Positions 1-64,000 of a stretch of 64,000 bases of DNA are shown here, piece after piece. Origin of the DNA: a virus; IMG/VR virus record IMGVR_UViG_3300004369_000006, positions 19,288 to 83,287 of that record, one strand, 5' to 3'. A model generated the notes under the pieces. That model was not told the DNA's origin. It saw only the letters and a program-made list of their open reading frames with translations, and did no database searches. A program made the position numbers and the translations under genes. Positions within the stretch are counted from its first letter, which is position 1, and each line of letters begins with the position of its first letter.

Positions 1-2474
1 TTAATGAAGCTGAAACTAAGAAGTATAAAGCTATTAAAGAACTGCAGGAAGAAATTAAAAAAGAAATAGATGCTCTAAAAGCCGCAGGTTACACTATGGA
101 GCAGGCTAATAAGATGATCTTTAATGACAAAACAGGTAATATTATTAGCAGATATGATTCAGAAAAGCGTAATCTTATATTTCAAGCAAGAGAAAATAAC
201 GATGTAGCATACATTAAATCAATTTATGAACTGACTGATGAAGGTAAGAATCGTTATTTATTAGATTTAGAAACACGTAAAAATCGTTTAGCTGCGATAC
301 ATGGAGAGTTTTCTGCGGCATATAACAAAGCGGTAAGTAAGTTTATTGATGAGAACGACTTAGCCAACTCTGAAAATGCTTGGTTAATTCGTGCAGCGGT
401 AAATAAATATGCTAAGCTTAAGAGTGAAGAAGAGAACTACAGTGAGGAATATAAAAAATTACCACCTGCTGTAAAGAAGTATGTAGACTTCTATTATGCC
501 ACGATGCAGAAGTTTAATGCAGCTTTACCTAATGAGTATATCAGGGAAAACTTTGTGCCTAATCTTAGAGCACAATCTGCTGGTATTCTAAGACAATTAT
601 TAGGGGTAAGTGCCCCTAAAGATTTATTTAATCTTATCAAGCGTAACACGGTAGATGGATTGCGTTTACGTCAGTCTGAGATTACCTCTCTTACCATGGA
701 CATCAATAGTCCTGACTTGCGTGTACCCTTAGCATATAAAGATAACTTTGAGTACTACGATAAAGAAACTCATGAATATCGTGCATCATATACTCGTGAA
801 GAAAACAACTTTGCTAAGAGTAAAGATTTGATGTATAACCTTATTATGTTTGGAGAAGCAGTGTATCACAAATCCTATATGGATGAAACTTTAGATACTA
901 TGCAAGCTCTTATGCAGTATGCTAAATATAAGAAGTCTTATAAGCAAGATATTATTGGGGGTATCAAAGGATTAAACCGTGGTTATAGAACTCCTGAATT
1001 AGAGCAGTCTGATCGTATTTCTAAAAATCTTACGCAGCTTATTCGTACTCATGTTCTACGTGAACACATTACAAGTAAAGATGTAATTATTGGCAAGAAT
1101 ATTTCAGCTAATAAAATGGTAAGTGCCTTAATTAATTCAGCTCGAAACATGGCTTTAGGATTTAACTATAAAGCTGCTTTTGCTGGGTTTATGACAGGAC
1201 AAGCTAACCTATTAGCTTACAGTAGAAAGAATAGGCAGATTACTCGTAAGGGTCTTATGTCTGCATATAAACATATGCGCTCTGCTAATGCTCGTGCTAT
1301 GAATGAGTACTTTGCAATTGAGAAAGAAAACCATACTCAACGTATAGCAAGGGAATCAAGTAAAAGTATTATAAATAGAATCTTTAATCGCGATACACTA
1401 TATGTTTTTTATCGTGCTGAAGAAGTAACTAGTAACCTGGTACTAGGAGCTATGGCTCGTAACTATGGCGTAGATCCTTTAGATGGTAAAGTACGTAGGC
1501 TTGCTGAGATAGATGGTGATGTTAAGAGTATCCATGATATGTGGAAAGAAGCTACAGATTCAGGTAAGACTATTGAAGACCTTCCTCTGACTGATGAGCA
1601 GTTTGCAGAATTTAGAACTATGGTTCGTACTACTTCACGTAGAATTAAGGGTACGAATATGAATGCTGATCAATCTGTATATTCAGGAAATATTTTAAAT
1701 AAAGTATTTGGAATGTTTAGGACGTGGCTTACTCCTATGCTTATGAATATCTATGGGGGTATCCGTTACAATAAAGGAATGGATGACTTTGAGGTAGGTT
1801 CTGCTCGTGTAGCATTGCAAGAGTTAAAGGCTATGTATGACCTAGGATTACGTAAAGGAGCTGCGGGTCTTATGCGTATGGCAGCATCTAGTATTCCTTT
1901 CTTTGGTAGTCGTTTTAGTAAGATGTCAGGACTAAAGTATGAGCTTAGTAAAAAAGCTTCTTTAGAATCTTATGAGAAGTTTATAGCTCTTAATCCTATT
2001 TATGCTAATAAGCTAACGTTAGATGAATGGCATCAGCTTCGTCAAGATACTATGAATATGCATCATAGTTATGTACGTATGCTGGCTACTATACCTTTAT
2101 TACTTGCAGTGTTAGGAGGTGACTTTGATGATGATGGAGAACGTGATAGTAAAAGTATTGGCGTTTTAAACTTAGCCCACCAATTGGTTTCTCGTTTTCA
2201 AACAGAAATGTTATTCTTCTATGACTATTCTGCAATGCGTGAGATTACACAATCTCCTATACCTATTTTAGGATTCCTAAATCTCTATAAGAATGTAACA
2301 GTAAACTCTTTTGATGAAGCACGAGATTATATTGCAGGAGAAAACAAATTAACTAAGACAGGTAAGTCTGCAGATAAAGCTGAACAATGGCATTATAGTA
2401 AAAGATTTGTTCCTTTTATCTATCAGTATGGTAATTTAATTGAAACTTTAAATTTAGATACAGAAGACGAATAA
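1..2474 (+). CDS. C-terminal part of a large late virion-type protein (5' truncated)
   Basis: The reading frame is open from the first full codon at base 3, with no stop before the window edge, so the 792 residues from the first in-frame Met (base 96) are only the C-terminal part of a larger protein. The visible part is mostly charged, helix-rich and rich in Lys, Tyr and Asn. Two apolar segments stand out: one near residue 350 of the visible part, and one (ATIPLLLAVLGG) followed by an acidic stretch (DFDDDGERD) near residue 690. No enzyme motif was recognised. In crAss-like phages the late arm ends in giant genes for injected cargo proteins and the virion RNA polymerase, and this fits such a cargo protein by position and size. 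That identity is inference from context only. Confidence 0.7.
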   Translation, partial: NEAETKKYKAIKELQEEIKKEIDALKAAGYTMEQANKMIFNDKTGNIISRYDSEKRNLIFQARENNDVAYIKSIYELTDEGKNRYLLDLETRKNRLAAIHGEFSAAYNKAVSKFIDENDLANSENAWLIRAAVNKYAKLKSEEENYSEEYKKLPPAVKKYVDFYYATMQKFNAALPNEYIRENFVPNLRAQSAGILRQLLGVSAPKDLFNLIKRNTVDGLRLRQSEITSLTMDINSPDLRVPLAYKDNFEYYDKETHEYRASYTREENNFAKSKDLMYNLIMFGEAVYHKSYMDETLDTMQALMQYAKYKKSYKQDIIGGIKGLNRGYRTPELEQSDRISKNLTQLIRTHVLREHITSKDVIIGKNISANKMVSALINSARNMALGFNYKAAFAGFMTGQANLLAYSRKNRQITRKGLMSAYKHMRSANARAMNEYFAIEKENHTQRIARESSKSIINRIFNRDTLYVFYRAEEVTSNLVLGAMARNYGVDPLDGKVRRLAEIDGDVKSIHDMWKEATDSGKTIEDLPLTDEQFAEFRTMVRTTSRRIKGTNMNADQSVYSGNILNKVFGMFRTWLTPMLMNIYGGIRYNKGMDDFEVGSARVALQELKAMYDLGLRKGAAGLMRMAASSIPFFGSRFSKMSGLKYELSKKASLESYEKFIALNPIYANKLTLDEWHQLRQDTMNMHHSYVRMLATIPLLLAVLGGDFDDDGERDSKSIGVLNLAHQLVSRFQTEMLFFYDYSAMREITQSPIPILGFLNLYKNVTVNSFDEARDYIAGENKLTKTGKSADKAEQWHYSKRFVPFIYQYGNLIETLNLDTEDE

Positions 2475-2567
2475 GCTTTATAATATAATTTTTATATATT
2501 TGGGGTGTAAAGCCAAATAAATTATGTATAATGGAAGCACAGTTGGGAAAGGTAATAACCCTACTAC

Positions 2568-3683
2568 ATGAAAATAATTGACATAGCAACACAGCATTAT
2601 GATGAACTTTATAATGCTGATAGTTTACGAGCTAAGTGCCGAGAATTAGCTGAGCAATATGCAGTAGATAAAACTGCAATTCGTAAACACTTCTACAAGC
2701 TAAGAAAAGAAAGAGAACATTCTGCTCTATATGACTTTGCTGATAAAAATGGGTTTGATGCCAGTCAAGTAAATCACTACTGGTATAAAGGCAAAAGCAT
2801 CTCTGCTCATGTCAAGCCTGAACAAATTACCTACGATGAGATAAAGCAAGAGCTTATAGATGAGCTTAAAAATTATAGTCCAGAATACCCTACTCTAGAA
2901 TATAAACAAACATCAGAGCCACATCTTCTACTTATAGATCCTGCAGATGTACACATAGGTAAGCTAGCCACGTTTATTGAAACAGGAGATGAGTATAATA
3001 CTCAGATTGCCTGTGAAAGGGTGATAAACGGAGTAGAAGGCATATTGAATAAAGCAAAGGGATTTGACATTGATCAAATCCTTTTTGTAGGTGGCAATGA
3101 CATCTTACATATAGATACTCCTAAACGCACTACTACAAGTGGCACACCACAAGATACCGATGGTATGTGGTATGAGAACTTTACTGCAGCAAAAGAAATC
3201 TATATTAAAGCATTAGAAACTTTAGTTACAGTTGCACCTGTACATTTTGTATTTAATCCGTCTAACCACGATTATACAAATGGTTTCTTCTTAGCAGATG
3301 TAATACAGACTTGGTTTAGGAAACATCCTAACATTACTTTTGATTGCAGTATCAGTCATAGGAAATACTACAGGTACTATGATAATTTAATTGGAACTAC
3401 GCATGGTGATGGAGCAAAGCAACAAGACTTGCCATTGCTCATGGCTAATGAAGCAAAAGTAGATTGGGCATCGAGTACATATAGGTATATATACACGCAC
3501 CACGTTCACCATAAAACAGCAAAGGATTTCGCTGGCGTTACTGTGGAAAGTTTAAGGAGTCCTTCAGGAGCTGATAGTTGGCACCATCGTAATGGATATC
3601 AACACGCACCCAAGGCAATAGAAGGATTTATACATTCACGTGACAAAGGACAAATAGCGAGATTAACACATTACTTCGTATAA
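2568..3683 (+). CDS. Calcineurin-like metallophosphoesterase with N-terminal HTH-like region
   Basis: This 371-residue protein carries the metal-binding signature of calcineurin-type phosphoesterases in order: DADVHIGK-like D-x-H (seen as DPADVHIGK, about residue 127), GGND (about 180), NHD (about 235), a later H in THGDGAKQ and finally HHVHH. The first 60 residues (ELAEQYAVDKTAIRKHFYKLRKE) look like a helix-turn-helix. The family hydrolyses phosphodiesters or phosphomonoesters with two metal ions. A metallophosphoesterase at this place is a recurrent crAss-like gene, so a role in DNA processing or nucleotide metabolism is likely but the substrate is not visible. A match to TAnnTTTG (2495-2502) lies upstream without a clear -33 element. 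A strong terminator follows the stop. Confidence 0.85.
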   Translation: MKIIDIATQHYDELYNADSLRAKCRELAEQYAVDKTAIRKHFYKLRKEREHSALYDFADKNGFDASQVNHYWYKGKSISAHVKPEQITYDEIKQELIDELKNYSPEYPTLEYKQTSEPHLLLIDPADVHIGKLATFIETGDEYNTQIACERVINGVEGILNKAKGFDIDQILFVGGNDILHIDTPKRTTTSGTPQDTDGMWYENFTAAKEIYIKALETLVTVAPVHFVFNPSNHDYTNGFFLADVIQTWFRKHPNITFDCSISHRKYYRYYDNLIGTTHGDGAKQQDLPLLMANEAKVDWASSTYRYIYTHHVHHKTAKDFAGVTVESLRSPSGADSWHHRNGYQHAPKAIEGFIHSRDKGQIARLTHYFV

Positions 3684-3685
3684 AA

Positions 3686-3709
3686 AAAGCCCCTAATTAA
3701 AGGGGCTTT
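3686..3709. terminator. Bidirectional intrinsic terminator between converging arms
   Basis: A perfect 9-bp stem (AAAGCCCCT / AGGGGCTTT) encloses a 6-base AT loop. The stem ends in A- and T-tracts on its two sides, so it can end transcripts from both strands. It lies exactly between the converging plus-strand phosphoesterase gene and the end of the minus-strand early operon. Confidence 0.85.
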
Positions 3710-3718
3710 CTAATCACA

Positions 3719-3913
3719 CTATTTATCAGAGTTCAATAAGCTCATCAGCTTTTCTATATACAGGCTGAAATCCATAGCTTCCTCCTGCGCATGTTTAAGC
3801 CAATCTATTACTGAAAGATCATCTCGTTCTAGAGTTGTATTGTATTTCTCAATGCCTACTTTAGAACGCTCTCTGTACTTTGCAATAACTGATTCCACGT
3901 GCTTATCCGCCAC
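3719..3913 (-). CDS. Small MazG-like/all-alpha NTP pyrophosphohydrolase-like protein
   Basis: This 64-residue protein has the pattern R-x4-GIEKYNTTL...DWLKHAQEEAMDFSLYIEKL. It resembles the short phage proteins related to all-alpha NTP pyrophosphohydrolases, in which the EExxD-type acidic helix (here EEAMD) binds magnesium. It is much shorter than a full MazG domain, so catalysis is not assured. It is the last gene of the minus-strand operon and ends with TAG just inside the terminator, which shows that TAG is a true stop here. A housekeeping role on nucleotides would suit the operon, but this is inference. Confidence 0.6.
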   Translation of the reverse strand: MADKHVESVIAKYRERSKVGIEKYNTTLERDDLSVIDWLKHAQEEAMDFSLYIEKLMSLLNSDK

Positions 3914-3921
3914 AACAAATC

Positions 3922-4386
3922 CTATTTTACAAAATTACTAAGTTTGACAAAGGTAAGATCATATTTGATACGAATGTCATTCATATCATCTTTGTTCTTA
4001 GCACTACGATTAGCGGCTTTTATAATCTCTGCTTTTGTAAATAGCAAAGGAGCTACTTGTGTAGTTCTTCCTGCGTCACTGCGCTTAGAAGGATCAAACA
4101 AAGACAAGAAGTAATACTGGTCTTTACTGTTTACTTCTTTGTTCTTGTTGTCCATAATTACTACAGGTTGGCAAGGCTTAGATGCCAGGTACAAACTTGT
4201 AGCGTACTTCTTGCTGTTTTCTACAGATTTATTCTTGTACTTCTGTAGTTCAGCAGTGTGCCTGTTAAGGTCGTTTAAGTTCTCATCAATTAGTTCTTTT
4301 ACATCCATGTTTCTTTTGTAAGCAATAACGCCTAGTAACCAAGAAATAATAACTAAAGCAAGAACCGTAATTACATAATAATTCAT
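3922..4386 (-). CDS. Membrane-anchored protein of unknown function
   Basis: The 154-residue product starts with one strong membrane segment (YYVITVLALVIISWLLGVIAY). It continues as a hydrophilic Lys/Asn-rich helical region (residues 30-60) and a small globular C-terminus. Topology suggests a single-pass inner-membrane protein with its bulk in the cytoplasm or periplasm. No family was recognised. It lies directly downstream of a hairpin terminator. A minus-strand TATATTTG box at 4409-4416 may restart transcription for it, although no -33 partner is evident. Confidence 0.65.
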   Translation of the reverse strand: MNYYVITVLALVIISWLLGVIAYKRNMDVKELIDENLNDLNRHTAELQKYKNKSVENSKKYATSLYLASKPCQPVVIMDNKNKEVNSKDQYYFLSLFDPSKRSDAGRTTQVAPLLFTKAEIIKAANRSAKNKDDMNDIRIKYDLTFVKLSNFVK

Positions 4387-4419
4387 ACTGTAATGTTTTG
4401 GAATTCAACAAATATAGTA

Positions 4420-4452
4420 AAAAGGGACACACTTTTACATGTGCCCCCTTTT
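4420..4452 (-). terminator. Hairpin terminator after the DUF932-like gene
   Basis: Arms AAAAGGGACACA and TGTGCCCCCTTTT pair with one interior mismatch around an 8-base loop. A/T-tracts form the base of the stem on both sides. It follows the stop of the minus-strand gene 4461-5171. Confidence 0.7.
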
Positions 4453-4460
4453 ACATGGCT

Positions 4461-5171
4461 TTATACAACCTCTTCTAAGAAGTATTGAGTAATCTCCTTG
4501 TTCTGCTCTATAGCACCTAGATTACCTTTCTTTAGAACCTCTGTAATGTTATTGTATAGATTCCAAGCACTGCCATTACCATTAGGCATAGCAAAGTTCT
4601 CACTCTGTTCTATCTCACGGGTAAGTGCAGTCAATTGATTAGCACGCAGTAACTCATGCTTATAGAATAAGTCACCGATAATATGTGCAGTATCTGTACG
4701 TCCTAGTTGTTCAGCATGCAGTACTTCTTTAATTGCTGCAGCTTTGTTAATTTGATGACGTAAAGAGTACGTAGTACTATATATCATTTCACCTAGATCA
4801 TCAAACACATTTTTGGTGTGTCTACGCATATAGGTAATATCACCGATTACCATACCATTAGAACATATCATTACCATAGCACCTGCAGCTAAGGCTACCG
4901 ACATACTCTTGTCATAAGAGTTTCGGTATGCTAACATCATCTTAAATGCAGGATCAGGATTATTTAAGTCTTGGATTCCTAAGTAACCAATAACACGTTG
5001 TCCTCCGCTATACAAAGTATGGTAGTTATTGGTAACTGTTAAACCTTGCGTAAATAATTGCTGAGTTAATGCATTGATTAAATACTCATTGCTAATGGGT
5101 TGATACGAAGTAGTTGGTAGTGGAGCTTTAGTTTTGTAAAGGTCTTCGAGATTTGAATTGTAATGTAACAT
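4461..5171 (-). CDS. DUF932-like phage/plasmid protein
   Basis: The 236-residue sequence contains the hallmarks of the DUF932 phage/plasmid family: an N[ST]YDKS segment (RNSYDKSMSVAL, about residue 83), a conserved C-S-N-G stretch (MICSNGMVIGD, about 103), an RRH motif, and a C-terminal W-x-LYNN-x-TEVL element. The biochemical function of this family is not established; members are common next to phage replication genes. The gene is 11 bases from its upstream neighbour and is followed by a terminator, so it is the last gene of a transcription segment. Confidence 0.7.
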   Translation of the reverse strand: MLHYNSNLEDLYKTKAPLPTTSYQPISNEYLINALTQQLFTQGLTVTNNYHTLYSGGQRVIGYLGIQDLNNPDPAFKMMLAYRNSYDKSMSVALAAGAMVMICSNGMVIGDITYMRRHTKNVFDDLGEMIYSTTYSLRHQINKAAAIKEVLHAEQLGRTDTAHIIGDLFYKHELLRANQLTALTREIEQSENFAMPNGNGSAWNLYNNITEVLKKGNLGAIEQNKEITQYFLEEVV

Positions 5172-5182
5172 AATGATTAGAA

Positions 5183-5503
5183 TTAAAGGATTAAGAAATT
5201 AGTGTTGTTTAATTCACGGATTAGTTTGTCTAACGTGAGATTGGGATTAATAAATCTAATGTGATCTAAAGTATTAGTGAGATAATAAGTATATAAACCA
5301 TCTGCTCTTCGAATGATATAGACATGCCCTGACGTAGTATTAAAGTCATGCACTAGGTTTATAGTAAATCGCAATACACGATCTTCATATAAACGAATGT
5401 CTGTAGTATTCCAAGATTTAGATAAGATTTTATTACACTTATCGAAAGCATCGTCAAATGCCTCTCCTTCAATTAACAACTTGTTCAAGTTTAACTTCGC
5501 CAT
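5183..5503 (-). CDS. Hypothetical protein
   Basis: A 106-residue protein starting at MAKLNLNKL is the most natural reading. The frame extends 12 bases further to a TTG codon at 5515, but ATG at 5503 is preferred. It overlaps the end of the DnaA-like gene by 35 bases in another frame, which is typical of this operon. Predicted mixed alpha/beta, acidic N-terminus, no recognisable motif or membrane segment. Function unknown. Confidence 0.65.
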   Translation of the reverse strand: MAKLNLNKLLIEGEAFDDAFDKCNKILSKSWNTTDIRLYEDRVLRFTINLVHDFNTTSGHVYIIRRADGLYTYYLTNTLDHIRFINPNLTLDKLIRELNNTNFLIL

Positions 5504-5942
5504 CTTTTTCTTCAATATTAGTTAATAGTTGTTCTTTGAGCTTTAGCAATCTGTCTATCTCTTGATTGATAATATGTAAGAAAGACTCAGGTGCTGTGTT
5601 GATATAGCGCACCTCTTTCATGATTTGCTCAAACTTTTTACGTTCATTAGGATACACATCTAACATACCATTATACGTCTTACAATGATATATTATAGTA
5701 GCATGGTTAGGTATTACATTAACCATTCCTGTAGCGTAGTAGTAAGATTCCGCAATATGTTGATAGGGCATATTATATAATTGTCTAATTAGATAATAAT
5801 ATACCCTTCGTATATTGATCAGGGATTTTTCGCGGGATTTACTACCCACCATTTCAGGTGTCGTTTTGTTTAATGGATCAAGATGCTTAATAATTATAGT
5901 AAGTACCTCTTTCCAGTACTTTTCATTAGGAATTGATTGCAT
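5469..5942 (-). CDS. DnaA domain IV-like DNA-binding protein
   Basis: Residues about 33-95 (REKSLINIRRVYYYLIRQL ... IAESYYYATG ... NHATIIYHCKTY) resemble the C-terminal origin-binding domain of DnaA, whose signature is a basic loop, a helix-turn-helix and a D-H-[ST]-T-V-x-H/Y motif. Here that motif reads NHATIIYH. The AAA+ ATPase domain of DnaA is absent, so it cannot load helicase as DnaA does. It could recognise origin DNA or act as a regulator. The C-terminal third is a charged helix. The start is 2 bases from the uracil glycosylase stop. The match is judged by eye and is moderately secure. Confidence 0.6.
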   Translation of the reverse strand: MQSIPNEKYWKEVLTIIIKHLDPLNKTTPEMVGSKSREKSLINIRRVYYYLIRQLYNMPYQHIAESYYYATGMVNVIPNHATIIYHCKTYNGMLDVYPNERKKFEQIMKEVRYINTAPESFLHIINQEIDRLLKLKEQLLTNIEEKDGEVKLEQVVN

Positions 5943-5943
5943 A

Positions 5944-6630
5944 TTATATCCATTTAATTTGATACTCTTCTCCGTTTATACCTGTAATGATTTCATTCGC
6001 CATCTTAAAATGATTGCAACCTAGAAATCCTGCATCTAATTTACGTAGTTCTGCTGCAGGATGAGCTGCGGTTAATACATGATGAAATGACTTCATATAC
6101 ATATTCTCAAAAGACTTCGCATGTTTACCCCATAACATAAATATAAGACCACTATTATTTTGTGCAATAAGGTCTATAATCTGCATGGTAATTGGTAACC
6201 ATTCTGCACTGTGGCTATTGGCTTTGCCTTTATGTACAGTAAGAGCAGTATTAAGAAGTAATACACCTTGCTTAGCCCAAGACTCTAATGTATAATCAAA
6301 GTCTTTGCCTTCGCTTTGATACTCTCTATCTAATTCTTTGCGTATTACTTGCAAAGAAGGAGGTATAGTACCATTAGGATTCTTAACACCGAAGGATAGA
6401 CCACTTGCCATACCAGGAGTATGATAAGGGTCTTGTCCTAAAATTACTACCTTGAGGTCTTTGTAAGGGGTTAGTCTAAAAGCTTTGAAAATATCTTGAC
6501 TTTCAGGGTACGTAGGGGCTTGTGATTGCCATTTAGCTATCTGTACACCAATATTCTGAAACTCATTGGTACTAGTGATAGCTTCTAAGGGTTCATACCA
6601 TGTACCCAGCCAAGTTTTTAACACGCTCAT
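5944..6630 (-). CDS. ung: Uracil-DNA glycosylase
   Basis: The 228-residue protein has the family 1 uracil-DNA glycosylase signature. GQDPYH at residues 65-70 contains the catalytic Asp. It is followed by the uracil-stacking Phe region (GLSFGV), LLLNTALTV, and a HPAAELR leucine-loop region that differs from the usual HPSPLS. The enzyme removes uracil from DNA and starts base-excision repair. With the dUTPase at 18.2 kb it shows that this phage keeps uracil out of its DNA. The length is normal for the family. The first 38 bases overlap the preceding gene in another frame. Confidence 0.93.
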   Translation of the reverse strand: MSVLKTWLGTWYEPLEAITSTNEFQNIGVQIAKWQSQAPTYPESQDIFKAFRLTPYKDLKVVILGQDPYHTPGMASGLSFGVKNPNGTIPPSLQVIRKELDREYQSEGKDFDYTLESWAKQGVLLLNTALTVHKGKANSHSAEWLPITMQIIDLIAQNNSGLIFMLWGKHAKSFENMYMKSFHHVLTAAHPAAELRKLDAGFLGCNHFKMANEIITGINGEEYQIKWI

Positions 6631-7483
6631 ATTCTTGTTTTGATATTAATTGTGATTCATAAAGTCCATCTATGCCTTCGATATCCATTGCTTGGTATAG
6701 CTCAATATTACTAGGTAATTTCATATTGAGTTTTTCTTCCCAAGCTTCTATTAGAATGTCAGACTTAGAAGTTATGCTACTAATAAAAATGTAATCTCGT
6801 TTAGGAAGACTATTCTTTAGATAACTCATATAGGTTACAGGTAGTAAACTGTATTGACTACGCATAATTGTATTGTAAGATTCAAACCAATAAGGCTTTG
6901 CAATCTTGCTTAGTACAATATAATTATCGTTACCATATGGAGTAGTAAAGACATAATTTTCTTCTAAACATTGAGATTCTACTAGATCTTTAAGTAGTTT
7001 AAATTGCTTATCATTTCGTATTTGCTTGTTATAATGCAATAAGAAATGCACAGCATAACGATATTTCTCTTGTTCTAGTTCAGGATAATATGCAAAAACA
7101 CCAAGGAATAAAGGACTTTCCATAATGTTAAATGCAATCTTACCTGCCGTAGCTGCAAGAAATACCTTAGAAGGATTCTCAATAAAACTATGTAGGGTAA
7201 TCTTCTTCATTGATTTGCTAAGATCAAACGTAGATATCTTAGCAATCTTAAATGGCAAAGACATTTTAATATTTATATCATCAGCAATAATAATATCTCC
7301 TACATTAATTACGTGATCTCCTATATAGAAAGTACCGCAGTAAGATTCCGTTACATTAATCTCTCCTTCGGCTTTTTCTTTAGTTAGGATAGTGCATTCA
7401 TATCCACTTACATGTACTTTGGTATTAGCATTTCTAATATCAATTACCTGTGGCTGGGTTGATGGTTGTATACTCATTGACAA
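6593..7483 (-). CDS. Hypothetical replication-operon protein
   Basis: The 296-residue product has a beta-rich N-terminal half (residues 10-110) and a helical C-terminal half containing many Tyr and Lys residues. No catalytic motif, signal peptide or membrane segment was seen. It overlaps the nuclease gene upstream by 44 bases and the glycosylase gene downstream by 38 bases, which suggests translational coupling with DNA repair and recombination functions. Function unknown. Confidence 0.75.
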   Translation of the reverse strand: MSMSIQPSTQPQVIDIRNANTKVHVSGYECTILTKEKAEGEINVTESYCGTFYIGDHVINVGDIIIADDINIKMSLPFKIAKISTFDLSKSMKKITLHSFIENPSKVFLAATAGKIAFNIMESPLFLGVFAYYPELEQEKYRYAVHFLLHYNKQIRNDKQFKLLKDLVESQCLEENYVFTTPYGNDNYIVLSKIAKPYWFESYNTIMRSQYSLLPVTYMSYLKNSLPKRDYIFISSITSKSDILIEAWEEKLNMKLPSNIELYQAMDIEGIDGLYESQLISKQEYERVKNLAGYMV

Positions 7484-8531
7484 TTACTTTACCGTTAGAC
7501 TTACGTACATCCATGGGATAATCATAGCTACCAAGCTGTAAGTACTCTTTGTATTCATCAATGAGCTGTTCATAACCTTTTGTAGGCTTACCACTTGCTA
7601 GGCTATAACCTCCGTTAGTGCCTACTTCTAAGTCTATATCAGACATTTGGAAGATTCGTGGTCTGCCTGTAGATGTAAATGATTCTACCGCAAAATAAGG
7701 ATTTTCTATTACTAAGTCTAATCCTTCTGCTTTTAGCCAATGAGATAATGCAAGTTTATAAAATGCACCTTGTAAGTCATACCTAAATTTACGATAAGAA
7801 TAATCAAAAGAACTTACTGGTCCTTCCTTGACTTTGATGTCAATGATTTGCGCAATGCCTTCATTAGGATTAATACGCACAATATCTAGCATACTCTTAC
7901 ACTTTACTCCTTTATACTCAAAGTATATCGGTAGCTGATACAAGTATGCCCAGTCATCTACATTTTCTTGTTGAGTAATATACTTAGTAGTATAAGGATG
8001 ATTGCGTAAAGACTCCGCAGTTCTAAGAGCCATATCATATCCTTTTTCACTAAGTATTTCTTTATCCTTAGCTTGTAGAATAAACTCAAAGTACGTCTTA
8101 CCTTCTTTGGCAAATCTCTCATATACAAACTTCTCAAAGTTATCACGTTTAATATCTGTATTATCATACGCAGCTTGAAAAGCATCCATGTTGACATCTT
8201 CAATCTTCTCTAATCCTCTTTGCCAGCATATCTTATACAGGTTATGGCAGAAGGTCAGCATCTGCCCCGTAGGGATAACACCAGGATAAACATCAAAGAT
8301 CTCATACATGGACGATTCATCAAGACACAGCAGTGCATCAACAGCAGTACCTATCTTCATAGGTGTGTCACTAAAATCTGGAAACTCAAACTTCTTTTCT
8401 TGTTCTTTCTGTTTCATAATATCAGAAAGTAAGAAGGGATCTACACTTAGTTTAGTAAGCATAGATTGGGATACTCGCTCTTGCTTGTGATAGTCCTTCA
8501 CAGCAAAAGCATTTGAATTAGTTGCAATCAT
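7440..8531 (-). CDS. PD-(D/E)XK nuclease, RecE/Cas4-type (DUF3799-like)
   Basis: The 363-residue protein shows the PD-(D/E)XK core in order. An N-terminal region (RVSQSMLTKL) is typical of RecE/DUF3799 exonucleases. It is followed by GTAVDALL (about residue 83), the catalytic MLDI (about 222), the D-x-K strand IIDIKV (about 238) and a QGAFYKLAL helix. The family chews double-stranded DNA ends 5'-3' to feed annealing or strand exchange, or processes recombination intermediates. It is one of the two PD-(D/E)XK genes commonly found in crAss-like phages. Its start overlaps the next nuclease gene by ATGA. Confidence 0.85.
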   Translation of the reverse strand: MIATNSNAFAVKDYHKQERVSQSMLTKLSVDPFLLSDIMKQKEQEKKFEFPDFSDTPMKIGTAVDALLCLDESSMYEIFDVYPGVIPTGQMLTFCHNLYKICWQRGLEKIEDVNMDAFQAAYDNTDIKRDNFEKFVYERFAKEGKTYFEFILQAKDKEILSEKGYDMALRTAESLRNHPYTTKYITQQENVDDWAYLYQLPIYFEYKGVKCKSMLDIVRINPNEGIAQIIDIKVKEGPVSSFDYSYRKFRYDLQGAFYKLALSHWLKAEGLDLVIENPYFAVESFTSTGRPRIFQMSDIDLEVGTNGGYSLASGKPTKGYEQLIDEYKEYLQLGSYDYPMDVRKSNGKVIVNEYTTINPATGN

Positions 8532-9115
8532 AACGAATTAAGGAACTGATTAAATGATGGGGCTTTGAACTTGCCAAAAGAATAAACGTGCCCCGTTTTA
8601 GCGTTTACTCTATAGTCTTCAGGTACAAATGTATTGTGTACTAAAGCACGTGCTGAATTACGCACTACTATTTTTTGTACATAGATACCTAAGGTGGCAT
8701 AAATAAATCGTTGAGTCAAACCAAATACCCTAGCAGCACACATGTCAGCACCAGCAGGGGGTTTAACGTCAATGTAGGATGTAAAAGGTTCCCAATCTCC
8801 TTTACTTAATTGTTCTGCGTAAAAGTAAACCTTATTGTTATACTCTATATTTTTGATGTCTTTATAGAATATACCTTCGGCTTTTTTATTCCACACAATT
8901 ACAAAGTCAGGGGTATAGGTAGTATTAGAAAGTAACTCTTTAGTCACAATCTTATCTTCCTTAGTCACACGTGGTACTTTGTAATTAACAGTTAAATTAG
9001 GAGCTACTTGTGGGAAGGTAGGTTCATAGTCAAAACTATCTACATAACCGTGGTCTTGTAGTGTCTGTAAGTATGAAGCCATAATCTCTTCATCCTTACT
9101 CCTGTATTCTACCAT
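8528..9115 (-). CDS. Second PD-(D/E)XK-type endonuclease
   Basis: This 195-residue protein has YTPDFVIVW (about residue 70) and YIDVKPP (about residue 111), the P-D...D-x-K catalytic pair of small restriction-like endonucleases such as DUF1064 proteins. An N-terminal KDEEIMASYLQTL helix carries the acidic residue usually found before the core. It may resolve junctions or nick DNA during replication and packaging. It overlaps by 4 bases with the downstream exonuclease, so the two nucleases are translationally coupled. The exact DNA substrate cannot be read from sequence. Confidence 0.75.
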   Translation of the reverse strand: MVEYRSKDEEIMASYLQTLQDHGYVDSFDYEPTFPQVAPNLTVNYKVPRVTKEDKIVTKELLSNTTYTPDFVIVWNKKAEGIFYKDIKNIEYNNKVYFYAEQLSKGDWEPFTSYIDVKPPAGADMCAARVFGLTQRFIYATLGIYVQKIVVRNSARALVHNTFVPEDYRVNAKTGHVYSFGKFKAPSFNQFLNSL

Positions 9116-9239
9116 TTTTAGTTAGTTTAAGAAATTCCAAGGCATAATAGATACCCTTGGCTTCAAAGTTCTGAAACTCTAAGTCTGAGTTTTCTAGTTC
9201 TTCTGCAATATCTAATAACTCTTTAACTAATTCTTTCAT
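9096..9239 (-). CDS. 47-residue acidic helical small protein
   Basis: A short complete frame runs from ATG at 9239 to TAA at 9096. Its start shares a base with the stop of the preceding gene (TAATG) and its end overlaps the endonuclease start by 20 bases, the same packing seen throughout the operon. The product (MKELVKELLDIAEELENSD... ) is an acidic amphipathic helix with no known family. The perfect fit into the only gap between two coupled genes is the main support. Confidence 0.6.
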   Translation of the reverse strand: MKELVKELLDIAEELENSDLEFQNFEAKGIYYALEFLKLTKNGRIQE

Positions 9240-9523
9240 TAATAATAATAATTTTTGTGACCGCCATTAATCCTTTCAATAGATTCATACTCTCCTCTTG
9301 AATATGAAGATGAATCTCCTGATATACTAATACCTTGACCTACTTTTAGACCCGCTTTATCTAGCATTTCAATAACATCGTCTGCAATTTCATCGGGAGC
9401 ATTCATGCCATCTATAATTTCAATTGAATTCCATTTAGGAACATACATAACAGTAATTCGATGTTCTGAATTTTCTAAAACGTTAACGACTTTATCAAAG
9501 TCTTTCTTAGTTACTTTTATCAT
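9239..9523 (-). CDS. Hypothetical protein
   Basis: A 94-residue protein is read from ATG at 9523, three bases after the primase stop. The frame extends 8 codons upstream into the primase gene (to 9547), but the junctional ATG is more likely. The N-terminus is basic (MIKVTKKDFDKVVNVLE), the middle is beta-rich, and the C-terminus is rich in Ser, Gly and Tyr. No family recognised. Confidence 0.6.
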   Translation of the reverse strand: MIKVTKKDFDKVVNVLENSEHRITVMYVPKWNSIEIIDGMNAPDEIADDVIEMLDKAGLKVGQGISISGDSSSYSRGEYESIERINGGHKNYYY

Positions 9524-9525
9524 TT

Positions 9526-10545
9526 TTAATTGTTTTTGTGTGTACATATAAGTTCACTGTGAATAATTGAGTAAGCTTTATCATATCCTACATTAGCTAC
9601 AAGATCAGACGGATCTTTACTCTTGTATTTAGCAGGTATCTTAAGGTTCTGCTTGATAGAAGTAAATGTATTAATTATCTTTTTTGCTTGTATCTGACCC
9701 CAATTATTTGTTTTGTTATAATCGTTGTCATAAAGCAAAGAGATATTTAAGAATCTTCTTTTAAGCATATCAATTAACTCTTTGTCAGGCATCTGCATCT
9801 CACTAGATAATGCAATAGCATGTATGCCCATAGTATGTAACACCATAACATCCTTCATAGAAGATGTAATTACAATGTTATTACTTGTGTAAGGTAACTG
9901 ATCTATACCTTGGACTGTACTTGTATTGGTATTGGATAAGAATTTTAGTTTCTTACTCCGAGGTTGGTATATCTTGACTTGTGTATTATTCTCCATAAGG
10001 TATGCAAAAGCAAGTTTATCTGCCTTGATGTAATTATCATTGACATAGAAACTCTTTAATGATACCACGTTATAATAGTTTAATACATACTCGTCTATTC
10101 CAAACTTCTTCCAAAAAGCCAAGTCATCCGCAGTAAAGTTTTGAACTTTAAGTACAAACTTAGTCTTCTTCTTTTCAGGCTTCTGATAGGTAGTCTTCTT
10201 AGGTACTTTAACGTGCTTTATATTTGTCGATTTATACAATCCCAAATTAAAATCACTGTCAATCATGATAAGCGCATCCTTAAAACTGATATCGTATAAT
10301 AGTTGCACGAACATAATGCAGTTACCATGTTTATTCATACCAAAATCTGAAAACATTAGCGTATCATCTCCCTGCCATATACAAAAAGAAGGACTGCTAT
10401 CATCTTCACGTAGAGGACTAGATATAGCATTACCTATAGTAATGGAAACCCCTGAATATCTATTGAAGACATCCAGGGGGTTAACCATTTTTAAGATATT
10501 ATCAGCAGTGAGTGTTGCATCACTACTCCTGCTTGCTATTGCCAT
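9526..10545 (-). CDS. DnaG-type primase-like protein with Toprim domain
   Basis: The 339-residue protein has the layout of a short DnaG-like primase. Residues about 10-95 resemble a CHC2-type zinc domain (PLREDDSSPSFCIW ... FSDFGMNKHGNCIMFV) that has lost most cysteine ligands. A Toprim fold follows, with NIVITSSMKDVMVL (about residue 215) and the acidic LLYDNDYNK (about 262). The usual Toprim Glu of the first motif is replaced by Ser, which may reduce catalysis. Primases make RNA primers for the lagging strand, matching the adjacent SSB, helicase and polymerase genes. It starts at the SSB stop (shared base). Confidence 0.75.
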   Translation of the reverse strand: MAIASRSSDATLTADNILKMVNPLDVFNRYSGVSITIGNAISSPLREDDSSPSFCIWQGDDTLMFSDFGMNKHGNCIMFVQLLYDISFKDALIMIDSDFNLGLYKSTNIKHVKVPKKTTYQKPEKKKTKFVLKVQNFTADDLAFWKKFGIDEYVLNYYNVVSLKSFYVNDNYIKADKLAFAYLMENNTQVKIYQPRSKKLKFLSNTNTSTVQGIDQLPYTSNNIVITSSMKDVMVLHTMGIHAIALSSEMQMPDKELIDMLKRRFLNISLLYDNDYNKTNNWGQIQAKKIINTFTSIKQNLKIPAKYKSKDPSDLVANVGYDKAYSIIHSELICTHKNN

Positions 10546-11333
10546 TATGCAAATATGCTTTTAATATCATCGTTAGAATCAGTGGAAATAACTTCTGCCT
10601 TCTGCTCTTTAACTTCTTGAACAGATAGGTCAGATGGATACACCGCATCCCATGCAGTATATTCATTCTCTAAGGTACGTAAGAAACCTTTCTCATTGAA
10701 GTAGGTAAGACGACCAAAGAACTTGTTGTACACACTTTGTACAAACTTATCATTGTTCATCGTTACACCACCTGCTAAGAGTACTACACGGTTTTCTTTA
10801 AGTTGAGTAACATACTCTTTCAACTCTGTGACATTCCCTTTAGCGAGTTCCTCACGGTTATCTAAACGACATTCACCTTCTGTAGCTACGTTAGCCCATG
10901 CTTTGATAAACATCATTAGATCTTCCTCGCCTACAAATGCTTTAACAGCACTCTTCTTATCAACCCATTCTTGTAAATCATCTACACTACCAGCCCATCC
11001 TGTAGTACCAAAGGCATCAATGTATTGATTCTTATCACCTGCTTTATTAGTACGTAGTTTAGGACGCACAATAAAGTTTACACTAGTGGTAATTGGGTTC
11101 TCAATAGCAGAACTATCAGATTGTACAATAAACTTAACTACAACAAAGTCATCACCGTTCTTATCTTTCTTGCGATATTCAGGTTTGTTATCAATTGTAG
11201 TGTTGTAGAGTTTCTCAAGCTCTGCTTTAGTAGGATTAACGGACAATACCTTAAAAGGAATTAAACCACCATATACGGTGTTGTCTTGTCCTGATACTAC
11301 TTTCTCGTTACTGTTGTTGCTTTGAATAGCCAT
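10545..11333 (-). CDS. Single-stranded DNA-binding-like protein
   Basis: The 262-residue protein has a beta-rich core (YGGLIPFKVLSVNPT ... DDFVVVKFIVQSD ... TSVNFIVRPKLR ... AFGTTGWAGS) followed by a helical region and an acidic C-terminal tail (STDSNDDIKSIFA). The tail resembles the acidic tip by which SSB proteins bind partner enzymes. crAss-like genomes encode an SSB of this size beside the primase. It probably coats unwound DNA and recruits primase and helicase. Identification is by composition, tail and position rather than by a strict motif. Confidence 0.65.
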   Translation of the reverse strand: MAIQSNNSNEKVVSGQDNTVYGGLIPFKVLSVNPTKAELEKLYNTTIDNKPEYRKKDKNGDDFVVVKFIVQSDSSAIENPITTSVNFIVRPKLRTNKAGDKNQYIDAFGTTGWAGSVDDLQEWVDKKSAVKAFVGEEDLMMFIKAWANVATEGECRLDNREELAKGNVTELKEYVTQLKENRVVLLAGGVTMNNDKFVQSVYNKFFGRLTYFNEKGFLRTLENEYTAWDAVYPSDLSVQEVKEQKAEVISTDSNDDIKSIFA

Positions 11334-11344
11334 TTTAGTTTAAT

Positions 11345-11683
11345 TTATTGGTTACTATCATCAATTACTCGGAAAGGCAAACGATTACTTCTACGGGGTT
11401 TGCGATTAAATAAGGCTGGATAGCGAGAAAATAGCGTATCTATATCTTTCTTATCATGCCCAATCATAACTGCAATTTCCTCACGATCAAAGCCCTCTTC
11501 TAAGAAGTCAATAATCTGAGTAATACGTACCTCTTCCCAAGGTTCTTTTGCAGGAACTACATCCCATGCTAGGGGTTTGTCGTTCTTTACTTTAATAGGT
11601 TCTTGTTCAACCATAGGTTCTGTTTCTGTGTCTATATCAGGTAACCTTTCCTGTGTAGCCCAATCATAAGTTATTCTATCCAT
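11345..11683 (-). CDS. Hypothetical HTH-like small protein
   Basis: A 112-residue protein with an acidic Pro-rich N-terminus (DTETEPMVEQEPIKV) and a C-terminal helix-turn-helix-like segment (ITQIIDFLEEGFDREEIAVMIG..KKDIDTLF) ending in a basic tail. A DNA-binding or adaptor role next to SSB and the Sak4-like ATPase is possible. It overlaps its upstream neighbour by 13 bases. Confidence 0.6.
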   Translation of the reverse strand: MDRITYDWATQERLPDIDTETEPMVEQEPIKVKNDKPLAWDVVPAKEPWEEVRITQIIDFLEEGFDREEIAVMIGHDKKDIDTLFSRYPALFNRKPRRSNRLPFRVIDDSNQ

Positions 11684-11883
11684 ACTTTTGCAAATTCTCC
11701 TAGTGCATCTAATTTAATTACATAAGATGAAGAATTAGATTGTGGAATTATCCCAACCTTTTCTCCGTTAAGTTCAGCTTTCATAGCTTCACTCAAATAC
11801 AACTTGGTTCTATAGTGGGTAACATAAGGTTCCCCTTTTCTGTTGTATTTAACTTCCTGCGTTCTTGGTCCTGGCTTTGCCAT
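11671..11883 (-). CDS. Hypothetical small protein
   Basis: A 70-residue basic protein is read from the ATG at 11883 (MAKPGPRTQEVKYNRKG). A longer start at 11925 would overlap the ATPase gene by 77 bases and is less likely. The sequence is beta-rich with no recognisable domain. It sits between two overlapping neighbours in the recombination cluster. Confidence 0.55.
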   Translation of the reverse strand: MAKPGPRTQEVKYNRKGEPYVTHYRTKLYLSEAMKAELNGEKVGIIPQSNSSSYVIKLDALGEFAKVWIE

Positions 11884-12571
11884 CTTTAATTGAATTAAGT
11901 CCGTAATAATCTCGAATAGTTGCATCGACTTCTAATAGATCATTATCTACTAAAGAGTCTTCAAACATTCCTACAGGAGTCTTACAAGTGTCACGACCTG
12001 TAGTTTGGGTTCTGAATTTGTACTGCACTCCTTCAGCTTTCTTTTGAACATCCGCATATAGTACAATAGTGCTTTTGCTTTCAGGTCTAACCTTTCTCAG
12101 CATACCCCCGTGTACTGCTATGCGCATTTCAATAAGCCCTGTATCCTCGTTTAATGTTTCTTCAGGATGTGCCATCAGATATACATACATATCATCAGGC
12201 GTATTATCACGTATGTAATTAAACAATTGATACTGATTCGCAGCCATCTCACCCCACTTGGTCATGTAGTCTTTACCTTGCTTGCGAAACTCTTCACTAA
12301 ATACAAGATCATTGACATTCATGTTCCAAGTATCTATCACGATAATCTTCTTATCATTTTCAGCACCGTACTTGATAATAGCACGTATGTCTTCAATGTC
12401 AGAAGTTTCGAGATAGTTTTTGAGTTCCTTATTCCACTGCTTACCATACTGCCGCCAAGGTAATTCTTTCTTGTCGGTGTTAATGATAATACATTTTTCA
12501 GGGGGTAAGTTCCTCATGGAGTAGCTCTTACCCATACCAGTATTAGCTACAATAAAACATAATCTACCCAT
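11849..12571 (-). CDS. Sak4-like RecA-fold ATPase
   Basis: The 240-residue protein begins with a Walker A P-loop (ANTGMGKSYS, residues 9-18). A Walker B strand follows (KKIIVIDTWN, about residue 75), as does a later YVYLMAHPEET strand typical of AAA_24/Sak4 proteins. These short RecA-like ATPases help phage single-strand annealing and recombination together with an SSB and a RecE-type exonuclease, both present in this operon. The stop codon of the DnaB-type helicase gene coincides with its start region, indicating coupling. Confidence 0.75.
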   Translation of the reverse strand: MGRLCFIVANTGMGKSYSMRNLPPEKCIIINTDKKELPWRQYGKQWNKELKNYLETSDIEDIRAIIKYGAENDKKIIVIDTWNMNVNDLVFSEEFRKQGKDYMTKWGEMAANQYQLFNYIRDNTPDDMYVYLMAHPEETLNEDTGLIEMRIAVHGGMLRKVRPESKSTIVLYADVQKKAEGVQYKFRTQTTGRDTCKTPVGMFEDSLVDNDLLEVDATIRDYYGLNSIKDGKARTKNAGS

Positions 12572-13644
12572 TACACATTGGTTTTGATATTGGTTACTAA
12601 TTCATAGCGTTGTGGCGACATTTCCTCTGCTTTGGGCATTTCTTCAAAGATACTAGACTCACCTATGAACAGCATAGGAATACGCTTTTGTGCGCTACCA
12701 TATCTGTTCTTAAGTACAATGCCTGCACGGAATCTGTCTTGCAACTGCTCAATGTCATATCCACGATATTCAGTTAGTTCAAACTGCCTAGGATTAAACA
12801 AAGCAAAGACGGTTTCTGCATCTTGTACAGTGTTACCTGAATCTTTGAAATCATTAAGGGTAGGTTCTAATTTATTAAGCCTCATGCGATCAGTGCTTGC
12901 AAAACTACGATTTAACTGCTGAACTACTACAGGGCTAATACCATAAGTATTCCTCAGGTTAATCATGTACTCTGACATCTTGTCGATGTTGGCTTTTACA
13001 TTAAAACTTCTCTCCTTCTTAATCAGACTAATATGGTCAATGATACACAAGGTATAATTGTTCTTACCGTTGGGTATAAAACCATTAACATACTGCTTGT
13101 CATTACCATCATCATCTGTAAATGTACCATACGTAGGTGTACCTAAATTCTCATGGGCATATCGAGTTAAAGTTTTCTCTATTCCCGTAGGGTTTTCAGG
13201 TATGTCGTTTACCACTAATACATCCTCTAATTTACTAAAATACTCCCTGGTTTCCAAGACTTTAGAGTAAATTTCTTGGCTAATCCTGTTCTTACCACGT
13301 GATAAAACATAGTTTACATCAGCCACTAAACCATACTGATAATATAGCTTACGGGTAATGGCTTTAGTCAGAATCATCTCTGTCTTCAACTCGAAAGAAA
13401 AGTAGAATATCTTGAGATTACCTTTGTCAGGAAACTTCATGACATCTTCAAAGGGATTAAGTACAAATGCATTGAGGGTAAACGTAGATTTACCTGCACC
13501 TGGATCACCACCGATTAGATAGTAAGTACCCTTTTGTACATTAGGTATATGAGTCCGTAGTCTTGGAAAGCCCATGTTAAGACCTTCATTAAGACCTGCT
13601 TTGCCGTCTTCAATCCATTTAACGGTACTGTCAAAGTAACTCAT
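12571..13644 (-). CDS. DnaB-type replicative helicase
   Basis: The 357-residue protein has the RecA-like core of hexameric DnaB helicases. Walker A is GGDPGAGKST (residues 45-54). An IFYFSFELKTE segment follows (about residue 80), then Walker B LCIIDHISLI (about 207), a VVVQQLNRS sensor motif and arginine-containing C-terminal strands. The N-terminal primase-interaction domain of bacterial DnaB is mostly missing, as is common in phage versions. It unwinds DNA 5'-3' ahead of the polymerase. It overlaps by 4 bases with the upstream gene. Confidence 0.9.
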   Translation of the reverse strand: MSYFDSTVKWIEDGKAGLNEGLNMGFPRLRTHIPNVQKGTYYLIGGDPGAGKSTFTLNAFVLNPFEDVMKFPDKGNLKIFYFSFELKTEMILTKAITRKLYYQYGLVADVNYVLSRGKNRISQEIYSKVLETREYFSKLEDVLVVNDIPENPTGIEKTLTRYAHENLGTPTYGTFTDDDGNDKQYVNGFIPNGKNNYTLCIIDHISLIKKERSFNVKANIDKMSEYMINLRNTYGISPVVVQQLNRSFASTDRMRLNKLEPTLNDFKDSGNTVQDAETVFALFNPRQFELTEYRGYDIEQLQDRFRAGIVLKNRYGSAQKRIPMLFIGESSIFEEMPKAEEMSPQRYELVTNIKTNV

Positions 13645-14255
13645 ATGTCTTCTGTAAAATCAGTAGTAGGTGTAGTAGTTTCTCCTTCTCTATAAGCTTC
13701 TATGTAACCCATAAGCATAGACACTCCATTCTTCTCAATGAAGTAATCTGCACAAGTCATCTTCTCATAGAAAGTATCCTTGGCTTTGCCTACATAAATC
13801 TTAGTAGCTTCTATAATCTCTGTAGGGGTTACATCAGGGTTATCACGCATTAGTTTCTGCATCTTCTTAATGCAACCTTTGCGGTCACCCTTGACTAGTC
13901 TACTACCTGTATACACACCTGATGGAAATAGCTTACGATACTCATCAATGATATTCATAACTAGATGATCACTAGCACCTATAAATGCTTTACCATCTTG
14001 GGTTATCAATAATTTCTTAAGTACTTTGTGAGCATATTCCATGTGCAATCCCGTAGGAGATTCATTGGGATCTCTCATGCGTATAAGTCCTTTCTCATAG
14101 AGATACAAGAAAGAAACATTAGAAAACAAGAATGGGTTATTCTCTACGAGTTTCTGAACATCACCATCCTCTGCACTATTAAGCAATAGCAATGTAAAGT
14201 ATGCTCCTGCATCAATATCTACAACTTTACTTAGATGTTTCAGATTTATCTCCAT
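13641..14255 (-). CDS. Hypothetical protein upstream of the replicative helicase
   Basis: The 204-residue protein is helical with short conserved-looking blocks (YEKGLIRMRDP, GDRKGCIKKMQKLMRDNP, MTCADYFIEKNGVSMLMGYIEAY) and an acidic Thr-rich C-terminus. It has no clear enzyme motif. Tight coupling (ATGA overlap) to the DnaB-type helicase gene makes a helicase-loader or accessory role plausible, but nothing in the sequence proves it. Confidence 0.7.
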   Translation of the reverse strand: MEINLKHLSKVVDIDAGAYFTLLLLNSAEDGDVQKLVENNPFLFSNVSFLYLYEKGLIRMRDPNESPTGLHMEYAHKVLKKLLITQDGKAFIGASDHLVMNIIDEYRKLFPSGVYTGSRLVKGDRKGCIKKMQKLMRDNPDVTPTEIIEATKIYVGKAKDTFYEKMTCADYFIEKNGVSMLMGYIEAYREGETTTPTTDFTEDI

Positions 14256-14364
14256 CTTTCCATTCGGCTTCTAGGGTTAGTCTTTGAATTTTAATCATCT
14301 CAGCAGCTTCATCAGTTTGATAACCTGCATCAATTAATTCTAAATAGCGTTTAGTCCAGCTCAT
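14227..14364 (-). CDS. 45-residue HTH-like small protein
   Basis: A complete frame of 45 codons fills the gap between the SF2 helicase gene and the next gene, overlapping both (14 and 29 bases). The product reads MSWTKRYLELIDAGYQTDEAAEMIKIQ and continues with a charged tail. The central part looks like a short helix-turn-helix (AGYQTDEAAEMIKIQRLTL). Start and stop overlaps match the pattern of other operon genes, which is the main evidence that it is translated. Confidence 0.55.
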   Translation of the reverse strand: MSWTKRYLELIDAGYQTDEAAEMIKIQRLTLEAEWKDGDKSETSK

Positions 14365-15565
14365 TGTACTTCTGTTTTAAATCCATAAATCCATTACATT
14401 TTACTAATTGATAATCTGCAAACTCTAATCCTTCCATCATTTTATTAAACCATCCTTCTTCGCGAGTACCCTCTGTGCAGAATATGATAACCTTTAGAGG
14501 TCCAAATTCTCCACCACGAGTTCCTCTACCTATTCGTTGAATAAGGTCTTTGGATTTGCTAAAATATGATGTGATAATTATAGCATCTACATAACCAAGG
14601 TTTTCACCCTGTTTAAGTTTATGAAAAGAACCTATCTGTTCTATGTGTCCTTTCCTAAATCGTTCTATCAGTTGTTGATTCTGATATTTACCACTGCGAT
14701 AGCTCACTACATAAGGTACTATCTTCTGTATAAAAGAGATGTTATTGCCAAACACAATAACCTGTCCTTTGGTTACATCTTTAAGTATCTTCTTAGCAAG
14801 TCCTATCTTACTGCGTAGGTCATAGAGTATCTTAGAGTACTCTGCCATAATTTTATTAATCATAAAGCTATTCCTACGCATACCGTAGTACTTTAGCTTA
14901 TTCTTATAATACTCAATAGCAGATATTTCATTGTACTTCTTGCCTTTGATATTTACTTCATACTTATCATCAGCTTCATGCTTAACCTTATAGATAATAA
15001 TATCACGGTTAAACTTCATGTAGCTATAGATTACAGGTGCGACTTTATTAATTAAATCGCCTTTAGTAAACTCATAGCCATCTGAGGTGCGATAAGTTGT
15101 AGAAGTATCAATTGTTGCTGACAAGCCAAGTATATGGGTAAATTTAGTCTGTATGTACAGTTTACCATACTGTGGTGTTAGTGAGTCGTGAATCTCATCT
15201 GCAATAATAAGGTCATAGGTATTACCTTCTAAGCGTTTATAACTTTGATAACACTCAAAGGTAATGTCATGTCCTAGGTCTTCTAAAGGGTTAGTACCAA
15301 AGATTTCTTTGTACTTCTGACCTTCTACCATAAAGCTCTGATCACGGTTGTTGCGCTCATAAGCTATTAAGACAGTAGAGTTAGGTGGTATCATACATAA
15401 AGCATGCATAGCTATAAAAGTCTTACCGTTACCAGTAATAACTTCTGCAGTACCTATGCCTTCTGCTTCATACCACTTTTGCAATGCGTCTTTGTGAATG
15501 GAATTGCGAAAGTCAACCTCTAGAACTTCATCACTGATGAGTTCGTGGGGTTGTTTAGCAAGCAT
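14351..15565 (-). CDS. SF2 (SNF2/DEAD-like) DNA helicase
   Basis: The 404-residue protein carries the superfamily 2 helicase motifs: motif I TGNGKTF (about residue 44), motif II DEIH (ADEIHDS, about 130), motif III LSAT (about 153), and motif VI QRIGRGTRGG (about 353), with the two RecA-like halves in the normal order. A helicase of this type (often called SNF2-like) is a core crAss-like replication gene. It probably remodels or unwinds replication or recombination intermediates. Motif II is DEIH rather than DEAD/DEAH. Confidence 0.88.
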   Translation of the reverse strand: MLAKQPHELISDEVLEVDFRNSIHKDALQKWYEAEGIGTAEVITGNGKTFIAMHALCMIPPNSTVLIAYERNNRDQSFMVEGQKYKEIFGTNPLEDLGHDITFECYQSYKRLEGNTYDLIIADEIHDSLTPQYGKLYIQTKFTHILGLSATIDTSTTYRTSDGYEFTKGDLINKVAPVIYSYMKFNRDIIIYKVKHEADDKYEVNIKGKKYNEISAIEYYKNKLKYYGMRRNSFMINKIMAEYSKILYDLRSKIGLAKKILKDVTKGQVIVFGNNISFIQKIVPYVVSYRSGKYQNQQLIERFRKGHIEQIGSFHKLKQGENLGYVDAIIITSYFSKSKDLIQRIGRGTRGGEFGPLKVIIFCTEGTREEGWFNKMMEGLEFADYQLVKCNGFMDLKQKYNELD

Positions 15566-15575
15566 AATGGATTAA

Positions 15576-15746
15576 TTAGTCGATAAATGTAGAATTGGAA
15601 GTCCAGTAATATCCCCCCTGATTATCAAGTGGATTTTCAACATCCTTAATGTGGTCGAGAATATACTCAACTTGTTTAGGAGTCAATCCATCTTTTGCAT
15701 CAGAGAGATATTCCTTTATCCAATAGAAAAAATCTTCCTTGTTCAT
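15576..15746 (-). CDS. 56-residue small protein
   Basis: Read from ATG at 15746 (MNKEDFFYWIKEYLSDAKDG), four bases after the polymerase stop. A longer start inside the polymerase gene (15776) is unlikely. It is acidic and helical, with a TPKQVEYILDHIKDV helix and a Gly/Tyr-rich tail. No known family. Its place between polymerase and helicase suggests an accessory replication role. Confidence 0.6.
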   Translation of the reverse strand: MNKEDFFYWIKEYLSDAKDGLTPKQVEYILDHIKDVENPLDNQGGYYWTSNSTFID

Positions 15747-15750
15747 GTTG

Positions 15751-17628
15751 TTAATCTTTAATCCAATAATCAGCAATATCAGGATTTACTTCTACCCCAA
15801 TACGAGGACAGTATAACTTAGCTGCATCTTCCATACATTGCTTCATGATGTTTTTCCACTTTTCTGCATCCCTTGATGGAACCTCCAAGTGAATTTCATC
15901 GTGAACATACGCACTTAAAAATACTTTTCCAAGTTTACCTTCCTTAATTATTTGATCAAAGATAGCAATACTAGCAAGTTTAACCATACCTGCGGCACTA
16001 GATTGTATAGGATAATTCATGGCTCGTCTTTCATATTCGCCTTTAGCAATGAAATGACGTCTAGCTACTTGCTTATCATTTATATAGCCACGAGCACCAC
16101 GTTGTATAATAGCAATATCATCATGATATACTTTGCGTTTTAAGACACGGTCTACATCAATATATCCTTGTGCTATAGACTCACTCTTAATCTTATCAAA
16201 GTATGCCCTAACATCAGGGAATGCCTTGAAGTAAGCTGTTTCTACCTCGTCACCTACCTCTTTAGTTACAGATAAGTTATTGGCTATAGTAGCACCATTG
16301 CCACCATAAGCCAATGCAAAGTTAGCACCCTTAGCTTTCTTACGCAGATCCCCATATTGATCTTTAATCTCATTGTAAGATAGTTCGCCTAACACATCAG
16401 GGTATAGCTTCTGTGCTACGAAAGAATGAATATCTCCCTTACCGCTAAGATAAAACTCTAGCATAGAGGATTCATTAGCATACTCAGCAAGGATTCTAGA
16501 TTCCTGCGCACTATAGTCACCTACAATCAAAGTTCTGCCTTGCTCTACAGAGAAGCATTTACGTATCTCTTCTGTAGCAGGAATATTCTGCAGGTTAGGA
16601 TTCTTAGATGATATGCGACCAGTCTTTAGTATTTGCCAATAGTCAGTATGTATTCTACCTGTGCTTTCATTGATATACTTTAGAAAGTCATAGCCATACG
16701 TACTTGCTCTCTTAGCCCAGTAACTACGTTCTAGCAGTTGCTTTACTATAGGATGGTCAATAGTTGCAAGCTTCTTCTTATCTACAGTATCTACGTCAAC
16801 TCCTACTTCATTAAGCAGTTTAATCACCTGTTGAGAGCTATTCCAGTTGATGGTAATCTCTTGGTAGTCATCAAACAAAGTCCTAACGTGCTTAATAAAT
16901 GGCTTGATGTTATGCATAAGGATATACTGATTGAGTTGATTGGTTATCTCAACCAGTTTCATTTTACTATCCGCAGATATCTTCTTCCATGCTTCTGCAT
17001 CTATAGACATACCATGAAACTCAGTATATGCCAATACCTTGACGTACTCATACTCTACCTTAGCAGTAATAAGCAAGTCTTTGCTTTTTAGTTTGGCTAA
17101 CTGCATCTCATATATCTTATGCAGATACTTTACATCATCAGCAGAATATACTATAACCTCCTCGTCATATATAGTATCCTCAGTAATACGATCACGAACA
17201 CCTTTATCTAAGTCTATATCTAGATACATCTTAGCCAGTTTACCTAGTCCCTTAGATACATTATTATTACCCGTGTATAGTATCACTTCATTGAGCATAG
17301 TATCTATAACGTTAGTCGGGTATATCCTATGTTTATACAGAAACTTCAAGTCAAACTTGGCGTTGTGCATAATGAGGATTTTACTCTCTAACTCGCTCTT
17401 AAACAGGTTAATAGATACCTTAGTAAGATCTATAACAAACTGTCGGTTATAGTTACCGATTTGCAGTGTTAGTAGCTTACAAGTATGAGGATCAAACCCA
17501 GATGTTTCTGTATCTACAGCTAGTATAGTCTGATGAGATATCCAATGGAAGAAACTTTCATACTCATAGAGCTGTAACTCATTGTCTATAAATGTGATTT
17601 CTTCTAATCTAGATTTGATATCTTCCAT
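15751..17628 (-). CDS. polA: Family A DNA polymerase with 3'-5' exonuclease domain
   Basis: The 625-residue protein contains a DEDDy exonuclease domain: exo I DTETSGFD (about residue 38), exo II HNAKFDLKFL (about 104) and exo III YSADDVKYL (about 165). A family A polymerase domain follows, with motif A VGDYSAQESR (about 370), motif B KKAKGANFALAYGG (about 430) and motif C VHDEIHLE (about 590). Motif A departs from the bacterial DYSQIELR. There is no 5'-3' exonuclease domain. It is the replicative polymerase of the phage and is the central gene of the minus-strand operon. Confidence 0.95.
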   Translation of the reverse strand: MEDIKSRLEEITFIDNELQLYEYESFFHWISHQTILAVDTETSGFDPHTCKLLTLQIGNYNRQFVIDLTKVSINLFKSELESKILIMHNAKFDLKFLYKHRIYPTNVIDTMLNEVILYTGNNNVSKGLGKLAKMYLDIDLDKGVRDRITEDTIYDEEVIVYSADDVKYLHKIYEMQLAKLKSKDLLITAKVEYEYVKVLAYTEFHGMSIDAEAWKKISADSKMKLVEITNQLNQYILMHNIKPFIKHVRTLFDDYQEITINWNSSQQVIKLLNEVGVDVDTVDKKKLATIDHPIVKQLLERSYWAKRASTYGYDFLKYINESTGRIHTDYWQILKTGRISSKNPNLQNIPATEEIRKCFSVEQGRTLIVGDYSAQESRILAEYANESSMLEFYLSGKGDIHSFVAQKLYPDVLGELSYNEIKDQYGDLRKKAKGANFALAYGGNGATIANNLSVTKEVGDEVETAYFKAFPDVRAYFDKIKSESIAQGYIDVDRVLKRKVYHDDIAIIQRGARGYINDKQVARRHFIAKGEYERRAMNYPIQSSAAGMVKLASIAIFDQIIKEGKLGKVFLSAYVHDEIHLEVPSRDAEKWKNIMKQCMEDAAKLYCPRIGVEVNPDIADYWIKD

Positions 17629-17630
17629 AA

Positions 17631-18089
17631 TTATAGTTCACCAACGTTTTGATAGGAATAATAGCCTTCATGACTAATGATAAGATGGTCTATAAGCTGA
17701 AAATCTAGTAGTTTACTAGCCTCTTTCATTTTCTGTGTCATCTTATCATCTTGCTTACTAGGCTTTAATAATCCGCTAGGGTGGTTGTGTATTAAAATAA
17801 ATGCTGCTGAGTTGGCTAAGTTAAACAATATCTTAAATACTACCGTAGGGTCTATTAAAGTTCCTGTGGTACCACCTATACTTACTACGTGATAACCCAG
17901 TACTTCATTACCTCTATTTAAGGCAAGCATAACCATACGCTCTCTTAACTGCATGTCTTGGAATACATTGTCCCATAAATGTTTAGCAAGATTATAAACG
18001 TCATCGGGGCATGTAATCTTATAATTTGTTTTTGCTTTATATCCGACCTTTACTTTGATCTCGGATATATTAGAGATTTCATCAATCAT
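17631..18089 (-). CDS. radC: RadC-like JAMM metalloprotein
   Basis: The C-terminal 115 residues match the RadC JAB/MPN+ domain, with the zinc-binding signature HNHPSG followed by S-x2-D (SKQDD, about residue 100). Start 18089 (MIDEISNISEIKV) is chosen because a longer frame to 18152 would run through a terminator hairpin and add a short apolar extension. RadC proteins lack the helix-hairpin-helix domain here, as in many mobile-element versions, and have no proven reaction. Roles in anti-restriction or recombination have been proposed. It stands just ahead of the polymerase gene. Confidence 0.85.
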   Translation of the reverse strand: MIDEISNISEIKVKVGYKAKTNYKITCPDDVYNLAKHLWDNVFQDMQLRERMVMLALNRGNEVLGYHVVSIGGTTGTLIDPTVVFKILFNLANSAAFILIHNHPSGLLKPSKQDDKMTQKMKEASKLLDFQLIDHLIISHEGYYSYQNVGEL

Positions 18090-18109
18090 AATATATATAA
18101 TAATTAAAA

Positions 18110-18136
18110 AGGGCAGCCCCATTGCTAGACTGCCCT
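18110..18136 (-). terminator. Intrinsic terminator after the dUTPase gene
   Basis: A 7-bp stem (AGGGCAG / CTGCCCT) with a 13-base loop is followed on the minus strand by a T-run. It separates the dUTPase-side accessory genes from the replication operon. The radC-polA transcript should therefore start just downstream of it or depend on read-through. Confidence 0.7.
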
Positions 18137-18176
18137 CTACATAACCAATCAAAACACAAACATGAAAGATGCAATG

Positions 18177-18638
18177 TTACCTTCCAGTAGAACCAAATCC
18201 TCCATCTTGACGATCAGAGTTATCTAGTACACTAACTTCTTCTGTTAAAGTAATATCAAAATAGGGTACAATTACAAGCTGTAGTACTCTGTAACCAATA
18301 ATCTCAAACTTAAAATAGCTCTGTGCTTCATTCTCTGTGGTAGGCTCTAGAAATTGAAACCTAGCACGTATTTCACCACGGTAGCCTGAGTCTATAATAC
18401 CTACATTATTAATCATACGCATCTTCCTATTGGTGCTACTACGTGGTACTAACATACCAAAGTAACCTTGAGGAATCTCTACTGCAATAGCGGTATTGAT
18501 TATAAACTCTTCAATGATATTGGGATTATTGGCAGAACGGATTACATCTACACTGTGCCCTGCTAAATCTGTTCCTGCGTCACTACTCCTTTTCTTAGGA
18601 TGGATAATGACATCTTCACTCAGCTTCTTGTATTTCAT
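18177..18638 (-). CDS. dut: dUTPase (trimeric dUTP diphosphatase)
   Basis: All trimeric dUTPase motifs are visible in 153 residues: motif 1 SSDAGTDLAG (about residue 19), motif 2 VPRSSTNRK, motif 3 NNVGIIDSGYRGEI with the catalytic Asp, motif 4 region, and motif 5 RQDGGFGSTGR at the extreme C-terminus. It hydrolyses dUTP to dUMP and pyrophosphate, lowering uracil incorporation and supplying dTTP synthesis. It is the first gene before the terminator and starts two bases after the next upstream stop. Confidence 0.95.
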   Translation of the reverse strand: MKYKKLSEDVIIHPKKRSSDAGTDLAGHSVDVIRSANNPNIIEEFIINTAIAVEIPQGYFGMLVPRSSTNRKMRMINNVGIIDSGYRGEIRARFQFLEPTTENEAQSYFKFEIIGYRVLQLVIVPYFDITLTEEVSVLDNSDRQDGGFGSTGR

Positions 18639-18639
18639 C

Positions 18640-19056
18640 TTATTTGTACTGATATGCTACACTACAATGTTCTTCTCCTACATGCAAATATACAGTACAA
18701 AGACCTACCTGTGCTTGGTATAGGATACTACCTGTTTCTTGTTCGGTAATTAGGTCAATCATGTAGTAGTCATCTGCATCTACAAAGTCAGGCATGTATG
18801 CTTTGTTGACATAGCGAGCACCTTGGATGTCTTTAAAGAATTGATTGTGCCCACTAGCAATACCTACGCTATTATGTTTAAATGAACGAATGTAAAATTT
18901 ATCTTTGGTAGAATAAATAAGGTTTTCATCAGCATCTTGATAATAACCAGGTTCTCCAGGTATTTCTTTGTAGTTTAAATACGCGTTTTTAGTTGGGATT
19001 TGTGCAAAGGCAACTGATGTGGCAAACAAAGCCACTGATAAGATAATAGATTTCAT
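18640..19056 (-). CDS. Exported protein of unknown function with Sec signal peptide
   Basis: The 138-residue product begins with a classical signal peptide (MKSIILSVALFATSVAFAQ, cleavage probably after AFA). The mature part is small, Tyr-rich and beta-like (NAYLNYKEIPGEPGYYQDADENLIYSTKDKF... in spaced short strands) with two Cys near the end. An early-operon protein sent to the periplasm or surface suggests superinfection exclusion or host-envelope modification, but this is inference. No family recognised. Confidence 0.7.
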   Translation of the reverse strand: MKSIILSVALFATSVAFAQIPTKNAYLNYKEIPGEPGYYQDADENLIYSTKDKFYIRSFKHNSVGIASGHNQFFKDIQGARYVNKAYMPDFVDADDYYMIDLITEQETGSILYQAQVGLCTVYLHVGEEHCSVAYQYK

Positions 19057-19064
19057 AGTAATGA

Positions 19065-19259
19065 TTATTTAGATAGTTTGTGAAAGCGGCGCATAATCTC
19101 TATAAGAATATAGAAATATATCATTAGCATACTGCAAGCCAATAAGTCTAGTAATAGCCAACCTGTACCATTTACAAATAGCATAATTAATAGAAATAAT
19201 CCAACTGCCAATGCAATGAGGTGAGCGATACTGAAATTGATATTAAGAATCTTGATCAT
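19065..19259 (-). CDS. Small two-helix membrane protein
   Basis: The 64-residue protein consists almost entirely of two membrane segments (IAHLIALAVGLFLLIMLFV and WLLLDLLACSMLMIYFYILI) with a basic C-terminal tail (RRFHKLSK). It lies next to the exported protein gene and overlaps its upstream neighbour by 17 bases. A role at the inner membrane, possibly together with the exported protein, is suggested only by neighbourhood. Confidence 0.65.
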   Translation of the reverse strand: MIKILNINFSIAHLIALAVGLFLLIMLFVNGTGWLLLDLLACSMLMIYFYILIEIMRRFHKLSK

Positions 19260-19653
19260 CTTCTTTGGGTTTAGATTGTTTGTTTTTAGCTACAAGGGTA
19301 GCACGAATTTCAAGTACACGTTGAAAGAGTCTTTTCTCTATCTGTGTCATTTGAAACTTACTAATGCCAATGTCCTTAGCCATGTCTTTAATTAGCACAC
19401 TAGGTAGTGTAGCTGCAGACATGATAAGAGGCATTTCTTCTACGGTATACTCTCTATCTTGTGTAAAGTCTAGTAAGTATGCCCAAGCATTAATTACTTC
19501 GTTTAGAGGTGCTCCTCCATTGCTTTTAATAAAACTTTGTCCTTTTCGTGTAGCTAATACGAAATAGTAATCTTCAGAACCAATCTCAACAGAGTTGATT
19601 CCATCATTGAGCTTCTCAATTAGTTCGAGAAACTCCTCGTTATTTTCTGACAT
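19243..19653 (-). CDS. Hypothetical protein
   Basis: A 136-residue acidic helical protein with a Gln/Lys-rich C-terminal tail (KNKQSKPKEDDQDS). One stretch, DIGISKFQMTQIEKRLFQRVLEIRA, could be a helix-turn-helix. No other motif recognised. It overlaps the following membrane-protein gene by 17 bases. Confidence 0.6.
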   Translation of the reverse strand: MSENNEEFLELIEKLNDGINSVEIGSEDYYFVLATRKGQSFIKSNGGAPLNEVINAWAYLLDFTQDREYTVEEMPLIMSAATLPSVLIKDMAKDIGISKFQMTQIEKRLFQRVLEIRATLVAKNKQSKPKEDDQDS

Positions 19654-19654
19654 A

Positions 19655-19855
19655 TTACTCTGGGTTTTCTACTCCTTCCAAATTAATAATAACTTCCACA
19701 TTTTCTAGAGAGGTCATCTCTTCGATATATTTTTCTCCATATAACAATTCATCCACGGCATCTCTAGCTGCAGCTTCGCTATAGCCTTCAACAACCACGT
19801 TAATTGAGCTTCCTACATCAACGGTGAATTTATATACTTTAATAGTATCGGACAT
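19655..19855 (-). CDS. Hypothetical small protein
   Basis: A 66-residue acidic protein with a beta-alpha-beta pattern (IKVYKFTVDVGSSINVVVEGYSEAAARDAVDELL). It resembles in outline small phage proteins whose EAARxAVxxLL helix follows two strands. Family and function unknown. It is separated by one base from its downstream neighbour. Confidence 0.6.
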   Translation of the reverse strand: MSDTIKVYKFTVDVGSSINVVVEGYSEAAARDAVDELLYGEKYIEEMTSLENVEVIINLEGVENPE

Positions 19856-19891
19856 GGTGAAGTTATTTATTACAAAGTAAGCAATAATAAT

Positions 19892-20095
19892 TTAATTATT
19901 AGGACCTTGTTTGATGATTAATACCAAAGCATCTATATCAGAGTGAGCTAAATGGTACTCTAAAATAGGGGAAGAACCTTGTTCTACCTCCATAGCAGCT
20001 AAGTCATATAAATCTACAAACTCTTCTTTGTAGTCAGGATATTGAATACAGTATTCATCAATCTCTTTCTTCAACTTTTCTAGTGATCCCATCAT
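19892..20095 (-). CDS. Hypothetical small acidic protein
   Basis: Read from the double ATG at 20092-20095 (MMGSLEKLKKEIDEY); the AT-rich stretch before it is a typical start region here. A longer start at 20122 is possible. The product of about 67 residues is acidic and helical with no known motif. It overlaps the end of the upstream gene by 38 bases. Confidence 0.55.
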   Translation of the reverse strand: MMGSLEKLKKEIDEYCIQYPDYKEEFVDLYDLAAMEVEQGSSPILEYHLAHSDIDALVLIIKQGPNN

Positions 20096-20330
20096 AGTTT
20101 TTTTTATAAAATTCTTCTCCATCTTCAGTAGTGCCGTAGAAGCCTCCTATTCTACCTGCATCATAAGCAGCTATAATATGATTCTTTTCTTGTTTTTTAG
20201 CTTCTGCTAGAAACTTATCTCGCCATTCACCTCCAGTATGTGCTGATATTTCATCTCTATCACGCATCCAAACAATATATTCTAGTCTTTCAGCTAGAAA
20301 TTCAACAGGTGTCTTTCGTTGTTCTGACAT
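20058..20330 (-). CDS. Hypothetical small protein
   Basis: A 90-residue charged helical protein (EFLAERLEYIVWMRD ... GEWRDKFLAEAKKQEKN) with a Gly/Tyr-rich C-terminal half containing GRIGGFYGTTEDGEEFY. No family recognised; soluble, no membrane segment. Part of a run of small accessory genes. Confidence 0.6.
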   Translation of the reverse strand: MSEQRKTPVEFLAERLEYIVWMRDRDEISAHTGGEWRDKFLAEAKKQEKNHIIAAYDAGRIGGFYGTTEDGEEFYKKNYDGITRKVEERD

Positions 20331-20380
20331 ATAATTATTGATTTAAAAGGGTTATTAATTGTTATTGCATATAATAAGTT

Positions 20381-20575
20381 TCATGTTTCGTTTATTTCGT
20401 TTATAAGTCTGAGTACTTCTTCTACAGGTTCTAATACTTCTAAGGTATTATTCTGTTTGCTACTGAAAAGTATTATAGAACTGCCTTTAGTAGTAGTATT
20501 AGGCATAATCACTTCTATACTGTTTACATTGACATAAATAAACCTATGTTCTGTATTAAGCTTAATGAATTTCAT
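20381..20575 (-). CDS. Hypothetical small protein
   Basis: Read from MKFIKLNTEHRF at 20575; a start seven codons earlier (20596) is equally open. The product of about 64 residues is beta-rich (FIYVNVNSIEVI ... GSSIILFSSKQNNTLEVL) and ends in an acidic helix. Short proteins of this pattern with an Ile-x-Val strand after the first Asn resemble a common small phage beta-barrel, but no family can be named. Confidence 0.55.
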   Translation of the reverse strand: MKFIKLNTEHRFIYVNVNSIEVIMPNTTTKGSSIILFSSKQNNTLEVLEPVEEVLRLINEINET

Positions 20576-20708
20576 TGTCTGTAGGTTTAGTGACATGTTC
20601 TATAAGCTTACCTATAAACTCTATCTCGTTAAACTTGTAGTTCTTGCGTACTTTCTCAAAGTTGTAGGTGTACGTCTTACCGTTTTCATCTTTAATTGTA
20701 ATTTTCAT
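20562..20708 (-). CDS. Hypothetical 48-residue protein
   Basis: Read from ATG at 20708, immediately after the radical SAM gene stop; a longer start inside that gene (20753) is unlikely. The product (MKITIKDENGKTYTYNFEKV...) begins as a beta-hairpin and ends in a helix. It overlaps the next gene by 14 bases or more. No function can be given. Confidence 0.55.
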   Translation of the reverse strand: MKITIKDENGKTYTYNFEKVRKNYKFNEIEFIGKLIEHVTKPTDNEIH

Positions 20709-20709
20709 T

Positions 20710-21588
20710 TTAAAATATGTATCTGATTTTGTTCCAAGGAATAATCTCATCATGCAGTGCAGTCCATTCTTTGATAAGTTTGTCTTTTAGTTGCCACTTA
20801 TAGCGAATGTTCTTACCACCATACTGAGATGTTTTTGCTTCTTGTATTTTAGGAACCCATAACAGGTTTTCACCTGGTAGGTTATTGCTAAGGTTATCTA
20901 AGTGCTTTTTCTCATTGTGAGTAAGAAAGATAACTTCTGCTTTTACAATGTCTTTATAATCGACATAGTTATCTACCATTTCAAATAGTTCACGGTAGTC
21001 CTCTATCCATTCTCTGTATACTACAACAGGAGAAAAGTTAAAGTGTACATCATACCCAGCATCTATGAAGGCATCTGCTGCTTTAATGCGATCTATTATA
21101 GGAGCAGTATTAGGTTCTAGTATACTGCTGATATGTTGGGGCATTAAGCTAAAACGAATACGTACTTTACCTTGAGGATCATAGTCCAGGTATTGCGTAG
21201 GTATAGTCTTAGTAGCAAGCGTAGCCATTGCTTTTGGGTGCTCTTTAAAGAAATCAAATATCCTTCTCCAGTCATGGTACTTATGATGTAATGCAAAGTC
21301 TTCGTTGCATGAGATATCGTAAGTATATAGACTGTCATGAGTTTGATTAGGCTTAGGAGTATCCGCATAGAAATAAGCATGATTGTTAATGGATGTAAGG
21401 ATATCACCTACATTAGTGGCGATATCCAATCCATCATTTCTATTTCTCTTGCAGTAACAATAGTGGCAGTTAAATAGACATCCAAAACCAAAAGAAGGAG
21501 TAATGTAATCAGATGATCGATTACTTATTTTAATCTCAAACTTTCTTCTTGTTACTTCACGTACTTTAGCTAAGGCAGTTTGTGGCAT
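20710..21588 (-). CDS. Radical SAM protein of the spore photoproduct lyase type
   Basis: The 292-residue protein has the radical SAM cluster C-x3-C-x2-C at residues 37-44 (GCLFNCHYCYC) preceded by PSFGFG, as in spore photoproduct lyase (SPL) proteins. A further Cys in DISCNEDFAL (residue 94) lies at about the spacing of the hydrogen-donor Cys of SPL. Later strands (MATLATKT, VRIRFSLMPQ, DVHFNFSPVVVYREW) continue the partial TIM barrel. SPL repairs a UV thymine photoproduct in DNA with S-adenosylmethionine; related enzymes have other substrates. It lies among accessory genes and is not a usual crAss-like core gene. Confidence 0.8.
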   Translation of the reverse strand: MPQTALAKVREVTRRKFEIKISNRSSDYITPSFGFGCLFNCHYCYCKRNRNDGLDIATNVGDILTSINNHAYFYADTPKPNQTHDSLYTYDISCNEDFALHHKYHDWRRIFDFFKEHPKAMATLATKTIPTQYLDYDPQGKVRIRFSLMPQHISSILEPNTAPIIDRIKAADAFIDAGYDVHFNFSPVVVYREWIEDYRELFEMVDNYVDYKDIVKAEVIFLTHNEKKHLDNLSNNLPGENLLWVPKIQEAKTSQYGGKNIRYKWQLKDKLIKEWTALHDEIIPWNKIRYIF

Positions 21589-21815
21589 ATCTTCTCAAAT
21601 AAATAGAGGTTTGCGACACTAAGTATAAATACACCTAATGCAAAAGCACATTGTGCTAAGTCTTGAGATAGTAATACCGCATTCCAATTTAGTATCTTAA
21701 ACAATATGATAGATAGTTTAATACCAGTGTTTACTGCAGTACCGAATAAAAAAGCAATGCTTAAAACATAGTAGATATTAACTAGATGCTTGCTTAATAA
21801 TTTGCTTTTTGACAT
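21570..21815 (-). CDS. Small membrane protein
   Basis: An 81-residue protein with about three apolar segments (YYVLSIAFLFGTAVNTGIKLSI, WNAVLLSQDLAQCAFALGVFILSVANLYLF) and basic ends. It overlaps the start of the radical SAM gene by 19 bases and its upstream neighbour by 38 bases. Inner-membrane location is likely; function unknown. Confidence 0.6.
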   Translation of the reverse strand: MSKSKLLSKHLVNIYYVLSIAFLFGTAVNTGIKLSIILFKILNWNAVLLSQDLAQCAFALGVFILSVANLYLFEKICHKLP

Positions 21816-22224
21816 AATAAATCAATTTAAATAATAGATCCCCGTCTGCTTCCATATTTGCATGACGGGTTTTGTTGTATTTATTGGCTTCGAAGATATG
21901 CTTTTTAACACCGCTAAACAGAAGAAAACTCTCGGAGTTATATCCACTTTTGTTTTCTCGTTTAACAGGCGTTACACTCAAGTTATACCCTCTAGGTTCT
22001 ACACTACCTGTGAAGTAGTTCATGCCTCCCATAGAATAAGATATACCAATCTTTAGGAAGTCATATTCTGTGGCTTGTGGAAAGTCTATTACTTCATAAC
22101 CATCAGTGATGTGTACATCCATCATTGGAATGTATAATACTTTACTGCGATGTTTATTTACATCACAGTTTTTTACCATATCAGCAAGCTCACTAACATG
22201 GTATTTAATAAAAGTTTCAGTCAT
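21778..22224 (-). CDS. Hypothetical protein
   Basis: A 148-residue protein with an N-terminal helix followed by beta-rich sequence containing a Gly/Tyr-rich turn (YSMGGMNYFTGSVEPRGYNLSVTPVKRE). The C-terminal helix is basic. No motif or family recognised. The start overlaps the upstream stop by 8 bases. Confidence 0.6.
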   Translation of the reverse strand: MTETFIKYHVSELADMVKNCDVNKHRSKVLYIPMMDVHITDGYEVIDFPQATEYDFLKIGISYSMGGMNYFTGSVEPRGYNLSVTPVKRENKSGYNSESFLLFSGVKKHIFEANKYNKTRHANMEADGDLLFKLIYYVKKQIIKQASS

Positions 22225-22456
22225 GATTTAATATATTACGATTAATAATTCTAACACGTGGATCTTCTGTAAGTATATCACCACGTTTGCTGACTACTAT
22301 ATTGATAATCTCAGGGTCTTCTGCCAACTGCTCGAGCATAGCCACATAGTTTGCGTGTAAGAGCTCTTTAATGCTTTTGGCTGACCAAGTGCACTTATCA
22401 TCTAAAAGTGCGTCAGCGTTTTTGTAAAATTGTTTTAAGACTTCAGATCTAGTCAT
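22217..22456 (-). CDS. Hypothetical small protein
   Basis: A 79-residue helical protein (MTRSEVLKQFYKNADALLDDKCTW...), ending in a basic Arg/Asn-rich segment. No domain recognised. Possible link to its coupled downstream gene only. Confidence 0.55.
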   Translation of the reverse strand: MTRSEVLKQFYKNADALLDDKCTWSAKSIKELLHANYVAMLEQLAEDPEIINIVVSKRGDILTEDPRVRIINRNILNHD

Positions 22457-22482
22457 GATATAAAAAGATAAAGGTTAATAGT

Positions 22483-22926
22483 TTAGGATTTATAGTACGT
22501 ATGCACATACTCTTTAAAGTCGTCAAACTTATTCTCTTGTATCCACCTAGACACAGAGAGATATTTACCTACTACATCATATTCTGCACCATAGGCAAGT
22601 ACAGTTTGGATACATCGGCTTTTGGCTTGTGCACCGTTAAAGTAAGTAGGATTTACCGCTTTCATAATCTTGACTAGACCACGATAGTGTGGTGTAGTAC
22701 TCTTGTAGTAATTATCCTTTAACTTTTTGCTTTTAAGCGTAGGATTTAACCACACGGTAAACTGCTTACCTTCGGGAGTAGTAAAAGAATATTGCTTTTG
22801 CCAACCATCACCGTTAGGTATCTCGTCACTTGGTATAATCTCTTCGTAATTGTAAGAGTCATCCTCCAATGGGTCAAAAGCCATAGCTTTTGTTTCTTCT
22901 AACGTTTCTTCTAACATAATACTCAT
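22483..22926 (-). CDS. Hypothetical protein
   Basis: A 147-residue protein with an acidic N-terminal third (EETLEETKAMAFDPLEDDSYNYEE in shorter runs) and a basic, aromatic C-terminal part (PHYRGLVKIMKAVNPTYF, SRWIQENKFDDFKEYVHTYY). No enzyme motif. The acidic head and basic body could suit a nucleic-acid mimic or binding protein, but this is only a composition argument. It is the third gene downstream of the GHKL-like ATPase gene 23206-24528. Confidence 0.6.
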   Translation of the reverse strand: MSIMLEETLEETKAMAFDPLEDDSYNYEEIIPSDEIPNGDGWQKQYSFTTPEGKQFTVWLNPTLKSKKLKDNYYKSTTPHYRGLVKIMKAVNPTYFNGAQAKSRCIQTVLAYGAEYDVVGKYLSVSRWIQENKFDDFKEYVHTYYKS

Positions 22927-22927
22927 T

Positions 22928-23209
22928 TTATTTATTTGTTTTTAATTGATAGATGTAACCTTCCTCCACAGCTTCTGTCATGTTACCGCATATGGTATCT
23001 TTGAAACTGCTATAGAAGTCTTTAAATTGATTGCTATTCATAAGTCGTGATATGGGATTCTCTTTGATAGTATCCAAGTAAGAGGTAAGACTGCACTGGC
23101 AGATTTCCATTTCTTGGGTTACAAATACCATATCGCTTTCGATGTCTTTAGCAGCGAGTACAAGTACTTCGCTATCATCATTGTACAATACGTGATACTC
23201 TAGATTCAT
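22928..23209 (-). CDS. Hypothetical protein coupled to the GHKL-like ATPase
   Basis: A 93-residue acidic protein with alternating strands at the N-terminus (YHVLYNDDSEVLVLAAKDI) and a helical C-terminus. Its start overlaps the ATPase stop by 4 bases (ATGA), indicating co-translation, so it may act with that ATPase. Family unknown. Confidence 0.6.
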   Translation of the reverse strand: MNLEYHVLYNDDSEVLVLAAKDIESDMVFVTQEMEICQCSLTSYLDTIKENPISRLMNSNQFKDFYSSFKDTICGNMTEAVEEGYIYQLKTNK

Positions 23210-24528
23210 GCTAATTGATGTTTAGAAATTAATAATTTAGATAGATTAAATATTAGGATGTCTTGGAAGTGTCTAGTGCAATCATCTACATTGAAGTCAA
23301 GATGCATAAATTCTTCCAATAGTAATCCTGTGATAAAAGGTAGATTTAGTTTGTCACTACGGAATTCTATTTCCGAGTTAATGACAATCAGGTTTTTACT
23401 GCGGTCTGCTAAACCCCATATTACAGAGTCTGTATTCATGCTTTTGATCTTAGCATATGTAATATCAAACATGAAGATGTTACTAAACTCACTAGCTATA
23501 ACGTCTTTAGCTTCTTCGACTAACCGTCTTAGCTCTATACTTACAAGGTTAATATCCACAGGTCTGTATATCTTATCATCCTGGACATGAGTGTCTGAAT
23601 CATATACAGAAGATATTACTGCATAGAACGAAGAACATACATACAGTACATCTTGATCAGGACTGCCTATTACTTCTTCGATATTCTTCAAGCTAACAGG
23701 TTGAATCTTTAGACTATTAAGCACCTGAATAAACTCTGCACTAAAGTTAGGAGTACATAGACTGCTAATCTTGTTATACTCATAAGTATCAGACATAGTA
23801 AACCGATGGATAAACTGTTTGATTAATAGTTTATCTTGTAATTCAAAGAGGTCTTCAAGATAGTGATACGAAGCCAAGTGATTATAGATACGTCTTTCAT
23901 CTATGGTAATGGACTTAGTAGCATCTATATTAAACATAGCAGGATACTCTTTGATATCACCTGCATAAAAGCCTTGGTAATATACTTTGGCTTTCTCTGT
24001 TTTACATAGGTTATACTTATTACGTGCCCCTTCAAATAGCCATGTGTCTACATAGACGCTATGTAAGCTTCTGACAAGGTCATAAGTATCTCCAGGTCCT
24101 GTATAGATAACCCATGTCAGAGTGTTATCATCCATCTGTACGATATAGTCATCTGCTTCCGTATAGATATTAGCATTAACATCTTGGTCTTTGGCATTAG
24201 ACACCAACTCACGCAGTATCATCCATGGCTCCCAATCAGGACCTATTTCTGTACTGATATTGGTATTGATACCATTGATTGTGATACAGTCTGTAGTATG
24301 CACACCACGGTCAGAATACATTTCTATTTCTTCTGTGCTGATATCTACAGGTTTTGTACCATTATATAGGTAAAACTTAATTCCTTTTCTTAGAAGCAAA
24401 GCAAGAGCGTATTTAATACCACTGCCAAACTGACCAAACTTGGTATTATCATCTCTCTTGGTGCTAAAGCCTATGACTTTAAGGAACTGAAGGTCTATAC
24501 AACCATTAGATTGGATTATAATCTTCAT
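23206..24528 (-). CDS. GHKL-like ATPase with degenerate C-terminal zincin-like region
   Basis: The 440-residue protein has two blocks resembling the ATP-binding motifs of GHKL proteins (gyrase, Hsp90, histidine kinase, MutL). One is an N-terminal GQFGSGIKYALALLLRKG (about residues 32-49), like the G-x-x-G-x-G-x-K lid motif. The other is a later LRELVSNAKDQD (about residue 107), like the E-L-x-x-N-A-x-D N-box. Their order is reversed relative to canonical GHKL domains. The C-terminus has LLLEEFMHLDFNVDDCTRHF, which resembles a zincin HExxH helix with the first His replaced by Glu. It is likely a cytoplasmic ATPase of unknown role; fold assignments are inference from motifs. Confidence 0.65.
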   Translation of the reverse strand: MKIIIQSNGCIDLQFLKVIGFSTKRDDNTKFGQFGSGIKYALALLLRKGIKFYLYNGTKPVDISTEEIEMYSDRGVHTTDCITINGINTNISTEIGPDWEPWMILRELVSNAKDQDVNANIYTEADDYIVQMDDNTLTWVIYTGPGDTYDLVRSLHSVYVDTWLFEGARNKYNLCKTEKAKVYYQGFYAGDIKEYPAMFNIDATKSITIDERRIYNHLASYHYLEDLFELQDKLLIKQFIHRFTMSDTYEYNKISSLCTPNFSAEFIQVLNSLKIQPVSLKNIEEVIGSPDQDVLYVCSSFYAVISSVYDSDTHVQDDKIYRPVDINLVSIELRRLVEEAKDVIASEFSNIFMFDITYAKIKSMNTDSVIWGLADRSKNLIVINSEIEFRSDKLNLPFITGLLLEEFMHLDFNVDDCTRHFQDILIFNLSKLLISKHQLA

Positions 24529-24539
24529 TGTAATTTAAT

Positions 24540-25151
24540 TTAGTATTTGTATTTAATAAATTCAACAAATTTAATAGCGGTTTCTTCTGACCAATTAGCA
24601 ACCCTCTTAGCTTTAGGGTCTTCATCATAGATATAATGCGTTACAAAATACTCAAGTGCATTAGCTAATTCTTCAGTAGATTTATCATTACTATACCCCC
24701 ATATGTAATTACGGTTTTCATAATCCATAGGAAGTTTATATTGTATTTGAAAGTATAACCTTCTAATAGTACTCATTAAACTTTTATCAGAAGGTGTATC
24801 TAGACAAAACTCAAAGTCTTCACTATTATACTCGATAATCTCTTCGGTATTATCACCTATAAAACTGTGAGTCTTATGATCATAATGTGCTTCTCCATAA
24901 GCATGAAAGTCACCAGCCCATGATCCATAGCCTAGTTGATCGTTAATCATTTCTTCTAGACGATCAAATATAGAATAGTCAAAAGAGCTTTCAGGATTGA
25001 CAATAGCACCATCTACGGTAAAGTATACCATACCACTGTCATTGCCTCCATCCCAGTTAGCAACAATCTCATGTCCTTTATTTACGAGGTCATCGAGATA
25101 AACATAAATCTCTTCATTAGACATTACTAAGTCATTAATTAAATTTTTCAT
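24540..25151 (-). CDS. Hypothetical acidic protein
   Basis: The 203-residue protein is strongly acidic, with an N-terminal region NWDGGNDSGMVYFTVDG and a Trp/Tyr/His-rich block YGSWAGDFHAYGEAHYDHKTH (in shorter runs, residues about 92-115). The His/Asp clusters could bind metal. The C-terminal third is helical. No family recognised with confidence. It is coupled to the next upstream gene by a shared base and lies 12 bases ahead of the GHKL-like gene, so the three may work together. Confidence 0.6.
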   Translation of the reverse strand: MKNLINDLVMSNEEIYVYLDDLVNKGHEIVANWDGGNDSGMVYFTVDGAIVNPESSFDYSIFDRLEEMINDQLGYGSWAGDFHAYGEAHYDHKTHSFIGDNTEEIIEYNSEDFEFCLDTPSDKSLMSTIRRLYFQIQYKLPMDYENRNYIWGYSNDKSTEELANALEYFVTHYIYDEDPKAKRVANWSEETAIKFVEFIKYKY

Positions 25152-25558
25152 TAGTCTGTAATTGTTTTAGAATTAGTATTAAATCGGATATCACTTGTAT
25201 CCTCTGATAGGGTATTAAGGGTTTGTTTACTTACGCCACGTTTAAAGATCCATGTAATCTTAGAATCATCTAAAGAAGTGAGGTAATCTTTAATGGTTGG
25301 TATCCAACCTAGGTCTTCCATGATATGCTGTTCGGCAATAGCACGTATAAGAACTTTTTTGCCATCGGTATTATAAAGTATAGTACCAAAGTGTTCTTCA
25401 CACCAGAAGATACCTTCTGCGTGATGTCTGAGTGCTCTATGCCGCATATCAGGCATATGTTTCTTGGTTTCGTCAAACCATTCATGGATAGCAAGGTAAT
25501 CTAAGTACTGACCTCCATGTTTCTTTGCGCTACTAATAGCATGATGATAAGGATGCAT
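25151..25558 (-). CDS. DUF6915-like conserved phage protein
   Basis: A 135-residue protein with a run of conserved-looking blocks: MHPYHHAISSAKKHGG, DYLAIHEWFDETK, MRHRALRHHAEGIFW, and AEQHIMEDLGWIPTIKDYL. These match my memory of a widespread family of phage and bacterial proteins (DUF6915 type) rich in His. The conserved His/Glu/Asp residues suggest a metal-binding helical protein; the activity is unknown to me. The family name should be treated as probable. Confidence 0.7.
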   Translation of the reverse strand: MHPYHHAISSAKKHGGQYLDYLAIHEWFDETKKHMPDMRHRALRHHAEGIFWCEEHFGTILYNTDGKKVLIRAIAEQHIMEDLGWIPTIKDYLTSLDDSKITWIFKRGVSKQTLNTLSEDTSDIRFNTNSKTITD

Positions 25559-25560
25559 AA

Positions 25561-25890
25561 TTAATCTAATTTATATTCGTTTTTAATGTGTTGTACAAAC
25601 TCAGGATCACTCTTTAGGATTCTGCACATATCTACATAGCGATGTAGTATATCACCATGAGTACGTGTTTCACCAAATAGATAGTTCTCAAGATTACGTA
25701 TGCCTACCATATCAATCATGATAGCATACTTAGTCAAGTCTTCATCTCGCATGATTTCAAAGTATGTAATGTTATCTAATGTTTGATAGTATGCATTCTG
25801 TATGTCATACTCTTCCTGATTCTTAGCGATGTATACATCTCTTTCAAGACGCAACTCTTCAGGGTCTAAATTACTGTTGTAATCTAACAT
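25561..25890 (-). CDS. Hypothetical protein
   Basis: A 109-residue acidic helical protein (PEELRLERDVYIAKNQEEYD ... YAIMIDMVGIRNLENYLFG). It is the first gene after the terminator at 25947-25970, so it probably heads the transcript that runs down through the GHKL-like gene. No domain recognised. Confidence 0.6.
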   Translation of the reverse strand: MLDYNSNLDPEELRLERDVYIAKNQEEYDIQNAYYQTLDNITYFEIMRDEDLTKYAIMIDMVGIRNLENYLFGETRTHGDILHRYVDMCRILKSDPEFVQHIKNEYKLD

Positions 25891-25909
25891 GTGTTTAATA
25901 GATTTAAGT

Positions 25910-25926
25910 GTTCATTGTACGTGAAC
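25910..25926. promoter_or_regulatory. Inverted repeat between terminator and next early gene
   Basis: GTTCA-N7-TGAAC forms a 5-bp dyad directly between the terminator and the start of the gene at 25890. This is where a promoter for the downstream minus-strand genes would lie, so it could be an operator. No second copy was found by eye. Confidence 0.3.
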
Positions 25927-25946
25927 GTTATAGAATAGTGAAAAAA

Positions 25947-25970
25947 AAGCCCCGCTGTTACGCAGGGCTT
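25947..25970 (-). terminator. Intrinsic terminator
   Basis: A stem AAGCCC(C)GC / GC(A)GGGCTT with a short loop is followed on the minus strand by eight T residues. It ends the transcript from the control region after gene 26007-26267. Confidence 0.8.
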
Positions 25971-26006
25971 CTCCTAGAAACTAAAACCTCCTCAGATTGA
26001 GGAAGA

Positions 26007-26267
26007 TCATGAAAAGAACGACTCTTCTTCGCCAAACATATTATCCCACTGACTAGGGGAATAACCTGTAATCAACAACTCACGTTGCTCAGCAGGGATG
26101 TTTGGAAAAATATTTTGAATGTTTTCTTCGTCCACTAGCAGTCTTTGATACTGGTCTTCATGCACGATAAAATAGTGTGCGTTACCATCCGTGTCAATGA
26201 CTTGCATTTGGACTTGTCCTGGCTCAAGAGTCAAAAGCCTTTTGATAGAAATATTAGGATTTCTCAT
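26007..26267 (-). CDS. Hypothetical small protein
   Basis: An 86-residue protein with a beta-rich first half (ISIKRLLTLEPGQVQMQVIDTDGNAHYFIVHEDQ) and an acidic helical C-terminus rich in Glu, Gln and Phe. No known family. It is the last gene before the terminator at 25947-25970. Confidence 0.6.
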   Translation of the reverse strand: MRNPNISIKRLLTLEPGQVQMQVIDTDGNAHYFIVHEDQYQRLLVDEENIQNIFPNIPAEQRELLITGYSPSQWDNMFGEEESFFS

Positions 26268-26302
26268 GATGTAAATATAGGATTTAATTAATAAAAAGAA
26301 AA

Positions 26303-26401
26303 TTAACTATGGTATAATCCATAGAAGGTTAATAAAGCGATGTAAACCACTATAGCAATAGCGATATAGTCGTACTTAAAAAGAACGGTTTTAAATTTCA
26401 T
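26303..26401 (-). CDS. 32-residue single-span membrane microprotein
   Basis: A complete short frame starts with an ATGA overlap at the stop of the upstream gene, the same coupling used by proven genes here. It encodes a basic N-terminus (MKFKTVLFKYD) and one membrane span (YIAIAIVVYIALLTFYGLY). It accounts for an otherwise empty gap. Likely inner-membrane; role unknown. Confidence 0.5.
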   Translation of the reverse strand: MKFKTVLFKYDYIAIAIVVYIALLTFYGLYHS

Positions 26402-26697
26402 TTGTGTAGGTATTTAGGGATTTCAGGAGCATGATTATGAACCCATCCATCCATGTAAATAGAAAAGGAACTGTTGGTAAACCATAAAGTACCACGTATT
26501 TGCATATAGAAATGGTCTTTGATGGTATAGTCTAACTCATCCATGAACTTATCAATTTGTTCTTGAGTATAGTCCACTGGAAGTCGGTATTCATATCTAC
26601 GGTTTGTCTTATAGTCTTCTACAGATAACTCCGCACACTTTAAAGACACATCACCTAGACTGATGATGTGTCTAACAATAGATTGTTTAATAGTCAT
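26398..26697 (-). CDS. Hypothetical protein
   Basis: A 99-residue protein with mixed strands and helices (AELSVEDYKTNRRYEYRLPVDYTQEQIDKF in parts) and a C-terminal aromatic segment (LWFTNSSFSIYMDGWVHNH). No motif recognised. It is linked by ATGA overlaps to tiny membrane-protein frames on both sides. Confidence 0.6.
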   Translation of the reverse strand: MTIKQSIVRHIISLGDVSLKCAELSVEDYKTNRRYEYRLPVDYTQEQIDKFMDELDYTIKDHFYMQIRGTLWFTNSSFSIYMDGWVHNHAPEIPKYLHK

Positions 26698-26768
26698 GAT
26701 TCTTGCTGATGTAAATGGTTAGTATAAGAGATTAGTAAAGCCAGTAAACATAAGATTAGTCCTTCCAT
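26694..26768 (-). CDS. 24-residue hydrophobic microprotein
   Basis: The short frame MEGLILCLLALLISYTNHLHQQES begins inside the last codons of the upstream gene and ends in an ATGA overlap with the next start, filling the gap exactly. The product is one apolar helix with a polar His/Gln tail. Support is the double coupling and the membrane-helix composition; length makes chance possible. Confidence 0.4.
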   Translation of the reverse strand: MEGLILCLLALLISYTNHLHQQES

Positions 26769-27466
26769 GGTGAATTGGATTTAAAGTGTATCATATATTG
26801 ACAGTTATCCATATCGTAACCTATATGTTCTAAATAGCTCTTGATACCATTTTTGAATAGAACATAAGGATAAACTTGTACGGTATTTGTAGTATAGTCT
26901 AAGACCGTAACCATAAGTTCTGTATTATCCTCTTCATCTTCTACATCATCATAGTCAAAGTCTTTCTGCAAAGAACTATGTACATGTTTATGTATACTAC
27001 GGCAATAGTTTTCCAAAGCACCGCAGATATCATCTAACATATCCTTAGGTGTATGACTATCTAACATGTTCATAAGCTTATTAAAGAAATCAACTTCTTC
27101 CTTGTCAAAGACTAAACTATTAAACCTAGTAGCTATAGAGATACGGTAATCTAAGGTAGGAATCAAGTTATGTAACTTTATCACATAAGGAATACATCCC
27201 TCAATACTAGGAAACTTACTCCCTGCATAATAGTCTATAACTTCTTCAGTACTATAGTAGTCAACTAAATCCTGAATAGTCACATTACATAACTCACCAA
27301 TATGTATATCATAAAGAATATAAAAGACTTCACCCACTAGATTAACCCTACTCATAAACAGAATCTTATTCTCCTTAGTAACCTCTTCTAAGAGTCTATA
27401 ATAGAATTCTGTATTATACTTCTGACCATAGTAATAAGAAAGCTTGTAAGTATCTGTATGTGCCAT
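26756..27466 (-). CDS. Hypothetical protein, first gene of the early arm
   Basis: The 236-residue acidic protein is helical and Tyr/Asp-rich (TYKLSYYYGQKYNTEFYYRLLEE ...; an acidic block DFDYDDVEDEEDNTE near residue 172). No enzyme motif, signal peptide or membrane segment. As the first gene leftwards from the control region it is probably among the earliest expressed, which is where phages often place host-takeover proteins. Function unknown. Confidence 0.65.
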   Translation of the reverse strand: MAHTDTYKLSYYYGQKYNTEFYYRLLEEVTKENKILFMSRVNLVGEVFYILYDIHIGELCNVTIQDLVDYYSTEEVIDYYAGSKFPSIEGCIPYVIKLHNLIPTLDYRISIATRFNSLVFDKEEVDFFNKLMNMLDSHTPKDMLDDICGALENYCRSIHKHVHSSLQKDFDYDDVEDEEDNTELMVTVLDYTTNTVQVYPYVLFKNGIKSYLEHIGYDMDNCQYMIHFKSNSPWKD

Positions 27467-27819
27467 AACAAATAAATTTTAATTGATTAATTACACTTAA
27501 AACATTAATGATTACACTCTCAGTAGTAATCTACTCTGTTTACTTATTCTTATATATATTAAAACACTATTCTCTAATTATAACATATACAAAGACAACC
27601 AAATAACCCACTATGGTTCCTCTAACCCACACCAACTAATGCATGAATACTTGATTTAACGTAGCAATTAGTACCAAATATCACGGGTATATAACCATAT
27701 GGATTGATTTAACGTATAAGCGGTTTACTTACCCACCCATACTAGTGTATAAACCCACCCCTTGAGTCCATTATAAAAAAGACAAGGCCTGCACTTCGCA
27801 AGCCCTGCCTTGTTTCTAA
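27467..27819. other. Non-coding control region, left half
   Basis: No credible gene is present. The region holds two copies of TTGATTTAACGTA (27651-27663 and 27704-27716), several ACCCAC-type short repeats, and an A/T-rich stretch. On the minus strand it contains an extended -10-like TGTTATAAT (27577-27585) that could drive the leftward early genes. It ends in the terminator for gene 27820-28143. An origin of replication or early control region is the most likely use. Confidence 0.45.
27782..27813 (-). terminator. Intrinsic terminator of gene 27820-28143
   Basis: Outer arms ACAAGGC / GCCTTGT enclose an inner TGC/GCA hairpin. On the minus strand the stem is followed by TTTTTT. It ends the single-gene leftward transcript. 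Confidence 0.75.
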
Positions 27820-28143
27820 TTAGCTGAGAACGTCTACAATGCGTAGTTTGCCCTCAATCATCGCAGTAGCAACTGTCTGCCCTTCACTCAACATTCCTAG
27901 CCACTTGGATGGACCATAGATAGTGCCTCCTGCGGTTAATCTTACGGTCTTGCCGTTCTCTAAGATGACAAGTTCATTGCCCGCAGAATTAGGAATAATC
28001 TTCGAGATGGCGACCTCTTCTCGCACGTCTTGCAAGAACTCTGCAATCTCGCTTTCTAAGGATTGCTGTGTTACAGAAGCTTTGGCTTTCTGCTCTGCTT
28101 GTGCCACTAAGGCGTCAACGTTAAGGTTAGCTAAATCTAACAT
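27820..28143 (-). CDS. Hypothetical protein transcribed alone in the control region
   Basis: The 107-residue protein has a helical N-terminal half rich in Ala and Glu (NVDALVAQAEQKAKASVTQQ) and a beta-rich C-terminal half (NELVILENGKTVRLTAGGTIYGP ... GKLRIVDVL). Its base composition is less AT-rich than the neighbouring early genes. It stands alone between the two arms with its own terminator, the place where phages often keep a regulator or a highly expressed small protein. No family recognised. Confidence 0.65.
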   Translation of the reverse strand: MLDLANLNVDALVAQAEQKAKASVTQQSLESEIAEFLQDVREEVAISKIIPNSAGNELVILENGKTVRLTAGGTIYGPSKWLGMLSEGQTVATAMIEGKLRIVDVLS

Positions 28144-28371
28144 AACTGATAAAATTTAAAATAACGCACCAACTTATCCGCGTGATGCTTAACGTAGCCC
28201 GAGGTAGTTCCCCAGTGCCAAATCTACGGGGGGTTCTCTATGTAGGTGTAACCCACAGTCAATAGTAATAGGGCTCAAATTTTTTTTAAAAAATATTTTT
28301 TTGGCGTATGGATTATTTATTTATTACATTTGTGGGTAGCCAAAAGAAATGATATAGGCTAAAAGTGACAC
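28144..28371. other. Non-coding control region, right half
   Basis: No gene. It contains a third TTAACGTA box (28189-28196), a possible hairpin GGGTT/AACCC near 28225-28255, a long A/T tract (about 28277-28302) that may bend DNA, and the late promoter. The A/T tract and the phage's own HU/IHF-like protein just downstream make this a candidate architectural or origin site. Confidence 0.45.
28300..28332 (+). promoter_or_regulatory. Bacteroidota-type promoter of the late operon
   Basis: TTTG (28300-28303), a 21-base spacer and TACATTTG (28325-28332) match the Bacteroidota primary sigma factor pattern TTTG-N19-21-TAnnTTTG. The predicted start lies about 30 bases before the first late gene. Confidence 0.65.
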
Positions 28372-28533
28372 ATGGAAGGAGGAAAAAGTAATAAGGTTCG
28401 GATTAGTTACCGTGTTTTAGAGCGCACTAAGGATTGGTTAGAGTGTAGGGCTAGTGAGAGGGGTATGACGGTAAGTGGGTTTATTGATTACTTGTGTATG
28501 TTTATGGAGGACAGTGATATTTTAAAGAAGTAA
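28372..28533 (+). CDS. Ribbon-helix-helix DNA-binding protein
   Basis: A 53-residue frame from ATG 28372 to TAA 28533 precedes the next gene by four bases. The sequence has the ribbon-helix-helix layout of Arc/CopG regulators: a basic beta strand (KVRISYRV), helix A (LERTKDWLECRASERG), a turn MTVSG and helix B (FIDYLCMFMED). Such dimers bind short operator repeats. As the first gene of the late operon it probably regulates its own promoter or switches early and late expression. Its codon use (AGG, GGG, TTG, GAG) is richer in G than that of the genes further along. Confidence 0.75.
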   Translation: MEGGKSNKVRISYRVLERTKDWLECRASERGMTVSGFIDYLCMFMEDSDILKK

Positions 28534-28537
28534 TATT

Positions 28538-28930
28538 ATGGAGGGCAAGGTAATTAGTATAAAGGCTGGGGATGTAAGGATGATGGTTAAGCAGTATTTG
28601 GTGTTATTGACTCCTTTGCATAAGTTAAGTCCTAAGGAGGTAGAGTTATTGACGGAGGTGATTTATGAGTATTTGGTTAGGAGGGGGGATTTTGCTAAGG
28701 AGGAGGATTGTTGGGAGAAGGTGTTTCACTATACTACGAAACGTGAGATTAAGGACAGGTTGATGATGGAGGATCAGACTTTGCAGAATAGGTTGACGCA
28801 GTTACGGAGAAAGAAGGCTATTACGAAGAATAGGGTACGGCAAGATTTGATTCCTGATATAGGATCTAGAACAAGTAATGCTTCGGAAGTTTTTAATATG
28901 ACGTTTAGGTTTATATACAGATGGGAGTAA
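28538..28930 (+). CDS. Winged-helix/HTH-like regulatory protein
   Basis: The 130-residue protein has helices ending in KREIKDRLMMEDQTLQNRLTQLRRKKAI (in parts, residues about 72-98), which resembles a winged helix with a recognition helix followed by a basic wing. It lies second in the late operon between a ribbon-helix-helix protein and an HU/IHF-like protein. Transcription or replication control is the likely role. Codon use is unusually G-rich here as well. Confidence 0.6.
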   Translation: MEGKVISIKAGDVRMMVKQYLVLLTPLHKLSPKEVELLTEVIYEYLVRRGDFAKEEDCWEKVFHYTTKREIKDRLMMEDQTLQNRLTQLRRKKAITKNRVRQDLIPDIGSRTSNASEVFNMTFRFIYRWE

Positions 28931-29205
28931 ACGATAATTCAAAATACAAGAACATAGAGATCTATCGGAGGGTAGCGGAGGAGTTAAAGGTGTCGGTAGA
29001 TTTTGTGCATGATGTATTTATGAGTGCGTGTAAGGAGGTGCATGAAACGATTATGGAGGTAGATCCTTATGAGGAGAAGTTGCCGAATGCGTATTTTTAT
29101 AAGTTAGGGACCTTTTTTTGCCCTACGGGCATACAAGATAAAATAAATCAAAGTCGTTTAAATAAAAAAAAGAAAAATGGAAAAAGCGGAAGACGTAAAG
29201 TTTAG
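28921..29205 (+). CDS. HU/IHF-like DNA-bending protein
   Basis: The 94-residue protein fits the HU/IHF fold: N-terminal helices IYRRVAEELKVSVDFVHDVFMSACKEVHETIM, then LPNAYFYKLGTFFCP in place of the HU signature L-P-G-F-G-T-F, and a short strongly basic tail (RLNKKKKNGKSGRRK). The long DNA-wrapping arm is short. crAss-like phages commonly encode two IHF-like proteins. It may compact DNA or shape the origin or promoter. It overlaps the previous gene by 10 bases and ends with TAG. Confidence 0.65.
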   Translation: MGVNDNSKYKNIEIYRRVAEELKVSVDFVHDVFMSACKEVHETIMEVDPYEEKLPNAYFYKLGTFFCPTGIQDKINQSRLNKKKKNGKSGRRKV

Positions 29206-29890
29206 TAGTCCTTTTGAGAAGATGCAAAGCATCATGGATAATGTGTTGGTCTTGGACTGGCTAATGCATGAGCCTACTAAGGATAAGATGATAGTACGGG
29301 AGTACCCCATCAACATGAGCAGTATATTAGGAGGTATGGAAGGAGATACTTTGAATATGCTGACGGGTATTCCCTACTTGGTATTGAAAACAGGTCCACA
29401 GGTTGCGGAAGTAGAACCAGGCGATATCATTGATATGTCCAAGAGCTTTTGGTTAGAGGAGTACAATGAGAGTAAGGGTACACGTCCTAATATGATGAAG
29501 ATTAGTATTGCTTCTTCAGGAGGATGGGTGATTATGGTTAATGAAGGCAATACGACTGCTATTAAAGACCGCCTTGACTTGGACAAGTACTTCGATGGTA
29601 AAATCTACAGTACCGATAAAACGACTAAGACTACCATTATGCAGGTAGGTAAGTATGTTTTTATGACCTATCTAACCTCAAATAAGACATTTAGACTGTA
29701 TGAGATACCTAAGGAGTATGCAAACATTAAGGAATGGATTAAGGAATCCAAAGCAAAAGACCTTATAGAGTTTATCTCGCATGTGGAAAAGCAGAATTTT
29801 ATAGAAGTAGAAACAGCAGAAACTTTAAGCGGACTGCATTATCGACTTTCTAAGGCGATAGAAGATAATGGTACTACTTATTTATATTAA
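29177..29890 (+). CDS. Hypothetical late-operon protein
   Basis: The 237-residue protein is mixed alpha/beta (residues 1-60 helical, the middle beta-rich with GDTLNMLTGIPYLVL and GGWVIMVNEGNTTAI). No enzyme motif or membrane segment. It overlaps the HU/IHF-like gene by 29 bases and is followed by a strong terminator, so the four-gene leading block of the late arm is a separate transcription unit. Function unknown. Confidence 0.7.
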   Translation: MEKAEDVKFSSPFEKMQSIMDNVLVLDWLMHEPTKDKMIVREYPINMSSILGGMEGDTLNMLTGIPYLVLKTGPQVAEVEPGDIIDMSKSFWLEEYNESKGTRPNMMKISIASSGGWVIMVNEGNTTAIKDRLDLDKYFDGKIYSTDKTTKTTIMQVGKYVFMTYLTSNKTFRLYEIPKEYANIKEWIKESKAKDLIEFISHVEKQNFIEVETAETLSGLHYRLSKAIEDNGTTYLY

Positions 29891-29915
29891 AAAGTCCCAC
29901 TTATTAACATTCACT

Positions 29916-29948
29916 ATAGGGTTATTCACAAAGGATAGCCCTATTTTG
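29916..29948 (+). terminator. Intrinsic terminator
   Basis: A 10-bp stem ATAGGGTTAT / ATAGCCCTAT (one G-T pair) with a 9-base loop is followed by TTTTG. It closes the regulatory block 28372-29890 before the packaging genes. Confidence 0.75.
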
Positions 29949-29964
29949 TTTAATTTAGCGCAAT

Positions 29965-30516
29965 ATGAAATTATTTGAGTTTAGGAATCACAGTTTGCAT
30001 ATTTCAGAGATGGCATATGCGTTAGATCCGTTTAGAAAGATTTGGACTAGGGACAAGACCCGCAATAAACAAGTTGCTCAGAGTGAGTTATCGTATATTT
30101 ATTTTATGTATGACTTCCGTAGTGACTTTGTTGAGCAGTATGGTACAGAAGCAGAAAGAAATGAAGCAGTCTTGGAAACCTTAGGAGCACTAAAACCTAC
30201 GTGGAAACCTGACAAAGTAGTTAAAGAAGCTATTGATTTTTATTTAAACCATAGCGAGAATATAAAAATGAAAATGGTCAAGGATGTAATACAGTCTTTG
30301 CATAAGCTTAGAAAGTATTTTCAGACTATTGACTTTACGTTATTGGATGACAATGGTAAGCCTGTGTATGACATTACCAAGTACAGTAATGTAATTAAAG
30401 ATTTAGAAAAGAATATGTCTACCTTGGATAAGATGAAAGCTTTGGCATTAAAAGATGCGAAGGAAGCAGAAGCACGAGGTAGTATTGAAAAGAATGTATT
30501 TGAAGATGGATTCTGA
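29965..30516 (+). CDS. Protein upstream of terminase, possible small terminase
   Basis: The 183-residue helical protein (KLFEFRNHSLHISEMAYALD at the N-terminus, basic in the middle, KALALKDAKEAEARGS coiled segment at the C-terminus) lies directly before the large terminase gene and overlaps it by 11 bases. Position suggests the small terminase subunit or another packaging partner. No helix-turn-helix is obvious, so the assignment is by neighbourhood only. Confidence 0.55.
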   Translation: MKLFEFRNHSLHISEMAYALDPFRKIWTRDKTRNKQVAQSELSYIYFMYDFRSDFVEQYGTEAERNEAVLETLGALKPTWKPDKVVKEAIDFYLNHSENIKMKMVKDVIQSLHKLRKYFQTIDFTLLDDNGKPVYDITKYSNVIKDLEKNMSTLDKMKALALKDAKEAEARGSIEKNVFEDGF

Positions 30517-32866
30517 TATCATATTCCAAGATGACCCTGATATGCCTATCATAGGCGTAAACAGATACACTACGGCTATTACCGAAGAGCTAAAAGGTTC
30601 TATGCCTCCTGAGTTGTATGGGGATCTAATAGATATCATGAGTTCTATACACTTGGTTCAGGCTTTAAGTAAGAAAAATCGCAAGAGAGCCAAAGACTTA
30701 CCTAAGGACAGTACAGGCAGAATAGAGATAGATTTAGAAAACCCTCACATCCTTGAGGGAATGGATTACTTCCGCCAAGCAGCATTGCACTTTGAGGAAC
30801 ACGATAAGTACACGTATCACTTCCCTAGTAAGTCAAAGACCAGTCCTTACTATCAGTTTTGGCAACAGGAAGTAGAACGATGCAAGTATGGGCTTATCCG
30901 TCCTGAAGATGGAGAGTGGATTACAGGGTATCATTATTTCTATTTGAACTATTCACGCATTGATAAGACGGTAGTTTTAGATGCCAGTATCCGAGATACT
31001 AATGCAGATGCTATACGCGCAGAGAGGGTAGAAGGATTTCCTAACTTTTGGGATGGGGATTACTTGTTTTTTCACTACATCGAGAAAGCAGAGAGGCAGG
31101 GTAAGTACGCTAACTTGCTGAAAACCAGGGGTCGAGGATTCTCATTCAAGATGGGAGCTATGTTAGCTCGCAATACGTTGCTGTATAAGAAGTCCAAGAA
31201 TTATGCGATGGCATCAGAAACAGAATACCTGACTAAGGATGGTATCTTGAACAAGTGCTACCGTGACTTAGATTTTTGTGCAGAAAGTACGCCATGGCCT
31301 AAGCTACGGATTACAGACCAGGGAATGCACAAGGTATTAGGGTATCGCAATACCGAAACAGGGGTATTGTCAGGTATGCAGTCAGAAGTGATAGGGGTTA
31401 CTACGAAAGACAACCCTGATAGAGCACGGGGAAAGAGGGGTAAGCTAATTATCTTTGAAGAGTCAGGTAAGTATCCTAAGCTCGACAAGGTGTGGTCTAT
31501 TGCTCGTCCTTCTATGGAACAGGGTTCACACGTCTTTGGTATGATGGTAGCAGGGGGTACAGGTGGTACTACAGGAGCAGACTTTAGCACAGCTCTTAGG
31601 TTCTTTTACAGTCCCATTGGTTATCGGATATTACATACCAAGAATGTCTACGATAAAACACGTGGTAATGGCGTATGTTCTTTTTTCTTTCCTGAGTATT
31701 TAAACCGAGAAGAGTGCTATGACAAAGACGGTAACTCAGACGTGGTTAAAGCACTGGTAGAAGTCTTACACAAACGCTATGAGGTAAAGTATGGATCTGA
31801 TGATCCTATGGCTTTAACACAGGAAAAAGCGGATAGACCTATTACGCCACAAGAAGCGGTAATGCGCACAGAGGGTTCTTTGTTTCCTATACAGAAGATT
31901 AAAGACCACTTGTCGCAGATACAGCCTAACCTGGCAGACTTTGTATCAGGGCATTATGTAGGTCGCATAGTACGTGATAGTTTAGGACAGCCTGAATGGA
32001 AGGTAGATGCTAACCTACAGCCTATACGCAATTTTCCGCTTGCTAAGGACGAAAAAGTCTTTGGTGCTATAGAAATCTATGAGATGCCTAAAAAAGCAGC
32101 AGGGCAAAGCAAACCTCCTATATGGCGATACATTGCAGGGATTGACCCCGTAGATGATGACTACGTAGTACAATCGTCTTCATTGGTATCTATCTTTGTG
32201 TTTGATACGTTTACAGACAAGATAGTAGCGGAGTTCACAGGTCGTCCTAACCTTGCAGAAGAATTTTACGATATCTGTATTGACTTGCTAGAGTTTTATA
32301 ACGCTATTGCAAACTACGAAAACGATAAGAAAGGTTTGTATACCCACTTCTACAACAAGAAGAAGTTGCACTTGCTGTGTGATACGCCTAAGATACTACG
32401 GGATATGAACATGATATCTGCAGTAGGACGGGGTAACAAGTCAAAGGGTACAGGTTCGTCTAAGCGTATTAACCAGTTTGGCAGACGTTTACAGCGCGAC
32501 TGGATGCTTAAAGAGTCGGTAGGTAACCCTGACATTCAGAACCTATATACCATTCGCTCTGTGGCTTATTTAAAAGAGGCTGAGCAATGGAATCCCGATG
32601 GTAACTTTGACCGTGTATCTGCTATGGGTATGGTTATGATACTACGGGAAAATATACAGTTGCAGTTAGACTATCAAAACAGTGATGACTTCTCAGATGA
32701 CAATTTATCAGAAGATCCATTTTGGGGCAAAAACTACGCTCCTTATGATGCCTACCAAGCTAAGTTTGCAGCAGAGGGTATAGATCAGAGGTTGGTAGAT
32801 GCTTTGGTGTCCGAGCAACAAAAGAAACAAGTACAAGACAAATTAAACGAAAATTTTAACTTATAA
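30506..32866 (+). CDS. terL: Terminase large subunit
   Basis: The protein is about 786 residues, starting at MDSDIIFQDD. The ATPase part has a P-loop-like KTRGRGFSFKMG (about residue 207), in which the usual G-K-[ST] is altered. A Walker B-type LIIFEESGK follows (about 310), then a GGTGG-rich coupling region. The C-terminal RNase H-like nuclease has the acidic IAGIDPVDDD (about 545) and LLCDTPKI strand (about 630). It pumps DNA into proheads and cuts concatemers. Modified P-loops of this kind occur in terminases of related Bacteroidota phages. The frame is open 17 codons further upstream, but the junctional ATG is preferred. Confidence 0.88.
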   Translation: MDSDIIFQDDPDMPIIGVNRYTTAITEELKGSMPPELYGDLIDIMSSIHLVQALSKKNRKRAKDLPKDSTGRIEIDLENPHILEGMDYFRQAALHFEEHDKYTYHFPSKSKTSPYYQFWQQEVERCKYGLIRPEDGEWITGYHYFYLNYSRIDKTVVLDASIRDTNADAIRAERVEGFPNFWDGDYLFFHYIEKAERQGKYANLLKTRGRGFSFKMGAMLARNTLLYKKSKNYAMASETEYLTKDGILNKCYRDLDFCAESTPWPKLRITDQGMHKVLGYRNTETGVLSGMQSEVIGVTTKDNPDRARGKRGKLIIFEESGKYPKLDKVWSIARPSMEQGSHVFGMMVAGGTGGTTGADFSTALRFFYSPIGYRILHTKNVYDKTRGNGVCSFFFPEYLNREECYDKDGNSDVVKALVEVLHKRYEVKYGSDDPMALTQEKADRPITPQEAVMRTEGSLFPIQKIKDHLSQIQPNLADFVSGHYVGRIVRDSLGQPEWKVDANLQPIRNFPLAKDEKVFGAIEIYEMPKKAAGQSKPPIWRYIAGIDPVDDDYVVQSSSLVSIFVFDTFTDKIVAEFTGRPNLAEEFYDICIDLLEFYNAIANYENDKKGLYTHFYNKKKLHLLCDTPKILRDMNMISAVGRGNKSKGTGSSKRINQFGRRLQRDWMLKESVGNPDIQNLYTIRSVAYLKEAEQWNPDGNFDRVSAMGMVMILRENIQLQLDYQNSDDFSDDNLSEDPFWGKNYAPYDAYQAKFAAEGIDQRLVDALVSEQQKKQVQDKLNENFNL

Positions 32867-32869
32867 GAA

Positions 32870-35236
32870 ATGGATAGAGTATTAAGTGAGTTTCCAAGAC
32901 AGAAGCTCCCAATTAGCAAAAAGAACAAGAAGTGGCGTGAGCAGTGCGTTGATGCCTTAGACATCGGCGGATACTTTGTATCTGAGCACACCCGTAAGTC
33001 AGTACGTGACAAGAAGATTAACATGGACTTGTACTACGGTAAAGTAGATAAATCTGAAGTAGTAGCGGTATGTAATCCTACAGGGTTGCAAGAGCTGAAT
33101 ATCGTACCTGATAACCTACAGCATTATCCGCTTATATCACCCCGTGTAGATATCCTACTTGGTGAGGAAGCAAAAAGACGATTTGATTGGAAAGTAATGG
33201 TAACGAATCCTACTGCTATTTCCATGAAAGAATCACGGCTTATTGAAGAAGTACGTAATCGTGTAGTCAGTCTTATTCAGAATACGGCTATGAACCAACA
33301 AGAGTTGGAGCGTGAGATGAAAAAGTTACAAGACTATGTAAGCTACGACTATCAGGATATGGTAGAGGTAGTAGGTACTAAGATTCTTAAGCACTACTGG
33401 AATGAGTATCAGATGCATGACATCTTCAACCGTGGCTTTTTTGATGGCTTGGTTATGGGTGAGGAAATCTATTATTCCTATGTCAGCAACGGTGAGCCTA
33501 TCTTACGTAAGCTAAATCCTCTTTCAGTACATACTCTGCGGTCAGGATACTCTAACAAGATTGAGGATTCTGATATCATTGCTATTGAGGAGTATTGGTC
33601 ACTAGGACAAGTACTTGATCACTTCCATGACTTTTTAAGTCCTAAGGATGTAGACAGGGTAGAGCGTTGGGCTGTAGGGTCTAAGAACAATGCTAAAGAT
33701 CCTTTTGTTTCCGAGCAGCCTTATGAGCCCATTATCGGGTCTATAGTAGCGGCAGATGGTTCAGAGGATTTCTTAATAGATACCTTACAGCATACCTTGC
33801 AAATGAATGGTGCATCTATTGGTCAACCATTTGATTACTCAGGTAACATTCGTGTATTGCAGGTATTTTGGCGCAGTATGCGTAAGATGTTGAAGGTACG
33901 CAGATTGGATGAATTTGGAGATTGGATAGAAGAACTTATGCCTGAAAACTACATCATTCGTGCTGATGAAGGTGAAACTGCAGAAACAGTTTACATCAAC
34001 GAATGGTGGGAAGGAGTTAAACTAGGAACAGATGTGTATCCTTATGTACGTCCTAAGATGGAGCAGTACCGTAAGTTAAATAACCCTAGCGTATGTTTTC
34101 CTGGCATTTCAGGGATTATCTACTCACACAATGGACAGCAAGCTCATTCGCTTGTAGACAGGGCTAAGAACGTCCAATATTTGTATGATGTAGTACACCA
34201 CCGTCTTAACGAAGCATTAGCTACTAACCACGGTAAATTACTTGAAATGGACTTTGCATCAGTGCCTAAAGGTTGGGATGTAAAGCAATGGCTTACTTAC
34301 GCTAAAAAAGCTAAAATTGTAGTACGTGATAGTTTCAAAGAAAACACTAAAGGTGCTAACGTAGGTACAATATCAGGCAACATGGCACGTGGGGGCCACG
34401 GAGTCATAGATGCTGAACAAGGTGCATTCCTGCAACAGCACATTGCCATTATGGAATATCTACGTAGGCAGATAGGTGAGATTACAGGTATTACTGAACA
34501 GCGTTTGGGTAACATTGCCAACCGTGAAACCGTAGGCGGTGTAGAGCGTTCTGTAGCACAATCATCTCATGTAACCGAGTATTGGTTTGCACAACATGAG
34601 CAAGCTAAGATTAAAGCTCTGGAGATGTTTTTAGAAACTGCTAAGCTTGCACTTAAAGGCAAGAACAAAAAAGCGCAGTACATCTTAGACGATGCTAGTA
34701 TTGAAATCCTTGATTTAAATCCTGAGGTTCTACTTAACGCAGACTTAGGTATCTCTTTGGTATCTAGTGTACAATCGCAAGAACTTAAGCAGAACATTCA
34801 GCAACTTGCTCATGCCGCAATGCAAAACGGAGCTATTCAGTTGTCTACTCTTGTAGATATCTATACCGATGGTTCTATTGCTACTATGCGTAAGCGTATT
34901 AAGGACGGAGAAGATTCTATTATGCAACGTCAAGAGCAACAGCAACAACAAACTATGCAACTTCAACAGCAGCAATTACAAATGCAAGCGTTGAAAGAGC
35001 ATAACAATATGTTAGCGGATATGCAGAAGTTTACCCTGAATTTAGATCTTGAAAATGCTAAGCTGTCAAGTAAGGAACAAGTTGAGCTAGAAAAGATCCA
35101 AATAGAAAGGGAAAAAGTAAACCAACAAATGTTGCAGTTTATTCAGGAACAAACTAACAAGTTAAAAATGAATCAAGACGACAACAATACGGATAAGTAC
35201 GTAGCTGACAAAAGAAATACTCAGCGAAATACTTAA
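32870..35236 (+). CDS. Portal protein
   Basis: The 788-residue protein lies between terminase and scaffold/capsid genes and has portal features: ILLGEEAKRRFDWKVMV near residue 97, GITEQRLGN and VERSVAQSSHV near 540-560 (a pattern seen in many portal proteins), and a long Gln-rich coiled C-terminus (residues about 680-770) that could form the internal barrel. Twelve copies form the ring through which DNA enters and leaves and to which ring proteins attach. The length agrees with crAss-like portals. Confidence 0.85.
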   Translation: MDRVLSEFPRQKLPISKKNKKWREQCVDALDIGGYFVSEHTRKSVRDKKINMDLYYGKVDKSEVVAVCNPTGLQELNIVPDNLQHYPLISPRVDILLGEEAKRRFDWKVMVTNPTAISMKESRLIEEVRNRVVSLIQNTAMNQQELEREMKKLQDYVSYDYQDMVEVVGTKILKHYWNEYQMHDIFNRGFFDGLVMGEEIYYSYVSNGEPILRKLNPLSVHTLRSGYSNKIEDSDIIAIEEYWSLGQVLDHFHDFLSPKDVDRVERWAVGSKNNAKDPFVSEQPYEPIIGSIVAADGSEDFLIDTLQHTLQMNGASIGQPFDYSGNIRVLQVFWRSMRKMLKVRRLDEFGDWIEELMPENYIIRADEGETAETVYINEWWEGVKLGTDVYPYVRPKMEQYRKLNNPSVCFPGISGIIYSHNGQQAHSLVDRAKNVQYLYDVVHHRLNEALATNHGKLLEMDFASVPKGWDVKQWLTYAKKAKIVVRDSFKENTKGANVGTISGNMARGGHGVIDAEQGAFLQQHIAIMEYLRRQIGEITGITEQRLGNIANRETVGGVERSVAQSSHVTEYWFAQHEQAKIKALEMFLETAKLALKGKNKKAQYILDDASIEILDLNPEVLLNADLGISLVSSVQSQELKQNIQQLAHAAMQNGAIQLSTLVDIYTDGSIATMRKRIKDGEDSIMQRQEQQQQQTMQLQQQQLQMQALKEHNNMLADMQKFTLNLDLENAKLSSKEQVELEKIQIEREKVNQQMLQFIQEQTNKLKMNQDDNNTDKYVADKRNTQRNT

Positions 35237-35290
35237 TCTACTTTGTTGGTATTAAAAAACTATACCTACCTAAAAGTACACTTTATATGC

Positions 35291-35322
35291 CTTGTTATTA
35301 TACTTTTATGGTTGTAGTTTTG
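35291..35322 (+). promoter_or_regulatory. Bacteroidota-type promoter of the scaffold/capsid genes
   Basis: CTTG (35291-35294), a 20-base spacer and TAGTTTTG (35315-35322) fit the host consensus. It is followed by the leader GAGAACTTTAAATTAAAA (35337-35354), an exact copy of which precedes the gene at 54709. Confidence 0.6.
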
Positions 35323-35358
35323 TAAAGAAGCAATAGGAGAACTTTAAATTAAAATAAT

Positions 35359-36546
35359 ATGTCAACAGAAAACGACAATTTATTTAGCGATGTTAGCTTT
35401 GAGGATGTAGCAGACTTCCTCGATAATACCATGGCTGATGTAGAGCAAACGCCTGATGTCCCTGAAATGGACACAGACACCACCGAAGTAAACGATTCTG
35501 TAATCCAGGAATTATCCGATGAGGATCCTGTAGATTTAGATGGTTTTGATAATATAAATACCAGTGAGGGTGCAAGCCTAGAGAACGTAGCTGGAGAAAG
35601 TCAAGAGAGTGCAAGTAGTGCACCTTCCAGTCCAAGTTCTCCTTCCAGCGTTTATCACGCCCTTGCTTCCGCTTTACATCAGGAAGGTGCGCTACCCTCT
35701 TTTGATCCTGAAAAACAAAAAGTTGAAGATGTAGAAGGGCTTATTTCTGCCATCCAAAACGAAATCAGGAATCAAGAATTAGCGCATTTATCAGACCGAC
35801 AAAAGCGTGTGCTTAAAGCCTTTGAAACAGGAATCCCTGAAGAAGAGATTGTAAGCTACGAAAAATCTATTGATGACTTGTCTAGCATTAGCGATGACGA
35901 AATCAAAGAGAATGTCGAGTTACGTCAGACTATTATTACCGAAGCTTATAAAGCTCAAGGTATGAGTGCTGACAAAGCGCAGAAGTTAGCTAAGCGTGCA
36001 TTTGATGCAGGTGAGGATTTAGAAGAGGCTATGGAAAGTCATCAGTTCCTCAAGCAACAAATGGAAGCTGAATACGAGAACCGTCTTAAGATGGAACAAG
36101 AACAACGTAAGCAGTACGAAGCTGAAGCTAAACAACGCATTGAGGACATCAAGAAAACCGTATTTGATGAGAAGAATGAAATCATCAAAGGCGCACCTGT
36201 AACAAAGAACATTCGTACTAAAGTGTATGAGTCTATGACTAACGTTGCAGGTCATGATGAACAAGGTCGTCCATATAACCAAATTATGCAGGCACGTATG
36301 GAAAACCCAACAAATTTTGAGATTGCATTGCACACTGCTTTTGTACTTACTAATGGATTTAAAGACATGAGTAAGCTAGTACAAAAAAGCAAGAGTGATG
36401 CAGTATCTGAACTAGATAAAACATTACGCAGTGGGGTATTAGATTTTGGCATTGGTTCACCAGCGTCATCTACAGACCCAGGAGCTCCTAATGATCCTAA
36501 CTTTGGTAAGGAACTTGAAGAGCTAGCACGTAATTTATTAGGTTAA
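35359..36546 (+). CDS. Scaffold-like protein
   Basis: The 395-residue protein is highly acidic in its first 130 residues, with a Ser/Pro-rich linker (SSAPSSPSSPSS). A long charged coiled coil follows (residues about 190-285: MEAEYENRLKMEQEQRKQYEAEAKQR in parts). Position just before the major capsid gene, acidic composition and coiled coil are typical of capsid scaffolding proteins. No protease motif was seen. It has its own promoter, giving scaffold and capsid extra expression. Confidence 0.7.
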   Translation: MSTENDNLFSDVSFEDVADFLDNTMADVEQTPDVPEMDTDTTEVNDSVIQELSDEDPVDLDGFDNINTSEGASLENVAGESQESASSAPSSPSSPSSVYHALASALHQEGALPSFDPEKQKVEDVEGLISAIQNEIRNQELAHLSDRQKRVLKAFETGIPEEEIVSYEKSIDDLSSISDDEIKENVELRQTIITEAYKAQGMSADKAQKLAKRAFDAGEDLEEAMESHQFLKQQMEAEYENRLKMEQEQRKQYEAEAKQRIEDIKKTVFDEKNEIIKGAPVTKNIRTKVYESMTNVAGHDEQGRPYNQIMQARMENPTNFEIALHTAFVLTNGFKDMSKLVQKSKSDAVSELDKTLRSGVLDFGIGSPASSTDPGAPNDPNFGKELEELARNLLG

Positions 36547-36571
36547 TATTAAAAGCTAAATTTTATAAACA

Positions 36572-38086
36572 ATGAGTCGTATAAGTATCTTACAAACGTC
36601 CGCGTCAAAAGCGTGGTCAGGATTTACCGACAAAAATCACATCGGTCAAATCTTCCATTCAAAGCCACAAGTTGCTAGCAACATTGTGAGCCGTATGCTT
36701 GCTCAAACTCATGGTTCTTCATTGAACATGACTTTGGACAGTATCCCCGCCCTGTATCTTGATACAGATGATGATTACACTTGGCAGTTAATTGGTAGCT
36801 CAGATCGTAACATCGAGCTTGTAGAAGCTTGGAGTGATCCTACTGGAACTGTTATTTTATCTACTGACACTAACATTGGTATCGCAGGACAAGAGTTTTA
36901 TCTTGTATTCCCTGAGCGTTGGTTTTCTGATGTAAACGTAATCGTAGGTGAGAAAAACGAAATTTATCCTATTCAAGTAGTAGCTGATCCACAGCCACAC
37001 GGAACCGACTGGGTTTACAAGTGTGTTATGTGGGGTGATGCTCAGACTGAAGGTATGCCTGGCGAAGAACTCGTAGGTGGTAAGCGTTTCAGCAAAGAAG
37101 CATCTCCTGTAGAAGACGCTCTGTCTGTAAAAGGTGGTGAAGTTGGGTTCAGCTCACCAATCACTTTCCGTAACCACTTCTCACAAATTCGTATGCAGTA
37201 TGAAGCTCCTGGCAACATGCGCAACATGAAGTTTGTTGGTTCTAAAGTGCCTTACGTAGACAATTCAGGAAACAAAAAAGAATTTGTTACTTGGATGGAC
37301 TGGTTGAACTATGAGTTCGAATATCAGTTTGATCGTGAGAAAACAAAATGGATTTGGTTTGGACGTAGTGCTCGTGATGCAGGTGGTCGTTTCTTGAACA
37401 AAGGAAAATCAGGTCGTGTAATTCGTGCAGGTGCTGGTATCCGTGAGCAAATGGAAACTGCTAACACTTATTACTACAACTACTTCTCGATTGACTTGCT
37501 TACAAACATCTTGACTGACTTGGCTGAAAACAAGTTGGAGTATGATGAGCGTAAGTTTGTTATTCGTACTGGAGAGCGTGGTGCTATCCTTTTCCACAAA
37601 GCTGTATCTGATGTAGCTTCAGGATGGACTCCACTTCAGGATTCTACTGCTCAGTCTAGCACCCAATCTATGTTGCATGAAAATGCTCGTAAATTCGGTT
37701 ACCAATACACTGAGTACATGGCTCCTAACCAGATTCATGTGAAAATCGAAGTAGATCCTTTGTATTCTGATCCTGTACGTAACAAGATCCCTGCACCTTC
37801 TAATGGTCACTTCATTGGAGGTTTGGCAGAGTCTTACCGTATGGACATCTTAGACATCGGTACTATTGATGGTGAGCCTAACATTCGCAAGGTATATCCT
37901 AAGAATGAGCCAGATGTAACTGCTTACATCCCTGGACTTCGTGATCCATTTAGCCCAACTGGTGCTAAGCCTAAGCAAATTGCAAGCCCTAAAGACGGTT
38001 ACTATGTAACTAAGTTTGCAACTTGTTCTGCGATGGTGAAAGACCCAACTCGCACTGCAAGCTTGATCCCATCAATCTTGCGTTAA
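36572..38086 (+). CDS. Major capsid protein
   Basis: The 504-residue protein, starting MSRISILQTSASKAW, has the size and position of crAss-like major capsid proteins (HK97 fold family). It follows the scaffold gene and precedes head-completion genes. Features include an early basic helix, a Trp/Tyr-rich middle (EYQFDREKTKWIWFGR), and a conserved-looking C-terminal GYYVTKFATCSAMVKDP. Codon use switches to the more C-containing codons typical of strongly expressed genes. A strong hairpin follows the stop. Confidence 0.85.
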   Translation: MSRISILQTSASKAWSGFTDKNHIGQIFHSKPQVASNIVSRMLAQTHGSSLNMTLDSIPALYLDTDDDYTWQLIGSSDRNIELVEAWSDPTGTVILSTDTNIGIAGQEFYLVFPERWFSDVNVIVGEKNEIYPIQVVADPQPHGTDWVYKCVMWGDAQTEGMPGEELVGGKRFSKEASPVEDALSVKGGEVGFSSPITFRNHFSQIRMQYEAPGNMRNMKFVGSKVPYVDNSGNKKEFVTWMDWLNYEFEYQFDREKTKWIWFGRSARDAGGRFLNKGKSGRVIRAGAGIREQMETANTYYYNYFSIDLLTNILTDLAENKLEYDERKFVIRTGERGAILFHKAVSDVASGWTPLQDSTAQSSTQSMLHENARKFGYQYTEYMAPNQIHVKIEVDPLYSDPVRNKIPAPSNGHFIGGLAESYRMDILDIGTIDGEPNIRKVYPKNEPDVTAYIPGLRDPFSPTGAKPKQIASPKDGYYVTKFATCSAMVKDPTRTASLIPSILR

Positions 38087-38097
38087 TATATATAGCT

Positions 38098-38134
38098 AAG
38101 GAAACGGGGGAAGAAAACTTCCCCCACCTTCCTT
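38098..38134 (+). terminator. Strong hairpin after the capsid gene
   Basis: GGGGGAAG-AAAA-CTTCCCCC forms a perfect 8-bp stem with a tetraloop and outer AAGG/CCTT pairing. No T-run follows, so it may protect the capsid mRNA end or only partly terminate. Confidence 0.6.
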
Positions 38135-38172
38135 AAAATAGTAATTTGGAAGCAATTAAATAAGGAGAAAAA

Positions 38173-39036
38173 ATGGCAACAAAAACAAAGACAAGTTCTT
38201 TTACATTACCTGACAAAAAGATTAGGATTGTACCTAACAAGAAAGGCACAGCTTTCATTCCTGACACTTCACATCCTGCAAGTTTCTTGATGGATGGGTG
38301 TAAGAATGTTTATGTAGTACCACAATTGCGCAATGGACAATTGCAGAATCCTTTGACTGACGAGGAAAAAGATTTCTTTGAAAACTCATCAGAATCAGGA
38401 TTAAGCTTTGAAGCAGGAGAGTTGAGTATCTACAAGAAGAAAGATAACTTTTGGAATAACTTCTCGGTGGAGTTAGGCAAGAGTAGTAAAACATTGGATT
38501 TAAGTAATCCATATGATTATTTTGAATACAAAGTCTTATTGTTAAATTCTGAGTTCGTAGCACCTGATTATGATTCACGAAATGACAAGCGGACATATAA
38601 ATATTATTTAGTTGACGATTTAGATGAAGCTAAAAGCAAATCAGCAGAATACGGCAAAGAAGCTGCAGCGTGGAGGTACTTCGATGAGGTCACCAAAGAC
38701 CGAGCAAAAGTGCGTAGTGTTCTGCGACTTATGGGTAACTCTACGTCAACAGATGACTCAGACGACTTTTTAGCAAAAGAGTTAGGGTCAATTATTAAGA
38801 ATCCTGGAGGTATCGATAGGTTCTTAAGTATAGTTGAAGACGGAGATATTGAGTTAAAGATGTTTATTCATCAGGCTTTAGAAATCCGAGCTTTAACTTA
38901 CAAGAAAGGAAACTACTACTTAAACGGTAAAACAAGTCCAATTGGAGATTTTGAAGCAGTAGTGAAATTCTTTAAAGAAGATGAGAATAGTGAACTTATG
39001 GTTACTATTAAAGCTAAAATTAAATCAGTGCTATAA
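38173..39036 (+). CDS. Capsid-associated protein of unknown function
   Basis: The 287-residue protein starts with a basic beta-rich region (FTLPDKKIRIVPNKKGTAFI) and ends in charged helices. The gene directly follows the capsid gene, where crAss-like phages place an auxiliary capsid or head-completion protein. No motif recognised; the role is inferred from position. It has a fair start region AGGAG seven bases upstream of the ATG. Confidence 0.65.
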   Translation: MATKTKTSSFTLPDKKIRIVPNKKGTAFIPDTSHPASFLMDGCKNVYVVPQLRNGQLQNPLTDEEKDFFENSSESGLSFEAGELSIYKKKDNFWNNFSVELGKSSKTLDLSNPYDYFEYKVLLLNSEFVAPDYDSRNDKRTYKYYLVDDLDEAKSKSAEYGKEAAAWRYFDEVTKDRAKVRSVLRLMGNSTSTDDSDDFLAKELGSIIKNPGGIDRFLSIVEDGDIELKMFIHQALEIRALTYKKGNYYLNGKTSPIGDFEAVVKFFKEDENSELMVTIKAKIKSVL

Positions 39037-39039
39037 TAT

Positions 39040-39798
39040 ATGAACGCACAAGAGTTTAAAGTAAGGTTTGAAACATTGTATCAGAGTGGCGGAAGAACAT
39101 TATCTTCTGCCCCTCTTGATGATTATGAGATATCTGTATTTCTTACAGATGCTCAGATGATGCTTATTAAGCAACATTATAATCCTTACGGTAATACTTA
39201 TCAAGAAGGCTTTGAACGCTCTGAGAAAAGACGTAGAGAGTTTTCTGAGCTTGTGCGTAATAATAGTTCTGCACCTCCTTTTACAGATAACACATTACAG
39301 ATTGGCGATAGCACAAGTTTGTTATTTAATTTGCCACAAGATGTAATGTTTATTGTACAAGAAAAAGCATTGGTTCGTTCACAGAATCCTTGCTATAACG
39401 GAACTTATGTGGACATTAAACCTATTACACACGATAGGTATAATTCCCACAAGAAGAATCCCTTTCGTAAGCCAGACCCTGAAATTATTTGGCGAATGGA
39501 TTTAGGGGATAACAATAACGATAATACACGAGGTATTGTAGAATTAATTTTTGATCCTATTATATTTCCTATTCGTTATGATTGTCGCTATGTGAAGAAA
39601 CCTAGTCCTATCATTGTAAGTGACGTATCATTGATTGATCCAACACTTACTATTGAAGGTATTACGGGTCCTTCAGAGAGTGATATAAGTGATGAATTTC
39701 ACGAAGAAATAGTAAAACTTGCAGTATCATTAGCATGGGGTTACCAGGGTAATCCTTTAACACAAGTCGGTATAGGCTTGGCTAGAGCTGCTGAATAA
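39040..39798 (+). CDS. Ring/adaptor-like (tail tubular gp4-type) protein
   Basis: The 252-residue protein resembles the helical bundle adaptors of podoviruses: N-terminal FKVRFETLYQSGG, an acidic DDYEISVFLTDAQMMLIKQHY segment and a C-terminal helix (DEFHEEIVKLAVSLAW). Two later proteins (55014-55745 and 56559-57527) share the same outline, N-terminal helix, acidic turn, then a C-terminal HEEIV/VIEQLL/VIERIG helix. Such rings join portal and tail in crAss-like virions. Confidence 0.6.
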   Translation: MNAQEFKVRFETLYQSGGRTLSSAPLDDYEISVFLTDAQMMLIKQHYNPYGNTYQEGFERSEKRRREFSELVRNNSSAPPFTDNTLQIGDSTSLLFNLPQDVMFIVQEKALVRSQNPCYNGTYVDIKPITHDRYNSHKKNPFRKPDPEIIWRMDLGDNNNDNTRGIVELIFDPIIFPIRYDCRYVKKPSPIIVSDVSLIDPTLTIEGITGPSESDISDEFHEEIVKLAVSLAWGYQGNPLTQVGIGLARAAE

Positions 39799-39835
39799 CT
39801 TTGTAAATTTTGTTTAATTAATACCTTTTTCAAAA

Positions 39836-41068
39836 ATGAGCGAATTTCAAAAATCAACATTCCAAGTGCTCGTTGCAGGTACTACCGCAGGCTCTTATCA
39901 GCCTACTGGTACATTTAGTGATCTAAATGACTTCCTTGCAAACGGTGCTGACTTGGAGCTCGCTATGTTTGACGCTGCAGGTGGTGCTGTAGGTTCAGGA
40001 GATTCTTTCTTCTTCGTACTTAAAAATGCAAAAGAAGCTAATGGATTTGTCCGTTCAGAACTTATTAACCCTGCTAAAATTTCAAGTGCACGCTATGCAG
40101 ACTTTGCTGCTGGCACAAACCAAGTATCTTACATTGGGTTTAACGGAACTTCAGGATCATTTGATACACCTGCTGGTGGAGCTGGATTGCTTTACCAAGC
40201 TAACTTCATGATTCCTGAGTATGGTTCACACAGTGCAAATGACTTTGCAATCCGTCAAGGACACTACCAAGCTGCTGCTGCAGATGGTCAAGTACAAGTT
40301 GCTAACGGTCTTACCCAAAGTATTGTTTGGAACATGAGCCGTGATGCAGACACCATTATGCGTCCTCATCGTATTACTAGTAGTACTACTGCTACTCCAG
40401 CAGCTGGTGCTATTGTACCTACACTTGGACAAAAAGTAGTATCCGTTACTACTGCTCTTACAACTGCTATTCCTGCTGTAGGAGATTACTTAGGAATTAC
40501 TGTATCTGTAAACGGTTCTAACGTAATTACTTATTACAAAGTAGTTGCTATTAACAACGTAAACGGTGGTACAATTACTTTGGATACTGAATTCCAAGGA
40601 CCTACTGGTTCTGTAGCATTTGGTGCTCTTCGTGTTGTAACTGCTGCTAACGCTGCTTTAGGTAACTGGGGTATTGCTCTTGTAGGTGGTGACAAGAAAT
40701 TTGTACTTGGTAAAATGGAACTTGGTAAAATGAAGTTCACTACCACTTTGATTGACATGGGTACTACTACTCTTACTGACAAAGCTACTTCAGCTTATGT
40801 AGGTAATGGAGATGGTCGCCGTGTACAAGAGCTTGAGTGGGCTGGACAAGGAAATGAGCGTGATCTCTATCGTACGGGAGAACCTTATTTGTTTGACGAA
40901 GTAATCAATGCAGTTGCTGCTGCTTCTTATGATGTTGTAGCATTTAATTACTTCTCTGAAACAGAAAGTGAATTTGTGAATACACGTTCACCACGTCAGC
41001 TTTATGTAGCCGTTGAAGAATCAGAAGCTTCTTTGAAAGCAGACTTAACTGCTGCAGGGATTATCTAA
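39836..41068 (+). CDS. Abundant-type structural protein of unknown role
   Basis: The 410-residue protein is rich in Ala, Gly, Thr and Val with a beta-structured pattern. Its codon use is like that of the capsid gene and it has its own downstream terminator, all signs of a strongly expressed virion protein. A TAACTTTG box (39796-39803) lies upstream. It could be a head decoration, head fibre or tail-tube component. No diagnostic motif was found and the role remains open. Confidence 0.6.
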   Translation: MSEFQKSTFQVLVAGTTAGSYQPTGTFSDLNDFLANGADLELAMFDAAGGAVGSGDSFFFVLKNAKEANGFVRSELINPAKISSARYADFAAGTNQVSYIGFNGTSGSFDTPAGGAGLLYQANFMIPEYGSHSANDFAIRQGHYQAAAADGQVQVANGLTQSIVWNMSRDADTIMRPHRITSSTTATPAAGAIVPTLGQKVVSVTTALTTAIPAVGDYLGITVSVNGSNVITYYKVVAINNVNGGTITLDTEFQGPTGSVAFGALRVVTAANAALGNWGIALVGGDKKFVLGKMELGKMKFTTTLIDMGTTTLTDKATSAYVGNGDGRRVQELEWAGQGNERDLYRTGEPYLFDEVINAVAAASYDVVAFNYFSETESEFVNTRSPRQLYVAVEESEASLKADLTAAGII

Positions 41069-41104
41069 TAACTTCGACTACTTATTGCTATAAGTATTGT
41101 ATAA

Positions 41105-41137
41105 GAGAGGGGTACATGTATTGTACCTCTCTTTTTT
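41105..41137 (+). terminator. Intrinsic terminator
   Basis: GAGAGG(GG)TACA / TGTACCTCTC form a long stem with a two-G bulge, followed by seven T residues. It closes the capsid-side transcript. Confidence 0.85.
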
Positions 41138-41170
41138 TATTTCTAATTTTATAGCTAAATTCCTTATACT

Positions 41171-41755
41171 ATGAACTTTACTGCAACAGCAGCTACTAAT
41201 CAAAAGTCCATTGTTTTAGTGACAGATCTTGCAACAGTAAATGCAGATTATCCCGTATTAGAAATCTATATTAATAATACCCTGTTTGGAACGCTAGTTG
41301 TTGGAGGAAGTGTTACAGTAACAAATGGAACTACATATACTACTACATCAGGTATGTCTAACCTATTATTTACTGCATTAGGTTTAGACATGACTTTTAG
41401 TATTACTACTTCAGTACTAGGGCTTACAACACCTCCTGCAGCAGATGATATTTTAAACACTGGTATTTATCAATTCAAGTTGATTCCACAAAATGACAGT
41501 GTAAATTCAGAACAATACGCAGGAGAAGCAATTACACATGAGATTATGTGTTGCATTACGGATAAGCTATCTGATTTATATTGTGGAAATAGTACCTGCG
41601 ACAAAGGCGATGTACTAAAATCTGTTAGTAATATTAACGGAGCTATTACAGGGGCACGATATAGTGCTTTACAATTAAAATTTGATGATGCTATTTGTCT
41701 GTATAACGTAGCAAGTTCACTCTGTGGTTCTGACTGCGGATGTGGATGTAGCTAA
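41171..41755 (+). CDS. Structural protein with Cys-rich C-terminus
   Basis: The 194-residue protein has a beta-rich N-terminal half (residues 1-95, Thr/Val-rich) and a C-terminal half with many Cys (CCITDKLSDLYC, STCDKGD, CGSDCGCGCS at the end). The Cys pairs could bind metal or form disulfides in the virion. The next gene encodes another Cys-rich small protein. No family named. Confidence 0.65.
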   Translation: MNFTATAATNQKSIVLVTDLATVNADYPVLEIYINNTLFGTLVVGGSVTVTNGTTYTTTSGMSNLLFTALGLDMTFSITTSVLGLTTPPAADDILNTGIYQFKLIPQNDSVNSEQYAGEAITHEIMCCITDKLSDLYCGNSTCDKGDVLKSVSNINGAITGARYSALQLKFDDAICLYNVASSLCGSDCGCGCS

Positions 41756-41765
41756 AAGATAAGCC

Positions 41766-42131
41766 ATGGCAAAGTATTTTGATGACGCATATATAGATGA
41801 TTTACTCGGACAGCTTTCTCAAGCTATTTGGCGTAAATCAGCTAAACTATGTCACGGGGTAGAAACAGGTGATTTTGATTGCAACTTTCTTGAGATTGAA
41901 GAAATCACTATCCTTGCAGATATTATTAAGAATCATCCTACTTGTATCAAGTCAGATGCTTCTTGGAATTGTATTATAGATCGGGTACAAGACTTTATTG
42001 ATACTTGTAACATTCCTGGTCCTGTATTACCGCCACAAATAGTAGTACCTAGCTGTGACGATAACAACATATTAACTGAAAACTTATTCTGTATCATTAC
42101 AGAACAAGGAGAATTTGTAATTATAGAATAA
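41766..42131 (+). CDS. Small Cys-rich protein
   Basis: The 121-residue acidic protein carries about eight Cys residues spread through the chain (LCHGVE, FDCNFLE, TCIKSD, NCIIDR, DTCNIPG, SCDDNN, LFCI). Its spacing, ten bases after the other Cys-rich gene, suggests a partner relation. Structural role in head or fibre attachment is inference. Confidence 0.6.
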   Translation: MAKYFDDAYIDDLLGQLSQAIWRKSAKLCHGVETGDFDCNFLEIEEITILADIIKNHPTCIKSDASWNCIIDRVQDFIDTCNIPGPVLPPQIVVPSCDDNNILTENLFCIITEQGEFVIIE

Positions 42132-44065
42132 TGGCTACAAAGAAGGTATCGGGGATGACTCCCCTAACAATAGCTAATGTGACCTCTAATCACTTGATTA
42201 TGTCTGCAGATCCTTCAACGGTGAATAACTATTCAACTCCGTTTGAAGATTTGTTTCATAGTCTAGCAAATGCGCAGGTATCAGGTACAAGTTTATGGAG
42301 TGGTTTTAGTCGAACTACTTTGACATTTAAAACCTTACTTGCAGGTAGCAGTAAACTTACTATTGCTGATAGTGGTACTGCTATTACACTTGATGTAAAT
42401 GAATCTGCTCTTTCTTTAGCAAATATGACAGGGGTTGTGCCTTTGATTAATGGAGGTACACAAACTGCACTTACTGCTCCTCCTACCAATGCTTTAATGT
42501 ATTGGAATGTAGCAACTCAGCAAATGATGTGGTTGCAGTTAGGGACATATCTTAGTATTCAAGGAGGTAACACATTGGTATCTGCTGATTCAGATACTAC
42601 ATATACTGCAGGTAATGGATTGAACTTAGTAGGTACAGTATTTAGTGCCAACTTCGGTTCTACTGCTAATACAGTTACTGAAGGAGATACACAATATATT
42701 TTTACTGCAGGTTCAGGTATGTCGGGTGGTGGAACTATTACTTCAGGTGCAGGAGGTACAATTACCCTTACTAATGCAGACAAAGGTTCTGACCAGTTAG
42801 TATTTAAAAGAGTTGTAGGAGATGTAGGTGGATATGATACCGTATCTAATACTGACTTTCTTAATGTGTTAGGTGGTACAGGTATTGGTACAGTTGTTAC
42901 TCCTAATACAGTAACCATCAATAGCACCCTGAATATATGGAGCACAATCACCGCAGACTCTGGCAGCACAGCACCTTCAGTAGCAGCAGACACACTAACT
43001 ATTGCGGGTGGTACAGGTATAAGTACGACTTTAGTCGGAAACACTCTAACGATAAACAATACAGCAGGTGCAGCTGGAGAAGCAAATGATGGTATCAATA
43101 TTGGTACTGGTGCAGGTTCTATATATGCAGGAAAGTCAGGAGTAAGTTTACAGTTTAAATCTCTTGCTGCAGGTACTAATGTGAACATCACAAGTACTGC
43201 AGATACCATTACCATTAACTCTCCATTCCAAAATACCTTTAAAACTATTGCAGGCAATCTAGGAAACTATACAGCTTTAAGCTCTGCAGATACTATAAAC
43301 TTTATTGGAGAAGATGGTATATCAACTACCGTAGCAGGTAGCACTGTAACTATTACAGGAAACACTGCAGATAGCGGTTGGTTACCATTACCTATATGGA
43401 CAGGTGCTACTGGGGTACAGAACATTTTAAATATCCCTGAGCCACCTGAATTCCGTGTAGTGGGTCGTCAAGTATTCTTTAAAGGTTGGTTAGTTATTCC
43501 ATTGGATGATACATCAGGTGGTCTTGTAAATGACTTTGTAGCTATCCGTAGTACAAATGGCAATACGCCTTTGACTTCAGGTACGGGTATCAGTATTACA
43601 AATCTTACTGTGAGTATGCCTCCTATCTTTGCTAGTGGTACGTTATATCCTGATCAAACAATGCGTTTTAATGGATTGTTAGGATTCCGTAGAACTACGA
43701 CATCTGATACTTTTGATATGGTAACTGTTGTAGATCTTGAGTTTGACCAAGCAGGAGATGTATTTGTACATAGTATCCGTGATCGTGAAACTGCAGGTGG
43801 ATCTACTTTAATATACAATCAACTACGTAATATTATTACTGTAGTTGCTGCAGCAGATAGAGCTTTAGATTGGAGTACATATCGCAGTTCTGCAAACAGT
43901 GGTGGTACATTACAGAATCTAGTTACTGCGGGTACAGATACATTCCCAATATCTTTTGATGGTACAGATGCAGAAAACTTTGGTGGCGTATATATTCCAT
44001 TAGATGGATTAAGTTATCTTGTAGATCCTGATGACGATGTAGATACCATCCATTCTTCATACTAA
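42131..44065 (+). CDS. Long repetitive fibre protein 1
   Basis: The 644-residue protein begins with an N-terminal block (MATKKVSGMTPLTI ... LIMSADPSTVNNYSTPF) shared in outline with the next gene. It continues in Gly/Thr-rich repeats of the type TYTAGNGLNLVGTVF and GSGMSGGGTI typical of trimeric beta-fibres, and ends in a different C-terminal domain (residues about 420-644), probably the receptor-facing tip. It starts at the stop of the previous gene (TAATG). Likely a tail or head fibre. Confidence 0.7.
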   Translation: MATKKVSGMTPLTIANVTSNHLIMSADPSTVNNYSTPFEDLFHSLANAQVSGTSLWSGFSRTTLTFKTLLAGSSKLTIADSGTAITLDVNESALSLANMTGVVPLINGGTQTALTAPPTNALMYWNVATQQMMWLQLGTYLSIQGGNTLVSADSDTTYTAGNGLNLVGTVFSANFGSTANTVTEGDTQYIFTAGSGMSGGGTITSGAGGTITLTNADKGSDQLVFKRVVGDVGGYDTVSNTDFLNVLGGTGIGTVVTPNTVTINSTLNIWSTITADSGSTAPSVAADTLTIAGGTGISTTLVGNTLTINNTAGAAGEANDGINIGTGAGSIYAGKSGVSLQFKSLAAGTNVNITSTADTITINSPFQNTFKTIAGNLGNYTALSSADTINFIGEDGISTTVAGSTVTITGNTADSGWLPLPIWTGATGVQNILNIPEPPEFRVVGRQVFFKGWLVIPLDDTSGGLVNDFVAIRSTNGNTPLTSGTGISITNLTVSMPPIFASGTLYPDQTMRFNGLLGFRRTTTSDTFDMVTVVDLEFDQAGDVFVHSIRDRETAGGSTLIYNQLRNIITVVAAADRALDWSTYRSSANSGGTLQNLVTAGTDTFPISFDGTDAENFGGVYIPLDGLSYLVDPDDDVDTIHSSY

Positions 44066-44075
44066 AAGCTAAGTA

Positions 44076-47000
44076 ATGCCTACAAAGAAGTATTCACAGT
44101 TTACCGCCATAACACTGAATGAAATCGACAGCAATAAGTTGGTTACATTCGGTGATCCAGTAGCGGTAGATAATTACTATATTCCTTATCCTGAGTTATT
44201 CCCACAAGGAAATACTGCAGGAGGCGGTACTTCTTTGTTGGAAAGTGTAGTAAAAACTACGCTTACATTTAAAAGCCTTACAGAGGGTTTAGGCATTGAC
44301 ATTAACGAGAACGTAGCAGGAGAGGTAGAAATAGCCGTAAACCCTGCGGAAATAAATATAAACGCATTCTCAGGTGTCTTATCCCTAGCCAATGGAGGTA
44401 CAGGTTCTTCACTTAGTGCACCAGGTGGTGCTGCATTCTTAGCATATGATCCTGTTAGTGGATTAGTAGATTGGACTTTAGTAGGTGGAGGATTAACTAT
44501 TGGAGGTGGTACAGTAAGTGCCAATGCTTATTATGCAGGTACAGGTCTTACGCTTACAGGTGGAGATACTTTTAATGTGGTATATGGAGGCTTTCCTAGT
44601 ACAGCAGTAGAGGGAGATACACAGATTATCATTAATGCAGGTACTGGATTAGCAGGTGGAGGAACTATCATCTTAGGTTTAGGTGGTAGTGTAACGCTTA
44701 CCAATAACGATACAGGGTCTGCACAGAATATATTTAAAACTGTAGTTACAGACTCAGGTTCTTTAGTAGCTACGAGTAATGTAAGTACGTTACCTATTGT
44801 TGGAGGAACTAACGTAAATACCTCGGTAGTTGGTAACCAAGTAATCATCAACGCAGAGAGCTCCTCATGCATTCCTTACAACATTGAGTACACTGCAGTA
44901 CCAGGAGCACTTCCTAGTGCAGGAGAAGCCATCTTTAATACCTCAGATGAGGTCATTAGAGTACATGCTATAGATTCAGATGGTAATAGTCACGTAAATG
45001 AGTTAGATACCAAGTTCTTATCAAGCAGAGCTTTTGGTATGTTTTGGGCTGATCAAGCTGCTCCATACTTAAACAATAGCAGTCAATACTTTGACCAGTG
45101 TCGTTTTAAAGTAGATAGTATATCATGTGCTACTGCGCCTTTAGGACAAGGAGTAAATCCTACTCAAGGAACTATTGGAGATAATGGGGGTACAGGTACG
45201 CCTTATACCATCATTTATTCAAGCACATTAAACGGACTTAAAAGCGGCGGTAGTTCTGCAACAGAAGTTGTAGTATATCTAGACCCTACTACTGCAGCTA
45301 ATGCCAAGCTTACTTACAAGCGTGAACAAGGCTTTGTATTGGATAGTTTAGGCACATCTGTTATGGCTATTGCCACAGGATATAATAATCCATCAGGCAT
45401 TACTACAGATCCTTTAGTTACTAATCCTTTTGCTATTTGGTTAGATAGTCAAATGACTACTCCTGCAGGTGCAGGTTTTTATATCCTTAAAAGCGAATAC
45501 AATAGCGCAGTACTGCCTAAGAATGCTACAGAGTATTTAGGTACTGGACAATGGAGTAACCTCTTCCCTGGTTGGGATTATGTTCCTGCTACGCCTACAG
45601 GTACATCTACACAGATATGTACTATTGTAGGATCTGTAATGTCCGCATCTAAAGTATCAAGTGGGGTATCTTTCTACTATGAAATCCCTTGGTTACCTAG
45701 TGAACAAATAGGTGGATATACACCAAGTTCTAGTACTTTATCTAGTCTATGTATTGACATGGCAGGTAAAGACTATTGTGGTACTACATCATCTGTAGTA
45801 GATTCTACCTCTGAAACAATAACGATAGTTGATTATTCATCTGCTACTAATATGTTAGCGCATGTAGATGAGAATTTAACTATCCGTATTATGACGCTTA
45901 ATACAGGAGCAGGTACTACACAAAATCTATGGGAAACTATAACATCAGATAGTGGAAGTACCACTGCAGATGATCCTAATGATACCTTAACCATTGCAGG
46001 AGGTAATTTACTTACTACTTCTATTGTAGGAGATACATTAACTATAGATCATGATAACATTGGTACTCCTTCTGTATCAGGTAACAGTTTAGATATTATT
46101 ACTTCTGTTACTACAGATAGTGTAGGACATATTACAGCATTTGGACAAACATCTGTCGGACCTTTTGACAATTACAATAATTGGCAACTAAGAGTAGATG
46201 GTGGTACTGCTGATAGCATACTTACAGGACAGACTGTAAATGTCAATGCAGGTACAAATGTAACTTTAGGATATACCTCATCTACGAATACGTTAGTAAT
46301 CAATGCTACTGATACTGATACTAATACTACGTATGATTTAGACTCAATTCAAGTTGGAGCTAATGCAGCTATTACTTTAGTTGGTTCAGATGCTACTACA
46401 GATACAGTAACTCTAGTAGCTGGTACAAATATAACTTTAACAGACGATGGGTCTGCTAATATTACTATCGATGCTGCTGATACTAATACTACATATGATT
46501 TAGCGTCAGCACAAAACGGCACAGATGTAGATGTGACTTTAACTGGTTCTGATGCAAGTGTAGACACAATAACACTTGTAGCTGGTTCAAATGTGACTTT
46601 AACAGACGATGGTTCTAATAATATCACCGTAACGACTACTGATACTACGTATTCTGCAGGCACAGGGTTATCGTTAGTAGGTACTACCTTTAACAATACA
46701 GATCCTGGTTCAGCACAGAACATCTTTAAAAATATTGAAGTAGCAACTCAGTCTACAATTATTGCAGACAGTAACAATGATACTTTAACCATTGTACAAG
46801 CAAATGGTATTAATCTTACTACTGACGCAGGTACAGATACCTTAACTATAGATTCTACTATCTATGACATTGGGGTTCCTGCAGCTACTACAACTATACG
46901 CTTATCAGGTACTGGTGGTGGAGATGATCTTAGTACATCAGACATTACACTAAGTGCAGGTACAGGTATTTCTTTAAGTCATATCTCTACTTCTGAAATA

Positions 47001-47825
47001 CAAATTAGTGCTCCAGTATTTAGATCTCTTCCTGTTCCTAAAGTAGAGCTATTAAGCTATGAGCCAGGATCAGTAATAGTAGGATCCTCTTATCCTGATG
47101 TAACTATAGAATGGTTTGATTCAGTTACTAATAGTGCTGGAGGTACATTGAGTGTAGCTAAAGCTCCTTATGTAGTTGCTATGGATATTACAGATGAGAT
47201 GATTACTCAAGGAGTTTTTGTAGAAATGGTTTATTATCGGGGTAGATATGGTGCAGGTAAAAAGAGTTATGTAGCTCCTGCTCCTTATATTAGTGGGGCA
47301 AATCCTTTAGAAACTTTATATGGAAACCTAAATACACGTTCTGGTATTCATACTACAAGTGCAGGTCCTGTTTTTGTTCCTTTAGGTATAGATAAGCCTA
47401 ATCATTATCAGGTTACAAGTCCTAGTCAAACCATTAATGTATATGAGTATCTTAATGGTATGTTTACTCTTGCGCCAGTTAAATACAGAGATACTACAGG
47501 AACTACTCAGACACAATCATGTCCAGTTCCTGTTTCAAAACAAACTACTCGCTTTGATAGACCAAGTAGTAGGTTTGCTTATGGTAGCAATTATAGTCCG
47601 CTATATATTGCTTTTAGATATATCATGCGTGATAGTGGTGCTAATGGAGGCAACGGTGCTTTCATTTCAGGACCTCTATCCCATCCAATTGCTGTAGCAG
47701 CAAAGTATCATCCTTTTGTACAGGATCCGCTTACTACAGCCACGGTAGGTTTACCTACATGTACAATTCATCCTTTGTTTAATTCAGGAGTATTAAATTG
47801 TTGGCATGTTAATAGATTACCGTGA
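44076..47825 (+). CDS. Long repetitive fibre protein 2
   Basis: At 1249 residues it is the longest fibre. The N-terminal block (MPTKKYSQFTAIT ... VTFGDPVAVDNYYIPY) is paralogous to that of fibre 1, implying the same attachment site. A unique globular region (about residues 270-600, with Cys and aromatic residues) is followed by beta-repeats, including a tandem duplication of 54 residues (about residues 748-855). The C-terminal 230 residues form a distinct domain with basic and Cys residues. Likely host binding. Confidence 0.72.
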   Translation: MPTKKYSQFTAITLNEIDSNKLVTFGDPVAVDNYYIPYPELFPQGNTAGGGTSLLESVVKTTLTFKSLTEGLGIDINENVAGEVEIAVNPAEININAFSGVLSLANGGTGSSLSAPGGAAFLAYDPVSGLVDWTLVGGGLTIGGGTVSANAYYAGTGLTLTGGDTFNVVYGGFPSTAVEGDTQIIINAGTGLAGGGTIILGLGGSVTLTNNDTGSAQNIFKTVVTDSGSLVATSNVSTLPIVGGTNVNTSVVGNQVIINAESSSCIPYNIEYTAVPGALPSAGEAIFNTSDEVIRVHAIDSDGNSHVNELDTKFLSSRAFGMFWADQAAPYLNNSSQYFDQCRFKVDSISCATAPLGQGVNPTQGTIGDNGGTGTPYTIIYSSTLNGLKSGGSSATEVVVYLDPTTAANAKLTYKREQGFVLDSLGTSVMAIATGYNNPSGITTDPLVTNPFAIWLDSQMTTPAGAGFYILKSEYNSAVLPKNATEYLGTGQWSNLFPGWDYVPATPTGTSTQICTIVGSVMSASKVSSGVSFYYEIPWLPSEQIGGYTPSSSTLSSLCIDMAGKDYCGTTSSVVDSTSETITIVDYSSATNMLAHVDENLTIRIMTLNTGAGTTQNLWETITSDSGSTTADDPNDTLTIAGGNLLTTSIVGDTLTIDHDNIGTPSVSGNSLDIITSVTTDSVGHITAFGQTSVGPFDNYNNWQLRVDGGTADSILTGQTVNVNAGTNVTLGYTSSTNTLVINATDTDTNTTYDLDSIQVGANAAITLVGSDATTDTVTLVAGTNITLTDDGSANITIDAADTNTTYDLASAQNGTDVDVTLTGSDASVDTITLVAGSNVTLTDDGSNNITVTTTDTTYSAGTGLSLVGTTFNNTDPGSAQNIFKNIEVATQSTIIADSNNDTLTIVQANGINLTTDAGTDTLTIDSTIYDIGVPAATTTIRLSGTGGGDDLSTSDITLSAGTGISLSHISTSEIQISAPVFRSLPVPKVELLSYEPGSVIVGSSYPDVTIEWFDSVTNSAGGTLSVAKAPYVVAMDITDEMITQGVFVEMVYYRGRYGAGKKSYVAPAPYISGANPLETLYGNLNTRSGIHTTSAGPVFVPLGIDKPNHYQVTSPSQTINVYEYLNGMFTLAPVKYRDTTGTTQTQSCPVPVSKQTTRFDRPSSRFAYGSNYSPLYIAFRYIMRDSGANGGNGAFISGPLSHPIAVAAKYHPFVQDPLTTATVGLPTCTIHPLFNSGVLNCWHVNRLP
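46317..46640 (+). repeat. Tandem duplication, two 162-bp units in fibre 2
   Basis: Two adjacent units of exactly 162 bases (46317-46478 and 46479-46640) encode 54-residue blocks that share DTNTTYDL, GSDA, DT-x-TLVAG and TLTDDGS. Copies differ mostly at synonymous and surface positions, so the duplication is old enough to have diverged. Confidence 0.8.
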
Positions 47826-47834
47826 TAAACTTTT

Positions 47835-47924
47835 GGGTGAGAGATTGTCCATGGTTGCCCTTTCGGGGGCAGCACTCGTTCAAGGCTCCTTCTTCGGAGG
47901 AAGTCGTTGTTCACCTCTCATCCC
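47835..47924 (+). ncRNA. GC-rich structured element between fibre genes
   Basis: The 127-base gap contains a compact fold. An outer stem GGGTGAGAG / CTCTCATCCC (one bulge) encloses a 7-bp hairpin GTTGCCC / GGGCAGC (47854-47873) and a small CTCC / GGAG hairpin (47886-47899). Its GC content is far above that of the surrounding DNA. No T-run follows. It could be a processed RNA, an attenuator or an mRNA-stability element; it is not a tRNA. Confidence 0.4.
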
Positions 47925-47952
47925 TCGAATATAATTAAACACTATATATAAA

Positions 47953-49053
47953 ATGGGTAATCATCCTTTACTTATTGACACTACTGGAAGTGCCCAAGAT
48001 CTTTGGGCAACTATTAATTCTGATTCAGGTACAACTACTGCTAATAGTCCTACAGATATTCTTACAATTTCAGGAGCAGGTTCTGTTAGTACATCTATTA
48101 CAGGAGATACCTTAACTATTACAGGTATAAATACTACATACTCTGCAGGTACAGGATTGGATTTAGTAGGTACAGTATTTAGCCATACAGATACTTCTTC
48201 AGTAGCAGATGTTGGACCATTGACAACATGGGATGTAATTGACGAAATTACCTTTGATACTTATGGTCACGTACTTACAGTAGGTACTCGCAGTTTATAT
48301 ACTGCAACCTTAGATATTGGATTTGGTTTATCTTCTGATTTAAATACTGCAGGTGTATTAGATATCTATAATACAGAGACTTTAAACATCAATGCAGGTA
48401 ATGATATTAATACAGGTACTGCTCCATCTTTACGTACAGAAACTACTACAGCTACTCCTGATACTTTACAAGTATATCACTTGGCTAATTTGCCTGGTGC
48501 TGATCTTACAAGCAGTACAGGATATGTTTGGGACATTGATATTGAGCATGGTCACGTAGTAAACCTAAATACAGGTAGTCAACCTATTGCTAAGTTTACT
48601 GATACACTGTTTCAGTTTGTAAACAGTGTTGATAATAGTAAAATAGTTGACTTTGATTTAACCAGTCTTACTACAGGAACTACACGTACTGTTACATTTC
48701 CTAACCAAGACTTAAATATCCAAACAGATATCTTAGATAAAATTGATTTATCTATTCAGAATCTTACTACGAATAGTAAAATATTAGCATTATCAGATAT
48801 AAATAATTATATCCGTTTATCTGACCCTACTAGTGTAACAGTAGAGATACCTCCTGTATCCAGTGTTGCTTTTCCTGTAGGTAGTCAGATTATTCTAGTA
48901 CAAAGTGGTGTAGGTCCTATTGAAGTAGTTGCAGGTTCAGGTGTTACTATAACAAGTCCTGATGGATTACTAGCTACACGTACACAATATTCTGCTATAG
49001 TACTTATTCATTATGCCACAGACAATTGGGAATTAGGAGGTGATTTAGCATGA
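47953..49053 (+). CDS. Repetitive fibre protein 3
   Basis: The 366-residue protein repeats modules of fibre 2 (GSAQDLWATINSDSGTTT and TTYSAGTGLDLVGTVF) but lacks the N-terminal attachment block. It may assemble onto another fibre as a distal segment. The C-terminal half has a beta-sandwich-like pattern ending in NWELGGDLA. It overlaps the lectin-like gene by 4 bases (ATGA), so fibre and lectin are co-translated. Confidence 0.65.
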   Translation: MGNHPLLIDTTGSAQDLWATINSDSGTTTANSPTDILTISGAGSVSTSITGDTLTITGINTTYSAGTGLDLVGTVFSHTDTSSVADVGPLTTWDVIDEITFDTYGHVLTVGTRSLYTATLDIGFGLSSDLNTAGVLDIYNTETLNINAGNDINTGTAPSLRTETTTATPDTLQVYHLANLPGADLTSSTGYVWDIDIEHGHVVNLNTGSQPIAKFTDTLFQFVNSVDNSKIVDFDLTSLTTGTTRTVTFPNQDLNIQTDILDKIDLSIQNLTTNSKILALSDINNYIRLSDPTSVTVEIPPVSSVAFPVGSQIILVQSGVGPIEVVAGSGVTITSPDGLLATRTQYSAIVLIHYATDNWELGGDLA

Positions 49054-49820
49054 TAAAACTAGCAGTCATAGGAGTATTAAGTAAAGGAGTTGTAACTCAA
49101 GTTCCAACTCTTATTACATCGAATCTTGTATTGCATTACAATTTTGAGGATCCATCTTCGTATTCAGGCTCAGGCACTACAATAAATGACCTAAGTACAT
49201 CATCTTATTCTGCCACCGCTCTTAATGGGGTATTGTTTAACAGTACAACACCGAAGTCTTTTGACTTTGATGGGGTAGATGATATTTTAGAATTACAAGC
49301 CAGCGTTCCTAATATTAGACCAAACACAACTGCGTTCAATGCTAATGGATTTAGTATTTCTGCTTGGGTGCAATTTGACAAATATGGCTTCCAAGGCGTT
49401 TTTTGTACAGACGGGGCTAATTATTTACCGAATTATTATGGTTCTGAGTTATTTATGAATGGAAGCGGATATTTAGGAATGGCAATAAATAATGGCGGGG
49501 TCGCAGGCAGTTCATCTCGCAGAACACGCATATCTACTTTCCAACCAACACTTGGACAATGGTATTATGCTACTGCTAACTTTGACAACATAAACCCTTT
49601 GAATTGGAACATTTATGTTAATGGTAGCATTGTTAGTATGAACTCTCCATCAGGTTCTGCATCATCTATTGGATATAGTTCTACGGAGAGAGCCGCAGTA
49701 GGTACGCGTAGACAAAATGAGCTTGATGGAGAAGTGGCAATGGTTCATGTTTATGACAGAAAATTAACCTCTTCAGAAATACTGCAAAACTACAACGCAA
49801 CAAAATCTAATTTCCCATGA
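49050..49820 (+). CDS. LamG/concanavalin A-like lectin protein
   Basis: The 256-residue protein matches the LamG/concanavalin-like jelly-roll pattern: LVLHYNFEDPSSYSG, SFDFDGVDDILEL, GFSISAWVQFD, WYYATANFDN, WNIYVNGSIVSMN, and GEVAMVHVYDRKLTSSEILQNYN at the end. Such domains bind carbohydrates, and here probably recognise host surface glycans at a fibre tip. The frame overlaps both neighbours by 4 bases. Confidence 0.8.
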   Translation: MIKLAVIGVLSKGVVTQVPTLITSNLVLHYNFEDPSSYSGSGTTINDLSTSSYSATALNGVLFNSTTPKSFDFDGVDDILELQASVPNIRPNTTAFNANGFSISAWVQFDKYGFQGVFCTDGANYLPNYYGSELFMNGSGYLGMAINNGGVAGSSSRRTRISTFQPTLGQWYYATANFDNINPLNWNIYVNGSIVSMNSPSGSASSIGYSSTERAAVGTRRQNELDGEVAMVHVYDRKLTSSEILQNYNATKSNFP

Positions 49821-50065
49821 TATCTCCTCGGACATACATTATCATAATGAGCGCAGACTTGCCTAAAGTAGACTTTAGTGAAGTGTTGCAAACAAGTGAA
49901 GAAACAGTGCGAAAAAGTATTGACGGAACAAAAACAGTGCTAAAGTATGAGGGGAGTATGCCAAGTTCTATTGTTAATTTATCATATAAAGAAGGGGCTT
50001 ATACTCACGAAGAAATTATGATTATTTTAGCAGGAGAGGAGTGGACAATAAATGAACCATATTAA
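49817..50065 (+). CDS. Hypothetical small protein
   Basis: An 82-residue acidic protein follows the lectin gene with an ATGA overlap. A second start, ATG 49847 (MSADLPKVDFSEVL), is as likely. Sequence suggests a small alpha/beta protein. It may be a chaperone or tip component for the lectin fibre because of its coupling, but no family is known. Between it and the next gene are 119 bases holding only a TAGTTTTG box (50162-50169). Confidence 0.55.
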   Translation: MISPRTYIIIMSADLPKVDFSEVLQTSEETVRKSIDGTKTVLKYEGSMPSSIVNLSYKEGAYTHEEIMIILAGEEWTINEPY

Positions 50066-50184
50066 ATGCAATAGCGCAAGCGTGTCACAAGGCGAACAAA
50101 GCAGGTAATTCGTATATAAAAGGTATGGCTAGCATGAATGAATACTATAATTTATATTAATTAGTTTTGTAATTTAGTAAAGTT

Positions 50185-50829
50185 ATGGACAAGAAAACTA
50201 TATTATTTACACCTACCTTATCACAACTTTTAGATAGGTATAAAGATAGATACGAATATCCTGATATGGATATTCCTGTGTCTACGACTTTATTAGAAAG
50301 ATTATTTAATGAGATCAACAGCTTGCAATCGCAAGTAAATGCATTAAAAGGAGGTTTAGTATCATGGGCTCGTTATGATGATACACAGTATACATCAGGA
50401 AGCCCATATACTTTAGTACAAGATGCTGAAACAGTTATTCCTAATAATGCAGGATTTAAGATAGAAACATATCTTGATTCTTCTGTGCCATATTATGATG
50501 CAGGACCCTTACGTACTTATGTAGAACAAGAGGGGGATACATATATGACCACTATAGCATTTAAGATGAAAGCAGCAAATGCTAATCAAACTTATATAGA
50601 GGTCTTTTTAGCCTCTTCAGGACCTACTCCATACCGAAGACTTACTCAAACATTTACTTTTCCTAAAGGTAATGATGTAGAGCATGCAGAGCACACAGTA
50701 TTCCAATACTATGGAGATACTGACTTTGTAAATAATGGAGCACAATGGAGTGCAGTAGCAAGGGGAGGTGATGCAGTAATTTATGATGTTATATTCTTTA
50801 CCCAAAGAATACAAAAATATATACCATGA
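50185..50829 (+). CDS. Coiled-coil spike or fibre protein
   Basis: The 214-residue protein has a short N-terminal anchor, a coiled coil (LLERLFNEINSLQSQVNALKG, residues about 37-57) and a beta-rich C-terminal domain (GGLVSWARYDDTQYTSG onward) like the tips of trimeric fibres. It is joined by ATGA overlap to the repeat adhesin gene. A host-range or head-fibre role is likely. Confidence 0.6.
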   Translation: MDKKTILFTPTLSQLLDRYKDRYEYPDMDIPVSTTLLERLFNEINSLQSQVNALKGGLVSWARYDDTQYTSGSPYTLVQDAETVIPNNAGFKIETYLDSSVPYYDAGPLRTYVEQEGDTYMTTIAFKMKAANANQTYIEVFLASSGPTPYRRLTQTFTFPKGNDVEHAEHTVFQYYGDTDFVNNGAQWSAVARGGDAVIYDVIFFTQRIQKYIP

Positions 50830-52244
50830 GTTTAGGTTTAGGATTATATTTAAATATTGGAAGCATTGCAGCAGCAGTACAGTCTGGTTTGTTAGATACC
50901 TACACGGGTGCAGTAGCGGGTTATTCTTTGCGCAAGATATCCTCAACGGCTACTAATTCATTACGAGTACGGCGTTCTTCAGACAATGCAGAAACCGATA
51001 TAGGATTTGCAGAAGATGGCAATTTAGATAATGCTGCATTGCTTGCATTTGTAGGAACTGGAGGGACTGATAACGGATATGTAACAACGTGGTATGACCA
51101 ATCAGGAAACTCAAGGAACGCTACACAAACTTCTGCAACGGCTCAGCCACAAATCGTAAGCGCAGGGAACATCATTACTGTTAATGGCTATCAGGTTATT
51201 AAGTATGACGGAAGTAATGATACTCTCAACGCTAATTTAGCAGGGACTGGGCGGGATATGTTAATGGGCGGAAGCGATGGTAGTGCTTTCTACGGCTTTA
51301 GTAGTAGCGTAACTACTTATAGTACATTACCGAGTACAAACAACACAAAGCACCCATTGAACGAAAGCATTCGTGTTATATGGGGCAGGAGTTTAAGTGG
51401 GGCTGAAAAAACAGGCATTCAAACTGATGTAACTTACACGGATTGGGTTTGGTCAGATATTACGAACCTCGGTGGCTATTGGCATACCAGAAGTGAAATA
51501 ACAGACTTCCCATCGATTGATACAAGCAACGGAACAAACTTTACTTTAGCGTGGTACAATTGCACTAACATGACATCATTTCCTTTATTAGATGTTAGTA
51601 ACGGTACTTCTTTTCAACTTACATGGAATCTTTGCACATCACTAACCTCCTTCCCTTTATTAAATACAAGCAGTGGTACAAACTTTTTCATGGCATGGTA
51701 TCTTTGCACATCACTAACCTCCTTCCCTTTATTAGATACAAGCAGTGGTACAAACTTTTCTTACGCATGGGCGGATTGCCGTGCCTTAACATCATTCCCT
51801 GCATTAGATGTAAGCAATGGTACTAATTTTCAAAATGCATGGTTCAATTGCAATTCACTAACATCATTCCCTGCATTAGATGTTAGTAGCGGTACTACCT
51901 TTCAAAATGCATGGAGAGGTTGCTCATCACTAACCTCCTTCCCTGCATTAGATGTTAGTAACGGTACTACTTTTCAACTTGCATGGCGGAGTTGCATAGC
52001 ACTTCAACACTTCCCTGCCAATATGTTTGATAGCGTAACGGCTACGAATTTTGGACAGGCATTTACCAGCACCAACCTCACTCAAACATCAATAGACAAC
52101 ATTCTCACTTCCATAGACACTGCAAACACTTCTAACGGTACTTTTAACCAATCAGGAGGTTCAGCACCAAGTGCAGCAGGAGAAGCTGCGATAAACAATC
52201 TAAGAGCGCGAGGATGGACAGTAACAGTAACTGGAGGATATTAA
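50826..52244 (+). CDS. Repeat adhesin with arabinofuranosidase-B-like N-terminal domain
   Basis: The 472-residue protein starts with a domain (AVAGYSLRKISSTATNSLRV, DIGFAEDGNLDNAALLAFV, GYVTTWYDQSGNSRNATQ) resembling the jelly-roll seen in arabinofuranosidase B-like proteins of phages. Residues about 236-403 are seven 24-residue units with the core AWxxCxxLTSFPxLD, similar to BspA/DUF285-type leucine-rich repeats. It ends in a short Ser/Gly-rich region (INNLRARGWTVTVTGGY). It probably binds a host surface ligand. Confidence 0.75.
   Translation: MSLGLGLYLNIGSIAAAVQSGLLDTYTGAVAGYSLRKISSTATNSLRVRRSSDNAETDIGFAEDGNLDNAALLAFVGTGGTDNGYVTTWYDQSGNSRNATQTSATAQPQIVSAGNIITVNGYQVIKYDGSNDTLNANLAGTGRDMLMGGSDGSAFYGFSSSVTTYSTLPSTNNTKHPLNESIRVIWGRSLSGAEKTGIQTDVTYTDWVWSDITNLGGYWHTRSEITDFPSIDTSNGTNFTLAWYNCTNMTSFPLLDVSNGTSFQLTWNLCTSLTSFPLLNTSSGTNFFMAWYLCTSLTSFPLLDTSSGTNFSYAWADCRALTSFPALDVSNGTNFQNAWFNCNSLTSFPALDVSSGTTFQNAWRGCSSLTSFPALDVSNGTTFQLAWRSCIALQHFPANMFDSVTATNFGQAFTSTNLTQTSIDNILTSIDTANTSNGTFNQSGGSAPSAAGEAAINNLRARGWTVTVTGGY
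51531..52034 (+). repeat. Seven tandem 72-bp units in the adhesin gene
   Basis: Units begin at 51531, 51603, 51675, 51747, 51819, 51891 and 51963. Parts of neighbouring units are identical (ACCTCCTTCCC, TTAGATGTTAGTAACGG), which points to recent expansion or exchange. The period is a multiple of three, so unit number can change without a frameshift. Confidence 0.9.
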
Positions 52245-52274
52245 TAAACACAACAAACAATAAAAGACCAGCAT

Positions 52275-52529
52275 ATGAAATCGGATAATGGGTTTTTAAT
52301 TGGAACAGAGGCACAATGTATTGCTTATGATAGTACAGTAACCGCAGGAGAAGGGTACACTGGTACTACTATTCGTTGGGCAGAGCCATATAAACACCCA
52401 GTAGAAGATAAGTGGGCTATTGTAAAGCACAAGAACTACGAAGAAGCTACTATGCAATATGTAGCAGAACTCGATAGCACTTGGACTCCTGATGATATAC
52501 AAATTCAAGATGCTGAAATTGTAGAATGA
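52275..52529 (+). CDS. Hypothetical small protein
   Basis: An 84-residue acidic protein (GFLIGTEAQCIAYDSTVTAGE ... KWAIVKHKNYEEATMQYV). Small beta-type proteins like this often follow fibre genes in phages of this type as tip or assembly proteins. No family recognised. It overlaps the next gene by 4 bases. Confidence 0.6.
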   Translation: MKSDNGFLIGTEAQCIAYDSTVTAGEGYTGTTIRWAEPYKHPVEDKWAIVKHKNYEEATMQYVAELDSTWTPDDIQIQDAEIVE

Positions 52530-52936
52530 AAGTAGTACACAAAGCAAATAGACATTGGGCTACTGTATGGACTAAAGTTCGTATGATAGCCCTTTTACTG
52601 TCTAAGAAAAGACATGATACCTACTACATTAAGTTTACAGATTCTTGTAAACAAAACACGGGAGAGTTTAGTAAAATACTAGGCACATCAAAAGGGTTTA
52701 ATCCTCGTAAAGGATCCTACAGATTAGCCTGGAGATACCGTAAAGACAGGGATATGTTTGAGCTTCGTAAAATGTATGAGGACAACAATGGAATTATATG
52801 GGAAAAACTTGGGTGCTTTTCTAGTATAGGTACTATTGCAATACCATTTGAAAAGAAATATTTTTGGAATATAAATACTCCATACTTCGGAGGGTACTGT
52901 GTACCAAATCAGGATATGGTGTATTACGTAAAATAA
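52526..52936 (+). CDS. Hypothetical basic protein
   Basis: A 136-residue basic, aromatic protein (KVVHKANRHWATVWTKVRM ... FNPRKGSYRLAWRYRKDRDMF). A beta-rich C-terminal part has Gly/Tyr turns (YFWNINTPYFGGYC). It starts with an ATGA overlap. No known function; surface or fibre-related by position. Confidence 0.6.
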   Translation: MKVVHKANRHWATVWTKVRMIALLLSKKRHDTYYIKFTDSCKQNTGEFSKILGTSKGFNPRKGSYRLAWRYRKDRDMFELRKMYEDNNGIIWEKLGCFSSIGTIAIPFEKKYFWNINTPYFGGYCVPNQDMVYYVK

Positions 52937-52942
52937 ATTACA

Positions 52943-53245
52943 ATGACTAAGTCAACAACACAAGAAAGTAATGTTTATCTCCGTAATATCCTCTATCAAT
53001 TAGAAGGTAATAAAGAGGTATTTATTGTAAATTCTGCTAATGCATTAGTTGCAGCAGATAAAGAATATTATGATGTACTACTAGTAGTAGAAGATGTTAC
53101 AGGGTTTACATGTGTAGAACTTGCTGAAGGAGGCGCAATGCCCGCAGCTCTTACCGCAGGTACTACAATCTATGGTCGCTTCACTGAAGTATCTGTTACA
53201 GGAGGCGTAATTCGTGCATATAAAAAAGCTAAAAAATATTTGTAA
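52943..53245 (+). CDS. Small beta-rich structural protein
   Basis: A 100-residue protein with strands and an AGTTIYGRFTEVSVTGGVIRAYKK C-terminus (in parts). It resembles small hub- or base-type beta proteins that are often coded near the tail tip in Bacteroidota phages, but I cannot name the family. Its stop overlaps the next gene's start (TAATG). Confidence 0.6.
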   Translation: MTKSTTQESNVYLRNILYQLEGNKEVFIVNSANALVAADKEYYDVLLVVEDVTGFTCVELAEGGAMPAALTAGTTIYGRFTEVSVTGGVIRAYKKAKKYL

Positions 53246-53550
53246 TGGAGAATTTTTGGGGTGAAATCCTAGTAGGATTTGTATTCATCTTTTTTACAGG
53301 ATTCGCTAAGGTGTTGTATGATAAATTCAATCGTCTTGAAAAAACCATAGACATTGAAACCAAAGAGTTACATACACGAGTAACTAACTTGGCTACTACA
53401 AGTACTGAAAACACACAGAAAATTATATTTCTAGAAAAAGAAATACAGTCGCATACAAATACGACTAATCGTATTTTTGAAATATTAGATGCTATTCAAG
53501 AAGCAACTGGTAATATTGAAAAGCTTTTAGCTAAAAATCAGATTCTGTGA
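53245..53550 (+). CDS. Holin-like membrane protein
   Basis: The 101-residue protein has one N-terminal membrane helix (EILVGFVFIFFTGFAKVLYD) followed by a long coiled coil (residues about 28-95). This matches the BlyA/holin-like pattern of small phage proteins with a single span and coiled tail. It precedes the endolysin gene with a GTGA overlap, the usual holin-endolysin arrangement. It probably forms lesions in the inner membrane. Confidence 0.65.
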   Translation: MENFWGEILVGFVFIFFTGFAKVLYDKFNRLEKTIDIETKELHTRVTNLATTSTENTQKIIFLEKEIQSHTNTTNRIFEILDAIQEATGNIEKLLAKNQIL

Positions 53551-54023
53551 TATTCGGAAACTTCTTTGGTAGAGTAATGGTCTTAACAGGCCTTGCTAGT
53601 GTAAGTGCATATGCTTGGAAGAAAGTAGGTAAGCGAGTGCTTATTGCTGCAGGTATAGGTACTGCTACATACTTTAGTTCACAAGAGTTTGATTCTCCTG
53701 ATAAGCCTGGTAGCGGTGAGTTAATAGATCCTATACTGGTACAGAAGTTAGATAGTATGCGAGTAATCGTTGGGTTTCCTATCATCATTAATTCAGGAGT
53801 ACGCACCACAGAACATAACAAATTAGTAGGCGGAAAAAAGTATTCAGCACATACTGATCCTTGTTATTGTGCCGTAGATATTAAAGTAAAGAGTGGTACA
53901 CAAAGGGATAAGTTGATCCGAGCTGCTATGCAAGTAGGTATTACCCGTATAGGGATTGCAGAAACCTTTTTGCACATAGATATAGACTCTTCAAAGCCTC
54001 AACATGTTATCTGGACTTACTAA
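53547..54023 (+). CDS. M15-type endolysin (peptidoglycan peptidase)
   Basis: The 158-residue protein has a membrane or signal-anchor region at the N-terminus (VMVLTGLASVSAYAW, VLIAAGIGTATYF). The C-terminal M15_3/VanY-like zinc peptidase carries INSGVRTTEHNKLVGG, the ligands S-x-H-x(6)-A-x-D (SAHTDPCYCAVDI, about residue 111) and the final H-x-D (FLHIDID). It cuts peptide cross-links of the wall. The start is GTG at 53547, shared with the previous stop. The anchor suggests signal-arrest release. Confidence 0.85.
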   Translation: MIFGNFFGRVMVLTGLASVSAYAWKKVGKRVLIAAGIGTATYFSSQEFDSPDKPGSGELIDPILVQKLDSMRVIVGFPIIINSGVRTTEHNKLVGGKKYSAHTDPCYCAVDIKVKSGTQRDKLIRAAMQVGITRIGIAETFLHIDIDSSKPQHVIWTY

Positions 54024-54432
54024 ACATAAATGGTTTGATGAGGTTGTTTTAATCCTAGTTATATTGCAACTAGGATTTATTGTTTATCTAAGATTTATAA
54101 AACCTGAAGAAGGTCAAGAGATATTGTACAAGTATTGGAAACTAGAACAGCAGTTAGACAAGACTAAGGCAGAGTTAAACGAAGTACAAAAACAATTACA
54201 AGATACTATTGCAGCATTTAATTACCGTGATAGTATTGCACAAATACAATTTGAATATGAATCTGACAGCATTTACAAGGTTCTTCTTAACATTCAAAAT
54301 AGCTTGTATTTTAATGCTGAGTTCGTCAATGAGTGGCTATGCGCAAAATACGGAGTTCAACATCCCGAGTTATGCGATACAGTTAATGATGTTGGACGTA
54401 GAGAGGTACGAGCTTTGCAGGATAGAGAATAG
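54004..54432 (+). CDS. Inner-membrane spanin-like protein
   Basis: The 142-residue protein has one N-terminal membrane span (VVLILVILQLGFIVYLRF) and a periplasmic coiled coil (ILYKYWKLEQQLDKTKAELNEVQKQL in parts). This is the plan of an i-spanin (Rz type). It begins inside the endolysin gene and its 3' half contains a second lysis-type gene in another frame. Spanins disrupt the outer membrane after endolysin action. Confidence 0.7.
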   Translation: MLSGLTKHKWFDEVVLILVILQLGFIVYLRFIKPEEGQEILYKYWKLEQQLDKTKAELNEVQKQLQDTIAAFNYRDSIAQIQFEYESDSIYKVLLNIQNSLYFNAEFVNEWLCAKYGVQHPELCDTVNDVGRREVRALQDRE

Positions 54433-54664
54433 TTATTTGAGGGAAAGGCTTATCCGCAGGGATACTTTAAACAGTATGCTTACGGAATATAATGGCATGT
54501 TAGAGAGATATAATAAAGAACTAACTGTTGCATATAGAGAAGCTACAGTAGATGTAGTAGACTTAAATAGGCAGAATATAGAGTTAGAAAATTATAAAAA
54601 TATACTTCTTGCAACCAATGCAGTAACTGCTGCTTTGGTTATATTATTTGTTTTTATTAAATAA
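54257..54664 (+). CDS. Nested spanin-like protein with signal peptide and C-terminal membrane span
   Basis: Starting at ATG 54257 (MNLTAFTRFFLTFKIACILM), the frame overlaps the i-spanin-like gene by 176 bases in the +1 frame. The 135-residue product has a signal peptide ending near SGYAQ, or a lipid-attached Cys in FKIAC with a poor lipobox. A long helical region follows, then a C-terminal span (ATNAVTAALVILFVFI). Signal at one end and span at the other resemble a unimolecular spanin; the nesting resembles Rz/Rz1. Longer starts at 54209 exist but are less likely. Confidence 0.6.
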   Translation: MNLTAFTRFFLTFKIACILMLSSSMSGYAQNTEFNIPSYAIQLMMLDVERYELCRIENSYLRERLIRRDTLNSMLTEYNGMLERYNKELTVAYREATVDVVDLNRQNIELENYKNILLATNAVTAALVILFVFIK

Positions 54665-54678
54665 GGCGATTATATTTG
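54647..54678 (+). promoter_or_regulatory. Bacteroidota-type promoter
   Basis: TTTG (54647-54650), a 20-base spacer and TATATTTG (54671-54678) match the host consensus well. It is followed by GAGAACTTTAAATTAAAA (54688-54705), identical to the leader of the scaffold gene. It drives the short acidic-protein gene at 54709. Confidence 0.65.
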
Positions 54679-54708
54679 TATAAATTTGAGAACTTTAAAT
54701 TAAAAACA

Positions 54709-54933
54709 ATGGCAGAAGTAAGCACAGAAGAACAAAAAGTTACAGAGGAACCCACTGTACTACCTTTTCATTTTACAATTGATGAGATTAACACGTTGTA
54801 TGTAGCAGCGTCCAATATGCCGTTCAAACAAGTGCATGCATTAATGGGTAACATTAAAGCACAATTTGATAAGCACATTGCTGATAATCCTGAACTTGTA
54901 AAAGAGCAAGAGGCAGCTAACGCTAGTGCATAA
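54709..54933 (+). CDS. Small acidic protein with its own promoter and terminator
   Basis: Read from MAEVSTEEQKVTEEP at 54709; an in-frame ATG at 54676 would lie inside the promoter. The 74-residue protein is acidic and helical (IDEINTLYVAASNMPFKQVHALMGNIKAQF). A dedicated promoter, a shared leader with the scaffold gene and a terminator at 54964-54998 indicate high, separate expression. It may be an internal virion or assembly protein; no family known. Confidence 0.65.
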   Translation: MAEVSTEEQKVTEEPTVLPFHFTIDEINTLYVAASNMPFKQVHALMGNIKAQFDKHIADNPELVKEQEAANASA

Positions 54934-54963
54934 TTATTGCCTAGAGTAAAACATTTAATTGGG

Positions 54964-54998
54964 AGTCCTACTGTATTTTATATATGGTAGGACTTTTT
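54964..54998 (+). terminator. Intrinsic terminator
   Basis: AGTCCTAC / GTAGGACT form a perfect 8-bp stem with a 15-base AT loop, followed by a T-run (54994-54998). Confidence 0.85.
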
Positions 54999-55013
54999 AT
55001 ATAATAAACGAAT

Positions 55014-55745
55014 ATGACACTGACAGAAATAGTTTACGATATTCGAGAAAAGATTTCCGAAACTGTAGATGATAGCGACATCACTGATCGCTATATTATT
55101 TTTGAGTTTAATGCTCAGCGTGAGCTCATGCTAAAGAATGAGTTCAACAAAAATCATCGTGCTGTAGATATCCAGTATCAGCAAAGTTTTTGCGTAGATA
55201 TGGAAGTCGCTAGTGCAAGTGACTGTAACTGCGATGATTTGACTTGTGGTATTATGCGTACTGTAAAGCAGATGCCTATGTTTGTTAGACTGCATGGAGG
55301 TCCTTTGATTACTCGTGTAGGTCCCTATAACGATAGGAGTGCTTTGCCATTTAGTTATGTAGATTATAACCGTGCTATTAGATCAGGGTATGATCAGTTT
55401 ACCGAGGATACGGTATATGCTTTCTTATACACTGATGGACGCATTTATCTAAAGAGTGGTAATAAGCTAGTGAATGCTATTCAGAAATTGAATATTTCAG
55501 GGGTATTCGCTAATCCATTAGACGCTAACAACTACGATAATTGTAACATTACTAATGCAAATGATCCCTGTTTTGATCCTGTAAAGACACGTTATCCAAT
55601 TACAGGAGATTTGTATGTCTACATCCGTGAACAGGTTATTGAGCAATTATTACGTAAATTAGCTAAGGGAGAAGACTTGAAAAATGATTCAGCTTTAGCA
55701 ATGAATATGTCTATCCCTAAACGTCAAAGCAATTCAAATGAGTGA
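55014..55745 (+). CDS. Ring/adaptor-like tail protein
   Basis: The 243-residue protein begins MTLTEIVYDIREKISETVDDSDITDRYIIFEFNAQRELML (in parts), the same helix-acidic turn-helix outline as the proteins at 39040 and 56559, and ends with the helix VYIREQVIEQLLRKLA. A central Cys-rich loop (SDCNCDDLTCG) is distinctive. By this likeness and by its place ahead of the muzzle-like gene it is a portal-tail ring protein of the crAss-like virion. Confidence 0.65.
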   Translation: MTLTEIVYDIREKISETVDDSDITDRYIIFEFNAQRELMLKNEFNKNHRAVDIQYQQSFCVDMEVASASDCNCDDLTCGIMRTVKQMPMFVRLHGGPLITRVGPYNDRSALPFSYVDYNRAIRSGYDQFTEDTVYAFLYTDGRIYLKSGNKLVNAIQKLNISGVFANPLDANNYDNCNITNANDPCFDPVKTRYPITGDLYVYIREQVIEQLLRKLAKGEDLKNDSALAMNMSIPKRQSNSNE

Positions 55746-56280
55746 TACTACAAGACCTTTACACTTACAGCGCATCCCTATAGATATTAAGATGACGCAT
55801 TACTACGAGAGGTATAAGAAAGACTATGCTCATAGGTATCCTCAGTATGTATGCTCAAAGAAGTTCTATAGCAAGGTCTTTGGTAAGCTTATGGATACGG
55901 TAATAGAAATGCTTATCTACGAAAACAAAGGATTATATTTTCCTTTTATTAACGGAGATTTACGCATTTACAAACACAAGCCTGAACCTAAGTTTAGAAA
56001 GGATGGAGAGTTAATTAATAGACCTCCAGTAGATTATAAAAAAACTAAAGAGCTTTGGGAACGTAATCCTGAAGCTAAGGAACGTAAGCAAAAAGTATAT
56101 CATACCAATGAGCATACTAATGGTTACGTAATGAAGTGGCATTTTACCCGTGATAAAGTCCCTGCTAAGTACAAACTTTATTATCACTTCAAGATATCCC
56201 AAATGAATAAAGAACGCCTTACAAATGCGCTTATAAAGCATGGTAAGGATTTAAATTATTTTGAACGAATAAAATACTAA
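55738..56280 (+). CDS. Second HU/IHF-like protein
   Basis: The 180-residue protein has an HU-type core: helices (KFYSKVFGKLMDTVIEMLIYEN) followed by GLYFPFINGDLRIYKHKPEPKF, which takes the place of the HU L-P-x-F-G-x-F beta hairpin. The C-terminal part is strongly basic (KWHFTRDKVPAKYKLYYHFK). crAss-like phages often carry a second IHF-like gene among the tail genes. Whether it binds DNA or has become structural is unknown. It overlaps the ring protein gene by 8 bases. Confidence 0.55.
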   Translation: MSDTTRPLHLQRIPIDIKMTHYYERYKKDYAHRYPQYVCSKKFYSKVFGKLMDTVIEMLIYENKGLYFPFINGDLRIYKHKPEPKFRKDGELINRPPVDYKKTKELWERNPEAKERKQKVYHTNEHTNGYVMKWHFTRDKVPAKYKLYYHFKISQMNKERLTNALIKHGKDLNYFERIKY

Positions 56281-56283
56281 GTT

Positions 56284-56559
56284 ATGTACGGAATAGAACC
56301 CGAATACCGTAAGTCAGTGACTACTGGTAACAAAGAAAAAGAAGTATGTGTGTACAAAGCAGAGAACGGATACATCATTAAGATGATGGAACGTGAGTTG
56401 CCTAACATCTTTGATAATGACGATGAGCCTAAGGAGTACAAGATGCCTGAAATCAAATGGATGATTTCTCGTAACAATCCTATGGCAGGTATGGATTCAC
56501 AAGTCAAAGATGAAACTTCTAAGTTCTTGGATGAATTAGAATCTTCAATCTTACTATAA
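56284..56559 (+). CDS. Hypothetical small tail-region protein
   Basis: A 91-residue charged protein (MYGIEPEYRKSVTTGNKEKE ... MPEIKWMISRNNPMAG) with an acidic C-terminal helix (KFLDELESSILL). It is packed between an HU/IHF-like gene and a ring-protein gene, sharing a base with the latter (TAATG). Function unknown. Confidence 0.6.
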   Translation: MYGIEPEYRKSVTTGNKEKEVCVYKAENGYIIKMMERELPNIFDNDDEPKEYKMPEIKWMISRNNPMAGMDSQVKDETSKFLDELESSILL

Positions 56560-57527
56560 TGCATACAGGATTATACACTACATATAAGAACATCTCTGAA
56601 AGGGTTCTGCGTATCATTGACGCAGATAACTATGACGATAGTGATGCACAAGTATTTATTGCTGATGCATTGAATCTTATTGGTGTGCATCATGCTTATG
56701 AACCTAAGAAGTGCTTTATTGATATTGAGCAACACAGGGGAGAGTTACCAAAAGATATTACGTACATGATTGCAGTACGTGGTAACTCATATAAGAATGG
56801 CATTACCAGTCACACTATTGCTTCTACAGAGATTCCTCAGACCAACATTACTACTGATCTTACAGGTAATGGTAATCCTAACACAGTGTTGGGATCAGGT
56901 ACATTTGCAGGACAAACTTATTTAGATACCAACTCAGAAAATACTTATGAGTGGGATGGCAGTACTTGGATTTTCTTACAAAGTACTCGTAATCCTATGG
57001 CTTCAGGTAAAGTAGTATCTAAAGACTACATAACCAGTCTATATCCTATGCGATATAACGGGGCTAGTTTTCACTACACATACTACTGCGATACTGACCT
57101 AGTTAATAACAAGGTTCCTAGTTCATGTAATATGACCTATACCTTGGCAAGTAATCACATCTTTACCAGCTTTGATAGTGGAATTGTAGAGATTGCATAT
57201 CGTGCTATACCTGTATCTGAAAAGGGTGAGCCATTGATTCCTAATAACAGAACAGTACAACTTGCTTTAGAAGCATATGTTATTGAGCGCATTGGATACA
57301 AACTTTTAATTAGAGGTAAGATAGATGGTGGTGTTTATCAAAAGATGCAACAAGAAAGAGATTGGTACATGGGTGCAGCAACTTCAGATTTATCTACACC
57401 TTCACCTGACGAGATGGAATCTATTGCTAATGTATGGCAAAGTTTCTTTACTCATGGCAGTCATTCTACTGCTTGGGAAGGTACTGGGTCTAGTGAACAT
57501 TTAAAACCTCATCCCCCTAAATCATGA
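56559..57527 (+). CDS. Ring/adaptor-like tail protein with inserted domain
   Basis: The 322-residue protein starts with the ring-protein outline (LYTTYKNISERVLRIIDADNYDDSDAQVFIADALNLI in parts, HHAYEPKKCFIDIEQHRGELPKDI). An inserted Gly/Thr/Ser-rich region follows (residues about 95-150, with TYEWDGSTWIF like a small beta repeat), and the chain returns to a C-terminal helix (ALEAYVIERIGYKLLIRGKI). It is the third protein of this type and lies directly before the muzzle-like gene. Likely a tail ring or stopper. Confidence 0.65.
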   Translation: MHTGLYTTYKNISERVLRIIDADNYDDSDAQVFIADALNLIGVHHAYEPKKCFIDIEQHRGELPKDITYMIAVRGNSYKNGITSHTIASTEIPQTNITTDLTGNGNPNTVLGSGTFAGQTYLDTNSENTYEWDGSTWIFLQSTRNPMASGKVVSKDYITSLYPMRYNGASFHYTYYCDTDLVNNKVPSSCNMTYTLASNHIFTSFDSGIVEIAYRAIPVSEKGEPLIPNNRTVQLALEAYVIERIGYKLLIRGKIDGGVYQKMQQERDWYMGAATSDLSTPSPDEMESIANVWQSFFTHGSHSTAWEGTGSSEHLKPHPPKS

Positions 57528-60500
57528 AGAAGATAGGATTTGGATTTAGCAAGATGGACAAGGATACGGCAGCTAATGCACGTAAGCCAGAGAATTACCA
57601 TGATGCTTTAAATATGATTAATACTGCCACTGAGGACAATGTCAACGGTGGCATAATGTCTGATAGGGGCAATACGGAATCTATTCGTATTCCTAACATT
57701 GTTAATGATCAACAAAAGCCAGGTACATTTTATACTACGTATGATACTACAGCTCCTACTTTACCTCCATCTACGTTTATCCAATCTTATCCCTACACGA
57801 ATCCGCAGTTTATTGGACTACCTATTTTGGTTGTACCTAAGATAATTGGTCAGGTAGAACACAAAGAGTTTATCTATTTAGTTACTACAGGCTCTGTAGG
57901 TACTCCTACGGGTACTAATGATGGACAGGTATGGGAGTTTAATACACAGACTAACAACTTACGTCTTGTGTACCATGGGTTTTTAAACCTAAGCTTAGAC
58001 TTTCCTATTACAGGTATACATTTTATAGAGGAAACAGAATCCAATAAGCGTCTGTACTTTATAGATCATTATAACCAATTGCAGGTTATTAATGTAGCTA
58101 ACCCTGATGTATTTAATTTACCTGCTACAGCATTTCAGATTATAGGTGAAACAATTTTGTATGCACCTGAACTAATAGGTACATCTCGAGGAGGTTTATT
58201 TCAAGCAGGTCTAGTAGCTTATGCGTATCAGTATTATAATACTAATGGTACGTTTACCAAACTAAGTCCTTTATCAGAATACATTAATATTAATGAGCAG
58301 TATAAAGGTAACGAAGAAACAGAAAAAATTGGTATATCTACTAACTTAGAAATTAATAACCTAGATGGTAATTACTCAGGTATTCGTTTATATAGAATAC
58401 ATTATATCAATCCTGATCAATCTCCATTAGTACATCTTATTGCAGAACATGAATATAATATTCCAGGTACTACTGCAAGATTTGTAGATGATGGTGCTAA
58501 CAACATTGCTTTATATTCTTTAGAAGAATTATTGTATTTATACAATAGAACTGTATTTACAGGTAGGGCAGTTACTACTAAGGATAACCATATGTTTATT
58601 GGTAATCTTAAAGAGTATCCTTACTTACCTGACTATGATGCAAGAGCATATCGATGGAATACTAATAGTATAGCACGGGTAGAAACCAGTCAAGGTAATT
58701 TTGTAAACCTTACAAGTATTAGTCAAGCTGCAGCATTAGATTCTGAGCATGACGCTATTAATCCTTCTAATTATGCAGAAGAGCGCAATAACAATGTGCA
58801 GCCAGGAGGATTTTATTTTGGTAGTCCTGACCCTTTATATCGTACTTATCATTATCAGTTTAATGGTAGTACTATTGGAGGAGAAGGTCCTAATATAAAA
58901 TATACTTTTAAAACAGAGCTATATAGACCTGCATTCTTTGGATCAATAAACGATGGATTTACACTTAATCAAAATTCATTTGCTGAAATAGGAAACTATG
59001 ACCAAAGAGGATATAAGCGTGATGAAATTTACCGTTTTGGTATTATCCTATATAACAAGTATATGCAGGCTAGTCCTGTAAACTGGATTGGAGATATTCG
59101 TTTTCCTACTACGGATGATAATAATGGAGATTTTGAATTAACTCATCAATCTTTATATAGTAGTGATCCTGTCAATTATCCTATGGATCCTGACCAGGGT
59201 AAGTTTAGAAAATTATATATTGAGTTCAGAGTAAGCAACTTACCTTCGGATTGTATTGGATATCAGATAGTACGAGTACCAAGAACCGATATAGATAAGA
59301 CTATTCCTTTCCAAGCCTTAGTACAACCTATGGTTATTGGTAATAATAGAAACTTTATTGGTAATATTCCTGCGGCAGGTATTTCACAAGTTACTACACC
59401 TTTTGATGAGTATCGTAATCTTATCCAACCTACATTATTTAATAGGGCTGTATCAGGTACGTTATTAGGTATAGTAGGTTCAAACTGGACTTATAGTTCT
59501 ACTCCAAATATATCTAATGGTTTAAATGCTCCTCAAAGTTGGTGGGCAGGGTGGCCAGTATTTGGTTTAAGTACTTCTCCTGGTCCTTTTAATAGCTCTT
59601 ATAATTTTTCTACTATTTATCCTACAGCTGATGCTGCTTCAGGAGGAACTACCCCTCAAGAAAGAGTTACTACACGACAAACAGATGCAGTAATCCAATT
59701 ATACTCTCCTGAAATAGAATTGCACAAAAGCAATACAATGACTACAAGTCCGTCATACTTAAAAACAATTGGAGGAATAGACGTGCTTAGACGGGGTACA
59801 ACAAAGTTTCAAAACAGTTATGCAGATACGTCATCTAATTTTCAAGTTGGATTTAACAATCAAGCAGGTAATGTAAATGATCCTAATACTTGGGGCATAA
59901 TTTATTATGAAGCTTCTAATAGGGTACAGACTAATAAAGACCAAGCTAAGGTTGTTCAATTATTAGATATTCCTGAGTTTACTCCTGAAAGTCAAAATGA
60001 CAATCCGTTTAATATAAATACTCCGACTAAGTATAGCTTTAACCAAAGTAATATTGAGTTCACAAATGATATTGCACATGTTTTAGTTAATGCAGCTAAC
60101 GGAGATGGAGTATGGTATGCAGATAATAATGATTGTATTACTGCAAGAGTAGGTAATCCTGTATCAGGTCTTTTAAATGAATCATTTACCAATATGATTA
60201 CTGATACCTATCAAGAGGCAGGGTTAACGGGTGGTACTACTACATACACAAGTGCTTTTGCATTAAATAATCATGCTAATACTTCTGCGTTTAATCAAAC
60301 TTATAATCCTTGGCCTATTATTGAAAGACAGAAATGGCCATTAGTAGATTATAAAATCTTTAATCGTACTAGTATTTACATAGGAAATAGTTATGAGGCA
60401 CGAAGTAATAATAACTATATCCCAGTTACGAATTTTATTCCAGCAACTACCGCTACAACTTTAGTTAAGAATGGTGATACTTTCCTATCGTTTTGGGCTT

Positions 60501-61840
60501 TAGAAAGAACAAGTGCTAAGCAAGTAGATCCATTCTTTAGGTATGGTACTATAAGGAATATTATGATGTTCCCAATAGAAACTACAATTAATATAGATGC
60601 CCGTACTGATAACTGGAGAAGTTATTTGCGTGATATAGATACTTTGTTTTCCAAAGGTCCAAAGTATAATGACATATATCAGTATGAGCCTACTAACTTT
60701 AATCATTTTCCTTTACCTCTAAACTATACTCCAAACACTAAGTTTGATTATCGTTTAGTTGCAAGTAACAGTAAGGTATATGGTGAGTACTTAGATAACT
60801 GGTCTTTGTATGAATTTAACCAAGTAATGGATTTAGATCCTGCACGTGGTCATATTAGTAACATGCATAGGCTAGGAGAGGATGTAATTGCTATTCAATC
60901 ACAAGGTATAAGCTTACTCAAGATTAATCCTGACATTACGGTATCTTCTGAACAAGGAAGTCAGATAGAACTTGCAGCAGGTAGTCTTCTTTATTCTAAT
61001 ACTTATATAGATAGAACAGCAGGTGCTAGTGCAACATTTGGTTCTGCGGAATTACCTGGCGCATTAATAATTGTAGATGACTTAAACAAAAAGATTAAGT
61101 TGTTTAGTTCAGAAGGTAACAATGTAATATCTGATGTACTTGGTATTTCTAGTTATTTACGCAAAGAAGTAAACTTTGATTTAGTACGTCTAGATAATCC
61201 TTACAAGAATACTGGAGTAGCTATTGGATATTATCCTGATAAGCAAATGGTTTATCTTACATTTAACTTATTAGATGTAACTACAAATATACGTCCACAA
61301 CCCGATAATAGCTTTACTCTTGGTTACAGCTTCTTACAGCAAGGATTTACATCTCGCTATAGCTTTACCCCACAAGCATACGTTAGTAGCTTAGGACGCA
61401 TCTATAGCATTCCTGATAATGAATCTGTATGGAAGCATGAAACAGGATTGTACGCTAACTATTACGGAGTACAGTATGAGTCTTCTATATCTTTGTTTGG
61501 TACTTCTGAAGGAATGTACAATAGCACGTGGGACACATTATCATATACTGGTCGATTAACAGACCTTAATGGTAATGATATCTACGATGAATCATTTACT
61601 TCTATCCGAGTATATAATGAGCATCAAGATACAGGAGTTGTATCCTTAGTAAACTTTACCAACCACAGACACCGTGATCGTAGATGGAATGTAGGTTTAC
61701 CAAGAGTTCAAGGTTCTCGTGCTCGCATTAGTAATCCTTGGGCTATTATGGAGCTATCATACTTAGGTGATGGCACTAAGCGTATTATTGTAGATAGCGC
61801 AAATGCTACTTATAGATTATACCCGAGTAGTTATATATAA
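57524..61840 (+). CDS. Giant tail muzzle/stabilization-like protein
   Basis: The 1438-residue protein has the typical start of crAss-like tail stabilization proteins (KIGFGFSKMDKDTAANARKPENYHDALNM in parts: an N-terminal DALN and a later GGIMSDRGN). It continues as repeated beta-rich blade-like modules with Tyr, Asn and Pro. In crAss-like virions a protein of this size forms the tail muzzle, and its podovirus counterparts (P22 gp10 type) close the DNA channel. ATGA coupling to the ring gene supports the role. No enzymatic motif. Confidence 0.75.
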   Translation: MKKIGFGFSKMDKDTAANARKPENYHDALNMINTATEDNVNGGIMSDRGNTESIRIPNIVNDQQKPGTFYTTYDTTAPTLPPSTFIQSYPYTNPQFIGLPILVVPKIIGQVEHKEFIYLVTTGSVGTPTGTNDGQVWEFNTQTNNLRLVYHGFLNLSLDFPITGIHFIEETESNKRLYFIDHYNQLQVINVANPDVFNLPATAFQIIGETILYAPELIGTSRGGLFQAGLVAYAYQYYNTNGTFTKLSPLSEYININEQYKGNEETEKIGISTNLEINNLDGNYSGIRLYRIHYINPDQSPLVHLIAEHEYNIPGTTARFVDDGANNIALYSLEELLYLYNRTVFTGRAVTTKDNHMFIGNLKEYPYLPDYDARAYRWNTNSIARVETSQGNFVNLTSISQAAALDSEHDAINPSNYAEERNNNVQPGGFYFGSPDPLYRTYHYQFNGSTIGGEGPNIKYTFKTELYRPAFFGSINDGFTLNQNSFAEIGNYDQRGYKRDEIYRFGIILYNKYMQASPVNWIGDIRFPTTDDNNGDFELTHQSLYSSDPVNYPMDPDQGKFRKLYIEFRVSNLPSDCIGYQIVRVPRTDIDKTIPFQALVQPMVIGNNRNFIGNIPAAGISQVTTPFDEYRNLIQPTLFNRAVSGTLLGIVGSNWTYSSTPNISNGLNAPQSWWAGWPVFGLSTSPGPFNSSYNFSTIYPTADAASGGTTPQERVTTRQTDAVIQLYSPEIELHKSNTMTTSPSYLKTIGGIDVLRRGTTKFQNSYADTSSNFQVGFNNQAGNVNDPNTWGIIYYEASNRVQTNKDQAKVVQLLDIPEFTPESQNDNPFNINTPTKYSFNQSNIEFTNDIAHVLVNAANGDGVWYADNNDCITARVGNPVSGLLNESFTNMITDTYQEAGLTGGTTTYTSAFALNNHANTSAFNQTYNPWPIIERQKWPLVDYKIFNRTSIYIGNSYEARSNNNYIPVTNFIPATTATTLVKNGDTFLSFWALERTSAKQVDPFFRYGTIRNIMMFPIETTINIDARTDNWRSYLRDIDTLFSKGPKYNDIYQYEPTNFNHFPLPLNYTPNTKFDYRLVASNSKVYGEYLDNWSLYEFNQVMDLDPARGHISNMHRLGEDVIAIQSQGISLLKINPDITVSSEQGSQIELAAGSLLYSNTYIDRTAGASATFGSAELPGALIIVDDLNKKIKLFSSEGNNVISDVLGISSYLRKEVNFDLVRLDNPYKNTGVAIGYYPDKQMVYLTFNLLDVTTNIRPQPDNSFTLGYSFLQQGFTSRYSFTPQAYVSSLGRIYSIPDNESVWKHETGLYANYYGVQYESSISLFGTSEGMYNSTWDTLSYTGRLTDLNGNDIYDESFTSIRVYNEHQDTGVVSLVNFTNHRHRDRRWNVGLPRVQGSRARISNPWAIMELSYLGDGTKRIIVDSANATYRLYPSSYI

Positions 61841-61892
61841 TGTACTAACTATCAATAATATATAATATAAATACATATTTTAATTTTGTTAT

Positions 61893-63737
61893 ATGAAGTC
61901 TAAGAAGCCCGTTAAAAATCGCTATAAAGGCGCACTACGTCCAGGTTCGGAAAACTATATGTACGGGGGCTATCAATATATGTATGGGGGTGAGTATAAA
62001 GATGGGGGATTATTTAAGGATATAGGAGCTGGAGCCTATGGTATATTAGAAGGAACTTTAGACACTCTTACATTTGGTGCTACAGATACTTTAACAGACG
62101 CTGGATATAGAGGTTTACAAAAACTTGGAAATAAAAATGTAGACTTAGGTAACCAAAAATCTGCAAAAGAATTAGCAGAACAAGATCGTATTCGAGGTGC
62201 AGGTGAAATTGGAGGTGCTGCATTAGGTGTTGCAGTAAATCCTGCATCATTAAAAAGTGGCGTAACTACTGCAGTAGGTGGAGCATCAGATATTATACAA
62301 GCTTCTGATGTTTCAGATAGTACTAAAAATATTGCATCAGGATTATCTAAAGCAACATCTCTTGCTACTTCATTTATGGGAGGTGCAGGTATGGCAGAAG
62401 GTTTAGCTCCGTTTGCTAAACATGCAGACCAGTTAGATACTTTTATGAATATTGGTCAAGGAGCTAATATGTTAGGGCAACTTCTTCCACAAGGACAAAG
62501 TTTATCTAATCAAGTACAGCAATCTCAACAACAATCCGTAAGTGCTGGTGGAGTAGGTCCTTATAGTAGTCAAAGATTTTATGGCGATGGTGGTAAACTA
62601 AGTAATAAGATTGGTAAGCTACGTAGAGAAGGATATCCACAAGACCAAGCAGTAGCTATTGCATATTCTATGATGGAGCGCAATGAGTTAGGTAATGGGG
62701 GATATGTAGTATCTAAATCAGATAGAAAAGGTAAGACACACAAAGTAACAGGTCCTGATGGAACTGTAAAACATTTTGGTGATCCTAACCTTAAGAATCG
62801 TCCTAACAATCCTGAAGCTAAAAAGTCTTGGTATGCTCGTCATAAAAAGAACTTAGATAATAATCCACACTTCCGTGCTTATGCTCGTGCTACATGGGCT
62901 GAAGGAGGAATGATGGATACGGATCCTAAAAATAAAAATAAAACAACATCTGATAGTACTGCAGTATCAAATACTCCTTATAGTATATTTAAATCTATGT
63001 CAGAGCATAGAAATATCGAAATACCAAAATTAGTAGGAATAGTTGAAGGAATAGGTATTGCTGAATCAGGCTTAAAAGAAGAACAAAAACAAATAGGTGG
63101 GGGGCCAGGAGCGGGAGTTGTACAAATTGAAGATGGTCCTTCTTTAAAAACTGCTCAAGGAAGAGTAAAAAATTATTACGCAGATATTTTAAAACAACCT
63201 TTAGATGATTTAGCAAATAAAATGATGTCTGTAAAAAGTGCCAAAGATTTAAGTCTTCAAGAACAGGCAGCTTTAGCAATTATAGACATGCATTATCGCA
63301 AAAATTTTTCAATAGATAATGCAATAAGAAATGATAGTTCATTAGTTGATGAGTGGGCAGTAGGATGGCAAACTACTAACGATCCTGAAAAACGTGCTAA
63401 TTTTTTTGCACGCATTAACTCTGACCGCGGTAAAGCACTAAGAGGTACTTTATATCCACAAATTATAAGTACTGCTTCTACTGCTTCTAGTCCTATTTCT
63501 TATCAAATTAAATCAGGAGATACTATGTGGGACATTAGCCAAAAGTATAATGTTCCTGTAGAGAGTATATTAAAAGTTAATCCTGAAATTAAAGATGCTG
63601 CTAGTATTAAAGCAGGACAGAATCTTATTATACCTAAAGTTAATGCTCAAGGAGGTTGGTTAAGTAAATATGAAATGGGCGGTAACATCCAAGACAATAC
63701 ATACTCTCAAGGAGGGTGGTTAAACAAATACAAATGA
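61893..63737 (+). CDS. Virion protein with lysozyme-like and LysM domains
   Basis: The 614-residue protein has an N-terminal Lys/Gly region with YMYGG and KDGGLFKDIG motifs, Ala/Gly-rich helices (residues about 100-190), a Lys-rich block with SDRKGKTHKVTGPDG near residue 280, a lytic-enzyme-like region (GIAESGLKEEQ ... GPGAGVVQIEDG, about residues 390-500), and one LysM domain (SYQIKSGDTMWDISQKYN, about 555-600). It ends with two GGWL[SN]KY motifs. It probably enters the cell or degrades peptidoglycan during infection. A TAATTTTG box lies 4 bases before the start. Confidence 0.72.
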   Translation: MKSKKPVKNRYKGALRPGSENYMYGGYQYMYGGEYKDGGLFKDIGAGAYGILEGTLDTLTFGATDTLTDAGYRGLQKLGNKNVDLGNQKSAKELAEQDRIRGAGEIGGAALGVAVNPASLKSGVTTAVGGASDIIQASDVSDSTKNIASGLSKATSLATSFMGGAGMAEGLAPFAKHADQLDTFMNIGQGANMLGQLLPQGQSLSNQVQQSQQQSVSAGGVGPYSSQRFYGDGGKLSNKIGKLRREGYPQDQAVAIAYSMMERNELGNGGYVVSKSDRKGKTHKVTGPDGTVKHFGDPNLKNRPNNPEAKKSWYARHKKNLDNNPHFRAYARATWAEGGMMDTDPKNKNKTTSDSTAVSNTPYSIFKSMSEHRNIEIPKLVGIVEGIGIAESGLKEEQKQIGGGPGAGVVQIEDGPSLKTAQGRVKNYYADILKQPLDDLANKMMSVKSAKDLSLQEQAALAIIDMHYRKNFSIDNAIRNDSSLVDEWAVGWQTTNDPEKRANFFARINSDRGKALRGTLYPQIISTASTASSPISYQIKSGDTMWDISQKYNVPVESILKVNPEIKDAASIKAGQNLIIPKVNAQGGWLSKYEMGGNIQDNTYSQGGWLNKYK

Positions 63738-64000
63738 AAAACGAATTCTTAAAAATGGCAGGTGTCACTTCTGAAGAAGACTTCTACAAGAAGTTTCCTA
63801 CAGAGGATGCATTCTTTAATGCCTTTCCTCAAGCTCAAGAAATGGCTATGGGAGGAATGATAGATAAAAATGTTATGATGCAAGATTTATACGGTAAAGG
63901 TGGACAAATGATTAAGCGTGCTGATGGTTCTTATAGTCGTAGAGGATTATGGGATAACATCCGTGCTAATCGTGGTTCAGGTAAAAAGCCTACTAAAGAA
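63734..64000 (+). CDS. N-terminal part of a virion-type protein (3' truncated)
   Basis: The frame starts with an ATGA overlap at the previous stop and runs off the window after 89 residues. The sequence (MKNEFLKMAGVTSEEDFYKKF..., then AMGGMIDKNVM and GKGGQMIKRADGSYSRRG) repeats the Met-Gly-Gly and Lys-Gly-Gly motifs seen in the upstream virion protein. It is probably the next injected/cargo protein of the late arm. Its true length is unknown. Confidence 0.65.
   Translation, partial: MKNEFLKMAGVTSEEDFYKKFPTEDAFFNAFPQAQEMAMGGMIDKNVMMQDLYGKGGQMIKRADGSYSRRGLWDNIRANRGSGKKPTKE

Follow-up and report, generated by a model that had tools for sequence, protein, structure and literature searches.

A phage protein with a predicted circularly permuted GHKL core, a middle domain and a degenerate zincin-like tail

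Described relatives and the gene under study

The GHKL or GHL ATPases include Hsp90/HtpG, GyrB, MutL, MORC and sacsin. Their ATP-binding Bergerat fold carries an N-box (E-x3-N-x2-D), a G1 box (DxGxG) and a glycine-rich lid (GxxGxG), in that order, and in classical members the Asp of the G1 box binds adenine. A GHKL domain combined with an S5 fold is given as the hallmark of MORC proteins (PMC5651269). In phages, the T4 protein rIIA has a GHKL domain (PMC7824862); it is a protein of approximately 725 aa with the motifs in normal order, an intact G1 box (DFGPGM) and a variable C-terminus. The minigluzincins selecase, projannalysin and proabylysin, and Wss1/SprT-like proteins, have a zincin fold with an HExxH motif.

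Here we describe a 440-aa protein that resembles both groups. It shares the N-box and lid with the GHKL ATPases, whose structures it also matches weakly in the core and the next domain, but the motif order is permuted, the Asp of DxGxG is missing and the C-terminus is unrelated. Its tail has the fold of the minigluzincins and Wss1/SprT-like proteins, but reads EExxH instead of HExxH, lacks the third ligand and forms one polypeptide with a GHKL core. No description of a circularly permuted GHKL core was found in the openly available literature searched.

The gene lies in a window of 64,000 nucleotides, the whole stretch of DNA analysed, taken from a virus record of 83,287 bases (IMG/VR record IMGVR_UViG_3300004369_000006). 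Terminase and portal genes in the record are recognised by PHROG profiles, its major head protein is approximately 45 % identical to those of crAss-like phages, and the phage is described here as crAss-like. Eight near relatives tested for the same property gave no capsid match; these records may be fragments. The features of the locus are listed in Table 1.

Table 1. Features of the 440-aa gene and its neighbours, with positions in the window.
Feature	Positions	Strand	Remarks
93-aa ORF downstream	22928..23209	-	start overlaps the 440-aa stop in a 4-base ATGA
Whole gene, 440 aa: predicted permuted GHKL core, middle domain and pseudo-zincin	23206..24528	-	PHROG 8203 member; ATG at 24528, stop at 23206
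Residues 325-440, C-terminal zincin-fold (minigluzincin-like) domain	23209..23556	-	Foldseek matches to selecase/jannalysin/abylysin; hhalign match to HExxH sisters
Residues 403-422, EExxH-x6-D-x-T-R-x-x-Q	23263..23322	-	homologous to HExxH-x9-H of sisters
Residues 160-260, middle domain common to the sister family	23749..24051	-	Foldseek matches to Hsp90/GyrB/MutL
Residues 94-130, transposed segment containing the N-box helix (GPDWEPWMILRELVSNAKDQD)	24139..24249	-
Residues 20-47, lid/G2 (GFSTK...FGQFGSGIKYALALLLR)	24388..24471	-	G20, K24, G32, G35 and G37 in 95/95
Residues 2-12, strand and G1 box remnant (QSNGCID; canonical DxGxG)	24493..24525	-
203-aa ORF upstream	24540..25151	-	relatives in L005, L006 and L013
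DUF6915 (PF21866) ORF upstream	25151..25558	-	E 1e-41; also occurs close to the homologue in L005, L006 and L013

Conserved motifs in a permuted order

The profile of PHROG 8203, a family of unknown function, matches residues 2-429 of the protein (E 3.4e-32). A tblastn search gave 94 phage records, mostly from Pseudomonas Yuavirus and Bordetella phages, the weakest of them being records of the sister family described below. Most are annotated as hypothetical protein, and a few as HATPase, ATP-binding protein or hydrolase/metallopeptidase. Approximately 70 sequenced phage records, Yuavirus phages used in the laboratory among them, carry the gene, again mostly named hypothetical protein. A profile scan of viral contigs found 283 relatives; contigs of bacterial genomes gave 22 loci, of which some are plausibly prophages. 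A scan of the viral contigs with the single sequence gave no matches, and an alignment was required as query. In a Paraburkholderia symbiont genome (L105:6001-7200) the homologue is broken into two ORFs and is apparently a pseudogene.

An earlier note on this DNA had pointed to a lid-like block near residue 32, an N-box-like block near residue 107 and a C-terminal LLEEFMHLDF. All three are present, as GQFGSG (residues 32-37), LRELVSNAKDQD (residues 105-116) and within LLEEFMHLDFNVDDCTRHFQ (residues 403-422), and the first two blocks are conserved across the 95 homologues aligned. E107, N111 and D114 of the N-box, G32, G35 and G37 of the lid, and G20, K24, E211 and R213 are invariant (95/95). 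Homologues were retrieved with patterns covering columns 34-42 or 99-106 (32-40 or 99-107 for genomes), so that invariance within these columns is partly the result of selection. N111, D114, G20, K24, E211 and R213 lie outside the patterns, and since such columns are equally invariant, the motifs are not due to chance. All 61 proteins of our alignment A2 match the PHROG 8203 profile. The window protein itself sits on a long branch and departs from the family consensus at S7, S92 and Q115.

As the earlier note had claimed, the motifs are in reverse order. The lid precedes the N-box in every intact member scanned, with a single N-box in each (the split gene L105 was kept out of this count, and the few second regex matches are coincidental). 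No intermediates carrying two N-boxes were seen among these members.

A search with the N-terminal 75 residues led to a sister family, PHROG 6077 of Vequintavirinae and vibriophages, with a homologous N-box, lid and middle domain carrying an (L)xxDR motif. Its order is normal: the N-box is near residue 24, the lid near residue 75, and the same middle domain follows, so that the equivalent of residues 94-130 sits N-terminally. In contrast to the permuted family, most sisters have no tail; some carry a homologous zincin tail, usually with HExxH. Single records are labelled histidine kinase-like ATPase, chaperon protein htpG or RIIA lysis inhibitor. One of six PHROG 6077 proteins and the normal-order sister L257 exceed the cut-off of Pfam HATPase_c_3. 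In Klebsiella phage phi1_175008 (L230:271-4134) an RIIA-labelled sister gene is closely preceded by genes for a PnuC-like protein and an NMN adenylyltransferase (NAD salvage).

Three tests agree on a permutation, and the comparison with the sister family is the strongest of these sequence-based arguments. In native order, hhalign of A2 against PHROG 6077 gave two alignments that crossed each other (E 6e-20 and 6e-7). When residues 94-130 were moved to the front a single collinear alignment was obtained (E 1.5e-27); moving two other segments instead brought no improvement. With 86 sisters the values went from 8e-20 plus 1e-7 to 2e-29, and the reordered profile matched the closest sisters across almost the whole protein (E 1.5e-30). 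Against the normal-order sisters L255, L257 and L259, moving the segment turned three out-of-order matches into one, reaching from the N-box to the HExxH tail; for L259 a total E of 2e-33 in three pieces became 6e-38 in one. In the second test the family profile aligned with HtpG over 16 columns in native order (probability 26) and over 119 columns after reordering (probability 77), and other cuts improved the alignment only when the N-box ended up before the lid. The third used the NCBIfam model NF047352 (sacsin-type GHKL, 80 positions). Native members match it weakly over model positions from about 29 to 68, whereas all ten reordered sequences match, mostly from position 3 or 4 to 68, one of them (L106) at only E 0.006. 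In whole records the matched sisters likewise cover 3/4-68 and permuted members only 25-68. A MutL profile, from a set that included partial sequences, gave no gain on reordering.

With native-order sequences Pfam gave no convincing match for any member, as would be expected if the two motifs were coincidental and no GHKL domain were present. This reading is scarcely credible, being already contradicted by the reordering tests and by homology to sisters above the Pfam cut-off; the profile searches proposed by the earlier note thus tie the core to genuine GHKL proteins, and its permuted GHKL claim is upheld by the collinear alignment. The lack of annotation is accounted for by order-dependent models: a single GHKL profile detects both halves in sisters but one half alone in permuted members.

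Predicted structures are compatible with a GHKL core and match a zincin tail. AlphaFold models of the window protein and of a homologue (L028) had pLDDT values of 85.7 (86) and 93.7 (94), respectively. The Foldseek matches in the PDB were led by Hsp90 and by the minigluzincins selecase, projannalysin and proabylysin; GyrB and MutL appeared further down in a second run. E-values of the relevant matches were weak for every class (2e-3 to 6e-2), in part owing to a search bound to sequence order. The predicted secondary structure fits a Bergerat fold, and Hsp90, GyrB and MutL were among the top matches, at low TM-scores in this sequence-order search. The zincin fold was matched with probability 0.85-1.00 to selecase, abylysin or jannalysin in most entries and in two independent models. 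The structure comparison suggested by the earlier note places the two halves near Hsp90/GyrB/MutL and near selecase/abylysin, at these weak E-values.

The middle domain holds the invariant E211 and R213 (ITIDERR here; consensus LTEDRT). It gave no match to the corresponding Hsp90 profile (hhalign probability 0.2 %), and we infer that it is a transducer-type domain.

The nearest normal-order kin in the tree are L259, L255 and L257. They have an intact DxGxG, kept only in these three, and an intact HExxH followed by D-x-T; L255 and L259 also have LSEDRN in the middle domain. Together with the L231-L250 type they show the same three-part architecture as the permuted family, but in normal order and, in most, with HExxH intact. 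Trees were built without the transposed segment and without the tail, and are unrooted. A single branch (support 99-100) separates all permuted members from the rest, as fits one permutation event. Normal order is taken as ancestral because it is common to all classical GHKL proteins; residues 2-12 are the new N-terminus made by the permutation. T4 rIIA was considered as a parent and rejected, as it gave only a marginal match to the sister profile (E 0.0018, one sequence).

A zincin-type tail with replaced zinc ligands

The earlier note had read the C-terminus as a degenerate zincin whose first His has become Glu, and profile comparison bears this out: the permuted tail is homologous to that of normal-order sisters with HExxH-x9-H (hhalign probability 97, E 2e-11). 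E405 corresponds to the first His, E406 to the Glu that acts as general base, H409 to the second His and R419 to the third His. An intact HExxH-x9-H is found in six of the 86 sisters, and 29 loci of a further scan add more. PDB sequence searches gave nothing significant; proabylysin and Wss1 were among three weak matches of the HExxH sister profile.

HExxH with a third ligand is absent from the permuted family, where the motif is EExxH and the third His is mostly Arg. Of the 95 members, 69 have an intact EExxH followed by Asp at +7, and in one more the motif is cut by the contig end. Among the 69, Asp is found at +7 in all, Arg (60) or Tyr (7) at +10, and Gln at +13 in 68; 68/95 retain all five of E405, E406, H409, D416 and Q422. 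The remaining 25 members have lost EExxH, and none has lost the GHKL residues. The losses are patchy on the tree (13-14 changes, at least 5 of them forced). In one clade (L025, L033, L044, L055, L058, L068) the motif has become IGxxH or similar, and these members have a new C-terminus in common. The normal-order proteins L244 and L245 also have EExxH, a second and independent change, and thus His was replaced by Glu more than once in fused zincin tails.

The EExxH state is an old, conserved one rather than a product of local decay. Since zinc ligands are replaced and EExxH is lost in 25 members that keep the GHKL residues, the tail is predicted to be a pseudo-zincin, conserved in 70/95 and further eroded in 25. 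A salt bridge between E405 and R419 could replace the metal. Alternatively, the same architecture may end in a working metalloenzyme with unusual ligands, Glu-Glu-x-x-His plus the conserved Asp and Gln. The five-residue set, above all the +7 Asp and +13 Gln, is strongly conserved for a dead site, and the general base and second His are retained; against this, only one of the three zinc ligands is left, the residue in place of the third is mostly Arg, which is very unlikely to bind zinc, and a quarter of the family does without the motif. We consider an active enzyme unlikely and proceed with the pseudo-zincin.

Nucleotide site, gene neighbourhood and proposed role

No permuted member has DxGxG. 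The position of its Asp is taken by Asn in 87/95 and by Ser in the window protein; Ser, Asn or Thr stands there in all 86 sisters first sampled, and normal-order sisters other than L255, L257 and L259 also lack the Asp. The equivalent Asp-to-Asn change in GyrB and Hsp90 abolishes ATP binding. With the G1 Asp missing, ATP itself is in doubt as the ligand, and the core may be a pseudo-ATPase that keeps the fold and dimerisation and binds no nucleotide, or one other than ATP. The N-box Glu, Asn and Asp, the lid glycines and Lys24 are, however, invariant across a very diverse family, and a site without ligand would hardly keep them. We therefore regard the pseudo-ATPase as the less likely alternative, albeit one with a real claim, and retain a nucleotide-binding core as the preferred reading.

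The earlier note had further joined the gene to its neighbours in a possible host-takeover or anti-defence module. The ATGA overlap with the 93-aa ORF stands, and both upstream families recur in three contigs (L005, L006, L013), the 203-aa family as two tandem copies. The 93-aa ORF has no homologue in the phage collection, and the DUF6915 and 203-aa families occur near the homologue only in these three other contigs, downstream of it and in a different order; a conserved module is for these reasons not established, and the neighbours do not in general travel with the gene. Takeover or anti-defence would be consistent with the early-region location, with the three co-occurrences and with the RIIA label of one sister gene, given the GHKL domain of T4 rIIA (PMC7824862). 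None of the PADLOC models was matched significantly by permuted-family sequences, neighbours differ from locus to locus, and T4 rIIA is only marginally similar to the sister profile; we find the takeover claim unsupported and the module improbable, more so than an active metalloenzyme.

In 31 of 106 loci, RecE/exonuclease VIII, Erf, NinB or DnaQ-type genes lie on the same strand at a distance of at most 3 kb. The profiles used for this count were built from these loci themselves, and early genes of phages cluster anyway. No such gene directly adjoins the gene in the window, and the proximity is only a hint at function. It should be noted that the DUF6915 protein adjoining the operon is phage-borne. 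The window also encodes a radical-SAM protein (20710-21588, minus strand) that matches spore photoproduct lyase (Pfam SPL, E 1e-27), possibly involved in DNA photoproduct repair, and, at its edge, a 792-aa ORF without a PHROG match (96-2474, plus strand).

Taken as a whole, a permuted GHKL core, a middle domain and a dead zincin tail, with the history and mechanism given here, is probably the best explanation. Its parts differ in strength: the architecture and history, read from sequence comparison, are very likely correct, and the mechanism is tentative. The ancestor would have had the order N-box, G1 (DxGxG), lid, middle domain and HExxH zincin. A segment of approximately 37 residues with the N-box helix would then have left the N-terminus and been inserted directly behind the lid/Thr-strand block. 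The G1 Asp would have become Asn or Ser and HExxH-x9-H would have become EExxH-x9-R, with no order relative to the permutation implied.

The analogy to GHL proteins makes a conformational switch driven by nucleotide the most likely role, and we tentatively propose a nucleotide-gated switch with a non-catalytic binding tail. Nucleotide binding would close the lid, as in Hsp90, MutL and MORC, and R213 of the middle domain, a proposed phosphate sensor, would sense the nucleotide. The resulting shape change, probably a dimer clamp, would move the tail, which would bind a peptide or protein without cutting it. The protein would probably act in early phage DNA metabolism.

We speculate, with some reserve, that a single natural permutation, an altered nucleotide following loss of the adenine Asp, and a fused protease turned into a nucleotide-gated binding arm make this a new phage switch protein. 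If true, a permutation has reached fixation in a phage family that is both large and diverse, and un-permuted relatives keep the ancestral order, DxGxG and HExxH. As both forms exist side by side in phages, the event could be dissected: how permutation affects the closing of the lid, what led to the loss of the adenine Asp, and by what route a protease joined to a nucleotide switch can lose its activity and still be conserved.
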